Positions 1-64,000 of a stretch of 64,000 nt of DNA are shown in pieces; positions within the stretch are counted from its first letter, which is position 1; every line of letters starts with the position of its first letter. Location: contig JAAYNP010000026.1 in NCBI GenBank assembly GCA_012520795.1, positions 1-64,000 of the forward strand, given 5' to 3'. The position numbers were made by a program, and so were the translations under genes. This DNA is from Bacillota bacterium. Lineage in GTDB: Bacteria; Bacillota; Limnochordia; Darwinibacteriales; DTU012. Under the pieces are notes generated by a model. That model had not been told where the DNA came from. It was given only the letters and a program-made list of their open reading frames with translations, and searched no databases.

Positions 1-77
1 ATTTTAGCGGTTCAGGCTGGATTTATTGGTTCATTGGTGGTATAATTGCATTTGAAAAACCGAAGGAATGTGGACGA

Positions 78-827
78 ATGGCAAAGGTGAGGGTGGTTAA
101 ACCTGCGGCATTGGCCGGTGATTTTGCTTGTGGATTAAAACGGGGTGTGCCGATAACTTTGGGGTATATACCGGTAGGTTTTACTTTCGGGCTGATGGTG
201 GTCACCGGCGGGTTGTCACCATGGATTGCCGTTTTTACATCCATGACCAATTTAACCAGTGCAGGACAGTTCGCCGGCATTCGTGTTCTGCTGGCCGGTG
301 CTGGTTACATAGAGATCATGCTGACCACGTTGGTGATCAATCTCCGTTATGTCCTGATGTCGCTCTCACTGACGCAAAAGGTGGATCCCAAAATGAGTCT
401 GGGCAAGAGGCTGATCTGCAGTTTTGGCATAACTGATGAGACTTTTGCCGTGGCTGGGGTGGAAGAAGGGCGTTTGTCATTTGCATATCTGCTCGGCCTG
501 ATTATTGGGCCGATCCTAGCCTGGAGCGGGGGCACTGCTCTGGGGGGATTGGTAAGTACCGCTTTGCCGCCCCAGCTTGGCAGTGCGATGGGGATTGCGC
601 TGTATGCCATGTTTATTGCCTTGATTATCCCACCGGCGGTGAAGGCAAGGCCGGTTTTTGGTGTAATCCTGATATCTGTAGGGATCAATGTGGTTTTGAA
701 GTATGTCCCGGTGTTCAGCTTCATTTCCGCAGGTTTTCGGATTATCATTGCCACGATTGTTGGAGCAGGCACTTCTGCTTGGCTGTGGCCTGGTTGTGAT
801 TCTCAAGGTCAAGCTGCAAAGGAGTAG
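78..827 (+). CDS. azlC: AzlC family branched-chain amino acid exporter, large subunit
   Basis: 249-aa multi-TM ORF with AzlC-like N-terminus (GVPITLGYIPVGFTFG); followed directly by an AzlD-like ORF. Confidence 0.85.
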   Translation: MAKVRVVKPAALAGDFACGLKRGVPITLGYIPVGFTFGLMVVTGGLSPWIAVFTSMTNLTSAGQFAGIRVLLAGAGYIEIMLTTLVINLRYVLMSLSLTQKVDPKMSLGKRLICSFGITDETFAVAGVEEGRLSFAYLLGLIIGPILAWSGGTALGGLVSTALPPQLGSAMGIALYAMFIALIIPPAVKARPVFGVILISVGINVVLKYVPVFSFISAGFRIIIATIVGAGTSAWLWPGCDSQGQAAKE

Positions 828-831
828 GAAA

Positions 832-1146
832 ATGGACGGAGCAATCGTAAACCCAATTACTGCGATACTGCTGATGGCTTTGGTAACATACTTGACTCGG
901 GCAGTCCCCATGGCATTTTTCCGCAGGGAGATCGGTTCTCCGTACGTAAAGGCCTTTTTCCGTTACATGCCGTTTGCCGTATTGGGTGCGCTGACCTTTC
1001 CCGACATCTTTACCGCTGCAGGGTCGGTGGTCAGCAGTACTGCCGGATGCGCTGTCGCGGTTTTGCTGGCGCTTCGCGGCAAGAGCATGATTTTTGTAAC
1101 GGTAAGTGCTATTGTCACTGTATACGCTGTTGGCCTTATATTTTAG
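832..1146 (+). CDS. azlD: AzlD family branched-chain amino acid transport protein
   Basis: Small hydrophobic ORF (MDGAIVNPITAILLMALVTYLTRAVPMAFF) directly downstream of azlC; internal ATG of the 703..1146 ORF. Confidence 0.8.
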   Translation: MDGAIVNPITAILLMALVTYLTRAVPMAFFRREIGSPYVKAFFRYMPFAVLGALTFPDIFTAAGSVVSSTAGCAVAVLLALRGKSMIFVTVSAIVTVYAVGLIF

Positions 1147-1232
1147 GCGCAAAGTTACGTGGACTCGGGCAGGAATCCTGCTCATTTTTCTTTAAAAAAC
1201 AAGTTAATCAAAGCCTAAGGAGATGATCCAAT

Positions 1233-2774
1233 TTGCAGCGAACTTACAGCAATCCAATTGTAACAGGGTTTTTCCCGGATCCGTCCATCATTCGTGTCGG
1301 TGAGGATTACTATATGGCCAACTCTACTTTTGAGTATTTTCCCGCTGTTGTGATCTCTCACTCCAAGGACTTGGTGAACTGGGAGATCATTGGGCACGCC
1401 ATCACTCGTAATGATTATTTGGATCTGGCCGGAATTGAGGACTCCCATGGTTTTTGGGCACCGGATATCTCATATTACAACGGAACCTATTACATCATGG
1501 TGACACTGCGCTTGAACAACAGGGATGAAAGCGGGCCTCGCAGGAAGATCCGCCGCCAACTGGTAATGAAGTCTGACCGCCCAGAAGGGCCGTATTCCAG
1601 GCCTGCGTTTATTGATGTTGACGGTATTGACCCATCCCATTTTGTCGATGATGACGGGACTCATTATATGGTACTTTCACCCGGGGCAAGCATAGTGAAG
1701 CTAAATGCCGACTGCACTAAAGCCCTCACTCCCAAGGTAACTGTCTGGCCTGGCACCGGGGTAAGAGCCCCGGAGGGGCCTCATATCCTGAAGAAGGACG
1801 GGTATTATTACGCGATTCTGGCAGAAGGCGGCACCGGGTATGGACACCGGATCACAGTTGCCCGTTCAAAGAACCTTTTCGGCCCTTATGAGCCAAGCCC
1901 ATACAACCCGGTAATGATGCAGACTGATCCCGATGCTCCGATCCAGCGAACCGGCCACGGTAAATTGGTGCAGACCCAGAATGGCGACTGGTGGATAGCG
2001 TATTTGTGCGGGCGCCCAAATCAAGGCCGGTATACTACCTTGGGGCGGGAGACGGCGCTGGATCCGGTGGAATGGACAGATGACGGTTGGTTTACCATCA
2101 ACCAAGGCAGAGGCCCAAGCTTTGTCCAGACGGCTCCGGATTTGCCTGAAGTGAAATACGAGGAGAAGTTCTTTGACAACTTTGATACTGACAAACTGCA
2201 GTTATATTGGCAGTTTGTCCGCAATCCCGACAACGACAGGTGGTCCCTGACTAATCGGCCCGGTTACTTGCGGATCTACACCAGCAGCGGCCAGATCGGT
2301 CAAATTGAAACCAGGAATATCATTGTCCGCAGAGAAAAGCACCATGTCTACCAAGCCACAGCCAAGCTCGAGTTTGATCCCGGCTGCCTGGAAGAAGAGG
2401 CGGGATTGATCTGCATGTATGGCCGCCACTGTTCGGTACGGATTTTTTTAGCAAAAGATGAGAGTTATCAGGTTAAGGTTGTTGAGATTAGAAACGATGT
2501 GGTAACAAAGCTGGGTGAGTCTGAAGCATTCGGAACGCCTGTGGTTTATCTAAGGATAGCTGTCGATCGGCAGGTGCGCAAATTCTATTACAGCGTGGAT
2601 AATGAGAACTGGGTATTGGCAGCGGCAGTTGAGGATGCCACATTCCTTGCTGATGAAGGTGTTCGAATCGGCAAGCACCACACAGGGACAATGATAGGCA
2701 TGTATGCTGTCAACAACGGGACAGGCAGCTGCACTCCTGCTGATTTCGACTGGTTCCATTATGAATTCGAATAA
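1233..2774 (+). CDS. Glycoside hydrolase family 43 (beta-xylosidase-like) with C-terminal beta-sandwich domain
   Basis: NPIVTGFFPDPSIIRVGEDYYMANSTFEYFPAV typical of GH43; TTG start with upstream AAGGAG. Confidence 0.88.
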   Translation: MQRTYSNPIVTGFFPDPSIIRVGEDYYMANSTFEYFPAVVISHSKDLVNWEIIGHAITRNDYLDLAGIEDSHGFWAPDISYYNGTYYIMVTLRLNNRDESGPRRKIRRQLVMKSDRPEGPYSRPAFIDVDGIDPSHFVDDDGTHYMVLSPGASIVKLNADCTKALTPKVTVWPGTGVRAPEGPHILKKDGYYYAILAEGGTGYGHRITVARSKNLFGPYEPSPYNPVMMQTDPDAPIQRTGHGKLVQTQNGDWWIAYLCGRPNQGRYTTLGRETALDPVEWTDDGWFTINQGRGPSFVQTAPDLPEVKYEEKFFDNFDTDKLQLYWQFVRNPDNDRWSLTNRPGYLRIYTSSGQIGQIETRNIIVRREKHHVYQATAKLEFDPGCLEEEAGLICMYGRHCSVRIFLAKDESYQVKVVEIRNDVVTKLGESEAFGTPVVYLRIAVDRQVRKFYYSVDNENWVLAAAVEDATFLADEGVRIGKHHTGTMIGMYAVNNGTGSCTPADFDWFHYEFE

Positions 2775-2826
2775 AGCGTTCCGCAGCTGTCTGGGATTTC
2801 GCTGTTGTGAGAGGGGAATAAGGAAG

Positions 2827-2853
2827 AAGGGAGAGCTTCTATGGCTCTCCCTT
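2827..2853. terminator. Hairpin terminator between convergent genes
   Basis: AAGGGAGAGC-ttctatg-GCTCTCCCTT inverted repeat. Confidence 0.6.
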
Positions 2854-2875
2854 CAATTGCCCGGTTAGGTTTTGG

Positions 2876-3736
2876 TCAAAGCCCGAGAATGATTGATTGT
2901 TCTTCCTCGTCGGATAGAAGTTGGATAACGGTGATTTTCCACTTGCCGCTCAATTTTTTGAAGGTAAGTACGACAAGTCCAGCCTCAGTTTCGTCTGTCC
3001 ACTCATTGGTGAATGAAAAGGGGATTTCGGCAACCCATTGGTTGCCGTTTTGCTCCAGGATAACCTCTTCACTCCAGGTAAAATCCGGTTCGGCAACCAG
3101 AAACATGAAGTAGATTACAGTGTCGTTTGGCCATTGAAATCCGGTATCCACTATCTTAGACCGTGACAACCAAGCCTGAACCTGGCTGTCGTCAAAATCG
3201 TCATCCCCCGAGGAATCCGGATTATCATCCGGTTCGGCATCTTCTTCAAGCTCCAAAATGGAATGGTACATCTCACTGAAGACCTCATACAAGAGCACTT
3301 CTTCAGCAGTTTCTTCAATAGCGGCGGTTACTTCCGGGTCTTCGAGGTTGCGCTCTTTTTCCTCGTATAGTGCTATCAGAGCATCAATTTTGTCGATAAT
3401 GTATGCAGGCGTGTATTCGTCATAGGGATCAAATTCGGGATCGTCCTGATTCTCCAGGATTGGCACAATGTAACGTTCGATTATATAATCGATCTCAACA
3501 AGCAGCGGTGAAAGCTGATCTTCATCTAGGTGCCAGATATAAGGGTCTGCAAATTGCTTTTTCAGAGCATGATAGCCATCCAAATCACTGGAAACGATGT
3601 TTTCTTGGAAGCGCGCAATTTCCGCTTCGACTGCCTTTCGATCTTTGAGTTGGCCAATCCCAAAACATCCGGCAAAAAGCATCGCAACGACCAAAAACAC
3701 GGCCATACGTGATGTTGAAACAAATTTGCCTGCCAT
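2876..3736 (-). CDS. Secreted lipoprotein of unknown function
   Basis: Signal peptide with lipobox (VVAMLFAGC) and acidic low-complexity stretch. Confidence 0.7.
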   Translation of the reverse strand: MAGKFVSTSRMAVFLVVAMLFAGCFGIGQLKDRKAVEAEIARFQENIVSSDLDGYHALKKQFADPYIWHLDEDQLSPLLVEIDYIIERYIVPILENQDDPEFDPYDEYTPAYIIDKIDALIALYEEKERNLEDPEVTAAIEETAEEVLLYEVFSEMYHSILELEEDAEPDDNPDSSGDDDFDDSQVQAWLSRSKIVDTGFQWPNDTVIYFMFLVAEPDFTWSEEVILEQNGNQWVAEIPFSFTNEWTDETEAGLVVLTFKKLSGKWKITVIQLLSDEEEQSIILGL

Positions 3737-3928
3737 TCAAAACTTCCTCCTTTATTTGGAGTACCTCTAGTTCTCATAATATAATAAAAACTATATTTGG
3801 CAAGTGTTGATTTTGAGAAAATTATCATAATTACCAGCATGCGGTTGTGGGCTCGTTAAAAAGATTGCATTCGGCAGGTAATATTCAACAAATTTCGAAC
3901 TATAACATATGGACAAGACGAGGGGAAG

Positions 3929-4705
3929 ATGGCCATGGACATTATAGGGCACAACCGGGAAGCTTGGAATAAAAAAGCTGTCCTGGGGAATATCTGGACC
4001 ATACCAGCCGATCGCCATACGATTGAGCAGGCCAAGAAAGGCAATTGGAGTGTGTATCTGACTCCAACAAAACCAGTACCGGTGGATTGGCTTGGCGATG
4101 TTAGAGGCAAGCGGATTCTCTGCCTGGCAGGCGGCGGAGGGCAGCAAGGCCCGATCTTGGCAGCAGCCGGAGCGCGGGTAACTGTGTTCGACAACAGCCC
4201 TGCTCAGCTTGGTAAGGATCGGATGGTTGCAGAGCGTGATGGGCTGCAGATTGTCACTGAGCTGGGTGATATGCGTGATCTGACTCGTTTCACCAATGCC
4301 AGCTTTGATTTGATCTTTCATCCGGTGTCCAACTGCTTTGTCGATGATATCGAACCGGTCTGGTTTGAATGCCACCGGGTGCTGTGCCCTGGCGGAACTT
4401 TGTTGGCAGGCTTCTGCAATCCTTTGCTGTACATTTTTGATCCGTACCAATGGGATGTTAACAAGAAACTTGAGGTAAAATACCGGATTCCATACTCAGA
4501 TCTGGAGCAGTTAACTGCGGAGGAATTACAGCAGAAAATCAAAAATCAGGAGCCGTTGGAGTTTGGTCATTCATTGGAAGATCAGATTGGCGGTCAGATT
4601 CAAGCCGGCTTCCTGATTAATGGTTTTTACGAAGATTCGTTTGGCAACGAATTGCTTGATCCGTATATTGATACCTTCATTGCCACCAGAGCGATTCGTC
4701 CGTAG
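3929..4705 (+). CDS. Class I SAM-dependent methyltransferase
   Basis: GKRILCLAGGGGQQGPILAAAGARVTVFDNS SAM-binding motif. Confidence 0.85.
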   Translation: MAMDIIGHNREAWNKKAVLGNIWTIPADRHTIEQAKKGNWSVYLTPTKPVPVDWLGDVRGKRILCLAGGGGQQGPILAAAGARVTVFDNSPAQLGKDRMVAERDGLQIVTELGDMRDLTRFTNASFDLIFHPVSNCFVDDIEPVWFECHRVLCPGGTLLAGFCNPLLYIFDPYQWDVNKKLEVKYRIPYSDLEQLTAEELQQKIKNQEPLEFGHSLEDQIGGQIQAGFLINGFYEDSFGNELLDPYIDTFIATRAIRP

Positions 4706-4892
4706 AGTGGGGCTGCGTAAGAGTGGAGGGTTGAAGCTCTTGCGCATTGTTGTTCTGAGGGCGTACAGTCACTCGGCGGCGGGTTTTTTATTCTGACACA
4801 AAAATTAATTTTGGATCAAGAAGGAATTTGCGGACTTACGGTTAAATTTAAAGTGTTGAATATGCAGCGAAGCTGCCAAGGAGGTCGCAATT

Positions 4893-5441
4893 ATGCGTAC
4901 GCCAGTGTTGAGAATTTGTGGATTGTTAATTATTGTAGTGATGTTACTCAGCGGAAGTGTAATGGCTGTTAGTGATCCCAGCACAGCCAAAATAACACCG
5001 CTGGACACATGGTATGAAGAAGGGGCTCTTGGCGAATGGGCTCTGTTTACGCAAAGTGGTTTGGTGGTAGAAATGAAAATCGAAGCTACGGAAGAAATCA
5101 GGATTTGGCCATCGGATTTTGCCATTGGGTACATCGTAGATGATCAAGAGTATCGGGTTCCCGGTTATGGAATTACCAATGCTGTCTCTGATCCTGAAGA
5201 TGAGAGATCTTGGCGTTTTAGCCAGCCGATCACAGTTCGCAAGGGAACGCGCTATTTCTTGGTGCTGTTTTCGGAATTGTCGCTGTCCTTAGATCAGACT
5301 GCGGTAATCAATAAGAAGATGAGTGATTTTCAGGTCTTTTATCGCACGCTCTTACCTGGTCAACTCACAATAGAGTTTGCTCAGCCAGAATATGATGACT
5401 ACGAAGATTACTACGGCCCATACGATGATCTTGGCTGGTAA
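4893..5441 (+). CDS. Secreted protein of unknown function with acidic/aromatic tail
   Basis: N-terminal signal sequence; C-terminus YDDYEDYYGPYDDLGW; RBS AAGGAGG upstream. Confidence 0.6.
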   Translation: MRTPVLRICGLLIIVVMLLSGSVMAVSDPSTAKITPLDTWYEEGALGEWALFTQSGLVVEMKIEATEEIRIWPSDFAIGYIVDDQEYRVPGYGITNAVSDPEDERSWRFSQPITVRKGTRYFLVLFSELSLSLDQTAVINKKMSDFQVFYRTLLPGQLTIEFAQPEYDDYEDYYGPYDDLGW

Positions 5442-5488
5442 TCCCCAACGGGACTGGTGATTAGCGAATAATGATGTGGTTTCATCTG

Positions 5489-5517
5489 GACCTCACTTTC
5501 CAGACGAAGGTGAGGTC
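5489..5517. terminator. Hairpin, likely terminator
   Basis: GACCTCAC ... GTGAGGTC inverted repeat downstream of the 4893-5441 CDS. Confidence 0.4.
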
Positions 5518-5612
5518 TGTTTGCGTCCAGCTTGAATTCAAGCTATACTGATATTGTTAATGATAACTTGTACTGATCATGCGAGACGAGTAGAGGTTGG
5601 AGGTGTGATGCA

Positions 5613-6503
5613 GTGGCAGATGTTAGCAATGCTTTGTCTGAAAAGACGTTGACGATCATTACTGGCTTACAGCAAAATGAAGTGACGGAGCGCCAGATCT
5701 ATTTGAACCTGGCCAGACGGGTGGGGAAAGAATCAGATAAGGCAACCCTTAGGCGGATTGCTGGCGAAGAGGGCAAACATGCTGAAACTTGGCGCCGGTA
5801 CACCAACAAGCGATTGAAGCCCCAATGGTTGAAGGTGTGGTTCTACACAGTTGTTAGTCTGATTCTGGGTTATACCTTTACGATCAAGATTATGGAAAAA
5901 GGAGAAAAGGTAGCCCAGTCCAACTACGCAGATCTGATTGCCGAAGTTCCCGAAGCCGAAACTATCCTAAGAGAAGAGGAAGAGCACGAGGAAGCATTGA
6001 TTGCCATGCTTGATGAGGAGCGCTTGCAGTATGTCGGCTCCATGGTGCTTGGCCTTAATGATGCATTAGTGGAGCTAACGGGTACACTGGCGGGCTTAAG
6101 CTTTGCCCTGCAGAATAACCGCATTGTTGCCTTGTCAGGTTTGATTACCGGTATTTCAGCCACATTGTCCATGGCATCATCTGAATATCTGTCTGCCCGT
6201 TCCGAGGGTAATGCCGATGCGGTCAAATCTGCGTTGTACACAGGGATCATGTATATCTTCGCTGTTGTTTTTCTGGTGCTGCCTTATTTATTGTATCCAG
6301 CGGATCAGTACTTAGGCGCTCTCTTTACCATGCTGCTGATTGTGATCGCGATTATATTTGCCTTCACTTATTATATTTCAGTGGCCAAGGATTTGCCGTT
6401 TAGGAAACGCTTTCTGGAGATGGCAGCCATCAGTTTGTCCGTTGCTGTGCTTTCATTCGCGGTAGGGTTTGCGATCAAGCATTTCCTGGGCATTGACATC
6501 TAG
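5613..6503 (+). CDS. VIT1/CCC1 transporter family protein with N-terminal ferritin-like domain
   Basis: Ferritin-like N-term (GEEGKHAETWRRYTNKRL) plus VIT signature (LGLNDALVELTGTLAGLSFAL, SSEYLSARSEG). Confidence 0.85.
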   Translation: MADVSNALSEKTLTIITGLQQNEVTERQIYLNLARRVGKESDKATLRRIAGEEGKHAETWRRYTNKRLKPQWLKVWFYTVVSLILGYTFTIKIMEKGEKVAQSNYADLIAEVPEAETILREEEEHEEALIAMLDEERLQYVGSMVLGLNDALVELTGTLAGLSFALQNNRIVALSGLITGISATLSMASSEYLSARSEGNADAVKSALYTGIMYIFAVVFLVLPYLLYPADQYLGALFTMLLIVIAIIFAFTYYISVAKDLPFRKRFLEMAAISLSVAVLSFAVGFAIKHFLGIDI

Positions 6504-6579
6504 GCTGGGGGAGTAGAGGTAGACAGGGGACGGTTCTCTGTCCACACCCTGTCCACTCGTAAGAGGGAGGGCTTCTTCC

Positions 6580-7413
6580 TTGACAAATGCAAGACTGGTA
6601 CTTCCATCTGCGGAGTACAGAGAAAGCTTTATTGCTGCCAATAAGGAATACCAAAACATGGGCGAGGAACATGAGGATATCGCGAAGCTTGAAGCAGACT
6701 TCACCAAGTACCTTGAGATGGTAAAAAACCATCGCCTAGGCTTGGATTTGCCGGAGAATTGGGTGCCGTACACCACCTTCTGGTTGGTGGAAGGGGATGA
6801 GTATATCGGTAGCGGCCATGTGCGCCATGCTTTAACACCAGCGCTGCGGATTATCGGGGGGCATATCGGATACTTCATTCGGCCCAGCTACCGCAGAAAA
6901 GGGTATGGAACGCTGATCTTGAAACTGTTGCTCGCTGAAGCTGCCAAACTAGGCATTGCAAATGCCCTGGTTACCTGTTTTGCTGATAATACTGGTTCGA
7001 AAAAAGTTATTGAGGCTAATGGCGGAGTATTTATTGGCGAAATTGTAGGCGAACTTGATGGGGTGCCGAGAAAATCTTTAAGGTACCGGGTTTATACCGG
7101 TTTGCGCAATAACGTGCTGTGGAACAACCAGAGGCGTTGGTATCATGGTTCGCCCTATAATTTCAGCATCCTGCGGGCAGGCAGTACCATCACTCAAAAT
7201 GAAGAATTAGCTAGAGCTTTTTCCCACCAACCCACTCGCTTATCGATTGATGACGATGGCAAAATCAGCCATAACGGTACAGAGCCGGGGTTTCTCTACG
7301 TGATTGATGAACCTATAGTGCCTGGAGAAGACATTTACATGCATCCCCGCACTACAATGGATCCGGGATTGGAATGGCTGACGGTGCGTGGATTGAAGGT
7401 AAGGCTGAAGTGA
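6580..7413 (+). CDS. GNAT family N-acetyltransferase with extra C-terminal domain
   Basis: GNAT core (HIGYFIRPSYRRKGYGTLILKLLLAEA) followed by ~95 aa beginning RRWYHGSPYNFSILRAGSTIT. Confidence 0.8.
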   Translation: MTNARLVLPSAEYRESFIAANKEYQNMGEEHEDIAKLEADFTKYLEMVKNHRLGLDLPENWVPYTTFWLVEGDEYIGSGHVRHALTPALRIIGGHIGYFIRPSYRRKGYGTLILKLLLAEAAKLGIANALVTCFADNTGSKKVIEANGGVFIGEIVGELDGVPRKSLRYRVYTGLRNNVLWNNQRRWYHGSPYNFSILRAGSTITQNEELARAFSHQPTRLSIDDDGKISHNGTEPGFLYVIDEPIVPGEDIYMHPRTTMDPGLEWLTVRGLKVRLK

Positions 7414-7634
7414 GACAGGGTGAGACAGGGAACCGACCCCTTTCCTGCCTCGATTAACATAGCGTCACATAGCAAAGTGTTGGCAGCCCGTTGGATTACG
7501 CTGTCATCGTTAGGGAGGAAGTCAGCGGTCGCATCCCGAAATTTGATCTGTCCAAATCTTCCTGAAAGAATTGCTCATCGGAAGAACGCTGGAATGTCTT
7601 ATGGTGGAGCAAAAAGTAGAATGGGGGGATCTCG

Positions 7635-8150
7635 ATGAAAGCATTGCTGGTCATTGACATGCTCAAGGATTTTATTGATGACGACGGTGTGCTCACAACC
7701 GGCGAAGCCGGAAAAGCAATCATCGGTTTTATCAAGAAGAAGATTGATGAATTCAGAGAGCAGGGTTCTCCAATCATTTTTGTTTGTGATAATCACGAAC
7801 CAGATGACAAGGAATTCGAGATGTTCGCGTCTCACTGCATTGCTGAGACTCCAGGCAGCGAGATCATTGATGAGCTGGAAGCCCGCAAGGGAGATAAGAT
7901 AATTCGAAAACGGCGCTACAGCGCATTTTTCGGCACAGAACTAGATCTCTATCTACGGGAAAAAGGCGTGGATGAAGTCTATCTGGTTGGAGTCAATACC
8001 AACATCTGTGTCCTCTACACCGCAGCTGATGCCAGAAATTTAAACTACCGGGTCACCATCTATGAGAAAGGTGTCGCTTCATTTGATGAGAGCGCCCATC
8101 GTTTCGCCCTAAAAGAGGCGAAGAACACATTGGGCTGCAGTATAGTGTAG
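7635..8150 (+). CDS. Isochorismatase-like cysteine hydrolase (nicotinamidase type)
   Basis: ALLVIDMLKDFID, IIRKRRYSAFFGTELDLYLR, GVNTNICVLYTAADARNLNY. Confidence 0.88.
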   Translation: MKALLVIDMLKDFIDDDGVLTTGEAGKAIIGFIKKKIDEFREQGSPIIFVCDNHEPDDKEFEMFASHCIAETPGSEIIDELEARKGDKIIRKRRYSAFFGTELDLYLREKGVDEVYLVGVNTNICVLYTAADARNLNYRVTIYEKGVASFDESAHRFALKEAKNTLGCSIV

Positions 8151-8296
8151 CTTACGAAACACACGGGAACTGCCTAGACGGGACGGTTCCATGTCGCGTC
8201 CCCATGTCGCGCCTGGCTTGCACTGGACAGCAGAAAAAGTCGGGCACAGCTCTCCGATGCATTCTAACATGAATCCAGGCCCGGGGAGTGTTTTGT

Positions 8297-8580
8297 ATGA
8301 GTGGGTGGATAGCGGGTATCCAAAACGCAATTGAGTATATTGAGGGTCATCTGACTGAAGAAATAAACATTGAAGATATTGCAGCAGAGGCATTCGTTTC
8401 AGCATTTCATTTCCAGAGGATCTTCACTGCACTATGCATTTTGCAAGCAGCGAGGCTGAAATTGTCAAGGGTATATACGGGATCTGTATCGGCAGTGATG
8501 GCAAGCAATTTGATTACCTCATTGCCGATAACTACTTGCCGTGGAATGAAGTGCCTGATGGCTATGAAACCCGTGTGATC
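8297..8580 (+). pseudogene. AraC family regulator remnant (internally deleted, frameshifted)
   Basis: MSGWIAGIQNAIEYIEGHLTEEINIEDIAAEAFVSAFHFQRIFTA then an effector-domain-like segment in another frame (HFASSEAEIVKGIYGICIGSDGKQFDYLIADNYLPWNEVPDGYETRVI). Confidence 0.7.
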
Positions 8581-8587
8581 CTCCTCC

Positions 8588-8959
8588 ATGGTTGATTTCA
8601 TCAAGCAAAACGCCCAAACCATCTCGCTGCTAGGGTTGATGTTCCCGTTCTTGTTATCGGCCATTCTCAAGACTGCCCAGGGTTCTTCCACTGTCGCCCT
8701 GATGACTACTGCCGGCACAGTGGCACCGATGCTGTCTACCATCGGGCTGGCGACTCCGGCATTGGCTGCCTTGGCTGTAATTGCCATCGGCGCAGGCGCC
8801 ATGACCGTGTCCCATGCCAACGACAGCTATTTCTGGGTAGTTACCAACTTTGGGGCTATGAATGTTGAGGACGGCTATAAAACTCAACCATTGGGCACAT
8901 TGGTAACAGGAATTGCTGCGCTGATCAACGTATACTTGATTTACTTCTTTATTCGCTAA
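8588..8959 (+). pseudogene. C-terminal fragment of a GntP-type gluconate/glycerate permease
   Basis: Only the last ~120 aa of a GntP-like permease (LKTAQGSSTVALMTTAGTVAPML, SHANDSYFWVV). Confidence 0.75.
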
Positions 8960-9039
8960 CGAGGGGAATCGTTCCAAAAAGCGCCAAAGCAGACCGTGCT
9001 TTGGCGCTGCCCACAAAAACCAGAAGGGGGCAGTTTCTT

Positions 9040-10272
9040 TTGAGTCTGCGGGCAGATGCACAGAAGATTATAAATGCAGCGATCACTGCCGCTCTTCCTG
9101 ATACAGCTGTCAAAAAGGCAATAATCGGAGAAGAATTTGGCAAAGGAAGATTGGTATTGGTGGCGATTGGCAAAGCCGCCTGGGCCATGTCCAAGGCAGC
9201 CAGTGAGCTTTTGGGTGATAGAATCAGTGATGGAGTGGTGATCACCAAATACGGGCATTCCCTGGGCGAACTACCTAAAATCCGGGTCTTTGAAGCGGGG
9301 CACCCGATGCCTGATGCCAACTCGTTTTTTGCCACCGAAGAGGCAGTCAAGCTCGTGCAGAGCTTGGCAGCTGAAGATACAGTCTTGTTTCTCATATCCG
9401 GCGGTGGTTCGGCTTTGTTTGAAAAGCCGTTGGTTTCGGATGAGGTACTGAAGGCATTAACGGAACAGCTTTTGGTCTGCGGTGCAAGTATTACTGAGAT
9501 AAACACGATCCGCAAACGCCTGTCTGCTGTCAAAGGGGGTAAGTTTGCCAAGCTGTGCGAGCCGGCGCAGGTTTTCTCCGTGGTACTCTCAGATGTAATC
9601 GGAGATCCCCTTGACATGATTGCTTCCGGGCCGGCCTATCCCGATAGTTCCACCAGTGAAGAGGCCTTGGCGATTATCCGGAAATACAGGTTGGCGGTTC
9701 CTAGAGAAGTGGAACAACTGCTTGACACTGATCCACCTGCCGAGCTTGGAAATGTGAAGACGAAAATAACCGGCAGTGTCCGCCAGCTTTGCATTGCGGC
9801 CGAGAAAGCCTGTCAGGAAATGGGTTATAAACCCATGATCCTTACTGCCAGCCTTACTTGTGAGGCTAGGGAAGCCGGTAGATTCTTGGCAGCAGTTGCC
9901 CAATACCACGATCACTCTGATCAATCGTTGGCCTTTATCGCAGGTGGAGAAACCGTAGTTCATGTGAAAGGCAAAGGCAAGGGCGGGCGCAACCAGGAAA
10001 TAGCACTCGCCGCTGCAGAGGGGATATCAGGGCTGAACCAAGCGGCGGTGTTTTCCTTTGGCTCGGATGGGACCGATGGTCCGACCGATGCCGCAGGCGG
10101 CTACGTGGACAACAATACCAAGCAAAAACTGGCCGAAAAAGGGATCAGCATCTTTGAGGCGTTGGAAAACAACGACTCTTACCATGCACTGCAGGCGGTG
10201 GACGGACTGATCATGACCGGGCCCACCGGTACCAATGTCAACGATTTGTCAGTCTTGTTGATCAAGCGATAG
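9040..10272 (+). CDS. Glycerate kinase, MOFRL/GckA-TtuD type
   Basis: VAIGKAAWAMSKAA, LISGGGSALFEKP, GKGKGGRNQEIALAAA, SFGSDGTDGPTDAAGGYVD; TTG start after AGAAGGGGG. Confidence 0.88.
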   Translation: MSLRADAQKIINAAITAALPDTAVKKAIIGEEFGKGRLVLVAIGKAAWAMSKAASELLGDRISDGVVITKYGHSLGELPKIRVFEAGHPMPDANSFFATEEAVKLVQSLAAEDTVLFLISGGGSALFEKPLVSDEVLKALTEQLLVCGASITEINTIRKRLSAVKGGKFAKLCEPAQVFSVVLSDVIGDPLDMIASGPAYPDSSTSEEALAIIRKYRLAVPREVEQLLDTDPPAELGNVKTKITGSVRQLCIAAEKACQEMGYKPMILTASLTCEAREAGRFLAAVAQYHDHSDQSLAFIAGGETVVHVKGKGKGGRNQEIALAAAEGISGLNQAAVFSFGSDGTDGPTDAAGGYVDNNTKQKLAEKGISIFEALENNDSYHALQAVDGLIMTGPTGTNVNDLSVLLIKR

Positions 10273-10385
10273 CCTGCGTCCCTCGGGCTCATTCCAGGTT
10301 CAGGCGAGGATTTAGTTGAGTTTGGCAGGAATTGGCCAATGGGATTCCTAACGTTTAATGTAATCTCCGTTATTACCAAGAACAA

Positions 10386-11020
10386 ATGGAAATTCCATTG
10401 GGAAGGAGAATTGCCTTAATGTGGGTGTTGTATGCATTTGGCGCCGCAGTTTTTGCCGGGTTGACAGCTATCCTCTCCAAGATTGGAATCAGGAATACGG
10501 ATTCCAACGTGGCAACAGCCATTAGGACAGTTGTTGTCCTTCTGTTTTCCTGGTTGATGGTGTTCATCGTTGGTTCTCGGCATACACTAGCTGATGTCAG
10601 CGGCAGAACATTATTTTTTTTAATCCTGTCAGGTTTGGCCACGGGCGCTTCCTGGCTTTGTTATTTTAAAGCCCTGCAGATTGGGGACGTGAACAAAGTA
10701 ACCCCCATCGACAAATCGAGTACCGCGTTAACTATGATTTTGGCCTTTGTTTTGCTGCAAAAAAGCACAAGACGATTAAAGACATCGATGGCCGCAGCTG
10801 GGTTTTTCTGGTTCTATCGGGATTTGCCACGGGAGGTTCCTGGTTGTGCTATTACCGGGCTCTTCAATTAGGGGAGGCTAGTGTCGTTGTTCCCATTGAC
10901 AGGCTGAGTATCGTTTTTACAATAGGCTTTTCGTACTTCATCCTCAAAGAAAAACTGACTGCGAAAGCTGTTAGCGGCTTAACCCTGATTGTTGCCGGGA
11001 CACTGTCGCTGCTGTTGTGA
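10386..11020 (+). pseudogene. EamA family small transporter, chimeric/frameshifted
   Basis: First frame gives FLILSGLATGASWLCYFKALQIGDVNKVTPIDKSS; another frame repeats the module as FLVLSGFATGGSWLCYYRALQLGEASVVVPIDRLS and ends LTAKAVSGLTLIVAGTLSLLL. Confidence 0.7.
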
Positions 11021-11075
11021 TCAAAACATTTAGTGTTGGCCAAGCTGCGAAGATATCTATATGGGAGGAAGGCCA

Positions 11076-11996
11076 ATGAGTGATGTGTTCCAAAAGGCCA
11101 AAGAATTCATCTATAGGAATGCCAGGCCTCTGGATCTTGCCCGGTGGCAGTTCCACTTTGAAGGCGGCGGCAAAGAGGCTGTGATCAATGCATTGGAGTG
11201 TTATCAGAACGATGATGGAGGCTTCGGGCACGGCCTCGAGCCTGATTCATGGAACCCCAATTCCTCACCGATCCAAACCTGGGCTGCTACAGAAGTACTT
11301 AGGGAGATAGACTTTACAGACAGTTCCCACAGGCTGATCAAGGGAATTCTGCATTTTTTGTCCAGCGGACAACACTTTAATGGCAAACACTGGGCTAACA
11401 TTATTGCCAGCAACAACCTCTACCCCCACGCACCGTGGTGGCACGCGGGGAGCACTCAAAAGTGGCATGATGACTACAACCCTGCTGCTTGTTTGGCTGG
11501 TTTCATCATCAAATATGCGGACAGGGACAGTCATGTTTATACGCTGGGCTGCACTGTAGCGCGGGAGGCGGTACATAGATACCGTGAGTACGGGCTTCTT
11601 GAAAACATGGCCGCCGTGTCATGCTATGTCCGCTTGATGCAGTATGTTGACGAAGCCGGGGTCACAGATGTTATCGATCTTCATGCTTTAAAGGCAAGGT
11701 TGATCGAGCAAGTTGCGTACAGCATTACTAAGGATACCAGACTGTGGGCCGACTCGTATGTCTGCAAACCGTCGCAGTTTTTCCATTCTCCCGATAGTAT
11801 CTTCTATGCCAGGAACAAAGAAATTGCCGATTTTGAATGTGATTTCATAGTTGAAACTCAACTTGCCGACGGGTCATGGAACATTCCGTGGCAGTGGGAC
11901 GCTTATCCTGAGCAGTGGGCAGTTGCACAAAATTGGTGGAAATCACATGTGATTATCAGCAATCTGCTTTACCTGAAAGGGTTTAAACGAATTTGA
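11076..11996 (+). CDS. Alpha/alpha-toroid (prenyltransferase/squalene-oxidase repeat-like) protein of unknown function
   Basis: ALECYQNDDGGFGHGLEPDSWNPNSSPIQTWAATEVL and later FIVETQLADGSWNIPWQW. Confidence 0.6.
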   Translation: MSDVFQKAKEFIYRNARPLDLARWQFHFEGGGKEAVINALECYQNDDGGFGHGLEPDSWNPNSSPIQTWAATEVLREIDFTDSSHRLIKGILHFLSSGQHFNGKHWANIIASNNLYPHAPWWHAGSTQKWHDDYNPAACLAGFIIKYADRDSHVYTLGCTVAREAVHRYREYGLLENMAAVSCYVRLMQYVDEAGVTDVIDLHALKARLIEQVAYSITKDTRLWADSYVCKPSQFFHSPDSIFYARNKEIADFECDFIVETQLADGSWNIPWQWDAYPEQWAVAQNWWKSHVIISNLLYLKGFKRI

Positions 11997-12010
11997 TTGG
12001 AGGAAGTACA

Positions 12011-12910
12011 GTGTTAAAAACCAAAGACATCCATATGCGGGATCCGTTTGTTTTGCCGGTATTTGAGCAAGGCAAGTATTATCTGTACGGTACTACTGAT
12101 GAGAATTGCTGGGTTGGCCCTTTTGTCGGATTTGATGCTTTTGCAAGCGAAGACCTTAAGAACTGGTCCGGGCCTTTTCCTGCTTTTAGGCCTCCCCTTA
12201 GGTTTTGGGCGGACCGGAATTTCTGGGCGCCGGAAGTGTTTGTTTACCAGGGCAAATACTTTATGTTCGCTTCATTTAAGGCCGAAGGAGTTTGCCGGGG
12301 GACCCAGATCCTGGCTGCCGATGATCCTATAGGGCCATTTGTACCTCACAGCGACGGGCCAGTGACACCACGAAATTGGGAGTGTTTGGATGGCACTTTC
12401 TATGTAGATGAGCATCAGCGGCCGTGGATGATCTTCTGCCACGAATGGGTACAGGCGGTCGACGGGGAGATTCATGCAGTGAGATTGTCCGATGATTTGA
12501 AAACGGCGGTTGGAGATCCGGTGCTGCTGTTCAAGGCATCAGAAGCGCCGTGGGTGCGGCCGAGAAGGCGCGTGTTTGACGGTATTGAAAAAGACGCCTA
12601 CGTGACAGACGGGCCTTTCATGTATAAGGCCTCCAACGGCAGTCTGCTGATGCTCTGGTCAAGTATAGGGGCAAACGGCTACACCATGGGTGTGGCCAAA
12701 TCCACAACCGGCAGTATCCTTGGCCCATGGGTTCAGATAGCCCAGCCCATCTTTGAACAAGACGGAGGCCACGGCATGATCTTCAAAACCTTCAGCAGCA
12801 GGCTGATGATCACGGTCCACACCCCTAATAAAACCCCGCTTGAACGTCCCGTATTTGTCGAAGTACGGGAAACAGACGGTTTGTTGGAGGTTGTTCAAGT
12901 CCAGGGTTGA
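12011..12910 (+). CDS. Glycoside hydrolase family 43-like protein
   Basis: HMRDPFVLPVFEQGKYYLYGT, FWAPEVFVYQGKYFMFASF, LDGTFYVDEHQRPWMIFCHEW. Confidence 0.75.
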   Translation: MLKTKDIHMRDPFVLPVFEQGKYYLYGTTDENCWVGPFVGFDAFASEDLKNWSGPFPAFRPPLRFWADRNFWAPEVFVYQGKYFMFASFKAEGVCRGTQILAADDPIGPFVPHSDGPVTPRNWECLDGTFYVDEHQRPWMIFCHEWVQAVDGEIHAVRLSDDLKTAVGDPVLLFKASEAPWVRPRRRVFDGIEKDAYVTDGPFMYKASNGSLLMLWSSIGANGYTMGVAKSTTGSILGPWVQIAQPIFEQDGGHGMIFKTFSSRLMITVHTPNKTPLERPVFVEVRETDGLLEVVQVQG

Positions 12911-13338
12911 AAAAATGCAAGGTGTGGGTTTGAAATTTCTTGACAGCTTGCCCATCTGGCTGAGGATTATCATGATGGCGACCTTGTGGAAGTGGTGATC
13001 GGGATGGCAAATGCCCTGGAAGGATCCTTGAAACTGAAGGAAATCTCATATATGCAACTGTGCGGGCCTTTTCGTGACAGAATGCTTTCCAGCTGATAGA
13101 GACCATCGAGGCGATGCATTTTGCAGCGCTTAAATCCAAGTACCCTGTTGAGTACGAGTGCATCAAAAATGAACTGACCGGCCGGCAAGCTCACGTCGAC
13201 GGCGGAGTTTGCCCAACTGCAACAGCGGCATGAAGACCGGCAGCTGGTGGAAGAGCTGCTGGCCCAATTTCAGCAAGAACCACCTGATGACGACGATCAA
13301 TTAGATCGGTGGCGCCAGGCCGGCGGAAATAGATCGCT

Positions 13339-15219
13339 CTAGGCCAAACCAAGCAATATGAAGCATTGTGCGGTAATATAACAGAGGGCAAATCCCGTTA
13401 TAGTCGGCACCGCAAAAGAGACCCAAGTCCATTTCCAGCTTCGGGTCTCTTTATATATTGTCCACAGTGTTGTGCCGCAGGGCCAGTGGTTAAGGGAGAA
13501 CAGTATTGTGCAAACAGCAGTAAGCCAAGTCCAACCGTTGTCAACCAGCAGTATGTGCAGTTCAGTAAGGCTTTCCAACTCCAGCATTGTTCCGGCTGCC
13601 GTATAACTCATGATTAGAATCGGGATTACAGTTTCGTTTGCCGGCAGCCCCAAAATGAAAGCCATGAGAATATACCCGTCAAGGCCGATTAAGCGAGCGA
13701 AGGGGTCGAGAAACTCTGCTCCGTGGGCCAATAAACTCTGGCCGCCGACGGAAATATTGGCCATGACCCAGATTACCAAACCGGCTGGAGCAGCAATGGC
13801 CGCAGCCCGCCCCAGCACATACAGAGTACGGTCAAGGAGCGACCGGACGATTACTTTAGCGATTTGCGGTTTGCGGTACGGCGGCAGTTCCAGAGTGAAA
13901 GACGAAGGGATTCCCTTGAGAATCGTCAGGGACAGCAGTTTGGAGATCAGCAAGGTAGTTGCCACACCCAGGACTATGGCACCCAGGACAAACAGGGCTG
14001 CTGTTGCAGAACCAACCAGTCCTGCCGATGCGGCCGTAAAAATGGACGCCAGGGCGATGATTGTTGGGAAGCGGCCGTTACACGGTACGAAGTTGTTGGT
14101 GATGATGGCAATCAGGCGCTCCCTGGGGGAATCAATAATCCTGCAGGCGGTTACTCCGGCGGCATTGCAGCCAAACCCCATACACATTGTAAGGGCCTGT
14201 TTGCCGTGGGCACAGGCTTTCCTGAAATAATAGTCCAGGTTAAAGGCAATTCGAGGCAGGTAGCCGAGGTCTTCCAGAAGGGTGAAGATTGGGAAGAATA
14301 TCGCCATTGGCGGCAGCATTACCGAAACGACCCAGGCCAATGTCCGGTACATGCCGAGGACAAGCATACCGTGCAGCCAGGGCGGTGCCTGTATTTGCAG
14401 CAGTAAACCGGACAACTGTTCTTCCAACCAGAACAGGGCATCGGCCAGCAGCTCCGATGGGTAGTTCGCTCCGGCAATGGTGATCCAAAAGACTAAGCCG
14501 AGCAGCGCCAGCATGACCGGGATGCCAAAACGGCGCGAGGTTAGGATATTGTCCAGTTTGCGATCGATTTGATGTGGGTCCGCCTTTTTAATGCTCACGA
14601 CTTTGCGGGCAATGCTTTCAGCGGTTTGCACAACGGCGGTGACCAGCCTATCGTGTTCAACCTCCGAATCAGCAATAGTTTCCAGTGCAGGTGCGGCAGT
14701 TATTTGAATCGGCTTGGGTATGATTTTGCCGCTGACCATCTGTTCGATAGTGCATTTAAGCTGCTCTAATCCTATTCTGCTTCTGGCGACCGTACCGACT
14801 ACCGGCACTCCCAGCAAGTCCGCCAGTTTCCCAAGATTCACGTCTATACCTTTTCTCCTTGCTTCATCGATCAAGTTCACGCAGACGATTACTCTTGGTG
14901 TGATAGCCATGATCTGGAGTACCAGGTTGAGATTCCGTTCCAGGCAGGTTGCATCGGTGACAACGACAGTGGCATCAGGCTTGTTGTGATAGATGAAATC
15001 TCTCGCAATCTGTTCTTCCTGGGAACTTGCAAAAAGGGAGTAAGTGCCGGGAAGATCCACCAGTACAAAACTTGTTCCGTTGTGTGTGAATTGGCCAAGG
15101 GCATTGGCCACTGTCTTGCCGGGCCAATTGCCGGTATGCTGGTTTAAGCCGGTCAGGTTATTGAAAATAGTGCTTTTACCTGTATTGGGGTTGCCTGCCA
15201 ATGCTATGGTCGCTGCCAT
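13339..15219 (-). CDS. feoB: Ferrous iron transport protein B
   Basis: N-terminal G domain (IALAGNPNTGKSTIFNNLTGLNQHTGNWPGKTV) and FeoB membrane core (TMCMGFGCNAAGVTACRIID). Confidence 0.93.
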   Translation of the reverse strand: MAATIALAGNPNTGKSTIFNNLTGLNQHTGNWPGKTVANALGQFTHNGTSFVLVDLPGTYSLFASSQEEQIARDFIYHNKPDATVVVTDATCLERNLNLVLQIMAITPRVIVCVNLIDEARRKGIDVNLGKLADLLGVPVVGTVARSRIGLEQLKCTIEQMVSGKIIPKPIQITAAPALETIADSEVEHDRLVTAVVQTAESIARKVVSIKKADPHQIDRKLDNILTSRRFGIPVMLALLGLVFWITIAGANYPSELLADALFWLEEQLSGLLLQIQAPPWLHGMLVLGMYRTLAWVVSVMLPPMAIFFPIFTLLEDLGYLPRIAFNLDYYFRKACAHGKQALTMCMGFGCNAAGVTACRIIDSPRERLIAIITNNFVPCNGRFPTIIALASIFTAASAGLVGSATAALFVLGAIVLGVATTLLISKLLSLTILKGIPSSFTLELPPYRKPQIAKVIVRSLLDRTLYVLGRAAAIAAPAGLVIWVMANISVGGQSLLAHGAEFLDPFARLIGLDGYILMAFILGLPANETVIPILIMSYTAAGTMLELESLTELHILLVDNGWTWLTAVCTILFSLNHWPCGTTLWTIYKETRSWKWTWVSFAVPTITGFALCYITAQCFILLGLA

Positions 15220-15475
15220 CGTTCCACCTGCTTTCATCAAAAAGTTCAACGACAATCTTGCTGGCATCATCCGCCCGCAAGGCGATTACCGCACCCCGGA
15301 TCTGATAAGCGGTGGGATCTCCGGCAGGGCTCTTTTGGAGTGCTTTGACCACTGTTTCATTGATCAATCCCAAATCCAGAAGTCTGCGGCGGATAATTCC
15401 AGTGGATTTGATCTGTCTAACTTGGGCCGGTTGATCGATGGGAAGATGATCCATGGTTATCAAGTTTGCATTCAT
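15176..15475 (-). CDS. feoA: Ferrous iron transport protein A
   Basis: FeoA/SH3-like ORF (RRRLLDLGLINETVVKALQKSPAGDPTAYQIRGAVIALR) directly upstream of and overlapping feoB. Confidence 0.88.
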   Translation of the reverse strand: MNANLITMDHLPIDQPAQVRQIKSTGIIRRRLLDLGLINETVVKALQKSPAGDPTAYQIRGAVIALRADDASKIVVELFDESRWNDGSDHSIGRQPQYR

Positions 15476-15583
15476 GGATTGGCGCTCCTTACCATAAGTT
15501 AGTGGTGGGAAACATTTGGCTAATCTAGCTTATGAACATGGGATGATTCTGGTTACTAAAAGCATAAAAAGGGGTAGAGAAGC

Positions 15584-16072
15584 ATGAGCACTGATCAGCA
15601 GTTTCATACAGTCCGGGGGTATCAGCTGTTGAATGCCGAGGGAAGAGTCTTGACATCTGGTATGGAGGACTACTTGGAAATGATTTACCGCATCTGCCTG
15701 GAAGCAGGGTTTGTGCGCATCAGCCAACTGGCAGAACGCCTTAGTGTCCGCCCCTCGTCTGCAACAAAGGTAGTGCAAAAGCTGAGCGATTTGGGTTTGG
15801 TTGACTATGAAAAATACGGTAGAATCACTCTGACAGAACACGGGGGGCACCTGGGGGAGTTTCTGTATGCAAGGCACAAAACGATCCAAGAGTTTCTCGG
15901 TAATCTGGGCATTACAGAAAGACTGCTTCAGGATACAGAATTGATTGAGCATGATGTCAGCTATTCGACGCTGGAGTATATTCAAGTGTTCAATCAGTTT
16001 TTTGCGGATTATCCCGAAATCAAAGAACACTATTTCGATTATTTGCGGCATAAACTGAAGCGGAACAAGTAA
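15584..16072 (+). CDS. DtxR/MntR family metal-dependent transcriptional regulator
   Basis: MEDYLEMIYRICLEAGFVRISQLAERLSVRPSSATKVVQKLSDLGLVDYEKYGRITLTEHG; divergent from feoAB. Confidence 0.9.
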   Translation: MSTDQQFHTVRGYQLLNAEGRVLTSGMEDYLEMIYRICLEAGFVRISQLAERLSVRPSSATKVVQKLSDLGLVDYEKYGRITLTEHGGHLGEFLYARHKTIQEFLGNLGITERLLQDTELIEHDVSYSTLEYIQVFNQFFADYPEIKEHYFDYLRHKLKRNK

Positions 16073-16238
16073 AAGGAAAATTTCCTTTTTGGCAGGATAA
16101 TTCAGGCTGACTCCATAACAATATTGTAGAGTCAAATTGTAGAGTCACCATAATGTAAGGATAAGCAAGCAGTGGGCGGGCGCATCAATGGGAAGCCGCC
16201 AGAGTTGTGAGGTGAGTTGGCAGAAGGAGAGGTTTTGC

Positions 16239-16664
16239 ATGGATTGGCAAAAAGAGGTCTCCGAAGCACGGGCTGTGGCCGCTCGAGTTTTGGATTCTTT
16301 GGACAAGATTGAGAATAAGTTGCGAAGCGCCAGGGGATGGGGGTTTTTTGATCTGCTCGGTGGAGAACTATTCTCGAGCTTGATTAAGCACAGCAAAATG
16401 GATGATGCCCAAAGAATGCTCACTCAGGTTCAGGCCGATCTCTCCCTGCTGCAGAGGGAATTGAAGGATATCGATATCCACTTCGGCGATGAAATCAGTG
16501 TTGGTGGGTTTCAGAAATTCATGGACATTGTTTTCGACAATATCGTATCCGATTGGATGACGCAAAGCAGAATCAATAAAAGCTTGAGAGAGGTTTCCAG
16601 GGTGAGGGCTGCTGTTAATGAAGTATTGGCGGGACTCACCCGTTTGGAGAACGGCAGGGAGTAA
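16239..16664 (+). CDS. Hypothetical coiled-coil protein
   Basis: Internal ATG after AGAAGGAGAGG; helical, no recognised family. Confidence 0.6.
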   Translation: MDWQKEVSEARAVAARVLDSLDKIENKLRSARGWGFFDLLGGELFSSLIKHSKMDDAQRMLTQVQADLSLLQRELKDIDIHFGDEISVGGFQKFMDIVFDNIVSDWMTQSRINKSLREVSRVRAAVNEVLAGLTRLENGRE

Positions 16665-16801
16665 CCCTAGCTTAAAGCGGCCCGGGTGCTTTAAGCACAC
16701 AACCCGGTTAATCCGATGGGAAGGAGTGGTGGCCGCTCAAGTAAAGGCAAGGGACAAACCCAGTATGTATAATAGCTACAAACAAGAGAGGTGTACAGTA
16801 T

Positions 16802-17656
16802 ATGATTAAAATCACATCTGACAGCACCTGCGATCTTTCGCCGGAGCTGCTGTCGAGCCTGGACATTACCTTGCTCCCTCTGCATATTGTAGTCGACGGT
16901 GACGATTATCGGGACAGCGTGGATATTACACCTGAGGATATTGTCAATTTTGTGGAAAAAGAAAAGAAGCGCTGTCAAACGACAGCGGTAAATACCTTTG
17001 AATACCAGGAGTTTTTCTCCCAATTTGCACCCAATTATGAAGCCGTTATTCACTTTAATATTGGTTCGCAGTTTTCTTCATGTCATCAAAATGCAAAATT
17101 GGCCGCCGCAGACTTTGACAATGTTTATGTTGTGAATTCACAGAATCTGTCGACCGGCCAGGGACATGTGGTCCTGGAGGCAGCTTATATGGCCAAAGAG
17201 GGAATCTCAGCACAAGAGATCGTAGAAAAGCTTGATATGCTGATCCCCTGTGTTGATGCCAGTTTTGTTATTGATAAACTGGATTATCTTCATAAGGGTG
17301 GGCGCTGTTCAGGCCTGGAAGCGTTTGGCGCACGGCTTTTGCAGATCAAGCCTTGTATTGAGGTCATTGACGGCAAGATGGTCGTTGGCAAAAAGTACCG
17401 GGGAAGTTTGGAACGCAGTCTCGAACAGTATGTCAAAGACAGGTTGGTGGAGAAAGACAACATTGATTACAGCAGAATCTTTATTACCCACTGCATGTGT
17501 TCCGAGCAAATGGTTGAAAAAGTAAGGGATGCAGTGAATGCGTATGCCAATTTTGAGGAGATCCTGATCACCACTGCAGGCTGCACGATTACCACCCACT
17601 GCGGGCCGAACACTCTTGGCATACTCTGCAAACGAACCGAAAAGAAGCAGTTATAG
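16802..17656 (+). CDS. DegV family fatty-acid-binding protein
   Basis: IKITSDSTCDLSPELLSSLDITLLPLHIVVDGDDYRDSVDITPEDI. Confidence 0.92.
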   Translation: MIKITSDSTCDLSPELLSSLDITLLPLHIVVDGDDYRDSVDITPEDIVNFVEKEKKRCQTTAVNTFEYQEFFSQFAPNYEAVIHFNIGSQFSSCHQNAKLAAADFDNVYVVNSQNLSTGQGHVVLEAAYMAKEGISAQEIVEKLDMLIPCVDASFVIDKLDYLHKGGRCSGLEAFGARLLQIKPCIEVIDGKMVVGKKYRGSLERSLEQYVKDRLVEKDNIDYSRIFITHCMCSEQMVEKVRDAVNAYANFEEILITTAGCTITTHCGPNTLGILCKRTEKKQL

Positions 17657-17709
17657 GCTTATGTGAAGGTTTTGTTGGGACAATGGGGACAGAAAGGATG
17701 TGACGCCCA

Positions 17710-18528
17710 TTGACACCGATCAACATTCTCGTTACTATCGATGCGAATTACATTCAACCTCTGCAGGTGATGCTCAAATCGATGTTTCTCAATAATCCGG
17801 AGGAGCATTTCCGAGTCTTCCTGATGCATTCCAGGCTTGCACCGGATCATGTTGATGGGATCACAGCTTTTGTGGAACGCAACGGCCACACCCTTTCTGA
17901 AGTAAGAATCGGAGAAGAGTGCTTTTGTGATGCTCCTGTAGTCAAGCATTACACCAAGGAAATGTATTACCGGCTGTTGGCTTTTCGTTATTTGCCGCCG
18001 GAACTGCGCCGGATCTTGTATCTGGATCCTGACATTCTGGTTATCAATCCCATTCGCAGCCTCTATGACACGGACCTATCCGGCTGGTTGTTTGCGGCAG
18101 CTTATCATGACATCATTTTTGCCCGAGAAATCAACCGGCTCCGCTTTCCCGAATACAACATCAAAGCTTACTTCAATTCAGGTGTCTTATTGATGAACCT
18201 GGAGACTATCCGGGCAAGGGTCAGTGAATCAGAGATCTACAACTTTGTCCGCAAGCACAAGAATACTCTGATCCTTCCTGACCAGGACATACTCAACTCG
18301 CTTTATTCGCAAGACATCAAGAAGCTCGATGGGTTCTTGTACAACTATGATGTGCGGTATTACAAATACCGCCTGCTTATGGCCAAAAAGCAGGTCACAA
18401 TGGACAGCATTGTCAACGACACCGTGATCCTGCATTTTTGCGGCAAGCGTAAACCCTGGCACAAAAACTACAGTGGTGCTTTTCATGCGCTTTACAAGCA
18501 CTATCAGAAATTGGCGCTATTACCCTAA
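17710..18528 (+). CDS. Glycosyltransferase family 8 protein
   Basis: INILVTIDANYIQPLQVMLKSMFLNN, YLDPDILVINPIRSLYDTDL, YFNSGVLLMNLETIR, ILPDQDILN. Confidence 0.88.
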   Translation: MTPINILVTIDANYIQPLQVMLKSMFLNNPEEHFRVFLMHSRLAPDHVDGITAFVERNGHTLSEVRIGEECFCDAPVVKHYTKEMYYRLLAFRYLPPELRRILYLDPDILVINPIRSLYDTDLSGWLFAAAYHDIIFAREINRLRFPEYNIKAYFNSGVLLMNLETIRARVSESEIYNFVRKHKNTLILPDQDILNSLYSQDIKKLDGFLYNYDVRYYKYRLLMAKKQVTMDSIVNDTVILHFCGKRKPWHKNYSGAFHALYKHYQKLALLP

Positions 18529-18688
18529 CTTGCCCTGCCAACATCAATGCCCGGACATGTGCTTTTTCCCGCAAGCTCGCAGCCGCTGCAACCGGGGCAG
18601 CGGTTGCTTGCATATTCCGGTAAGACTTGACTCCAGCCCAGGAAACAACAGCCAGCAAGATAGCTCCGATGATGATGTTGCCGATCAT
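18525..18688 (-). pseudogene. FeoB-associated Cys-rich membrane protein, Cys motif out of frame by one base
   Basis: MIGNIIIGAILLAVVSWAGVKSYRNMQ in one frame; neighbouring frame continues NRCPGCSGCELAGKSTCPGIDVGRAS* ending at 18525. Confidence 0.75.
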
Positions 18689-18799
18689 AGAATCAACTCC
18701 TTGATTCAGCTGCTAGCCACACCAAAGTGTTCTTTTCCTCGCCGGTGTGATCAGGTGCGGGGTAACCAGGTCGGCCAGGTGGTTGTTTTACCTCATCTA

Positions 18800-18834
18800 T
18801 GAGAAAGATTATCATTTTCAAAAACCGCTGTCAA
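18800..18834 (-). promoter_or_regulatory. Fur-box-like palindrome overlapping a sigma-A-type promoter
   Basis: TGAGAAAGATTATCATTTTCA (18800-18820) is a TGAnAAnGATnATCnTTnTCA palindrome; minus strand reads TTGACA-N17-TAATCT. Confidence 0.75.
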
Positions 18835-18936
18835 TACTTTTACCATGTAAATTTTAATTAGGCAGGGTTTAGTCAAAGCGGTACCGAAATTGCACACCAG
18901 TGGTATTCAAGTCTGATTCTGGGAGTTAAGTATCGA

Positions 18937-20286
18937 TTGGAGGGGATCAAAATGGCGGTTTTTGAAAACTGTACCCTGAAATTCCCCCATCAGCCACCGC
19001 CCAGGGCTGCAAAACCAGATTTCAAGAAGGGGCAAAGGCCGAGGCCGGCAGATAAGTATAGTCTGTGGGGGTCGCACGATCCGGCCATTTTTCGTGATCC
19101 GGTAACGGAAAACTACTACACATACTGTACCGGGGCCATTGCCCGCCGATCCCGGGATTTGATAGTCTGGGAGAATGTCGGCAAGGTAGTGGAGAATCCG
19201 CCGCCTGAATCGGTGGAATGGGTTGGCGGCAATGCGATTTGGGCGCCGGATATCATCAAGGCCGGCGATGAATACAGGTTGTACTGTTCAAATTCCACCT
19301 GGGGCGTGCGCCAGTCATGCATTTTTCTAGCAGCAGCCGACAATCCTGAAGGGCCGTTTGTGCCCAGGGGTATTGTCCTGAAAACCAGTGATCAGCTTCC
19401 GGTGAATGCAATCGATGCCAACCCTGTTGTTGACCAGGCAACCGGCGAGCAGTACATGGCCTATGGCTCATTTTGGGGAGGCTGCCATATCCTGAAACTG
19501 GATCCGGCTACAGGGCTGGCGGCAGAAGAAGGGATCGGCAAATGCATTGCCAGAAGGCCTTCTTGGACTGACTGCTCCATCGAAGGGCCGTACATTGTCT
19601 ACAATCCCGACACTGAATATTACTACCTGTTTGTCTCCTACGGTTCTTTAGCCAGCGACTACAACATCAGGGTCGGCCGCAGCCGGTCGGTAACCGGGCC
19701 TTACCTTGATCACAACGGGCGGAATTTGGCGGATCTCGAAGACTACCGCAGTGAGGTCGGGTACATGGTTGCCTGCGGCTACCGGTTTCACGGAAGCCCG
19801 GGAGTCATGGGTCCCGGGCACAACTCTGTGCTGCGGGATTTTGATGGGCAGTGGTATCTGGCCTGCCATATCCGGGAACATGATTTTTACACACCCCAGA
19901 TATCCACGATGCACATTCACAAGATGTTTTGGACCGCAGACGGCTGGCCGGTGATCAATCCCCAGTGCTATGCAGGCGAGCAGTCTCAGTCGCTGGAACG
20001 GCGGTGGCTTGTGGGCATGTATGAACGGATCAAACTTGTCCCAGCAGTACCCCAAGGAGTGATCAATTCTGTGCCAATGATTCTGGCTGAAGACGGCAGT
20101 TTTCGGTGCTGTTCCCTAAAGGGAAAATGGGAGCAGCTTGATGATGCCACCATCAGAATCGAGTTCGGGAATACCGAGGAAATATGTATTGTCACCCCTG
20201 CCTGGGACTGGGACCGGGATGAGCCGACTCTGTGCATCACTGGCAGGGATCAGTTCGGAACAGCGGTTTGGGGCAAGAAAATATAG
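18937..20286 (+). CDS. Glycoside hydrolase family 43 (arabinanase/arabinosidase-like)
   Basis: GSHDPAIFRDPVTENYYTYCTG, IWAPDIIKAGDEYRLYCSNSTWG, DCSIEGPYIVYNPDTEYYYLFVSYG, GPGHNSVLRDFDGQWYLACHIRE. Confidence 0.85.
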   Translation: MEGIKMAVFENCTLKFPHQPPPRAAKPDFKKGQRPRPADKYSLWGSHDPAIFRDPVTENYYTYCTGAIARRSRDLIVWENVGKVVENPPPESVEWVGGNAIWAPDIIKAGDEYRLYCSNSTWGVRQSCIFLAAADNPEGPFVPRGIVLKTSDQLPVNAIDANPVVDQATGEQYMAYGSFWGGCHILKLDPATGLAAEEGIGKCIARRPSWTDCSIEGPYIVYNPDTEYYYLFVSYGSLASDYNIRVGRSRSVTGPYLDHNGRNLADLEDYRSEVGYMVACGYRFHGSPGVMGPGHNSVLRDFDGQWYLACHIREHDFYTPQISTMHIHKMFWTADGWPVINPQCYAGEQSQSLERRWLVGMYERIKLVPAVPQGVINSVPMILAEDGSFRCCSLKGKWEQLDDATIRIEFGNTEEICIVTPAWDWDRDEPTLCITGRDQFGTAVWGKKI

Positions 20287-20355
20287 GACATGAATTGAAA
20301 AGAGGCGAAGTATTGGTGCCGCCGTTGATTGACCACTTGACAGGGAGGAATTTGA

Positions 20356-21396
20356 GTGAGCACTGCAGCAATTGTCGGAGCCGGTATGATGGGTTCGGCC
20401 ATGTGCGTGCCGCTGTGTGACAACGGACATGAGGTGCGTTTGGTTGGGACTGATCTTGATCGTGAAATCATTGAGAGTGTGGCCAGAGACCGCTGGCATC
20501 CTACGCTTCAACGGAAACTGCCCCGGGGAATCGTGCCTATGCAGGTGGAGGCACTGGCTGCAGCCGTTTCAAACGCGGATCTAATCATCTGCGGTGTGAG
20601 CAGCTTTGGCGTGGAATGGTTTGCCGAGCATGTGGTGCCGCTGATCCCTGCAGGGACACCGGTGCTGGCGGTAACCAAAGGATTGGCTGAAGGCGAAAAC
20701 GGATGTCTGATACCTTATCCCCATTGGTGGGCGCGAAATGCAAAGACAGGCCGGCACCTTTCGTTCAATGCCATCGGAGGGCCCTGCACAAGCTATGAAC
20801 TGGCGGATCGCCGCCATTCCCATGTGCACTTTTGCGGCAGTGAGCTCGCTGTACTAAAGAAACTTAAGGCTGTGTTGGAAACAGCGTACTACCATGTATC
20901 GCTGTCCACAGATGTGGTGGGTATCGAATCGGCTGCAGCCTTGAAGAACGCCTACGCTTTAGTGGTCACCCTGGCGGTAGGCCTGCAGCAGCGGGTTGAA
21001 GGGGAAGGCTGCCAATTGGCGAATAATCCCCAGGCGGCGCTGTTTGGGCAAAGCGTACGGGAAATGACTGAATTGGTCAGGCTTTTGGGCGGCAGGCCGG
21101 AGAGCGTTACCGCCGGAATTGCCGATCTGTTTGTCACCATCTTCGGCGGGAGGACTCGCAAGCTCGGGACCCTGCTTGGCCGGGGGCTGACGTTTTCGCA
21201 GGCTATGGAGGAGCTGTCTGGCGTAACCTTGGAATCGGTGGTGATTACCACCAGGATTGCCCGGGCGGTGCGGGGCCAGGCTGCCCAAGGGTTTGCGCCG
21301 GACGATGCATTTCCGCTTTTGATGCATATTGATGAGGTAATCAATAAAGGCGCAGCGGTGAATCTACCCTGGCATAAGTTCTCTTTACCGGCTTAA
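20356..21396 (+). CDS. NAD(P)-dependent glycerol-3-phosphate dehydrogenase-like protein
   Basis: N-terminal Rossmann (AAIVGAGMMGSAMCVPLCDNGHEVRLVGTD) and GpsA-like NAYALVVTLAVGL, TAGIADLFVTIFGGRTRKLGTLLGRG. Confidence 0.8.
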   Translation: MSTAAIVGAGMMGSAMCVPLCDNGHEVRLVGTDLDREIIESVARDRWHPTLQRKLPRGIVPMQVEALAAAVSNADLIICGVSSFGVEWFAEHVVPLIPAGTPVLAVTKGLAEGENGCLIPYPHWWARNAKTGRHLSFNAIGGPCTSYELADRRHSHVHFCGSELAVLKKLKAVLETAYYHVSLSTDVVGIESAAALKNAYALVVTLAVGLQQRVEGEGCQLANNPQAALFGQSVREMTELVRLLGGRPESVTAGIADLFVTIFGGRTRKLGTLLGRGLTFSQAMEELSGVTLESVVITTRIARAVRGQAAQGFAPDDAFPLLMHIDEVINKGAAVNLPWHKFSLPA

Positions 21397-21759
21397 TGGC
21401 GATCCGCAGTGGGGGCAGTAGGCAAATCTCGGGTCAAGCCTGGCGGAGCAGTTGGGGCAGGCTGGGGCTGCTGTTCTGTCACTGCAGCGGATGTGTTCTT
21501 TTTCAATTACAACTGAATGACCGGCTTCGATATTGGAGCCGGTTTCCTGATCCAGTTCACAGATTCGGCTGCAGCAGTGGGTTTGAATATAGTAACGCCT
21601 GTTCCAGCGCCATACTGGGACAAAGAAAACGTGGAAGTAGTAGTAGCTTTTGATGATGTCATAGCGGCCGTATCTTTCGCACACAGGGCAAATGACCGCT
21701 GATTCGGAGGTTATGTGCTGGGTTTTATTCTGGATCCCGAAAATGCCCACAAAGAACAT
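21385..21759 (-). CDS. Zinc-ribbon domain protein
   Basis: MFFVGIFGIQNKTQ with CPVC and C-terminal CPNCSARLDPRFAYCPHCGSPL. Confidence 0.7.
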   Translation of the reverse strand: MFFVGIFGIQNKTQHITSESAVICPVCERYGRYDIIKSYYYFHVFFVPVWRWNRRYYIQTHCCSRICELDQETGSNIEAGHSVVIEKEHIRCSDRTAAPACPNCSARLDPRFAYCPHCGSPLSR

Positions 21760-21907
21760 CCGCTCCACTCCTGTACCATGAGAGTCCCAAGCCGGCCTGC
21801 GGCTGACAGTCACCGGTTCCTTCGTCTATTATATTACACCGACGTATCCGCTGGCAATCTTTACAATATGTTAACAAAAACAGCGCCAAAAAAATGCCGG
21901 CCGGGTA

Positions 21908-21951
21908 TTGACAAAAGTCTATATACTGTATATATTGTATATGTACAGTAT
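21908..21951 (+). promoter_or_regulatory. Promoter with overlapping inverted repeat upstream of GntR-ABC operon
   Basis: TTGACA-N17-TATATT (21908-21936) with ATACTGTA (21923-21930)...TACAGTAT (21944-21951). Confidence 0.75.
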
Positions 21952-21995
21952 GAATTGTATATCTTTTAGGGAACGATATGGCAGGAGGTGACTGG

Positions 21996-22376
21996 TTGGA
22001 TATCATTATCAGCAACTCCAGCGGAAAACCGCTGTATGAGCAGATAATAGGGCAGATCAAAAAAATGATCATCTCCGGAGAACTAAAACCCGGTGAAATG
22101 CTGCCATCCATGCGTTATCTGGCCAAAGAGTTAAGGATCAGCGTGATTACAACCAAGAGAGCCTATGAGGAATTAGAACGAGAAGGGTTCATTACTACGG
22201 TACAGGGCAAAGGCAGTTTTGTATCGGAGCACAATATGGAGTTAATCCGCGAGCAGCAGCTGCGGCTTGTCGAGCAATATCTGGAGCAGGCAGTCGCTGC
22301 CGCCAAACAGGCAGGGATATCGCAGGAAGAGATGGTTACTATCGTAGAGGTGTACTATCAAGAGGGGGATCATTAG
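21996..22376 (+). CDS. GntR family regulator (YtrA-like, HTH plus short C-term)
   Basis: GKPLYEQIIGQIKKMIISGELKPGEMLPSMRYLAKELRISVITTKRAYEELEREGFI. Confidence 0.9.
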   Translation: MDIIISNSSGKPLYEQIIGQIKKMIISGELKPGEMLPSMRYLAKELRISVITTKRAYEELEREGFITTVQGKGSFVSEHNMELIREQQLRLVEQYLEQAVAAAKQAGISQEEMVTIVEVYYQEGDH

Positions 22377-22377
22377 T

Positions 22378-23223
22378 ATGAGGAATGTGCTGGAAATAAA
22401 CGGATTAACCAAAACTTATGACCGCTTTACACTGGACAATATCAGTTTTGCCCTGCCCGAGGGCAGTATCATGGGATTTATCGGGGAAAATGGGGCAGGC
22501 AAGACTACTACCATCAAGCTGATTCTCAATATTATTAACCGTGACAAGGGCAAAATCAAGATCTTCGGCCGTGACAACAAGGTCGATGATGCCGAGCTCA
22601 AACAGGACATCGGTGTTGTCCTGGATGAAATCAATTTTCCCGACAGTCTGACACCTCGAAACATCAATCAATTCATGCGCCATATCTACAGCAACTGGGA
22701 TCAGCAGGTTTTCTACAATCACCTCGACCAGTTTGCTTTGCCGCAGTGTAAGGAGTTGAAATCGTTTTCCCGGGGCATGAAAATGAAGCTGTCGATTGCC
22801 GTGGCCCTTTCGCACAACGCCAAATTGTTGATTCTGGACGAACCGACCAGCGGGCTGGATCCCGTAGTCCGTGATGAGATTCTCGACATTTTTCTCGAAT
22901 TTATCCAGGATGAGCAGCATTCGATTTTCCTCTCTACCCATATAACCAGCGATATCGAGAAGGTAGCGGATTACATTACCTTCATTCATCAGGGGAAATT
23001 GGTCTTTGTCGAGGAGACGGATCAGCTTTTGATCCGGTACGGTATCTTGAAGTGCGGACTGCAGGAATTCGCAAAGCTTGAACCGGGCTCTGTATTGAGG
23101 TACCGCAAGAACCGTTTTGGTGTGGACGCTTTGGTGGAAAGGGAAAAATTTGAAGGTTTTACGGTGGATAATGCCACTATTGAAGAGATTATGTTATTCA
23201 TCATTCGGGGGGAAAAGCAATGA
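22378..23223 (+). CDS. ABC transporter ATP-binding protein
   Basis: Walker A GENGAGKTTT; LILDEPTSGLDP Walker B. Confidence 0.93.
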   Translation: MRNVLEINGLTKTYDRFTLDNISFALPEGSIMGFIGENGAGKTTTIKLILNIINRDKGKIKIFGRDNKVDDAELKQDIGVVLDEINFPDSLTPRNINQFMRHIYSNWDQQVFYNHLDQFALPQCKELKSFSRGMKMKLSIAVALSHNAKLLILDEPTSGLDPVVRDEILDIFLEFIQDEQHSIFLSTHITSDIEKVADYITFIHQGKLVFVEETDQLLIRYGILKCGLQEFAKLEPGSVLRYRKNRFGVDALVEREKFEGFTVDNATIEEIMLFIIRGEKQ

Positions 23224-23837
23224 TCGGGTTGTTGATCAAAGACTTGTATACGTTGAAACGGCAGTTGCGAATTGTGGTGCTCATTTCAGTTATCTACTTC
23301 GCCGTTGCAGTTTTGTCCAAAAACCTGGGCATGTTTACGGGGATTGCGATGATGTGTGCAATCGTGCTGCCGATAACTTCAATGGCTTACGATGAACAAT
23401 GCAAATGGGATCGGTATGCCCTGGCCACGCCCCTGTCGCGGACAACAATAGTGTTGAGTAAATATGTATTGGGTGTGCTTTTGAATATCGTGGGAGTGTT
23501 GCTGGTGTGTGCTGCACATCTGACTGGCGCTCGATTCGGACTGAGTGTAGATGGCGAGTTGCTGCCAACAGTGTTTGGCATGAGCACAGGCGCATTGGCG
23601 GTCATGTCCGTGATCCTGCCGCTGATGTACAAGTTTGGTGTGGAAAAGGCAAGGTTGATTATGGTGATTGTCTTTTTGGTGCCGTTTCTCCTGGTCATGG
23701 CCGCATCCCGGTTCCAACTGGAATTGTCGCTTGATCTGGTCAAACAGTATGTCTACCTTTTGCCGGTGGCTGTGATAGGCATGATCTTGGTTTCTCTCTA
23801 CTGTTCGATCAGGATTTACAAGGGAAAGGAGTTTTAG
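23220..23837 (+). CDS. ABC-2 type transporter permease
   Basis: Hydrophobic ORF overlapping the ATPase stop; KWDRYALATPLSRTTIVLSKY. Confidence 0.8.
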   Translation: MIGLLIKDLYTLKRQLRIVVLISVIYFAVAVLSKNLGMFTGIAMMCAIVLPITSMAYDEQCKWDRYALATPLSRTTIVLSKYVLGVLLNIVGVLLVCAAHLTGARFGLSVDGELLPTVFGMSTGALAVMSVILPLMYKFGVEKARLIMVIVFLVPFLLVMAASRFQLELSLDLVKQYVYLLPVAVIGMILVSLYCSIRIYKGKEF

Positions 23838-23999
23838 AGTGCCAATTTAGAGGAATCCTTCCCTTAGGGCAGAAATAATAAGGCAAATGGCAGACCCCAT
23901 TGGCTCGGCCATGCTGGTTACCCTGTGCTGATGGAGCCATATGGGGTCACTTTGTGCAAGAATCAGGAATAACATGAAGATCATATGGGGGCCAGTTTG

Positions 24000-25292
24000 A
24001 TGAGACTAAACTATAAGCGGACGTTCTTGGTTGGGCTTGCATTCATGTCAATCAGCGCTTTTTGGCAGCTGTACGACAGTATCATCCCTTTGATTCTGAA
24101 GAATACTTTTGAACTGGGGGACACCTGGGCAGGAGCAATCATGGCTTTGGACAATATTTTCGCCCTGTTCATGCTGCCTCTGTTCGGCACCCTCTCGGAC
24201 CGGGTCGATACTCCGATTGGCAAGCGGATGCCGTTCATTCTGGTGGGGACGGGAGTTACGGTCGTGGCCATGATCTGTTTGCCCATAGCCGACAATTCGG
24301 CCAATCTGACTTTGTTTATGAGTGTCTTGTTTGTTACGCTCTTGGCTGTCAGCGTCTATCGTTCGCCGGCGGTGGCATTAATGCCTGATGTGACTCCGCC
24401 GCCGCTGCGTTCAAAGGCCAATGCGGTGATCAACCTGATGGGAGCATTAGGTGCTGTGGTTGCACTTGTTTTAATCAGGATCATGGTGCCTGAAGGCGAC
24501 TGCCCAAATTACCTGCCGATCTTTAGTTTAGTGGCAGGTGTGATGGCTGTTGCTACGCTGATTCTGTTCGCAACCATCAAAGAGAAGAAACTGGCAGCTG
24601 AGATGAGGGCTCTTGCGGCTGAAAGGGACGGTGTTCGCGAAGGCAGGCCTGCAGACCAGGGCGCCGGTGCCAAAGGGCTTCCCCGTGATGTGCGTCGCAG
24701 TTTGATCTGCCTGCTCCTGTCTGTCTTTCTATGGTTTATGGCATATAATGCAGTTACCACTGCCTTTTCCAAGTACGCCCAGGAAGTTCTGGGCATGGAA
24801 GGCGGCAAATTCGCCAGCAGTCTGTTGGTGGCCACGATTACGGCTATTATAGCTTTTATTCCGGTTGGAATCTTTGCCAGCAATATGGGGCGCAAACGAA
24901 CTATACTGTTCGGGGTTGCGTTGATGTTTGTTGGATTTACAGCTGCATTCTTCTTCACCAGCGATCATTGGTCGATGAACATCCTGCTGGGCTTGGTAGG
25001 TTTGGGCTGGGCTGCCATCAATGTCAACTCATACCCCATGGTGGTGGAGATGGCCAAGGGTTCAGACATAGGCAGATTCACCGGTTATTATTACACCTTT
25101 TCCATGGCGGGGCAGATTGTAACCCCGGTCCTTTCCGGTGCATTTCTGGAGTACGTGGGTTACCGGACTCTGTTTCCCTACGCCGCTGTTTTCATGCTGC
25201 TGGCCTTGTTCACCATGATTCAGGTAAAACACGGCGATTATAAACCGCTGCTGCCCAAGGACAAATTGGAAATACTGGATGTGGGAGACTGA
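24000..25292 (+). CDS. MFS transporter
   Basis: 12-TM-like protein with GTLSDRVDTPIGKRMPFI loop motif; start at the internal ATG (MRLNYKRTF). Confidence 0.85.
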   Translation: MRLNYKRTFLVGLAFMSISAFWQLYDSIIPLILKNTFELGDTWAGAIMALDNIFALFMLPLFGTLSDRVDTPIGKRMPFILVGTGVTVVAMICLPIADNSANLTLFMSVLFVTLLAVSVYRSPAVALMPDVTPPPLRSKANAVINLMGALGAVVALVLIRIMVPEGDCPNYLPIFSLVAGVMAVATLILFATIKEKKLAAEMRALAAERDGVREGRPADQGAGAKGLPRDVRRSLICLLLSVFLWFMAYNAVTTAFSKYAQEVLGMEGGKFASSLLVATITAIIAFIPVGIFASNMGRKRTILFGVALMFVGFTAAFFFTSDHWSMNILLGLVGLGWAAINVNSYPMVVEMAKGSDIGRFTGYYYTFSMAGQIVTPVLSGAFLEYVGYRTLFPYAAVFMLLALFTMIQVKHGDYKPLLPKDKLEILDVGD

Positions 25293-26118
25293 CATGGGGA
25301 TGGCTTTCACTGCTGCTGCAGCTGTGCTTGTTTTGGGATTGGTTGGTTTGGCGGTTGCTTTAATCAAACCGAACCGAAGGCGGGTTGATCAGCCGCCAAC
25401 CCGGTGGTATGCCCACAGGGGGCTCCATGGGCCGGGTATACCGGAGAACTCGCTGCTCGCTTTTCAAAAGGCCAAGGAAAAAGGCTTTGGAGTGGAACTG
25501 GATGTCCAAATGACCAAAGACGGCAGGCTGGTGGTATTCCATGATGCCACCTTGAAACGGATGTGCGGCGCAAAGGGAATTGTAAGCCAGTTAACCTACG
25601 ACGAGCTGAGGCAGTACCGTTTGACCGGTTCTGAACAAAAGATACCGCTGTTTCGGGAAGTACTGGATCTATTAGAGGATCTACCCGTTATTTGTGAGAT
25701 CAAACCCCATAACGGCAACTCCAATCCTGCTTTGTGTGAGCTTGTTTGTGAAGAAATCCGGGATTACAAGGGCGAAGTCTGGATAGAATCCTTCAGCCCC
25801 TTAATTGTACGCTGGTTCAAGGTGCACAGGCCTGATCTGATCCGCGGCCAGCTGTCCATGGATTTTGTCGCCAGGAGAGAAGGGCTGAAGTTTCATCAAG
25901 CCTTTTTAATGAAACATTTGCTGGTTAACATTCTAGGGCGCCCTGATTTTGTCGCCTACTGCCATAAAGACCGGGCATGGGGGTTCAGCCTCTGCCGGAA
26001 ATTGTTTCGCCCGCTCTGCCTGGCCTGGACGGTGAATGATCCGGCCCTGTTCGAGCAGTTGGTCTGCAAATTTGACGGCTTCATATTTGAAAACAGGCTG
26101 TTGGATGCGGAGGAATAG
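25279..26118 (+). CDS. Glycerophosphodiester phosphodiesterase
   Basis: AHRGLHGPGIPENSLLAFQKAKEKGFGVELDVQMTKDGRLVVFHD. Confidence 0.92.
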   Translation: MWETDMGMAFTAAAAVLVLGLVGLAVALIKPNRRRVDQPPTRWYAHRGLHGPGIPENSLLAFQKAKEKGFGVELDVQMTKDGRLVVFHDATLKRMCGAKGIVSQLTYDELRQYRLTGSEQKIPLFREVLDLLEDLPVICEIKPHNGNSNPALCELVCEEIRDYKGEVWIESFSPLIVRWFKVHRPDLIRGQLSMDFVARREGLKFHQAFLMKHLLVNILGRPDFVAYCHKDRAWGFSLCRKLFRPLCLAWTVNDPALFEQLVCKFDGFIFENRLLDAEE

Positions 26119-26120
26119 GA

Positions 26121-27044
26121 TTGATTCATTTTTTGATCAGAATGTTTATCACCAATTATGAGGATGCGGCAGATCCGCGAGTGCGGGAAGCCTATGGTAT
26201 CTTGTCAGGGGTTTTGGGGATTATCTGCAATGTTTTCCTATTTGTGTTGAAACTTGGTGTCGGCCTGGCAATCAACAGCATTGCTGTTTTGTCCGATGCT
26301 TTCAACAACCTCACCGATTTGAGTTCCTCACTGATCGTAATTGTCGGAGCCAAGCTCAGCAGTCAGCCGCCTGACCTCGAACATCCCCACGGCCACGGGC
26401 GCTATGAATATGTCGGCGCATTGGTAATGGCGGTCATCATTATTGTTGTTGGGCTGCAGCTGGCCCGCACCTCCATAGGGAAAATTGTCCAGCCGGAGGT
26501 AGTTGAGGCAAGTGCACTAACCTTTTTCCTGCTGGTGATCAGTGTTGCGGTGAAGCTGTGGATGTTTGCCTACAACCGTTATATCAGCGGCGTGATCAAT
26601 TCCGGCATAAACCGGGCTGCGGCAGTCGACAGCTTTAACGACGCGGTTGCCACAAGTTCAGTGGTTGTTGGGCTTGTTGTCGGCCGGTATGTCTCTCTTC
26701 CAGTAGATGGGATTATGGGATTGCTGATTTCATTGGTCGTCATTTATTCCGGTCTCGCTACTGGGAAACCGGCTGTGAGCCTCCTGCTTGGTGCCACACC
26801 CAATCCCGACCTTATTGCCGGGATCAATGCCATCTTTCAGGCAAGCCCGATGGTACTCGGCACTCATGATCTAAAACTGCATGATTATGGCCCGGGTAGA
26901 ATAGTCGGATCGATTCATGCGGCGGTACCGGCTGATGCCAACGTTAGTGAGATTCATGATGAGCTCGACCGGCTTGAACGTCAGGTCCAGGCAGAACTGG
27001 GCATTAATATGGTAATCCATGCTGATCCTGAGGGGCAATCCTGA
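26121..27044 (+). CDS. Cation diffusion facilitator family transporter
   Basis: NSIAVLSDAFNNLTDLSSSLIVIVGAKLSSQPPDLEHPHGHGRYEYVGAL. Confidence 0.92.
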   Translation: MIHFLIRMFITNYEDAADPRVREAYGILSGVLGIICNVFLFVLKLGVGLAINSIAVLSDAFNNLTDLSSSLIVIVGAKLSSQPPDLEHPHGHGRYEYVGALVMAVIIIVVGLQLARTSIGKIVQPEVVEASALTFFLLVISVAVKLWMFAYNRYISGVINSGINRAAAVDSFNDAVATSSVVVGLVVGRYVSLPVDGIMGLLISLVVIYSGLATGKPAVSLLLGATPNPDLIAGINAIFQASPMVLGTHDLKLHDYGPGRIVGSIHAAVPADANVSEIHDELDRLERQVQAELGINMVIHADPEGQS

Positions 27045-27059
27045 CAGTATTTTCTGGTG

Positions 27060-27103
27060 TTGTCAGGCAAGTGGGAATCGGATACAATAGAGATGATATT
27101 CCC
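27060..27103 (+). promoter_or_regulatory. Promoter with flanking inverted repeat upstream of lacI-type gene
   Basis: TTGTCA-N17-TACAAT (27060-27088); GGGAAT (27073)...ATTCCC (27103). Confidence 0.5.
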
Positions 27104-27122
27104 AACCGGAGGAGCGGTGGAA

Positions 27123-29281
<2,159 letters not shown>

Positions 29282-29293
29282 GAGGAACCATGA

Positions 29294-29575
29294 GTGATTA
29301 TTGGAAGTGCGATTCTCAGTCTGCGTATTATTGGTGTTCAGTCCCTAAAAGAGAAACGGGCAGTTTTGCTGAGTCTGATCAGAAGAACACGGAACAAGTA
29401 TAATGCAGCCATTGCTGAAGTAGGGAGCCAAAACCTGTGGCAGCGGGCTGATCTCGGCATTGCTGTGATCAGCAGTACAGCCAAACATGCAGAAGTTCAG
29501 CTGCAAAATGTAGTCCGGTTTATCGAAGCTGAGCCTCGCTTGGAGGTAGTCTCGCTGGAGACAGAGATTCTGTAA
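29294..29575 (+). CDS. DUF503 family protein (YlxP-like)
   Basis: [43 protein letters not shown]. Confidence 0.88.
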
Positions 29576-29581
29576 CTGCAA

Positions 29582-29617
29582 AACCCAACTCGGCAAAGGC
29601 CAAGTTGGGTTTTTGTC
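29582..29617 (+). terminator. Rho-independent terminator
   Basis: AACCCAACTcGGC-aaag-GCCaAGTTGGGTT followed by TTTT. Confidence 0.9.
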
Positions 29618-29640
29618 ATTACGCAAATGGAGTGGTTTCT

Positions 29641-31125
29641 GTGCAGAATACGCAGCAAAGTTCATCCCTGAATCCCTGCATCCTGGTTATCTTTGGCGCA
29701 ACCGGTGATCTGGCCGGGCGCAAGCTGTATCCTGCATTGTATAACCTGGCCCAGGATCAGCTCTTACCCGAGTGTTTTGCGGTGGTTGCCGTAGGCAGGA
29801 AGGCAAAATCAAACCAGGATGCACAAGCGGACATCATTGAATCCATCAAAGCTTTTTCCAGGACCGAGTACACCGGCAGCGATGAAGACTTGGAGTTCTT
29901 GAAATGCTTTCACTACTTCCAGCTGGACTTTTATGATTCAGCGGGCTATGCCGGGTTGAAGAAGCTGTTGGATGGCATTGATCAACAGTGCCAGACCGAG
30001 GGTAACCGTGTCTTCTTTCTGGCAGTGGCCCCGGAACACTTTGCGCCAATCGCCCTTGAGCTGAAAGCCCACGGCATGGCTCATAATCAGGGATCATGGC
30101 AGCGAGTGGTGATCGAGAAGCCGTTTGGGCATGATCTTGAATCCGCGCAGAAGTTAAACTCGGTGATCCGCAGTACCTTTGCAGAAGAGCAGATCTACCG
30201 CATCGATCATTATCTGGGTAAGGAAATGGTGCAGAACCTGATGGTACTTCGCTTTGCCAACACCTTGTTTGAGCCGGTGTGGAACAACAAATATATCGAC
30301 CATGTCCAGATCACCTTTGCCGAGACAGTAGGTGTTGAGGGACGGGGGGCTTATTACGAAAAGGCAGGGGCTCTGCGGGATATGGTTCAAAACCACATGC
30401 TTCAGCTGCTGACTCTAATTGCCATGGAGCCTCCTGTCGATTTGGCCACGGAATCGATCAGGGACGAAAAGGTGAAAGTGCTCCGGTCTCTCAAAGTAAA
30501 TCCGGAGAATGTAGTCCGGGGGCAGTATGGCCCGGGAGTAGTGGATGCTCAGCAAGTTGTGGCCTACAATCAGGAACAACGGGTTGCTCCTGACACCAAT
30601 GTGGAGACTTTCGTTGCTTTGAAGACGTATGTGGAGAATTTCCGCTGGGCAGGGGTACCCTTTTATATGCGGACCGGAAAACGGATGCCCAAAAAATACT
30701 CAGAGATCGTAATCAGCTTTAAGAAACTGCCGGGCGTATTGTACTTCCGGGATGAACAACTCGATCCAAATCTGCTGGTTATTCGCGTCCAACCGGATGC
30801 GGGGATCTTTTTCAAGTTCAATGCCAAAAAACCCGGGACAGAGCACAGTATTGTCCCGGTTTCCATGGACTTTAGCGAAAGCTCCCTGGCAGGGTTCAAC
30901 ACGCCGGAAGCCTACGAGCGCCTGCTCTTCGATGTGATGCGGGGAGAGTCCGCACTGTTCACCCGCTGGGATGAAGTACAGTACGCCTGGCAGTTCATAG
31001 ACCAGATTGCCAGGCACTGGCATGCAGCCAATGCACCGGCTGTTGTTTACCCGGCAGGCAGTTTTGGGCAGGCCCAGGCAGATTACCTGATTCGGTCCGA
31101 CGGGCGGGAATGGCACGAATACTAG
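29641..31125 (+). CDS. zwf: Glucose-6-phosphate 1-dehydrogenase
   Basis: [45 protein letters not shown] start after the terminator. Confidence 0.95.
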
Positions 31126-31141
31126 ATCGGGAGGTAATGCT

Positions 31142-31798
31142 GTGAGGATTTACGATGTGTCGATGACAATCCATCCACGGATGGCGGTATGGAAACGCAA
31201 CCAGGAACGGCTTCCGGTTTTTACGATTGAAAGGGATTTTGATGTGGACGGTACGGGCAGCCGCCAGACAAGGGTGTCCCTTGACATGCATACTGGAACC
31301 CATGTGGATGCACCGCTGCATTTTTTGGCGCACGGCAGCCCTATTGAAAACACTGGCCTTGATAAACTAGTCCGTCCCGTCAGGGTTCTTGATCTAACCA
31401 ATGTGGAAGATAAGATCACCCGCCTGGACCTGGAGAACTTCAGGTTTGGTGCAGGTGATTTTCTCTTGTTGAAAACCAAGAACTCCTATGTTGATGAATT
31501 TGACTTTGAATTTGTCTATCTGGAGCGTACCGGAGCCGCTTACTTGGTTGAGAGGGAAATAGCCGGAGTAGGGATCGACGCTTTAGGCATCGATAGGTCC
31601 CAGGCAGACCATGCCACCCACAAACAGCTGTTAAGCAATGAAATTGTAATCATCGAAGGCCTGCGGCTGGGCGATGTCCCGGCCGGTGATTACTTCATGG
31701 TGGCGCTGCCGTTGAAACTGCAGGGGGTGGAGGCGGCCCCTGCCCGGGTGATTCTGTTCGGTGTGCCGGAAAATGAGGGTGCGGCACAGGAGCGCTAG
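31142..31798 (+). CDS. Cyclase family protein (kynurenine formamidase-like)
   Basis: SLDMHTGTHVDAPLHFLAHGSPIE metal-binding motif. Confidence 0.9.
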   Translation: MRIYDVSMTIHPRMAVWKRNQERLPVFTIERDFDVDGTGSRQTRVSLDMHTGTHVDAPLHFLAHGSPIENTGLDKLVRPVRVLDLTNVEDKITRLDLENFRFGAGDFLLLKTKNSYVDEFDFEFVYLERTGAAYLVEREIAGVGIDALGIDRSQADHATHKQLLSNEIVIIEGLRLGDVPAGDYFMVALPLKLQGVEAAPARVILFGVPENEGAAQER

Positions 31799-32769
31799 TT
31801 TGATCGGTAAGCCGGGGCTGCATGGAGCCAGCCCTTTTGCTTGCCATATTTGATGAACAAGTTGTAGTAATTGACTTCAGTCAGGAGCATATTGTTGAAA
31901 AGCTTCCGGATGCGGTCATTATGGATGCATTGCTTGCTGGTTTCCGCGTGCATCATGGCAGCCGCCTGCAGGCCCTGGAGAATATCGCGGTACATCTGGT
32001 CATCGCACATATAATCCGTACCTACAGGTAAGATCACTACTTCCGGCGGCCGTTTGGGCAGTGAAATCCCATATTTCTGGCATTCCTGTTCCAAGATTCC
32101 CGTTTGCCGGTTGAGCCGGTCCAATCCTTTGGCGATAATGATCTTGAAGTTGAAATCATGGGTGACGGCTAAGTACAGATTGGTTTTCCTGATGTTGTCA
32201 TAACGAAACGTAAGGTGATCCCAGAGATTGCTTGCTTCGGCCGCAGTAATCTTCTCCTTGACATCGGGAGGAGTATTTAGATAATAAGGCCCTATTTCCA
32301 GCCATCCTTTAAGTTTAAGGTAATTCAGAATTAGATCGATATCGTTCAATGCGGTCTTCAGAAAGCGGCCAAACAGGGTGCGAATACCATCGTTCGTAGT
32401 GGAGGTTCGGATCACGCGCAGTAGGTTTTCCAGATATTCCTGCAAAAACCGCAGATTTGTCTGGCCGATCTGCTCATCCCGGAATGATTCGGTATTGCCG
32501 GCCCAGTTGGAGGGGAGGCGGTTCCGGTCCGGGCTCCTGACCAGGTACTTTTCCATGACCACTTCAAGGGTGTGGATTGTCCTTTCGTTGGCTTTGATCA
32601 TAACCCCCAACAACCATTTCAAATCAAGATCTTTTGCTAAGTGCTGAGCAGTCTGCTGGTATTCCAGAATCATGTGTTTGGAAATGGCAATATCCCACAG
32701 ATTGGCCGCTTCGCGGGCATCGATCAGTTTTTGGCATCCTTCGCGCCTGACAAAACGGGTGAGGATCAT
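31795..32769 (-). CDS. DUF2935-like four-helix-bundle protein
   Basis: Two helical repeats with similar spacing (DAREAANLWDIAISKHMILEYQQTAQHLA; AEASNLWDHLTFRYDNIRKTNLYLAVTHDFNFK). Confidence 0.7.
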   Translation of the reverse strand: MILTRFVRREGCQKLIDAREAANLWDIAISKHMILEYQQTAQHLAKDLDLKWLLGVMIKANERTIHTLEVVMEKYLVRSPDRNRLPSNWAGNTESFRDEQIGQTNLRFLQEYLENLLRVIRTSTTNDGIRTLFGRFLKTALNDIDLILNYLKLKGWLEIGPYYLNTPPDVKEKITAAEASNLWDHLTFRYDNIRKTNLYLAVTHDFNFKIIIAKGLDRLNRQTGILEQECQKYGISLPKRPPEVVILPVGTDYMCDDQMYRDILQGLQAAAMMHAETSKQCIHNDRIRKLFNNMLLTEVNYYNLFIKYGKQKGWLHAAPAYRSN

Positions 32770-32958
32770 TGCTGGTTACCTCCTTCACAACTAGTATGCA
32801 CATCTGTCAGGTTTCGACTCTAGGTTAAGCACAGGTTTCTCCTGCCCACCTTGGCATTATTAGGATTCAACCCAGAACGGGGTGGGCGATATGGAAGTTT
32901 GACAGGCGTTTCTTGGAGGTATATACTACTGTTATGTAATAGTTAATTGGAGGTTAAG

Positions 32959-33380
32959 ATGAAAACCGTTATTGTTTACGGCTCGAAATACGGCTGCACT
33001 GCACAGTGTGCAGAATTGTTAAAAGAAAGACTGTCGGGGGAGGTAGAACTGCACAATGCAGCAGAATCAGGTCACATCAGCCTGCAGGAATATGATCAGG
33101 CTGTGATCGGCAGCCCGGTTTACATGGGAAAAATCCTGCCCCAGATCAGCCGGTTTTGCCAAGCAGGCAAAGGCACAGATTGAGTAGGCATTTTCCCAAC
33201 AGCTGCTGGGCTCACGCCCGGTTCAAGGAAAGTCTGGGCTATGCTTTTAACTTTGAGAAGATGAGCTGGATAGAAAGACTGATGGTCCGGATGCTGGCGA
33301 AGGCCAAATCAAGCCAGAGCCATATTGGCATGGGCAAGATTGCTGCTTTGGCGGCTTCGATCAGTGAACCCCTGCAATGA
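32959..33380 (+). pseudogene. Flavodoxin-domain (protoporphyrinogen oxidase-like) gene, frameshifted/deleted
   Basis: MKTVIVYGSKYGCTAQCAELLKERL...VIGSPVYMGKILPQISRFC in one frame; C-terminus AHARFKESLGYAFNFEKMSWIERLMVRMLAK in another. Confidence 0.75.
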
Positions 33381-33475
33381 ACTCAGATGTTCCAAGAAGC
33401 AGTTTAGTGAATAGCGATGCATTCGTGGAGAACCTAGGATTCCAGCAGTCAACCGTTAAATGGGGAGTGGTAGCA

Positions 33476-36400
33476 ATGTGGCGTACTATGGTTTTGGTAA
33501 TGTGCCTGGCATTCATGGTAGGACAAGCGGTGGAGACAGTTGATGCAGCGGCCTTGACAAACCCCGCTGAAGCCGGCTTTGCAGACGCGAAGCTTTATCA
33601 GCAGATTGCCGCCGAACTGCAGAGGAAGGGCCTGGAGGTCTCGCAGGCAGCCTTTGGTGAGATTAGGGAATTGTCTCTTTCAGATTGCGGGATTACAAGT
33701 TTGATAGGATTGGAGCAATTGACGAACCTGCGCACTCTTGATCTCAGCCTCAACCCCATCAGGGATTTGGCGCCCCTGCGATCATTGACGCAGCTGGTAA
33801 GTCTAAATCTGAGGGAAACACTGGTGACTGACTTGACTCCTCTTGGGGAGTTGACGAATCTTGAATATCTCAACATCAATTCTGTTCCGGCTGCATCGGT
33901 GGAACCTATTGGCCAGCTTTTGAATTTGAAGACATTGATTATGCGCAATGTCCATACTGGGAACGATGCGGCGTTTCTCTCAGGCTTAACCGGCCTTAGA
34001 ACACTTAATCTGCGCAACACGGGCTTGACCGATACACAAGTATTGGCCGGCTTGATGGAGCAAGGCGCCCTGCAGAACCAGCCTCATCTTGGTATCAAAG
34101 CTGGGCTGGATCTCAGGGACAACCCGCTTCGTTCTACAGTGTACACTGATGATTATGCCCCGATTCGCCGTTTTTGGACAAACATCTTCGATCGGCAGCC
34201 GGTGATCCTTCCTAATTTGGCAGCCCAGGAGGTCGTGATTAACGAGTTCATGGCCTCAAACGGCTCGACAATCAAGGACCTCGCTCGTGAATATCACGAT
34301 TGGATTGAACTGTTCAACCCACAAGCGGACAGTATTGATCTGTCCGGGTTTTATCTGTCGGATGACCTGTCGGATCCCTTTAAATGGCAGTTTCCTGACA
34401 ACATCACAATCCCGGCAGAAGGCTACCTTTTGGTTTGGGCTTCCGGCCAAGACAAAGCAGGTTTAAGCGAGATCCACACCAATTTTAGTCTGGGAAGTGA
34501 AGGCGAACCGATTTTGCTGACAGGCCTCGATAGCGTGCTGCAGGATTATATCCCCCCAATAGAGCAGAAACGGGACATCTCCTATGGGCGCTGTCCCGAC
34601 GGGAGTGGTGAGTTTGTCTTTTTCTCCAAGCCGACTCCCGGGGCGGCCAATTCAACAGATCAGATTTACACAGCCAGACTTCAGCCGCCGGAATTCTCCC
34701 ATGTGCGTGGTTTTTACCAGGAGCCTTTTGAACTTGTCCTCAGCAGTAAAGATCCTGATGCAACCATCTATTACACCTTGGACGGTTCGGTGCCGGATCT
34801 ATCTTCCATGGTTTACCGGGGCCCGATCCAGATTGGGCCGGAGAATTACAAAACTGAGCTGTTATCCCATATCAAGACTTTTGGCCCGTTCAATCTAAAC
34901 CGCATTGAAGCGGATTACACCGGGCGCAAACAAAAACTGGCTTTCCTGCCGTGGACTGCGGAAAATGTGTTTCAAGGAATCGTTGTCCGGGCGGCAGCGT
35001 ACAAAGATGGAAGTTTGGCAAGCGATGTGGAAACCCACACCTATTTCGTGGCGCCGGATATCTTTGAGCGCTATACACTGCCGATAATATCAATTGCAAC
35101 CGATCCCAAGGGCTTTTTTGACCCTGTGATCGGCATCTATGTCGCCGGAGTCTATTATTGGGATTGGCGGCCGGGCAGGCCCTGGCACAATCCCGGCAAC
35201 TATACGCAGCGGGGCATCGAATGGGAACGACCGGTGCATGTGGAGTTTTTTGAACCGGGAGCCATTTTCGGGTTTAAACTTAACATGGGTGCCCGGATTC
35301 ACGGCGGCATTACCCGGTCTTGGCCTCAAAAAACACTAAGGCTGCACGCCCGTTCATCCTATGAACCGCCTGGGATCATTGACTACCCGTTGTTTCCCAA
35401 CCTGACTGCCAACGGCACCGGGGAACCGCTGACACAGTTTAAGCGGATTTTGCTCCGCAACGCCGGCAACCATTGGTCTGTCGATCTTTTTGCCGATGCT
35501 TTGATGCATGAGCTGATATCCCATACCAAGGTCGATGTGATGGCCTACCGCCCAGCGATAGTGTTTATCAATGGAGAGTATTGGGGGATCCAGAATATCC
35601 GGGAGCGGCTTGATCAGTATTATCTGGCGACGAACTACAACCTTGATCCGGACAATGTGGTATTCACAACCCATTACGATGAGTTGGACTACGGCAACCC
35701 GGGAGATGAGCGGGATCTCCATGAGATCGTAGCATTCGTCCAGCGGAACAACATGGGAAGGGATGACAATTACCAGTACATTACCACCAAGATCGATATT
35801 GAACAGTTCATTGATTACCAGGTTGCCCAAATCTTCTACAGCAACACTGACTGGCCGGGTAAGAACACTGCGGTCTGGCGGTACAAGACCACGCAGTATG
35901 AACCGGACGCCCCTTACGGGCAGGACGGAAGATGGCGGTGGATGATGTTTGATACAGATTTTGGGTTTGGTTATGCCCATGGGACAGCAGGCGACTTCAA
36001 CTCCTTGGAACATGCCACCGGCTCCCGGGGGCCGCTTTTGAGGGGCCTCCTGCAGAACAGCAGTTTTAGGCGTCAGTTTATCAATACGTTTGCCGATCAT
36101 CTCAACAGTTCATTCACATTGGAGCGGATCACTGCCATGATTGACCAGATGGAAGCAGTGTTGGAACCGGAGATTGCTGAACATCAGCAGAGGTGGGGCA
36201 ATCCGGGCAGAACGATTGAGGAATGGAAGCAGAACGTCAACAAGATGCGGATCTGGGCAGCCAACCGCCACAACTACATCTGGAAAATGATCACCGATTT
36301 CTTCAAACTGGCGGGGACTGTAACCCTCACTCTCAACTGTGATTTAGAGGCAGGTCATATCAGAATCAATTCTCTTGATATAATTCCGGAAACGCCCGGG

Positions 36401-36583
36401 ATCACCAATCCCGCTTCTTGGCAAGGCAACTATTTTCAAGGGGTCCCTGTCCGGCTCACTGCCGTTGCCAAGCCCGGCTATGTTTTTGTAAGGTGGGAAG
36501 GTAGTGTCAGCAGCCTTGATCCGAGTATTGAAGTTGCACCGGGCCGGGATCTGGAGTTGACAGCGGTTTTCAGGAAACTCTAA
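33476..36583 (+). CDS. Secreted CotH kinase family protein with N-terminal LRRs, lamin-tail domain and chitobiase-like region
   Basis: LRRs (LTNLRTLDLSLNPIRDLAPLRSLTQLVSLNLRE), LTD (VVINEFMASNGSTIKDLAREYHDWIELFNP), YYTLDGSVPDLSS, CotH core (GGITRSWPQKTLRLHAR, FDTDFGFGY). Confidence 0.88.
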   Translation: MWRTMVLVMCLAFMVGQAVETVDAAALTNPAEAGFADAKLYQQIAAELQRKGLEVSQAAFGEIRELSLSDCGITSLIGLEQLTNLRTLDLSLNPIRDLAPLRSLTQLVSLNLRETLVTDLTPLGELTNLEYLNINSVPAASVEPIGQLLNLKTLIMRNVHTGNDAAFLSGLTGLRTLNLRNTGLTDTQVLAGLMEQGALQNQPHLGIKAGLDLRDNPLRSTVYTDDYAPIRRFWTNIFDRQPVILPNLAAQEVVINEFMASNGSTIKDLAREYHDWIELFNPQADSIDLSGFYLSDDLSDPFKWQFPDNITIPAEGYLLVWASGQDKAGLSEIHTNFSLGSEGEPILLTGLDSVLQDYIPPIEQKRDISYGRCPDGSGEFVFFSKPTPGAANSTDQIYTARLQPPEFSHVRGFYQEPFELVLSSKDPDATIYYTLDGSVPDLSSMVYRGPIQIGPENYKTELLSHIKTFGPFNLNRIEADYTGRKQKLAFLPWTAENVFQGIVVRAAAYKDGSLASDVETHTYFVAPDIFERYTLPIISIATDPKGFFDPVIGIYVAGVYYWDWRPGRPWHNPGNYTQRGIEWERPVHVEFFEPGAIFGFKLNMGARIHGGITRSWPQKTLRLHARSSYEPPGIIDYPLFPNLTANGTGEPLTQFKRILLRNAGNHWSVDLFADALMHELISHTKVDVMAYRPAIVFINGEYWGIQNIRERLDQYYLATNYNLDPDNVVFTTHYDELDYGNPGDERDLHEIVAFVQRNNMGRDDNYQYITTKIDIEQFIDYQVAQIFYSNTDWPGKNTAVWRYKTTQYEPDAPYGQDGRWRWMMFDTDFGFGYAHGTAGDFNSLEHATGSRGPLLRGLLQNSSFRRQFINTFADHLNSSFTLERITAMIDQMEAVLEPEIAEHQQRWGNPGRTIEEWKQNVNKMRIWAANRHNYIWKMITDFFKLAGTVTLTLNCDLEAGHIRINSLDIIPETPGITNPASWQGNYFQGVPVRLTAVAKPGYVFVRWEGSVSSLDPSIEVAPGRDLELTAVFRKL

Positions 36584-36599
36584 GATAAGACTGTCCATA

Positions 36600-36639
36600 A
36601 CAAAAATGCCGGCATCTTCACGATGCCGGCATTTTTTAC
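36600..36639. terminator. Bidirectional rho-independent terminator
   Basis: AAAAATGCCGGCATC-ttcac-GATGCCGGCATTTTTT. Confidence 0.95.
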
Positions 36640-37883
36640 GCTTCCCTCAGCGCTTCCACCACCGGTAACCTGGCGGCGGCAATTGCTGGATACAGGCCGA
36701 ATATTGCTCCCATGATCAAAGCAAGGCCGCTGGAATAGACAGCCGCCCAAGGATGGAATTGGCCCAGGTCCTGCATCGATTGAAAGAAAAAGTCTTTCAG
36801 CAATCCATCAATCATGTACCGATTTGACAACACCGATCCGACAATGCCTGTAACTGCTCCGAGCAGTGCAAACACAAGTGATTCGTATAGAACCTGGATT
36901 ACAATGGAAAACCTGGATGCGCCCAGTGCCTTGCGCAAGCCGATTTCTCTGGTGCGTTCCACAACATTGACCATCATGATACTTAAGATGCCCACGGAGC
37001 TGATGATAATCGCCACGAAGGCGAAGACCCCCAAAAACAAGGACATTCCCATGATTGCGCTGGTAAACATGCGGCCCGTGTCGCTGAGGTAATCAGCATT
37101 TACATTGTAATCATCGCTGGCGAGAATTACTTGGGCATCACTTACTGCAGCATGGGCGGATCCCGGGTAAGATTTTACATACACATTACTGTAATTTGCC
37201 CGGTGGATCCGTTCGGTTCCAGTGGTTTTGGCCCGGCTGTCGAGGGGAATGATGATGGTCATTTCCTGGAAAAAAATCTGCAGCAATGGATTAATCGGTT
37301 CAAAAACACCAATGATTTCAAATGTGAGATACTCATCACCGTAGAGGGATTCCAGCTCGATGGTTTTCCCTACGGCAGATTGATCAGGGAATAATTGTTT
37401 GCTCACATCGGTGGAAATGAGGGCAACAAGGTTTCCCTGTTCCTGATCGTAATCGGTGAAGGCGTACCCTTCCAGAAGCTTCAACTCCAATGCCGAAATT
37501 GTGCCGGCGGTTACTTCGGCAAGCCCTCTTACTTGATATGTAAGGCCGTGAGCTTTCAATTTGGCATTCCATGCAGGTTCAACAGTGAATACTGACTCGA
37601 TATGCGTGCTTTCTTGTTTCAACCGGATCAAATCGGTCTCCGACAGGCTGAAACCTTGATAGCCTCTTATACTGCCTTGATCCATGATCTCTCTTTGCAA
37701 TGAGAGGCGAATGATATTCTCGCCAAAGTGGTTGAGCACAGAATTAACCTGATCCTGAGCCTGCAGGTTCATGGTGAGGATTGTGGCCACGATCCAAACC
37801 CCGAGCGCGATTTGAAGGATCGTCAATAATGAGCGCAGCGGCCGCTTTTTAATCAGTCTCATGGTAAATACAAAAGAATTCAT
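36636..37883 (-). CDS. MacB-like ABC transporter permease (FtsX fold)
   Basis: ERTREIGLRKALGASRFSIVIQVLYESL; ends PAIAAARLPVVEALREA. Confidence 0.9.
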   Translation of the reverse strand: MNSFVFTMRLIKKRPLRSLLTILQIALGVWIVATILTMNLQAQDQVNSVLNHFGENIIRLSLQREIMDQGSIRGYQGFSLSETDLIRLKQESTHIESVFTVEPAWNAKLKAHGLTYQVRGLAEVTAGTISALELKLLEGYAFTDYDQEQGNLVALISTDVSKQLFPDQSAVGKTIELESLYGDEYLTFEIIGVFEPINPLLQIFFQEMTIIIPLDSRAKTTGTERIHRANYSNVYVKSYPGSAHAAVSDAQVILASDDYNVNADYLSDTGRMFTSAIMGMSLFLGVFAFVAIIISSVGILSIMMVNVVERTREIGLRKALGASRFSIVIQVLYESLVFALLGAVTGIVGSVLSNRYMIDGLLKDFFFQSMQDLGQFHPWAAVYSSGLALIMGAIFGLYPAIAAARLPVVEALREA

Positions 37884-37907
37884 CCATACACCTCCGTCTG
37901 CGCCGGA

Positions 37908-39452
37908 TCATTCAGTCCGCAAAGCATCCACCGGGTCGATGGCTGCTCCTTGGTATGCGGGGTAGACTCCAAACAACAAGCTTACCAACAGCCCCAGCCC
38001 GCATCCGGCGGCAATACTTGTAATGCCAAATGATATCTCTGTGAGAATCAGCTTACTGATGATTCCCTTTACAAGGGCGAAACTAAGCCCGATACCAACT
38101 ACCGCCCCGGTAAGGCCAAGAATCACGGCTTCCAGCAGAAACTGGCCAAAAACGGTGCTCTTGGCTGATCCCAGGGCCATGGCCAGGCCGATAGATTTGG
38201 TTCTTCGCAGAACCCTGGCGAGCATTAGGTTCAGGATGTTGATTGCAGCAATGACCAAGCCTAAAGAAGCAAATATGGCGATGATTATATAAAGGCTGTA
38301 GCTGCTGTTGTTCTGTTCAGTCAACACAAGGTATGAGTTGTCCACTATGCCCAAATCTCCGTACCTTTGCCTGATTTCAGCTTGAATTATCTCTGAAGCC
38401 TCCGCCAGATCGATGCCGTCTTCCACTCCGATTACAAAGTTGTCCAGTAAGGTCTCCTGATCAGCGCCTGCGGTCCAGGATGAAGGCATGGCCGTAATGG
38501 GCACGAAGGCAGGATACTCGCCGAAGGCCATACTAATGCTAAAGCTTTCGTTTTCCTCGAAGGGAGCCAAGACTCCAATCACAGTATACAGGACATCTTG
38601 TTCCATACCAAAGATCTCGATGGGGATGTGCTGGCCTATTGGGTCCTGATCTGGGAAGATCCTGTTGGCCAGTTGGTCGCTGAGCACCATTACCCGGCTG
38701 CCGTTGGCGATGTCGGCTTCAACAAACAGATTTCCTTTGGCGATGCGGTATTGCTTGAAATCGAAATAGCTTATGGTTGTTCCCACCATATTGATATACT
38801 CATACTGCTCGCGCATGGTGATATATTGATCAAGTGTCATGCTCTTCAACTGCACTAGAGCGTCTGCTTCCTGTTGTTCAGTCTCAACCGCCTCAGCTTC
38901 AGCGTCCAAGGGCTCTGTTCCATCCACGTCCGGCTGAACCTCAACGATTACTATTGATTCTTCGCTGACGGCCATACTGCGGGTGGTGATGACCCGGGTA
39001 GTACCTTGCGAGGACATGCTGGCAGGCCCTATAGTTTCATAATAGCTGCCCAGTGTTTCATCCGCTTCTTCTGCAGGTTTGGGCAAGAGCCGTGAAGGGA
39101 AAGACATCGTTTGCTCGGCAAAGACATACATGCCGGTAGGGAGAGACCTCTCCAGATCCTTCAGCTCGCTCAAAGACACCTGCAGAGGCTCCTGCGGCCT
39201 TTCCTGAACAATGCTGAGGATCGGTTCCTGCCCTGTGGTCCTGGAAAAAGAGGCGGCACTGTACACCCTGAATGTGCGAATCCATTCATAATTGTATACT
39301 GATTGCATTTGGGACTGGACAAGGAGAATGACGGTCAGGATTGAGACGATCACCGCCACACCCAATCCGATTACAAAGACGATCAGGATGGATTCAAACA
39401 GCCGTTTGCGGCAGTGGCGCAGTGCCCATGCTGTGTTAAACAAAAAGCTCAT
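37908..39452 (-). CDS. MacB-like ABC transporter permease (FtsX fold)
   Basis: RRTKSIGLAMALGSAKSTVFGQFLLEAVILG; YPAYQGAAIDPVDALRTE; Glu-rich periplasmic insertion. Confidence 0.88.
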   Translation of the reverse strand: MSFLFNTAWALRHCRKRLFESILIVFVIGLGVAVIVSILTVILLVQSQMQSVYNYEWIRTFRVYSAASFSRTTGQEPILSIVQERPQEPLQVSLSELKDLERSLPTGMYVFAEQTMSFPSRLLPKPAEEADETLGSYYETIGPASMSSQGTTRVITTRSMAVSEESIVIVEVQPDVDGTEPLDAEAEAVETEQQEADALVQLKSMTLDQYITMREQYEYINMVGTTISYFDFKQYRIAKGNLFVEADIANGSRVMVLSDQLANRIFPDQDPIGQHIPIEIFGMEQDVLYTVIGVLAPFEENESFSISMAFGEYPAFVPITAMPSSWTAGADQETLLDNFVIGVEDGIDLAEASEIIQAEIRQRYGDLGIVDNSYLVLTEQNNSSYSLYIIIAIFASLGLVIAAINILNLMLARVLRRTKSIGLAMALGSAKSTVFGQFLLEAVILGLTGAVVGIGLSFALVKGIISKLILTEISFGITSIAAGCGLGLLVSLLFGVYPAYQGAAIDPVDALRTE

Positions 39453-39464
39453 TGACTGTCCTCC

Positions 39465-40799
39465 TTACTCAACCAGTTCCTGGATCACAACGGCCAATTC
39501 AAAGCCGCATAGATCAAAGAGCTGCAGCAAACTGAGAAAATGATCATACCGATTATTCGACAGTTCCATCTGAAGGCGGGCAAGCTCCACCTGGTGTTCC
39601 TGCAATTTCAGCTCAGTGGTCAGCCCTACACCGTACAGCCTGCGCTTGGTCTCCAGTTCTGCTTCTTCGGTTATCAGGTTTTCTTCAAGATCCCGGTACT
39701 GTGATTCCGAAATTGCCAGCTTATCCAATAACTGAGAAACCTGGGAGCGGATATTGTACTCCACTTCGGCCAACTGCAGTTGCGCCTGGGCCAATCTCAA
39801 AGCGTCCTTTTCAGCCTGGAGGGAGGGGGGGTAGAGAGTCTTGCTGGCTGTTAACCCGATGGACCAACTTGGTGAATGGGACCAATCGAAGTCCCACTGA
39901 AGCTTCGCAGTGGTATTGATATTCCACCCGAAGGCCCGTTTAGCAGCTTCAAGCTGGGTTTCGGCGTCTTTGACGGCAGCCTCCGCCTGATTTCGCCTGC
40001 TGCTGGCAGCCAATGCCAAATCAATCAACTGGTCTTGGCCGTACTCCAATCGGTAAGCTTTGTTACTGATTACTGGTTTAAAATCTACATACACATCAGT
40101 GTTCAACAAGTTATTCAGCTGCTGGTTGTGCTGCCTGGCGGTCATCTGATAATTCGCCAGCCGCTTTTCCGATTCATACAGCTGCTGTTTCAAGCTGGAG
40201 GTTTGCATCGAGTTATCGGTAACTACTGCTGCCTCGTGAGCTTCCTTGAGATAGGCAAGCCTGAGTTCTTCGTAGGCTGCCCTGTTCAGCTCTTTGATCA
40301 GGTTGGTAAAGGTTGTGGCTACCTGCAAAACTAGTTCATTCTCCATGGCGAGCATAGAGTTTGCTTCTGGTTGCGGCCCAGCCTGCTTGGGTGGAGTGAA
40401 TAAATCATATTTGAACTGAATATCCAAGTCACCGCCAAAATCCAAATCCAAGCCTTCAGACTCCCCACTGAGTGTTGTGGTGAGGGTGGTGTGATCGCCA
40501 AGGGACATGGCCAATACCATAGTGGCATTGTCAGGCTGGATTTTCCCGTTGCGCACGTTCAACGGGGTGCTGCTGAAATGGATAGTGAGTTCTTGTTCTT
40601 TTAACCTTTGTTCTTCCAAAGCCAGTTCGTGTTCCCATAATGAGAGCCGGTACTGAGCATTGCGCTCAAAGGCCAGATCCACCGCTTCCAGCAATGTGAT
40701 CGAGGTTGCGCAGGCTTCAATTGTCCAGAAGCCTAGTGCACCACCGGGAATGATCACCACCAGCAACCAGGGTAGCAGCTTAGTTGCCATCACTGCCAC
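39465..40799 (-). CDS. TolC family outer membrane efflux protein
   Basis: OMF-like helical repeats with beta-strand-like segments (TLTTTLSGESEGLDLDFGGDLDIQFKYDLF; TTAKLQWDFDWSHSPSWSIGLTASKTL). Confidence 0.75.
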   Translation of the reverse strand: MAVMATKLLPWLLVVIIPGGALGFWTIEACATSITLLEAVDLAFERNAQYRLSLWEHELALEEQRLKEQELTIHFSSTPLNVRNGKIQPDNATMVLAMSLGDHTTLTTTLSGESEGLDLDFGGDLDIQFKYDLFTPPKQAGPQPEANSMLAMENELVLQVATTFTNLIKELNRAAYEELRLAYLKEAHEAAVVTDNSMQTSSLKQQLYESEKRLANYQMTARQHNQQLNNLLNTDVYVDFKPVISNKAYRLEYGQDQLIDLALAASSRRNQAEAAVKDAETQLEAAKRAFGWNINTTAKLQWDFDWSHSPSWSIGLTASKTLYPPSLQAEKDALRLAQAQLQLAEVEYNIRSQVSQLLDKLAISESQYRDLEENLITEEAELETKRRLYGVGLTTELKLQEHQVELARLQMELSNNRYDHFLSLLQLFDLCGFELAVVIQELVE

Positions 40800-41880
40800 C
40801 TCCGGGCAAACCTTGCTCCGAGCCGATGCTGATCAGGAGTTGATTCCGCAGCTGACTGTAGGTCCATAAAGCTTGGGTATAAGCCTCTTCAGCCTTGGCC
40901 AGTTTTTCCTGCTGGGCGACGACAGTTTGATTACTGATCACTCCTGCGGCGTATTTCGCTTCTTCCGCCATCAGACTTTGCTGTTCGAGTTCGAGATCCC
41001 GTTCTTTGGCTGAGATATTGGCAGCGGCGTTCCTAATCTGATAAAAACTCTCCCGGATGCGAAAATAGAGGGTTAGTTCTGCCTGCTTGAGTTTAATCTC
41101 GGCCTTTTCCTGTTCAACCTTGGCTTTTTCCAAATCCACCCGGGGGGTGAAGGGGTTGTCGGCAGCCTTGACTGCGTCAACTGCCTTTGCTAAGGCCTCT
41201 TTTGCGCCCGCCACGGTTCTGTCATGCTCCAGAGCCAGTTGATAGACTTGGTTCAATTCAAGATCGAATGGGACGAAGTCAACGCTGATCTTGTCGGTCA
41301 GGACAATCTGCACATTCAAGTCAAAGCCGAGAGTCCGGCAGAATTCCAGCATTTTGGTTTCCAAGGCGACTAAGGCATTATCATAAGCATGCTCGGCATT
41401 CATCAGGCTGTTTTTGGTCCGCAGCAGATCCAGAGCGGAAATCATCCCGGCTTCGAACTTGGCCTGGTCGATCTCCAATTGGGTTTTGGCCCGTTCCAGG
41501 GCATTGGCCTGGTTTTGCACTGATGCTTCCTGCTGCAGCAGCTCATAGTATTTGGTTCTGACTTCAGTGGCAAGACTTGTCGCTGCGGTATGATAACTCT
41601 CCTGGATTTGATCCAGTTTTTCCCGGGCGGCTTTAATCATTTCCTCATCATCAATGAAGACTGCCCGCTCCAGTTCTGCTTCAGCCTGCTCAAGATCGAT
41701 CCTGGTAAGGATCAGATCCAGGTTTTGGTCAAGGGCGGCGGCAACAGCCTGCTCAAGGCTCAACTCGAACGCCTGTTGATCATCGGAAGGTTCTGATGTA
41801 GTGTTGGCCGCGGCAAACCCGCAGCTTGCTCCCAAACAGATCAAGACTGCAAAGGCTATTGGGAATAAGCGCCGCTTCAT
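40780..41880 (-). CDS. TolC family-like coiled-coil protein, apparently lacking barrel strands
   Basis: Signal peptide, ELSLEQAVAAALDQNLDLILTRIDLEQAEAELE, ALDLLRTKNSLMNAEHAYDNALVALE. Confidence 0.75.
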   Translation of the reverse strand: MKRRLFPIAFAVLICLGASCGFAAANTTSEPSDDQQAFELSLEQAVAAALDQNLDLILTRIDLEQAEAELERAVFIDDEEMIKAAREKLDQIQESYHTAATSLATEVRTKYYELLQQEASVQNQANALERAKTQLEIDQAKFEAGMISALDLLRTKNSLMNAEHAYDNALVALETKMLEFCRTLGFDLNVQIVLTDKISVDFVPFDLELNQVYQLALEHDRTVAGAKEALAKAVDAVKAADNPFTPRVDLEKAKVEQEKAEIKLKQAELTLYFRIRESFYQIRNAAANISAKERDLELEQQSLMAEEAKYAAGVISNQTVVAQQEKLAKAEEAYTQALWTYSQLRNQLLISIGSEQGLPGGGSDGN

Positions 41881-42587
41881 GTTCCAAGCCTCCTTTCATC
41901 TTGCCTTGATTGTTCAATGGGTGCGTCGGAGATGATTCTGCCATCCTGCAAACGGATCAGCCGTCTTCCAAACGATCCGATATGAGGATCATGAGTGACG
42001 ATCACAATTGTCGTACCTTGTTGATTGAGTTTGCATAACAGCTGCATGATTTCTTCACTTTGATCGGACGCGAGGTTTCCCGTCGGTTCGTCCGCCAAAA
42101 GCAGCGTAGGCTGATTGGCCAGAGCCCTGGCAATGGCCACACGCTGCTGCTCTCCACCGGATAACTGGTTGGGGAAGTGTTTCAGGCGATGGGACATGTC
42201 GACCATCTTCAAAAGCTCCTTAGCCCGTTTGATCCGCTCCGATTTGGGCCGCCCGGCATAAGCCAGAGGTACCATCACGTTCTCCAAAGCGCTTAACTCA
42301 GGAAACAAGTTGTAGCTTTGAAAAATGAATCCGAAATGCCGGTTGCGGATGCGAGCAAGTTCACGATCGCCCAAATCCGTGATATCCACGTCTTCCAGAA
42401 GGTAAGTACCCTCCGTGGGCTGATCGAGAACTCCCAAGATATTCAACAGCGTCGATTTGCCGGACCCTGACGGGCCCATGATCGAGATGAATTCACCGCG
42501 CTCAATTGAGAGGTCAATTCCATCCAAAGCGTTGATTACAACTTCGCCCATGTAATAATGCTTACAGATTCCTTTTAAACTAATCAC
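41877..42587 (-). CDS. ABC transporter ATP-binding protein (MacB/LolD type)
   Basis: MGPSGSGKSTLLNILGVLDQPTEG; LSGGEQQRVAIARALANQPTLLLADEPTGNLAS. Confidence 0.95.
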   Translation of the reverse strand: MISLKGICKHYYMGEVVINALDGIDLSIERGEFISIMGPSGSGKSTLLNILGVLDQPTEGTYLLEDVDITDLGDRELARIRNRHFGFIFQSYNLFPELSALENVMVPLAYAGRPKSERIKRAKELLKMVDMSHRLKHFPNQLSGGEQQRVAIARALANQPTLLLADEPTGNLASDQSEEIMQLLCKLNQQGTTIVIVTHDPHIGSFGRRLIRLQDGRIISDAPIEQSRQDERRLGT

Positions 42588-43876
42588 TGCGCTCGGCCTC
42601 CTTCTGGAAGGATTTCAATTTCGTCCAGATGACGATACTGATCATAGGAACTGGTAATGACTCTGTCTCCCCGTTCGAGCCCGCTGAGTATTTGGATGTT
42701 GTTACCTTCGATCAAGCCGAACCGGACGTCTCTGCGAGCTGCCTTGCTGCCTTCAATCACATAGACGAACAACTGCTGCCCGCTGGTAAGGTACGTACCC
42801 CTGGGCAGGTATAGACTGTTCCGGTAAATACCCAAATGAATATTGGCGGTCACGTTGCTGTACGGCCGAAACAGGGAAGGGTCGGTTTCCAGCTCCAGAT
42901 GGACATCGACCATGGCACCCTCCTGGGTTTGCTGTGCCTGTGGAGATATGTAGGTCACTACTGCCGGGAAACGGTTTTGTCCGGTTACAATCTCTGCAGG
43001 GCTTCCTACCATGAACCGCTCCGCATTGGCAACACTGATCTGGGCCTTGACAAACTGAGTTGACAAGTCAGCAATTGTCAACAAAATACTGGCTTCCTGC
43101 ACTTCCACGTCTTTTCTGGCCTTTAGGTCCAAAACTCTTCCGCTGATAGGAGCTGTAATGTCAAGGCTTGCAATGATCTCGGTCAGACTCTTCAATTCAG
43201 CTTCGATATTGGCAACACTGTTTTCAGCCTGTTCCAGGGCTTTTTCCTGAGCCCGGATCGTTGTTGCCAATTCCCGTTCAGCATCTCGAAGATCGCGCTG
43301 GGCAGCGGTAACTTCCTGTAAAGCCCTGTCCAGTTCCGCTTTCGCTATTACTCCATATTCGTACAAAGTGGATTGGAGTTCGTAGTTGGCTTGTTGAGTG
43401 CGGAGCTTGTTCTGGGCACTGGCAACTTTTTCCTGCATTATTGTAATCTCATAGGCTTGTTCCTCCACCAGCTGTGCCAGGGACTGCCGGGATGCTTCCA
43501 AATCTGCCACAGCTTTGGCGTGATCGTCAATCAGCTTTTGTGAAGAAAGCCTAAGCAGGGAAGTACCTTCATTGACATCATCACCCTCTGCCACCAGAAT
43601 TTCCATGACTGTGGCAGCAGCGGGAGCTTTGATCTCAATTACTATCTCAGGTGTCACTGTACCGCCGGTGGCTATCTTATCTATGAAATCCATGGTTCCC
43701 ACTTCGGCATAGGTGTAGAAATCCAGTACAAATTTGTCTTCTTTGGGAAAGAAATACCGGTAAGCCGCAAAGAAAATCCCTGCAATGATGACCAGGGTAA
43801 AAACATACAGCCCGAGGTTTTTTGTCCTGGTTTGCCGGCGCTTTTTTGGTTTCTTGACGATGATTGGTTCGGTCAT
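42584..43876 (-). CDS. HlyD/MacA-like periplasmic adaptor subunit
   Basis: Single N-terminal TM, EIKAPAAATVMEILVAEGDDVNEGTSLLRL, coiled coil, ITAPISGRVLDLKARKDVEV. Confidence 0.9.
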   Translation of the reverse strand: MTEPIIVKKPKKRRQTRTKNLGLYVFTLVIIAGIFFAAYRYFFPKEDKFVLDFYTYAEVGTMDFIDKIATGGTVTPEIVIEIKAPAAATVMEILVAEGDDVNEGTSLLRLSSQKLIDDHAKAVADLEASRQSLAQLVEEQAYEITIMQEKVASAQNKLRTQQANYELQSTLYEYGVIAKAELDRALQEVTAAQRDLRDAERELATTIRAQEKALEQAENSVANIEAELKSLTEIIASLDITAPISGRVLDLKARKDVEVQEASILLTIADLSTQFVKAQISVANAERFMVGSPAEIVTGQNRFPAVVTYISPQAQQTQEGAMVDVHLELETDPSLFRPYSNVTANIHLGIYRNSLYLPRGTYLTSGQQLFVYVIEGSKAARRDVRFGLIEGNNIQILSGLERGDRVITSSYDQYRHLDEIEILPEGGRAQ

Positions 43877-43994
43877 TGTATTCCTCCCTTCACTGAGCCC
43901 ATAATTCTGTAATTATCAATTCATTGCGGTTTTCCTGCCTAAATCTGCCGGATAATGAGAATGAACCAGGCTCTGCAGTAAATATACTTTAGGT

Positions 43995-44750
43995 ATGGGA
44001 AAAGGAGCGAGTTTGATGGTGCGCAGATTCATCTGGGTTACAGTGTCAAAGCATCAGGTTTTTGCCTGGGTCATCCTGATTGGATTAATCTACCTGCTCT
44101 CTCTTCCCGAGAGTTATCATCTGGCGGTGTTGTCAACTGCGGTGCTGCCTCAAGAAGTCCGGTTTAATGTGATGATCGATCCGGGGCATGGAGGTATTGA
44201 CTCAGGCGGTATCGGCCCGGGCGAAGTATATGAAAAAGACATCGTCCTGGATATTGCCTTGAGATTGAGAGACTTCCTGGAAAAACGGGGAATAATCGTT
44301 GGGATGACCCGGGCCAGCGATACAGATGTATCTCAATTGGCAAGCATTAGAGGGACACGGTATCAGCGCGATTTGAACGGCAGGTTTTTGGCCATGCATG
44401 AGGGTGCTGTTGGTATCAGCATCCATGCGAACGTAACAAAAGATCCAGGCGAAAAAGGAGCCATCGTCTTTTACATGCGGGATTCATATATTGATCAGAT
44501 TTATGCTAATATTATCCTGGAACAACTGGAAAAAGTGCAGATCCTTAACCATCCCGAGCCCATCGCCCGCAGCAATCTGCTTCTGTTGAAAGCCAAACCG
44601 CCGGTGCTTCTGGTGGAAGTGGGGTTTTTGTCTAATGCCAGCGATTTGGCCAAATTGACCGATCCCCAGTTCCGGCAGGTGCTGGCTGAAGCAATTGGCC
44701 AAGGCATGATCGACTTTCTTAATTTCTACCGGTTGGAGCAGTCGGAGTAG
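43995..44750 (+). CDS. N-acetylmuramoyl-L-alanine amidase (Amidase_3)
   Basis: VMIDPGHGGIDSGGIGPGEVYEKDIVLDIALRLRDFLEKRG; LLVEVGFLSNASD. Confidence 0.92.
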   Translation: MGKGASLMVRRFIWVTVSKHQVFAWVILIGLIYLLSLPESYHLAVLSTAVLPQEVRFNVMIDPGHGGIDSGGIGPGEVYEKDIVLDIALRLRDFLEKRGIIVGMTRASDTDVSQLASIRGTRYQRDLNGRFLAMHEGAVGISIHANVTKDPGEKGAIVFYMRDSYIDQIYANIILEQLEKVQILNHPEPIARSNLLLLKAKPPVLLVEVGFLSNASDLAKLTDPQFRQVLAEAIGQGMIDFLNFYRLEQSE

Positions 44751-45439
44751 GTTCGGACAATTTCCATTGCAATTTGGTTCAGACCGGGAATGATCTGGGC
44801 AACAAAAGCGTGGAAATCTGCAGGCGCAGTGCTGTCGGCCTGATCCGAGATGATCCGGATAATGCTGTATGGGACCTGATTGAGATAAGCCACATGGGCG
44901 ATGGCAGCTCCTTCCATTTCAGCGCAGATGGCGTTAAAGGTTTGCGCGAGCGTTTTTTTCCTTTCAGTACTGGCGATGAACTGGTCGCCGCTGACAATGA
45001 TCCCTGAGTGAGTACGCTTATCGCCATGGATTGAACAGGCGGCAGCCAAGGCAATTTGCCTGAGATTGGGATCGGCTTCGAAGCAGCTTGTTTCCAGGCT
45101 CGGGATTGCACCTGGATCATAACCGAGGACTGTGACGTCAAAATCGTGATGCATGGCATGGGTTGCAATCACCACGTCACCGATTGCCACTTTGGGGTTG
45201 ATTCCGCCTGCCACACCGGTGTTGATGATTGCGGAAACCGAGAAGTGATCGATTAAAATCTGGGTACACATGGCCGCATTGACTTTACCGACACCGCTTT
45301 GCACGACAACCACCGGATGGTTGACAAGCTCTCCCTGAAAAAATGTCAGCCCGGCAACAGTCGTCTGAGAAACAGGGGCAAGGGCTTGGATCAAGCCTTC
45401 CACTTCGGCCTTCATCGCACCAATAATCCCGATTGCCAT
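44726..45439 (-). CDS. mtnN: 5'-methylthioadenosine/S-adenosylhomocysteine nucleosidase
   Basis: IGIIGAMKAEVEGLIQAL; INTGVAGGINPKVAIGDVVIATHAMHHDFD; AEMEGAAIAHVAYLNQVPYSIIRIISDQAD. Confidence 0.93.
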   Translation of the reverse strand: MAIGIIGAMKAEVEGLIQALAPVSQTTVAGLTFFQGELVNHPVVVVQSGVGKVNAAMCTQILIDHFSVSAIINTGVAGGINPKVAIGDVVIATHAMHHDFDVTVLGYDPGAIPSLETSCFEADPNLRQIALAAACSIHGDKRTHSGIIVSGDQFIASTERKKTLAQTFNAICAEMEGAAIAHVAYLNQVPYSIIRIISDQADSTAPADFHAFVAQIIPGLNQIAMEIVRTYSDCSNR

Positions 45440-45545
45440 GGAAATCATCTCCAAAAAGTGTATAATGATATGATAGATGTTGGTTATGTATAAGTTTACC
45501 AGTTGAGGGAGCGTAGTTCAACAAAAACCTGAAGGAGAGATTTAA

Positions 45546-46895
45546 ATGAAGCAGCTCACCTTTGACTTCAGCAGCGCTCTGCCGTTCGTCAATGCCCATG
45601 AGTTAGACAACCTTGCTGATGAGGTGGCTCTGGCGCACAGCCGCTTACACAGGAAAACCGGTGCCGGCCGGGATTTTCTGGGGTGGGTGGAGCACCCAAG
45701 CCGGTATGACCGCGGGGAATACCGGCGCATCAAAGATGCGGCCGCCCAAATCCGTGCCAATTCTGATGTGTTTATAGTCATTGGAATTGGCGGCTCATAC
45801 CTGGGGGCCAGGGCCGCCATAGAACTGTTAAGTCACGGCTTTGCCAACCTATTGCCGGCAGCAAAGCGCCAACACCCACAGATCTTTTTTGCAGGTCAGA
45901 GCCTCAGCGGTACCTATCTGCAAGAGCTTTTGGAATTGATCGAGGGCAAGGATCTGTCCATTAATGTGATTTCCAAATCGGGCACCACCACTGAACCTGC
46001 CTTGGCGTTCCGGGTTTTCCGGTCCTATCTGGAGCAGCGTTATGGGAAGGCGGAAGCAGCGAAAAGGATTTATGTAACTACCGATTGCACCAAGGGTGCA
46101 TTGAAGCAAATGGCTGCTGATCAAGGCTATCAGACTTTTGTGATTCCTGACGACATTGGCGGGCGTTTTTCTGTGCTAACTGCGGTAGGGCTGCTGCCAA
46201 TAGCCGTGGCGGGCATTGATACCGATGCCATCTTGTCAGGAGCGGCGACGGCCCAGGAATGGTACGCCGCGCCCAATCTCGGTGAAAACCAGGCATACCA
46301 GTATGCAGCCCTGCGCAATATCCTCTACCGAAAAGGCAGGACTGTGGAAATATTGGTTGGCTATGAACCGAAACTGCAGTACTTCATTGAATGGTGGAAA
46401 CAGTTGTATGGTGAGAGTGAAGGTAAAGATCACAGGGGCATTTTTCCGGCGGGGGCCAATTTCTCCACAGACCTCCATGCATTGGGGCAATATGTGCAGG
46501 ACGGTTTGCGCAATCTGTTCGAGACTGTGCTCCACGTTGAACAACCGCAGTGCGATGTGACGATCCCGGATGAAAGTGATGATTATGACGGGCTGAATTT
46601 CCTATCCGGCAAAAGCTTTGATTTTATCAATCAGCAGGCTTATCAAGGGACTTTGTTTGCTCATGTGGACGGGGGAGTGCCGAATCTGGTGCTCTCTGTT
46701 CCCGCGCTTACACCAGCTTACTTCGGCGCCATGGTCTATTTCTTTGAAAAAGCCTGCGGAATCAGCGGCTACCTGTTGGGGGTTAATCCCTTCGATCAGC
46801 CGGGAGTGGAAGCCTACAAGCAAAATATGTTTGCGCTTTTGGGAAAACCAGGGTTTGAACAGAGGCGCGCATGGCTGCAGGACAAAATCAAATGA
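45546..46895 (+). CDS. pgi: Glucose-6-phosphate isomerase
   Basis: [56 protein letters not shown]. Confidence 0.95.
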
Positions 46896-46957
46896 GGCTT
46901 GGTGGTTCTGCCGCCGTGATACCTTGGCAGAGTGAGAACAGCCGGGGAGGTTGGGAC

Positions 46958-47884
46958 ATGCGGAGTGGCAAATGGCGGACGGTTGTTTGGATCAGTATCG
47001 CAGTACTAACAGCTGTCTTTTGTTCGGTTCAGGTTTCAGCGCAGATAAATGCGGTCGCCACTTTTCCGATTCTGGCGGATTTTGTGGCTGCAGTTGGAGG
47101 CGAATTGGTCAATGTAAGTTCGCTGATCCCCTTTGGCGGTGATCCCCACAGCTGGGAGCCAACACCACAGCATGCACGAATGGTGGCCGATGCCGATGTG
47201 GTTTTTGCCAATGGCCTGGGGTTGGAAATATGGCTTGACCGGCTGGTTGAGAGTGCTGCCGATGGCAATGTGCCGGTTGTGGTACTTTCGGACGGGCTCC
47301 CTGCCTTGCCCTATCACTCTGATGAAGGTCATGGAAGCCACAGCGGGCACGGCCACAGTCACGGAGATTACGATCCCCACATGTGGTTGGATGTGACTTA
47401 TGCCATGGCCTATGTCAAACGGATCGCAGAGGTCCTTGGGCAGTTGGATCCGGAGAATGCAGCCATCTATCGCAAGCAGGCGGAAGGTTATCTCGAACAG
47501 CTGGTTGAACTGGATCAGTGGCTGTTGGATGCGGCTGCTCAGATACCTGATGCCAACCGCAGGATTATTACCTATCATCATGCTTTTGCCTATTTTTCGG
47601 CTCGCTATGGGTTTACAATCGCGGCGTATCTGGTCTTGAATCCGGATCGGGAGCCGAGTGCAAGGGATATGATGGAATTGACCAAGCTTTTGGCGTCGCA
47701 CCCGAGACGGGTGATGTTTACCGAACCACAGGTAAGCATTGGCAAACGGTATACGGAGGTCGCCGTCAAGGAGGTTGGCGGTACATTGTTTACACTGTAT
47801 ACCGGGAGCCTTACAGAAAGTGTGCCTACTTATATTGACATGATGCGCCATAACGGCATGGTGCTATTGGAGGCGTTGCGGTGA
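46958..47884 (+). CDS. Metal (Zn/Mn) ABC transporter substrate-binding protein
   Basis: VATFPILADFVAAVGGELVNVSSLIPFGGDPHSWEPTPQHARMVADADVVFANGLGLE; His-rich loop HGSHSGHGHSHGDYDPHMW. Confidence 0.92.
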   Translation: MRSGKWRTVVWISIAVLTAVFCSVQVSAQINAVATFPILADFVAAVGGELVNVSSLIPFGGDPHSWEPTPQHARMVADADVVFANGLGLEIWLDRLVESAADGNVPVVVLSDGLPALPYHSDEGHGSHSGHGHSHGDYDPHMWLDVTYAMAYVKRIAEVLGQLDPENAAIYRKQAEGYLEQLVELDQWLLDAAAQIPDANRRIITYHHAFAYFSARYGFTIAAYLVLNPDREPSARDMMELTKLLASHPRRVMFTEPQVSIGKRYTEVAVKEVGGTLFTLYTGSLTESVPTYIDMMRHNGMVLLEALR

Positions 47885-48636
47885 GTTACGCTGTTGATGT
47901 GCAAAACCTGTCGGTGTCCTATGAATCCCACATTGCCCTGGAACAGATCACATGGCAGGTTGAACCTGGGAGCCTGGCGGCAGTGATTGGCCCCAACGGC
48001 GGCGGCAAGTCAACATTGTTCAAGAGCCTGTTGAGATTGGTGCCGCCCCTTTCAGGCAGTGTGCGGATCTTCGGTGAGGATCCAATAAAGGCCAGGCCCC
48101 AGGTTGCTTATCTGCCTCAAAGGGAAGAAGTGGATTGGGATTTCCCAATTATGTGTCTCGATGTGGTGCTGCAGGGCCGCTTGATTCATCGCAAGTGGTG
48201 GCAGCATCCCACCAGGCGAGATCGGGAGTTGGCTATGCAAAGCCTGCAGATGACAGGGATGGAGCCATATGCCTCGCGCCCCATTGGCAGTCTGTCGGGG
48301 GGGCAGATTCAACGGGTGTTCATTGCCAGGGCTCTGGCTCAAGAAGCCAGGCTGATTATTTTGGATGAGCCGGGAGCCGGTTTGGATGCTGCGGCCCAGC
48401 ACCAGCTGTTGGACCTGTTTTTCGAGCTGCAAAGGCTCGGCCATACGATTGTGATCTCCACCCATGACCTAAACTGCCTGGCAGCGGGTTTTGACACGGT
48501 ATTGGGCCTGGATCGCAAGGTAGTGCTGTTTGGCCCACCCAGCGAGGTTTTGGACGGTGAACGGCTGACCAAGCTGTTTGCCAAGCATTTCCCTGTAATC
48601 GGGCCAGAAGGCGAGGTGTCCATGCATGAGCTTTGA
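47881..48636 (+). CDS. Metal ABC transporter ATP-binding protein
   Basis: GPNGGGKSTLFKSLLRLVPP; SGGQIQRVFIARALAQEARLIILDEPGAGLD. Confidence 0.93.
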   Translation: MSYAVDVQNLSVSYESHIALEQITWQVEPGSLAAVIGPNGGGKSTLFKSLLRLVPPLSGSVRIFGEDPIKARPQVAYLPQREEVDWDFPIMCLDVVLQGRLIHRKWWQHPTRRDRELAMQSLQMTGMEPYASRPIGSLSGGQIQRVFIARALAQEARLIILDEPGAGLDAAAQHQLLDLFFELQRLGHTIVISTHDLNCLAAGFDTVLGLDRKVVLFGPPSEVLDGERLTKLFAKHFPVIGPEGEVSMHEL

Positions 48637-49474
48637 CTGGCTGGTTGAACCATTTCAATACGGATTTATGGTAAGAGCTTTTGTCGGTACGTCATTGATT
48701 GCGGTTCTGGCTGCGATGATCGGTGTTTTTATTGTCCTCAAAGGTTTGGCCTTCATTGGCGATGCCATCGCCCATATTTCATTTGCCGGGATAGCTCTGG
48801 CCTTTTTGCTGGGATGGCCGCTGCATTTGGGGGCGTTTCTTCTGGCAAGTGTTACAGCTGTTGGGATTACGCTGCTGAACCGGGCAGCCAAGGTCCGTCA
48901 TGATACAGCTCTGGCAATTCTGTTTACCGGCGCATTTGCCGCCGGCGTGATTATTTTGACCCGGATGCCCAGTTTTGGGAGCGATATATCTGCTTTGCTG
49001 CTGGGTTCGGTATTAGGGATTCGCAGCCAGGAACTGTGGCTGATCGGCGGATCGGTAGTGGTGATTGGCCTGCTTCTGGGGCTTGCCTACCACCACCTGG
49101 TGTTTGCGGCTTTTGATCCGGTGGGGGCCGAAGCGGCGGGATTGCCTGTCTTGGGATTAAACATTCTTTTGATGCTGATGCTCAGCACCGCGGTGGTTGT
49201 TTCACTCCAGAGTGTCGGTGTGGTTTTGGTGATGGCCCTGTTGATTACCCCGGCAGCAGCAGCGGGAGTCTTTACCAGGAACCTGGTGAAGATGATGGCC
49301 TTGGCAGGCGCTTTAGGCATTGCTGCCACCTGGATTGGCCTCTACCTTGCCTATTACTATTCACTGCCGCCAGGTGCCACCATTGTGATCATCACCACCC
49401 TTGAGTTTGCCGCAGCTCTCGGCATTAAACAGGTAAAAGGCAGGTTTTTGCATGGAACCAGATCTGTGGGTTGA
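48626..49474 (+). CDS. Metal ABC transporter permease (ZnuB/TroC-like)
   Basis: FVGTSLIAVLAAMIGVFIVLKGLAFIGDAIAHISFAGIALAFLLGWP. Confidence 0.92.
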   Translation: MSFDWLVEPFQYGFMVRAFVGTSLIAVLAAMIGVFIVLKGLAFIGDAIAHISFAGIALAFLLGWPLHLGAFLLASVTAVGITLLNRAAKVRHDTALAILFTGAFAAGVIILTRMPSFGSDISALLLGSVLGIRSQELWLIGGSVVVIGLLLGLAYHHLVFAAFDPVGAEAAGLPVLGLNILLMLMLSTAVVVSLQSVGVVLVMALLITPAAAAGVFTRNLVKMMALAGALGIAATWIGLYLAYYYSLPPGATIVIITTLEFAAALGIKQVKGRFLHGTRSVG

Positions 49475-50351
49475 AGCCCTTCCGCAGGAACAGGGGCGGA
49501 TGATCAAAGAGATAATTTTCGGCAGGCTGGGGTTAAGCAGGGGGCTCGTGCGGCGGATCCGCAAAGGTGGACAAGTCCGGTTGAATGGGCAGCCGGCGTT
49601 TATCACTCAGCGGGTGAAAGCTGGAGATCGGATCGAAATAGCCTTCTTTGACGAACCTACCCAGATCCAGCCTCAGCCTGTAGGCCTGGAGATAGTATAT
49701 GAGGATGAAAGCCTAATCGTTGTCAATAAGTCGGCGGGCTTAGCGGTTCATCCCACCCGCACTTATCCCGATGGCACCTTGGCCAACGGGCTTGCCTACC
49801 ATTGGCAGCGGCAGGGTTTGGCCAGAAAGGTTAGACTGCTGCACCGGCTGGACCGGGACACTTCCGGTTTGGTCTTGGCTGTGAAAGAACCATACAGCTA
49901 CCATCAACTGGCTGAGCAGCTGCGGGCCCGCACTTTGATAAGGGCTTATCTGGCCATAGTCAGCGGCAAACTGGATAACAAGCAAGGGACAGTCGAAGAG
50001 CCCATCGGCCTGTCAGGCCAGGGGCATGGGCTAAAGCGGGCGGTGATGGCGGCAGGAAAGCCTGCCCGTACTTATTACCGGGTCGTGGCCGAATACAGCC
50101 GTGGATCGCTCTTACTGCTGGAACTTGCAACCGGCCGAACCCATCAAATCAGAGTTCATCTTGCCTGGATGGGGCACCCCGTGATCGGCGATCAGATGTA
50201 CGGCCAGCCGAGCAAAGTAATTGCGAGGCAGGCTTTACATGCATGGCGGCTGCAGTTCGTCCATCCCCGCACCCACCAGCCTATGGAATTGAGGGCACCT
50301 CTGCCCTGGGATATGCGGTCTGTCTTGAAACATTACCGATTATCGTTATAA
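49452..50351 (+). CDS. RluA family pseudouridine synthase
   Basis: LHRLDRDTSGLVLAVKEPYSYHQLAEQLRARTLIRAYLAIVSG; ATGRTHQIRVHLAWMGHPVIGDQMYG. Confidence 0.93.
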   Translation: MEPDLWVEALPQEQGRMIKEIIFGRLGLSRGLVRRIRKGGQVRLNGQPAFITQRVKAGDRIEIAFFDEPTQIQPQPVGLEIVYEDESLIVVNKSAGLAVHPTRTYPDGTLANGLAYHWQRQGLARKVRLLHRLDRDTSGLVLAVKEPYSYHQLAEQLRARTLIRAYLAIVSGKLDNKQGTVEEPIGLSGQGHGLKRAVMAAGKPARTYYRVVAEYSRGSLLLLELATGRTHQIRVHLAWMGHPVIGDQMYGQPSKVIARQALHAWRLQFVHPRTHQPMELRAPLPWDMRSVLKHYRLSL

Positions 50352-50441
50352 TTAAATATAATAGTATTTCTTGGTTGTAACAGGAAACTGACTATGGAGT
50401 GCGAATTAAGAACATAGAGGCAAAACTTGAGGAGGGGTAGC

Positions 50442-51140
50442 GTGAAGAAAGTAATATCTGCGGTCTTAGTATTATTAGTTATGTTCGTTTCAGTTCCAGC
50501 GGCTGCATTCGAATTAAGTGGTGGGCTATGGTCTGTCTCTGAACAGGATTTTATCCCTGAGAATCAGATTAACCATATCTACATGTTGGATCTGACATTG
50601 GTGCAGATCGGGCCGCTGCGCTTGGCCGGCAGTGCTCAATACGGAGGCAAACTGAACAATATTGCTGATTTCCTGGATTTAGTCCGCGGTGAGCTGGATG
50701 AAGAAGGGCTGGGCGAGCTGGAGGACTTCTATCTTTTAGGCAGCCTTGGCGGGAAGGTAAGGGTGGACTGGCCCGTGTACAGGCAGCTTTCTGTGATCAC
50801 TGTTGTAGGGTACGATGCGGTCGGCAATATAGGCAAATTTGGTGACAGTGCCGAGGATGTTTCCAGCGGGCTTTACGGTGGCATCACATACGGTGCCGGG
50901 CTTGGTGTTGAGATCGCACCCGGGTTGAGGCTTGCCGGGTTCTATGAGCATGCACCGGCTGTCAAGAACCTGATGGGTGAGGAGGATACCGGGAGCATCC
51001 AAGGTTTTGATATCAGTATTGAGTATCAGATCCCTGTAGTAGTGGCAAGAGCAGGGTATCGTTCCCGCGTCTTGAAACTTGAGAATGCCAGCGGCCACCG
51101 CTTGAGCGGTTTCTATGTTGGTGCGGGTATTCATTTTTAG
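50442..51140 (+). CDS. Predicted outer-membrane beta-barrel protein
   Basis: Signal peptide, alternating amphipathic strands (LYGGITYGAGLGVEIAPGLRLAGFYEHAP), C-terminal strand RLSGFYVGAGIHF ending in F. Confidence 0.65.
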   Translation: MKKVISAVLVLLVMFVSVPAAAFELSGGLWSVSEQDFIPENQINHIYMLDLTLVQIGPLRLAGSAQYGGKLNNIADFLDLVRGELDEEGLGELEDFYLLGSLGGKVRVDWPVYRQLSVITVVGYDAVGNIGKFGDSAEDVSSGLYGGITYGAGLGVEIAPGLRLAGFYEHAPAVKNLMGEEDTGSIQGFDISIEYQIPVVVARAGYRSRVLKLENASGHRLSGFYVGAGIHF

Positions 51141-51157
51141 ATAGCTGAACTGACAAG

Positions 51158-51186
51158 AACCGGAGGCGTAGCTCCTCCGGTTTATT
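51158..51186. terminator. Bidirectional terminator between convergent genes
   Basis: AACCGGAGG ... CCTCCGGTT followed by TATTTATTT. Confidence 0.8.
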
Positions 51187-52514
51187 TATTTGTCAAAGGA
51201 TGGAACTGCTGCGAATGTTTTGATTCGCCATTCCGCTCCATAACGGAAGTAGCCAAACTGCAGCCTCAGGGGCAGACCGGCTTTGGTTTGTGCAAGAAAC
51301 TCAATTTGATTCCGGTTAAGATCAACAGCAGCTGCAGACAGTTCAATCTGTCCATGAATTTGCTGCAGAAATGCGATCGCGGGGATTTTGGCGCCTGTCA
51401 GATGATAGTCGAACCAGGGAAGCTCGAGGCTGGACAGGGCTCTAGCCAGATCGCCAATCCACTCCTGCAGCTCGGGATGATCAAGCCGCTCCTGGAATTG
51501 ATACCTGGCCGGAACTTGAACAAATGACTTAACCAGCCAGGTTCCATCTACTTCGTGGAAAACAAGCCTGGCGTTGGAATGGAGGGTTTGCCCGTCGCAG
51601 ATTTCGATATAGACAGTTGCATCGGAATGGGCAAGTTTCACGCCGGCAATCCGGCTGGTAATCAAGGCTCCTGTTTCCGGCCGTTCGGCAATATGATCGA
51701 TAAATCGGCTGCGGTCAGGAAAATCCCGGTCAAGTATGCTTTCCAAAAGCTCCCGATCCCCGCCGGTGACAGCCTGGTTAAAAGCATCGAGGGCAGCAGT
51801 CAACTTGGCAGGAAGCGGGTCTGGTTCCTCTTGTTCTGATACTGGATGCGTTGGGGGAGTGGGCGGCCCAATCGGTTCCGCATCGGCGAGGTCCACTGTT
51901 TCCATGGATTCATGTGTTTCCAGTTCCTGATCAGGTTGTGAAGCCAGATGTTTTTGATCCTGTTCGCCAAACCAGATCACCGGGTACTCTGGATCTACGA
52001 GCATCCAGGTGTAGGTTGCGAAGGTGGATTGGCGTTCGCCAATCAATTCTCCATCCATTGCAGGGACAAATTCTTGAGGCAGAGTGATCTTGATCCGGCG
52101 ATCTCCGGCCTGCTCATGGGCAAATTCCGGATACCACTGCAGGTTCCGGTTCAAGGTCTTGTCTGGAAGCAAATCATAATTGGGCAGGAAACCCTCATAA
52201 GTCAACTCCAGAATTGCGTTTTGCTCAGTAGGCTCCATGCGGGCGGTAACCACAGTCATGGTCCCGGGCCGGCTTACTTCGTAGGTGGCCAGGCCTGGAA
52301 CCCAAAGCGTAGTTATCTGGGCATTGGGAAATAAGGTAAATACAACGGCGTCCAATCCTCCAGGCAGAGAAAAACGAGCGTTGACCCGGATAAAACCTTG
52401 CTCAGGGACAAGAAAAACCTCGGCATAATCCGGTTCGCCGGCATTTGCGAAACCGGCCACCAAGGTCAAGCAAAGTATAATTGTGCAGGTAAAGCCCAAC
52501 AGTCTCACCAACAA
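51186..52514 (-). CDS. Secreted protein of unknown function
   Basis: Signal peptide (CTIILCLTLVAGFANA), beta-rich N-domain, acidic/Pro linker, C-terminal half with NTF2-like-looking pattern. Confidence 0.6.
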   Translation of the reverse strand: MLVRLLGFTCTIILCLTLVAGFANAGEPDYAEVFLVPEQGFIRVNARFSLPGGLDAVVFTLFPNAQITTLWVPGLATYEVSRPGTMTVVTARMEPTEQNAILELTYEGFLPNYDLLPDKTLNRNLQWYPEFAHEQAGDRRIKITLPQEFVPAMDGELIGERQSTFATYTWMLVDPEYPVIWFGEQDQKHLASQPDQELETHESMETVDLADAEPIGPPTPPTHPVSEQEEPDPLPAKLTAALDAFNQAVTGGDRELLESILDRDFPDRSRFIDHIAERPETGALITSRIAGVKLAHSDATVYIEICDGQTLHSNARLVFHEVDGTWLVKSFVQVPARYQFQERLDHPELQEWIGDLARALSSLELPWFDYHLTGAKIPAIAFLQQIHGQIELSAAAVDLNRNQIEFLAQTKAGLPLRLQFGYFRYGAEWRIKTFAAVPSFDK

Positions 52515-52625
52515 ACCCCCCTTTTAACCCCAATATTACAATTCTTGGATCGCGGCGGGAATCCTCCCTGTTTGCAGCAAAGGCCTATCTTAGTTTACAG
52601 AGTTGTTTTTTTGCCAGGAACTTGA

Positions 52626-52659
52626 TATAATGCATCTGTGCACAAATTTGTGTACAGAT
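52626..52659 (+). promoter_or_regulatory. -10 box with adjacent 26-bp palindromic operator
   Basis: TATAAT (52626-52631) then ATCTGTGCACAAATTTGTGTACAGAT (52634-52659), 12 of 13 pairs complementary. Confidence 0.75.
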
Positions 52660-52677
52660 TCCCAAGGGAGGTAAACC

Positions 52678-55326
52678 ATGCATCCGTATATCGAACATGT
52701 CAATCCGAACCTAGGAGATCTGCTGACAAAGATTGGGTTGGACAAATGCTTTGTCAGGGGCCAAGGCTGCTTCCTGTATGATCAAGACGGCAATACATAC
52801 CTTGATCTAATTGCCGCATATGGTGCTTTACCATTTGGTTTCAATCCGCCGGAAATCTGGGAAGCTATCCGCCGGGTGGAAGCTTTGCAGGAACCCAGTT
52901 TTGTGCAGCCGTCCTTGTTGACACCAGCGGGGAAGCTAGCCCAGAGTTTGCTGGCTGTGGCTCCCGGCATGGGCAAAGTAACTTTTGCCAACAGTGGAGC
53001 TGAGGCAGTGGAGGCTGCGATCAAACTTGCCCGGTCCAGAACTGGGAGAATGGGGATCGTCTCTACTGTCAACAGCTTTCACGGCAAAACGCTGGGGGCC
53101 TTGTCGGCGACAGGAAATGGCAGCTACCAGCGGGCTTTTGGCGCCCCGGTCGAAGGGTTCCGCTTCGTCCCTTATGGAGATATCCATAGCTTGAAGCTGC
53201 TGCTGGAAGCTGAGGCCAGCCAAATTGCCGCTGTGATCCTGGAGCCGATTCAAGGCGAAGGAGGTATTGTCGAGCCCCCAGCGGGGTATTTGGCGCAGGT
53301 ACGGGATTTGTGTACTCAGCACGGCGTGCTGTTGATTCTTGATGAAATCCAAACCGGATTAGGCCGTACCGGGCAGATGTTTGCAGGTACAGCGGAGGGT
53401 GTTGCGGCCGATATCGTCACCATTGCCAAAGCCTTGGGCGGAGGTTTGGTTCCGATTGGTGCAATGCTGTGTACTGACGAGGTCTATGCGGAGGAATTCG
53501 CCACCAAGCATTCGTCGACATTTGCCGGAAACACTATTGCCTGCCGGGTTGGTTTAAGGGTGTTGGAACTATTGACCAAAGATGATCAATGGCTTGTGCG
53601 GGAAGCAGCCCGCAAAGGTAAGCGTTTCAAGCAGGGCCTGGAGGAAATCCAAGCCAAGTATCCCCAGATCATCAAAGAGGTGCGGGGGCGGGGATTAATG
53701 CTGGGACTAGATTTCGGCAGTACCCGAGACCCTTATCCCGGCAGCATGATTGGCTTTATGGCTGAACAGAAAAGCCTGACGCCGATTATCGCCAGCCACT
53801 TGCTGAATGTTGGAAAGGTCCGGGTTGCCCCGACCCTCAACGGCGCCAGTGTAATCAGAATCGAACCGCCGTTGGTGATTTCTGATCAGCAGATCGAATT
53901 TGCACTGTACGCGATTGAACATACAGTGTCTGTCCTGGCGCGGCGCAATACGGCAGCGCTCACAAGCCATCTGGTGCATGGAACTGTACAGTTGGATGCC
54001 GCAGGCACTTGTTTGCCTCAGCCGCTGTATACCTCCGAGCCTGCTGCCCCTGAACCGGATGATGGCCGGTTTGCCTTCATTGTCCATCCCTTGGATGTGA
54101 AGAACTACGCCGACTACGATCACAGCCTGCAGGCCTTCACTAAAGAGCAGCTGTCGGATTTGGCTGGGCGCTGGACAGACACGCTGGATCCGTTCGTGCT
54201 GTCCCGGGCCCGGATAGTTTCATCGGCAGGGAAAGCGGCAGCAACAGGTGATTTCATTGTTGTGCCCTATACTGCAGCGGAACTGCGGCGGATGCCCAGG
54301 GAAGAAGCGGAAGCAGTAATCATTAAAGCGGTTGAACTTGGTGTCGAGCGAGGTGCGGAAATTGCTGGGCTTGGAGCCTATACCTCTGTTGTGACCGGAG
54401 GCGGGCGGACCTTGCTTAAGCATATCCCGGTGCCTTTGACAACAGGCAACAGCTTTACTGTGTCCTCGGGGGTTGATGCCCTGATGATTGCCGGAGAAAA
54501 GCTTGGATTGGACTTGGGGCAGGCCACTGCCGCTGTTGTTGGGGCAGGCGGCGCCATTGGCAAAGCCTCTGCCTTGCTGTTGGCGGAACATGTTGGCAGG
54601 CTGGTTCTGATCGGAAATCCGGACCGTCCGGAGAAGAATCGGCTGCGGATGCTCAGAGCTGCAGCTGAGATGTACCGATACCTTCGTAAACAGCAAGCCC
54701 GGGGAGCCAGCTACCCTTCAGGCAGCATCGGGGCCTATGTCAGCAGCCTGGCTGATCTGCCCTCTCTCGACGAGCCTTTCAGCGTATGGTTAGGTTATGC
54801 CGAAGCAAGCCTCGGGCAGCCCGGCTGCCCGGTGGCAATTACCGTTGATCGGGCAAAAAGCCTTCCTCAGGCTGACCTGATCCTGGCAGCCACCAGCAGT
54901 ACGGAAGCTTTGATTACTCCCTGTCTAGTCAAGCCGGGGGCAGTGATCTGCGATATGTCCCGCCCTGGCAATGTCAGCCCGGATGTTCTGCAAGAGCGTC
55001 CTGATGTCCTGGTGATCGACGGGGGAGTCATTGAACTGCCCGGTAGGCCAGATTTGGGGTGGGATTTCGGTTTTGGCAAAGGTTTGGCATATGCCTGCAT
55101 GTCCGAGACAATCGTCCTTGCCCTGGAAAAGATTTATACCAATATGAGCATTGGGGCGGACCTTAACCTGGAATACATGAACCGGCTGAATGAGTATGCC
55201 CGTATTCATGGTTTTAAGCTGGCAGGCTTTCGCAGTTTTGACCTGCCGCTGCCGGAAGGCGTATGGCAGCGGGTCGTTGCCGCCCGCAAAACGGCAGCAA
55301 GGGATAGAGAACCTGTGTCTCTGTGA
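52678..55326 (+). CDS. Fusion: class III PLP aminotransferase + acyl-ACP reductase (AAR)-like dehydrogenase domain
   Basis: N-half: [55 protein letters not shown] (PLP Lys ~251). C-half: [78 protein letters not shown] (Cys ~807). Confidence 0.85.
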
Positions 55327-55335
55327 CACAGGTTC
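55309..55335. terminator. Perfect hairpin spanning the stop codon of the fusion gene
   Basis: GAACCTGTGTC-tctgt-GACACAGGTTC; stop TGA (55324-55326) lies in it; no clear U-tract. Confidence 0.5.
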
Positions 55336-55353
55336 AAATTGCATTCCCTCGGG

Positions 55354-56238
55354 TCAGGTGAGCTGCCTGATCCCGGAGCAGGGTTCGGCTTTGGTGTTGG
55401 CTTTCCTGTACTGCATTGGCGACAGATTCGTAAACTGCTTAAACACCCTACTGAAATGGGTATGGCTTTCATACCCGGCCTGTTCGGAGATTTCGCTGAT
55501 TGGCATATGTGTAGTAAGCAGCAGCTGCTGAGCAGCCTTTATGCGGGTGTTGTTCAGGTATTCAGTCAATGTCAACCCTGTTACCTGCTTGAACATGCGG
55601 CTGAGATAGTACGGGCTGATATAGAACTGTTCGGCGATTTTGGCCAGGCTCAGCTTCTCTTGATAGTGCTTGCGGATGTACTGGATGATTTGATGGATGG
55701 TGTGGTAGATTGGATTAAGGTCATGAAAGTAATTGGGGGCAAGGTCAAAATTGAGCTGATTGGCAAACAACAAAAGTTCAACAAGGAGAATCTGTTGGTA
55801 CAGGTTCTTATTGGGATGCTGCTGGACGTGTTTAGAGATCATTTTCGTCAATAATCCCTCGATGAAATTTTGCTGTGACACAGTAAGGTGAATGACTTTG
55901 GCGTCATGATGAAAACAGCTCAGCAGTTCCTTTACCTGAGCGGGCGAGAGCACATGCTGCAGGAGTTCTTCCGTGAAATACACCACGTAGCGGGCATGGG
56001 AGCCCACACTGCTGTCGGCTTCAGTTGTCCGGTGAATGTACCCCTTCGAGATAAAAACCAGATCTCCCTGGTGGACATGGTAGATTTGATCCTCAATAAA
56101 ATAGAAGCGGTCGCCGGAGATCAGGTAATATATTTCGTAATGCTCATGTTCGTGCTTATACGGCATTGTATATGAAGTATCCAGTTTGTTATACAATACT
56201 GCAAACCGCACACCGCTCACCAGGATCCCCCCCTTCAT
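55354..56238 (-). CDS. AraC family transcriptional regulator with N-terminal cupin domain
   Basis: HEHYEIYYLISGDRFYFIEDQIYHVHQGDLVFI; two HTHs (LSLAKIAEQFYISPYYLSRMFKQVTGLTLTEYLNNTRIKAAQQLL). Confidence 0.92.
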   Translation of the reverse strand: MKGGILVSGVRFAVLYNKLDTSYTMPYKHEHEHYEIYYLISGDRFYFIEDQIYHVHQGDLVFISKGYIHRTTEADSSVGSHARYVVYFTEELLQHVLSPAQVKELLSCFHHDAKVIHLTVSQQNFIEGLLTKMISKHVQQHPNKNLYQQILLVELLLFANQLNFDLAPNYFHDLNPIYHTIHQIIQYIRKHYQEKLSLAKIAEQFYISPYYLSRMFKQVTGLTLTEYLNNTRIKAAQQLLLTTHMPISEISEQAGYESHTHFSRVFKQFTNLSPMQYRKANTKAEPCSGIRQLT

Positions 56239-56456
56239 GCTACAATTCTAACACAGATCGGGCCGCAACGCAAAAAATGTTGAAAGTGTTAGTAATTAGC
56301 AAAAGACGTAAAGAAAGTTAGCTATCCTTGCATTATAATTATAAGCGATCTCAGTCCCTGACTAGAAATTAACAGGAATTTAAGATGAAGTGTCGAATTC
56401 TTTTTACTGTGATGCCGGATTCAGCCCATTATAGGCAAGAAGGGGTAGATTAGGAC

Positions 56457-59400
56457 ATGAACAAGAGAATCACTGCGTGGTCGGTAGTCTTTATTGGCTT
56501 AATACTTTTTCTTACCGGCCTGATTTTTGCCCAAAACAGTTCTGACAGTGTTGATTGGATACCTGTTCCCGAGGCCATTACTGCCTATATTCGGGAACGG
56601 AATTACCAGGATTATCTTGCAGAGTACCCAGACGCGGTAAAGCCCAATGCGGAGATCGTGATCCCCGCTGTTTGGTATTCTGATACCAATATGGATTTGG
56701 AAGTTGTATCCGGTTTGGATGGTTACCCCCGGGAAGCCTTGATTACCGGTGAGTCCGGATATGTGGAGTGGACATTCGCAGTTGAACAAGAAGGCCTGTA
56801 TAATATCGGCGTCAAATACTACCCTTTGCCCGGCCGCGGTGTTGACATCGAAAGAGAAATCTGGATCAACGGCGAACGGCCGTTTAACAATGCCCAATAC
56901 CTGAAGTTTTGCCGGGTATGGGGCGATGAAGGCCCCTTCGTGGTCGATTCTTTGGGGAATCAAATTCGTGCCCGCCAGGTGGAGAAGCCCATGTGGATCG
57001 ATGGGGTGGTGCAGGATCCTGTAGGGTATGAGCAAGAACCCTATTTGTTTTATTTCAAGGAAGGCATCAACACCATCCGCCTGGTGTCGCAGATGGAACC
57101 GATGGCCATTGCCGAGATCAAGCTTTACCAAAAGCCCCGGCTGCCCAGTTATGCCGAGGTCAGGAACTGGTATGAGCAACAGGGATACAAGCCGGTGGAG
57201 GGTATCTCCTTGAGGATTGAGGGCCAGGACAGCACAGTCCGGTCATCACCCACCTTGTTCCCCATCTCCGATCATGGAGATCCGACAGTGTATCCGTACC
57301 ACCATGCGGAAATCCGCCTTAACTCCATCGGCGGTTACCGTTGGGCGCAGCCGGGGCAGTGGATCCGCTGGGAAGTCAATGTTCCTGAGGCGGGACTGTA
57401 CAAAATTGTGATTAAAGCGAAACAAGACCGGAAAGCCGGTGCATTCAGCACCCGAAGGCTGTATATAAACGGCAAGGTACCCTTCGCTGAGGTTTCAGCC
57501 AATCCTTTTTATTACTCCACTTACTATCAAATGAATGTCATTGGTGATCCGGAAACCGAGGAACCATACCTGTTCTATTTCCCGGCCGGCAAAAACGAGA
57601 TTACGCTGGAAGTGGCGTTGGGAGATGTGGCGGATGTGCTCAGCCAAACAGAGGAGCACCTCTATGAACTGAATACAATTTACCGGCGGATCATAATGAT
57701 TACCACAGGCAATCCTGATCCGATGCGTACATATGAGTTGGACAAGAGAATTCCGGAAGTGATCGAGCAGATCGGCAGGCAGGCGTCGATTTACCGCAGC
57801 TTGGTGCAGCAGTTTGTGGACGAGACCGGTATGGAGGGGGAACACACCCAAGCTCTGACCCAGATTTCTTTCATCCTGCAGAGGATGTATGCTGATACGG
57901 ATCGAATTCCCCGCCTGCTGTCGGAGTTTAGGGACAATCTTGGTTCCCTTGGGCAGTGGGTTGCCCAAATGAAAGAGCAGCCCCTTCAAATCGATTTCCT
58001 AATGGTCGCTTCGCCTGAACAGACAATGCCTCGGGCTGAGCCTACAATCTGGCAGTCGCTGCTCCATGAGATAAAAGCGATTATGGCTTCATTTTATCGC
58101 AATTATGACTTGGTCGGGCAGATTGGCGATGTAGAGGATATAGATCCGGATCGGGAGCCTTTGACAGTCTGGATTGGTTCTGGCCGCGATCAAGCCCAGA
58201 TCCTCAAACAGCTGATTGATAACGAATTCAGCCCGCAGACCGGGATCCCGGTAAGGTTGCAGTTGGTTCCCAACTTGAGCCAACTGTTGATTCAAGCCGC
58301 CATTGCCAAGACTGCACCGGATGTGGCGATCGGGCTGCATACCCAGGATCCGGTCAACTTTGGCCTGCGGGGCGCCTTGTACAACCTGTCGCAGTTCGAC
58401 GATTTTGATGAAGTCATGCAGGATTTCATGGTCAGCTCCTATGTCCCCTATACCTTCAGGGACAATGTTTGGGCTGTATCGGCCCAGCAGTCGTTCCCGG
58501 TAATGTTCTACCGGAAGGATATCCTGGCTGAACTGGGTTTGAACATACCACAAACTTGGGATGATGTATACCAGATTTTGCCCATCCTGCAGAAGAATGG
58601 GATGTCGGTTGGAATCGGGTCCGGTATATTCTACACCTGGCTCTATCAAAGGGGAGAGCTGGTCTATAAGCCTGACGGTGTGGAGACCAATCTAGACTCG
58701 GAAGTTGCCATTCAAACATTTACTGAGCTGACCGAACTGTTCAACCTGTACAGCCTCATGATTACCTTCAACAGTGAGAACCGGTTCCGGTTTGGTGAAA
58801 TGCCTATTGTGATTGAAGATTACGGATTGTACAACCGTTTGGCTGTCTTTGCCCCTGAACTGAGAGGGGAGTGGGGGTTTGCTCTGATTCCCGGCACAGT
58901 CCAGCCTGACGGTACCATCAAGCGTACCGTGTTCGGAGGCATGTCAGCGAATCCGATGTCCGTTTCGCTTGCTGGGATTCAGGGTCCGGCGACAGGTATT
59001 CTGTCCACAGCGTCTGATCCGGAAGCAGCCTGGGAATTCGTGAAATGGTGGATCAGCGAACCTACCCAGCTTCAATTCGGGCGTGAACTGGAGAACCTGA
59101 TGGGCGCCGCTGCCCGCTATCCAACGGCAAACTTGAAGGCTTTTGCCCAACTGCCTTGGACTGCGGAACAGCGCGAGATTTTGATGGAACAGTGGCAGTG
59201 GGTGGAAGGATCCCTGGAGGTTCCCGGCGGGTACTACATGAGCCGGATGTTTGACTGGGCCTTCAGAGCCGTTGTCGTTGATGGCAATTTCCAATCACCA
59301 CGGGAAACTTTGACTAAATATAACATGGATATCAACTATGAATTGAGGCTGAAACGGCAAGAATTCGGGCTGGAATTGGAATTGGATCAGGTACCGCAGG

Positions 59401-59459
59401 AGTATATTGATCTGTTTTGGTCTTGGTTTACCCATATCCCGCGTAAGGATCAGTACTGA
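56457..59459 (+). CDS. Extracellular solute-binding protein with two N-terminal carbohydrate-binding-like domains
   Basis: C-terminal SBP family 1 pattern (PVMFYRKDILAELGLNIPQTWDDVYQILPILQKNGM; DPEAAWEFVKWW); duplicated INGE/INGK-containing N-domains. Confidence 0.85.
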   Translation: MNKRITAWSVVFIGLILFLTGLIFAQNSSDSVDWIPVPEAITAYIRERNYQDYLAEYPDAVKPNAEIVIPAVWYSDTNMDLEVVSGLDGYPREALITGESGYVEWTFAVEQEGLYNIGVKYYPLPGRGVDIEREIWINGERPFNNAQYLKFCRVWGDEGPFVVDSLGNQIRARQVEKPMWIDGVVQDPVGYEQEPYLFYFKEGINTIRLVSQMEPMAIAEIKLYQKPRLPSYAEVRNWYEQQGYKPVEGISLRIEGQDSTVRSSPTLFPISDHGDPTVYPYHHAEIRLNSIGGYRWAQPGQWIRWEVNVPEAGLYKIVIKAKQDRKAGAFSTRRLYINGKVPFAEVSANPFYYSTYYQMNVIGDPETEEPYLFYFPAGKNEITLEVALGDVADVLSQTEEHLYELNTIYRRIIMITTGNPDPMRTYELDKRIPEVIEQIGRQASIYRSLVQQFVDETGMEGEHTQALTQISFILQRMYADTDRIPRLLSEFRDNLGSLGQWVAQMKEQPLQIDFLMVASPEQTMPRAEPTIWQSLLHEIKAIMASFYRNYDLVGQIGDVEDIDPDREPLTVWIGSGRDQAQILKQLIDNEFSPQTGIPVRLQLVPNLSQLLIQAAIAKTAPDVAIGLHTQDPVNFGLRGALYNLSQFDDFDEVMQDFMVSSYVPYTFRDNVWAVSAQQSFPVMFYRKDILAELGLNIPQTWDDVYQILPILQKNGMSVGIGSGIFYTWLYQRGELVYKPDGVETNLDSEVAIQTFTELTELFNLYSLMITFNSENRFRFGEMPIVIEDYGLYNRLAVFAPELRGEWGFALIPGTVQPDGTIKRTVFGGMSANPMSVSLAGIQGPATGILSTASDPEAAWEFVKWWISEPTQLQFGRELENLMGAAARYPTANLKAFAQLPWTAEQREILMEQWQWVEGSLEVPGGYYMSRMFDWAFRAVVVDGNFQSPRETLTKYNMDINYELRLKRQEFGLELELDQVPQEYIDLFWSWFTHIPRKDQY

Positions 59460-59482
59460 TAACTAATAATGGGGGAAGCAAA

Positions 59483-60436
59483 ATGAGTTCAGTCGTGCGG
59501 CGCAAGCAGCCACAAATTGGAGTTGAACCGAAGCCTGGCAGGCTTTCAACGCTGTTCAAGGAGATTGCCGCCAGCAAAACCTATTATCTGTTTCTGGCAC
59601 CATATGCGATTCTGTTCATTATCTTTACGGTTGTGCCTGTGGTGATGGCAGTCTTGCTCAGTTTTACGTACTTCAATATGCTGCAGCCACCGCAATGGGT
59701 CGGGATGCATAATTACGTCCGTCTGTTCCTGGAAGATGAGATTTTTCTGCTTGCAGTGAAAAACACATTGGTTTATGCATCAATTACCGGACCGGTCAGT
59801 TATATCCTGTGCTTTGTCACGGCATGGTTGATCAACGAGCTCAAACCAAAGGTAAGGGCATTCTTGACACTGCTTTTCTATGCTCCCTCCATTTCAGGCA
59901 ATGCATATGTGATTTGGCAGGTGATATTCAGCGGCGACAGTTATGGAATCATCAACGGCTTCCTGATGTATTGGGGATTTATCGACTCACCTGTGCAGTG
60001 GTTGTTTGATCCTGACTTGATCATGCCCATTGTAATCCTGGTTGTGCTGTGGATGAGCCTCGGGACAGGGTTTTTGGTGTTTGTCGCCGGGCTTCAGGGC
60101 CTTGATCAGAGTCTATACGAGGCCGGTGCCATTGACGGGGTGAGAAACAGGTGGCAGGAACTATGGTATCTTACGCTGCCGCAGATGCGGCCTTATCTGA
60201 TGTTCGGTGCAATCATCACCATTACTTCTTCTTTCACTGTCGCCGGTGAGATTTCAACCCTGGTCGGGTTTCCCAGTACGGATTATGCTGCCCATACCAT
60301 AGTCCAGCATTTGCAGGATTATGGCACAATCCGCTTCGATATGGGATATGCTTCCGCAATTGCAGTAATCTTGTTCTTTATGATGGTTGTTTCTCAAAGG
60401 GTTGTTCAAAAGCTGCTGAACAAAGTCGGCGAATAG
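59483..60436 (+). CDS. Sugar ABC transporter permease (MalF type)
   Basis: YLFLAPYAILFIIFTVVPVVMAVLLSFTYFN; EAGAIDGVRNRWQELWYLTLPQMRP. Confidence 0.93.
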   Translation: MSSVVRRKQPQIGVEPKPGRLSTLFKEIAASKTYYLFLAPYAILFIIFTVVPVVMAVLLSFTYFNMLQPPQWVGMHNYVRLFLEDEIFLLAVKNTLVYASITGPVSYILCFVTAWLINELKPKVRAFLTLLFYAPSISGNAYVIWQVIFSGDSYGIINGFLMYWGFIDSPVQWLFDPDLIMPIVILVVLWMSLGTGFLVFVAGLQGLDQSLYEAGAIDGVRNRWQELWYLTLPQMRPYLMFGAIITITSSFTVAGEISTLVGFPSTDYAAHTIVQHLQDYGTIRFDMGYASAIAVILFFMMVVSQRVVQKLLNKVGE

Positions 60437-60448
60437 GAGGATGAGAAG

Positions 60449-61318
60449 ATGTCATCAAGATTAGGCATTAGGAAAAGGCGCTTAGCGCGATCAACAGGCG
60501 GTGACGTGGTAATTATGCTCTTTCTATTGATCGGCGCATTGTTTATGGTGATTCCGATGATCTTGGTTATCAGCAACGCGTTCAAGCCATTAAGTGAACT
60601 CTTCTTGTTTCCTCCGCGCCTGATTGTCCGCAACCCGACACTGAAGAATTTCCATGATTTGATGGTCATGATGGCCCAGTCTTGGGTGCCTTTTGGCAGG
60701 TACTTGCTGAACTCGCTGGTTATCGTCACTTTTGGGACGTTGGGCAATGTGTTGTTTGGCTCGTTGGCAGCTTATATCGTCTCGATCCGGAAATTTCCCG
60801 GATCCAGGATTTTTATGAGCATGGTGGTCTTTTCACTGATGTTCTCTGCCGAGGTCACCCGGATCCCGAACTATGTAACCATTGCCTTCCTGGGCTGGAT
60901 TGACTCTTTGAAGGCGATTATTATCCCCCGGTGGTCGGCACCTTTGGGGTTGTATTTGGTGAGCCGTTTCATTGATGGCATGATCAACCGTTCTTTGATT
61001 GAAGCGGCTGAGATCGACGGAGCCAGCGATTTGCGGATTTACTGGCAGATCGTGATGCCTAATATCAAGCCGGCATGGCTGACCATGATCATTTTGAGCT
61101 TCCAAGAATTGTGGCGGACTCAAGGAGGGCACTACATCTATTCTGAGCAGCTTAAAACTCTGCCGTATGCTTTGAGCCAGATTACACAGGGCGGTGTTGC
61201 TAGGCAGGGCGTGCAGCATGCAGTTACTCTGATTATGATGATTATCCCCATCATTGTTTTCGTGATCAATCAGAGCAAGATTGTGGACACCATGGGGCAT
61301 TCAGGAATGGCAAACTAA
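60449..61318 (+). CDS. Carbohydrate ABC transporter permease (MalG type)
   Basis: MILVISNAFKPLSELFLFPPRL; EAAEIDGASDLRIYWQIVMPNIKPAWL. Confidence 0.93.
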   Translation: MSSRLGIRKRRLARSTGGDVVIMLFLLIGALFMVIPMILVISNAFKPLSELFLFPPRLIVRNPTLKNFHDLMVMMAQSWVPFGRYLLNSLVIVTFGTLGNVLFGSLAAYIVSIRKFPGSRIFMSMVVFSLMFSAEVTRIPNYVTIAFLGWIDSLKAIIIPRWSAPLGLYLVSRFIDGMINRSLIEAAEIDGASDLRIYWQIVMPNIKPAWLTMIILSFQELWRTQGGHYIYSEQLKTLPYALSQITQGGVARQGVQHAVTLIMMIIPIIVFVINQSKIVDTMGHSGMAN

Positions 61319-61320
61319 CC

Positions 61321-63474
61321 TTGAAGGACGGAGTGAGGAACTTGAAATCATTGAAGGCCTTTCTGCTGGTTTGGATACTGATGGCTGTGGCCTTTGTTCC
61401 TGCGGGCGCAGTACCATATGAAACATATACTTATGATTTTTGGAATAATCCTGTACCCTCTCCTCACGCTTATGTACCGATTCGAGTAGTTGACGGCCAA
61501 GAATTGGGGATAGGTGGTTTTAAGACGCCTCAGGATATTTTTGCCATTGATGACCATATCTATGTGGTTGATTCGGGAAACAGCCGGATTGTCCACTTAA
61601 CCCGTGAGTGGCAAGTGGTCAGAATTATCGACAGCTTCGATAATACAGGTATCCAGGACAAATTTAGGAATCCCAGGGGTATTCATGTAGACGCGGCAGG
61701 GAATATGTATGTGGCCGATCGGGACAACGGCCGGATTGTGGTTCTGGACCGGGATGCTGCTTTAAGGCAGATCATCACGTCCCCAGCGGAGACTCATGCT
61801 GACTTGTTCACCAGCGATTTTCGCTTCAGGCCTGATAAACTTGGTGTCGATCAGTATGGGACGATTTATGTGGTTTCTGCCGGTGTTTATGACGGCATCA
61901 TGGAGTTCGACATTTTTGGAGAATTTCAGGGCTTTGTGGGAGCTCCCAGAGTCCATCCCACGCTCGCTGACTATATCTGGCGCTTGATTGGGACCAAAGA
62001 ACAAAAGGAACGGATGAAGTTGTTCCTTCCGGTCGAACACAGCAATGTCCATGTTGATTACCGGGGCTTTATCTATGCAACAGCCACCGGGGGAGAAATC
62101 AGCGCGGAAGATAAAATCAGGCGGATCAACACGTCCGGAGTGGACCGGTTGATGCGGATTTCCTGGTCTCCGCCGATCGGTGATTTCCCAGACGTTACCA
62201 GTTCGATCTTTGTAGACGTTGTCAGTCGGGAACACGACATCTATTCGATACTGGATCGGGCAAACGGGCGCATCTTCACATACAGCAGCACAGGGCATTT
62301 GTTGTATGCATTTGGTGCACTAGGGGAAGTCCAAGGGGCTTTTACCAATCCGGCAGGTTTAACTGAGCTGGATCAGCATTTGCTCGTCCTGGACTCAATC
62401 AAGAATAGCATCACGGTGTTTGCTCCGACGGAATACATGCAGTTAATCCACAATGCCATAGCCAAATATTCAATGGGTAATTATGATGCAGCCACAGAGA
62501 ACTGGTACAGGGTGTTGGAGTTGAACTCCAACTTCGATTTGGCCTATACCGGCATCGGCAATGCTCACTTCATGAAGGGCGAATACGCTGAAGCCATGCG
62601 CAATTACAGACTGGCCAATGATCGGCAGAATTACTCGGAAGCTTATCGCTATTACCGCAAACAAGTGACAGAGAAGTATTTTGGCTTCTTCATGGCTGCG
62701 GTTGTAATTCTGATTATCTATGTACTGTTCTTTGCCACATCCAAAAAGAGCGAACAAAGCGTGGTTGAGGCAAAAGCCCAACAGGCGGCTACATATGATC
62801 TGGTCCAGACCTGGGAGGAGATGAAGCGCAGGCCACTTAGAATTCAGTTGAAACGGATTTGGTACGGGCTGAGCTTTGCCCTTAAACTGATGGTCAGCCC
62901 GCTGCAGGGCTTTTGGGATTTGAAATATGAAAAGCGGGGCAATCTCCCGACAGCCATAATCCTGATCATCCTGCTGGTGGTATCCTACCTGATCATGTAT
63001 CAATACAGCGGATTCATCTTCAATACCCGGGACCCCCGGTATCTGAACCTGGTATCAGAGTCGATCAGCATCCTTGTACCGATCATGATGTGGGCGGCCA
63101 TCAACTGGTCGCTGACAACGCTGATGAACGGCAAAGGTACTTTCAAAGATATTTTGATTGCCACCGGGTATTCATTCACACCTCTGATTCTGGTATTGAT
63201 ACCCATGACCATAGTCAGCAATTATCTGGCTGCCGATGAAGGGGCGTTTTATTATCTTGTTTTGTCCATTGCTTTGGTTTGGTCGCTGTTCCTGCTCTTT
63301 TTCAGCACCATGGTCACCCATGAATACAGCCTCGGTGCCACAATCGGTGTTACGCTCCTCATTTTGGTCGGGATTGGGATCACGATGTTCATAGCTTTGT
63401 TGTTTGTCGATATCGTTTTGCAGTTGTTCGCCTTCATTGGAGAAGTCTATCGCGAATTGGCCTTCAGGTTGTAG
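61321..63474 (+). CDS. NHL-repeat + TPR + YIP1-family membrane protein
   Basis: NHL repeats (FRNPRGIHVDAAGNMYVADRDNGRIVVLDRD), TPR (AYTGIGNAHFMKGEYAEAMRNYRLAN), C-terminal multi-TM YIP1-like region. Confidence 0.8.
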   Translation: MKDGVRNLKSLKAFLLVWILMAVAFVPAGAVPYETYTYDFWNNPVPSPHAYVPIRVVDGQELGIGGFKTPQDIFAIDDHIYVVDSGNSRIVHLTREWQVVRIIDSFDNTGIQDKFRNPRGIHVDAAGNMYVADRDNGRIVVLDRDAALRQIITSPAETHADLFTSDFRFRPDKLGVDQYGTIYVVSAGVYDGIMEFDIFGEFQGFVGAPRVHPTLADYIWRLIGTKEQKERMKLFLPVEHSNVHVDYRGFIYATATGGEISAEDKIRRINTSGVDRLMRISWSPPIGDFPDVTSSIFVDVVSREHDIYSILDRANGRIFTYSSTGHLLYAFGALGEVQGAFTNPAGLTELDQHLLVLDSIKNSITVFAPTEYMQLIHNAIAKYSMGNYDAATENWYRVLELNSNFDLAYTGIGNAHFMKGEYAEAMRNYRLANDRQNYSEAYRYYRKQVTEKYFGFFMAAVVILIIYVLFFATSKKSEQSVVEAKAQQAATYDLVQTWEEMKRRPLRIQLKRIWYGLSFALKLMVSPLQGFWDLKYEKRGNLPTAIILIILLVVSYLIMYQYSGFIFNTRDPRYLNLVSESISILVPIMMWAAINWSLTTLMNGKGTFKDILIATGYSFTPLILVLIPMTIVSNYLAADEGAFYYLVLSIALVWSLFLLFFSTMVTHEYSLGATIGVTLLILVGIGITMFIALLFVDIVLQLFAFIGEVYRELAFRL

Positions 63475-63490
63475 CAAGGAGGAAGCCGCA

Positions 63491-64000
63491 ATGAAAAAGT
63501 TTCTGCAATCAGGGGTTTTAGTCTTACTGTTACTGCTGTCCTTGTTTGCTGTGCATGTTAGCGCAGCGGTGGAGTTAAAGGGATATGAACTTGTGGCAGA
63601 AAACGAGCACTTGTACCTGTTTTTCAATACCGAGACAGCTGAGGTTGCAGTATATGATCAGCGGACGGAGCAGTTCTGGTTTACTAATCCCCAAGATCGG
63701 GCCAAGTTCGAAACTGTTGCCCGCGGCGCAGCCAAAGATGCCTTGGGAGCTCAACTGCGGATTACCTATTACGAACCTGGCGACATCATGCGGACTATGG
63801 ACAGCTATAATGACAGCGTCAGTTACGGCCAGTTTGAAGCGCAGCCTACTGAACGCGGTATTCGCGTGGAATATGTGTTTGGCAAAGAGTGGGACGACAA
63901 ACACTACTTGCCACTGATTGTGGAACAGGAATTGTATGAAACAGAGATTTTCAGCAAATTGGATTCAGGACCCCAGCGGACGATCTCCAATTTATACGCT
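63491..64000 (+). CDS. Secreted DUF5696-like protein, N-terminal part (cut by window end)
   Basis: ATG at 63491, signal peptide MKKFLQSGVLVLLLLLSLFAVHVSA, then NTETAEVAVYDQRTEQFWFTNP; open to window end. Confidence 0.6.
   Translation, partial: MKKFLQSGVLVLLLLLSLFAVHVSAAVELKGYELVAENEHLYLFFNTETAEVAVYDQRTEQFWFTNPQDRAKFETVARGAAKDALGAQLRITYYEPGDIMRTMDSYNDSVSYGQFEAQPTERGIRVEYVFGKEWDDKHYLPLIVEQELYETEIFSKLDSGPQRTISNLYA

Follow-up and report, generated by a model that had tools for sequence, protein, structure and literature searches.

A putative TamH-type aminotransferase-reductase fusion for primary amine synthesis in an order of Bacillota

The gene at 52678-55326 on the forward strand of the 64,000-nucleotide stretch analysed here (the window), from a Bacillota bacterium, raises the question of whether one polypeptide can reduce an acyl thioester and then aminate the resulting aldehyde. 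A first-pass annotation had proposed this activity for an N-terminal class III aminotransferase followed by a reductase resembling cyanobacterial acyl-ACP reductase (AAR).

Two catalytic domains in one reading frame

The frame is open throughout and encodes 882 aa. It begins with an ATG, and a good ribosome-binding site, AAGGGAGG, stands upstream. A single frame of about 870-980 aa with both domains was found again in dozens of genomes. This recurrence shows that the fusion of the aminotransferase and AAR halves is real, as the claim of a single polypeptide had implied. The features of the gene are as follows.

52678-55326, forward strand: whole reading frame of the fusion gene (882 aa; single frame kept in relatives)
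52678-53925, forward strand: class III PLP aminotransferase domain, residues 1-416 (PF00202; PigE aminotransferase domain, including the conserved N-terminus)
53341-53358, forward strand: D222-EIQTG, PLP-binding aspartate motif (sequence reading and comparison with relatives)
53428-53430, forward strand: Lys251, PLP Schiff-base lysine (invariant among the fusions compared)
53926-54066, forward strand: inter-domain linker, about residues 417-463 (gap between domain matches; low conservation)
54067-55287, forward strand: AAR-like thioester reductase domain, about residues 464-870 (NCBIfam and PDB matches)
54541-54561, forward strand: GxxGxxG dinucleotide-binding motif, G622/G625/G628 (GAGGAIG begins at G622)
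54616-54618, forward strand: Asn647, at the position of R189 (NADPH phosphate) in Synechococcus AAR (SeAAR); N in 45/45 fusions
54622-54825, forward strand: fusion-specific insertion of about 55-65 residues (about 649-716), borders approximate (alignment)
55096-55098, forward strand: Cys807, predicted acyl-accepting nucleophile, at the position of SeAAR C294 (alignment)
55156-55158, forward strand: Ala827, at the position of SeAAR R314 (alignment)

A Pfam search matched residues 24-416 to PF00202 above the cut-off (E 5.8e-100, 335 bits). The aspartate of the DEIQTG motif was located at D222 and the lysine of TIAKALGGG at K251. These results agree with the original assignment of this half as a class III PLP aminotransferase.

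No Pfam family scored above its cut-off for the reductase half. The NCBIfam model for long-chain acyl-ACP reductase, TIGR04058, matched it with an E value of 3.9e-20, and the score of 72.4 bits against a curated cut-off of 449.7 places it as a homologue outside the equivalog. The N-terminal half of the PigE model also matched (E 4.2e-43). Among PDB entries, the reductase half matched PigE (4ppm, E 7.2e-31) and Synechococcus AAR (6jzq, E 4.2e-15), and its identity to characterised enzymes was low overall. The AAR homology proposed for the second half is thus supported, and the Rossmann motif reported there was found as GAGGAIG from G622.

The AAR sequences were compared in an alignment of 79 rows, made up of 45 fused relatives (37 + 8), 32 standalone ones, PigE and SeAAR. 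Cys807 aligned with C294 of SeAAR, and both Cys807 and E810 were invariant in 79/79 rows, so the residue picked out earlier does occupy the position of the AAR nucleophile. The insertion of about 55-65 residues follows the Rossmann beta-2 region and precedes the second half of the reductase domain. It was present in the fusions and missing from standalone AARs, SeAAR and PigE. The position of Y247, which lines the acyl tunnel of SeAAR, is occupied here by Arg762, and Arg was found in nearly all Bacillota AARs, fused or standalone. Because of this replacement, the enzyme may act on something other than a simple fatty acyl group. An AlphaFold model built from three sequences had a mean pLDDT of 44, too low to be of use.

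Coenzyme and relation to TamH, PigE and cyanobacterial AAR

In SeAAR, the phosphate of NADPH is held by R189, R193, and R314 (PMC7089970). The R189 column was placed by direct continuation from an aligned SeAAR fragment that ends at residue 188. It contained Arg in 32/32 standalone Bacillota AARs and in PigE, whereas Asn was present in 45/45 fusions. The R314 column likewise held Arg in all 32 standalone AARs and never among the residues listed for the 45 fusions. Both arginines were also missing in the four proteobacterial plasmid fusions compared. Since two of the three NADPH-phosphate arginines are lacking in the fusions and kept in standalone AARs, NADH is the predicted coenzyme of the fusion enzyme. 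NADPH, which had been suggested as the assay cofactor, is probably wrong, given Asn647 and Ala827 at the R189 and R314 positions and the NADH specificity of TamH (PMC9594044). Asn647 and Ala827 make this a clear coenzyme-switch prediction.

TamH of Pseudoalteromonas tunicata, which acts in the biosynthesis of tambjamine YP1, begins with a class III aminotransferase and ends with an AAR-like thioester reductase; K340 is its PLP lysine, and C887 is put forward as its nucleophile (PMC9594044). Recombinant TamH converted C12-ACP, supplied from TamA, to the C12 amine using NADH but not NADPH and L-Glu as the amino donor, and its reductase required the cognate acyl-ACP (PMC9594044). The annotation had cited TamH as a precedent with a different reductase fold; this was incorrect, since its reductase is AAR-like and the domain order is the same as here (PMC9594044). 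The two proteins share the GxxGxxG motif and the catalytic Cys as well as the order of the domains, and the absence of two NADPH arginines from the fusion is in line with the NADH specificity of TamH. By the published residue numbers of TamH, the distance from Lys to Cys is 547 residues (K340/C887; PMC9594044) compared to 556 here (K251/C807). The Rossmann Gly and the Cys are 185 residues apart in the present protein, compared to 180 in TamH, by the same numbers, and 132 in SeAAR. These spacings fit an insertion of about 55-65 residues common to TamH and the fusion. Judged by domain order and published residue numbers, the protein is therefore likened to TamH and classed as a putative TamH-type bifunctional enzyme. 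The two differ in context: TamH is part of a tambjamine cluster, in which TamA, an adenylating di-domain protein, supplies its substrate, whereas the gene in the window is a lone gene.

PigE of Serratia, an enzyme of prodigiosin synthesis, has the reductase half first and the aminotransferase half second; both thioester reduction and aldehyde amination by it are backed by evidence (PMC8341465). Purified PigE had no reductase activity, though activity was seen in cell lysates (PMC8341465). Both of its domains are homologous to those of the fusion (full chain E 3.9e-119), and its Cys296 matches C807 (PDB 4ppm). However, PigE differs in its reversed domain order, in lacking the insertion of about 60 aa and in retaining NADPH arginines at both of the positions compared. 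Against the PigE family model NF053554, the fusion scored 537.8 bits compared to a curated cut-off of 850, and with its opposite order it is not a member. Cyanobacterial AAR (PDB 6jzq, 6jzy; PMC7089970) shares a homologous reductase, the Rossmann motif and the nucleophilic Cys294. Unlike the fusion, it is standalone and NADPH-dependent, and its product passes to an aldehyde-deformylating oxygenase, which is absent here.

Homology, the catalytic residues and the biochemistry of TamH and PigE together support the proposed logic of reduction followed by amination in one chain. This interpretation was right in substance but is not new, because TamH has the same domain order and converts acyl-ACP to an amine in vitro, so the architecture was already known. 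In the open-access literature, which gave the work on TamH and PigE, we found no report of such enzymes in Bacillota.

Distribution and a co-occurring 300-aa protein

An AAR-like gene was found in 69/73 genomes of the class (one per species), fused in 46 and standalone (~365 aa) in 23, when sorted on the basis of identity, frame length and inspected loci. None of the 73 genomes had both forms. Within the window's own order, 34/37 genomes carried the fusion, in single copy. Across the phylum, a match was present in 241/399 genomes, some of the matches being weak. What sets this enzyme apart is that nearly all members of one order carry the fusion and that it is not tied to an antibiotic cluster.

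The fusions formed one clade in the tree of the aminotransferase half (SH-aLRT 95) and one clade in the tree of the AAR half (support 99/100). In the latter tree, the placement of PigE and SeAAR was disregarded; both had very long end branches, and their sequences were rebuilt from alignments. Since the fusions form a single clade for each domain, the simplest reading of the trees would be one fusion event in Bacillota, with two subgroups. A separate class III aminotransferase of ~480 aa in standalone-AAR genomes was considered as an unfused partner and rejected; it forms its own clade, which groups weakly with PigE and YgjG, and in one genome (G066) it adjoins the fusion.

The same two-domain protein was also found on plasmids of Paraburkholderia phymatum, Leisingera, Pseudorhodobacter, Haematobacter, and Rhodovulum. 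The Paraburkholderia phymatum fusion is 45% identical over the full length. Annotated records describe these plasmid fusions as aminotransferase only.

Standalone AAR genes in the phylum stand in a conserved block of coaX, dusB, a ~185-aa HTH protein, a 300-aa protein, AAR, greA, and lysS, where the names coaX, dusB, greA, and lysS are those we presumed from reading the sequences. The 300-aa protein lies between the HTH protein and AAR (loci L060-L079 and L125-L139). It was present in 71/73 genomes of the class, including the host (G000:C69:2280-3188), whether AAR was fused or standalone. In four loci (L093, L097, L098, L109), the fusion directly follows the 300-aa protein, in the place of the standalone AAR. 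By hand-compiled lists uncorrected for kinship, the 300-aa protein was present in 236/241 AAR-bearing genomes of the phylum compared to 55/158 others. A profile search against PDB and single-sequence searches against Pfam and NCBIfam found no meaningful relatives of it. The correlation suggests that the 300-aa protein and AAR act in a shared pathway, in which the fusion and the standalone AAR are alternatives.

Acyl donor, proposed reaction and alternatives

No acyl or amine genes adjoin the fusion gene in the window, where it stands alone. The conserved divergent gene for a secreted protein upstream and the ABC and pseudouridine-synthase genes were considered as partners and rejected; we took them for order-level synteny. 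An AMP-binding (PF00501) enzyme was not found in the host genome (99% complete, 154 contigs), while 12/14 control genomes were positive, and a tambjamine cluster with a TamA-like adenylating enzyme was likewise not encountered. Only a single ketoacyl synthase and a single ACP are encoded in the host genome, side by side. Because this genome lacks an AMP-binding enzyme yet has a ketoacyl synthase and an ACP, the donor, if the acyl group is fatty, is most likely acyl-ACP from the cell's own fatty-acid synthesis. An aldehyde oxygenase had been noted as absent nearby, and this holds for the whole host genome (99% complete), in which no aldehyde-deformylating oxygenase was found.

Our preferred reading, to which we give a probability of about 0.7, is that the protein is a TamH-type enzyme converting acyl-ACP to an aldehyde with NADH and then to a primary alkyl amine; the reaction is taken from the biochemistry of TamH and PigE. 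The AAR-like C-terminal domain would load an acyl group from acyl-ACP, most likely on the ACP of fatty-acid synthesis, onto Cys807. The thioester would then be reduced to an aldehyde with NADH as the reductant. Finally, the N-terminal class III PLP aminotransferase would convert the aldehyde to a primary alkyl amine with a donor amino acid, e.g., glutamate.

Other fusions offer clues to the acyl supply. A Leisingera protein of 1395 aa (WP_260009430.1) carries aminotransferase, AAR and AMP-ligase parts in one chain. Its aminotransferase and AAR signatures are as here, but unlike the present protein it has its own acyl-adenylating domain, and such a three-domain polypeptide could in principle convert an acid to an amine by itself. 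Next to the gene (L166:9959-14146, on a plasmid of Leisingera sp. M527) are genes for an MMPL transporter, for outer-membrane lipoprotein sorting, and for additional adenylating and condensation-like proteins. On pBPHY01 of Paraburkholderia phymatum (L171:9656-14409), an AMP-binding gene with a DIP2-like C-terminus overlaps the fusion gene. A DIP2-like C-terminus is typical of fatty-acyl-AMP ligases. This AMP-ligase-like gene is followed by a P450, a GST and a gene with a phosphatidylglycerol lysyltransferase C-terminal domain. In several loci of the second Bacillota group, the fusion has a DegV/FakB-like fatty-acid-binding protein as its neighbour.

The same two-step chemistry might instead act on a non-fatty acyl thioester of diaminopimelate, lysine, or polyamine metabolism and give a diamine or an amino acid. 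Class III aminotransferases are widespread in ornithine, lysine, and putrescine metabolism, and the closest single-domain relatives of the aminotransferase half include putrescine and acetylornithine aminotransferases. The Arg at the acyl-tunnel Tyr position fits this reading, and dapB, dapF and DegT aminotransferase genes lie downstream of the fusion in several genomes of the order, not in the window, which allows for an amino-acid role. However, the dap order is not constant in the window's genus, where an AraC-type gene stands at this place in the window, L082 and L083. The characterised relatives of the reductase half use medium- or long-chain acyl groups, and other fusions adjoin acyl-AMP ligases or FakB-like proteins. 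We therefore regard a non-fatty substrate as rather unlikely.

Both TamH and PigE come from clusters for tambjamine- or prodiginine-type products (PMC9594044, PMC8341465), and some proteobacterial fusions adjoin adenylating, condensation-like or P450 genes, so the fusion could supply a precursor for a tambjamine- or prodiginine-like secondary metabolite. This is very improbable for the present gene, as the window contains no such cluster, the host genome no AMP-binding enzyme, and a near-universal, single-copy gene would be rare for secondary metabolism. It is also conceivable that only one half is active, for example, with the aldehyde of the reductase used elsewhere and the aminotransferase acting on an unrelated substrate. 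Standalone AAR without an adjoining aminotransferase is common in the phylum. The dependence of TamH on its cognate acyl-ACP and the inactivity of purified PigE reductase (PMC9594044, PMC8341465) would accord with a single active half, although these cases, with the activity of PigE in lysates, also show that coupling can be hard to detect. Against it, the catalytic residues of both halves are conserved among the fusions compared, and the single clade of fusions for each domain implies that the two halves have stayed together; we hold this explanation, too, to be very improbable.

A TamH-type enzyme of this kind would have wider meaning, since TamH-type enzymes have so far been known from antibiotic clusters. 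The fusion is near-universal and single-copy in the order, and the genome that carries it here has minimal fatty-acid synthesis; this would point to primary alkyl amines as a general product. We tentatively propose, as a possibility short of an even chance, that fatty amines made from the general acyl-ACP pool are a core, near-universal trait of the order, tied to the 300-aa protein. In that case, alkyl amines would serve this order as common constituents of its lipids or envelope and not as parts of antibiotics. The fusions are a large and diverse set of candidate catalysts from fatty acid to amine, and the co-occurring 300-aa protein is a further target of study.

Some minor observations were made on the gene and its flanks. 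In one relative (L095, G065:C1:505876-508442), the aminotransferase and the AAR are encoded in separate reading frames, through either a natural split or a sequencing error. A perfect TATAAT occurs at 52626-52631, about 50 bases 5' of the start of the fusion gene (window 52603-52631); the -35 element, TTGTTT, is weak with a 17-base spacer, and the promoter fell below the scanner's threshold. An 11-bp perfect inverted repeat without a T run, GAACCTGTGTC...GACACAGGTTC (window 55309-55335), extends across the stop codon of the fusion gene, between the convergent fusion and AraC-type genes.
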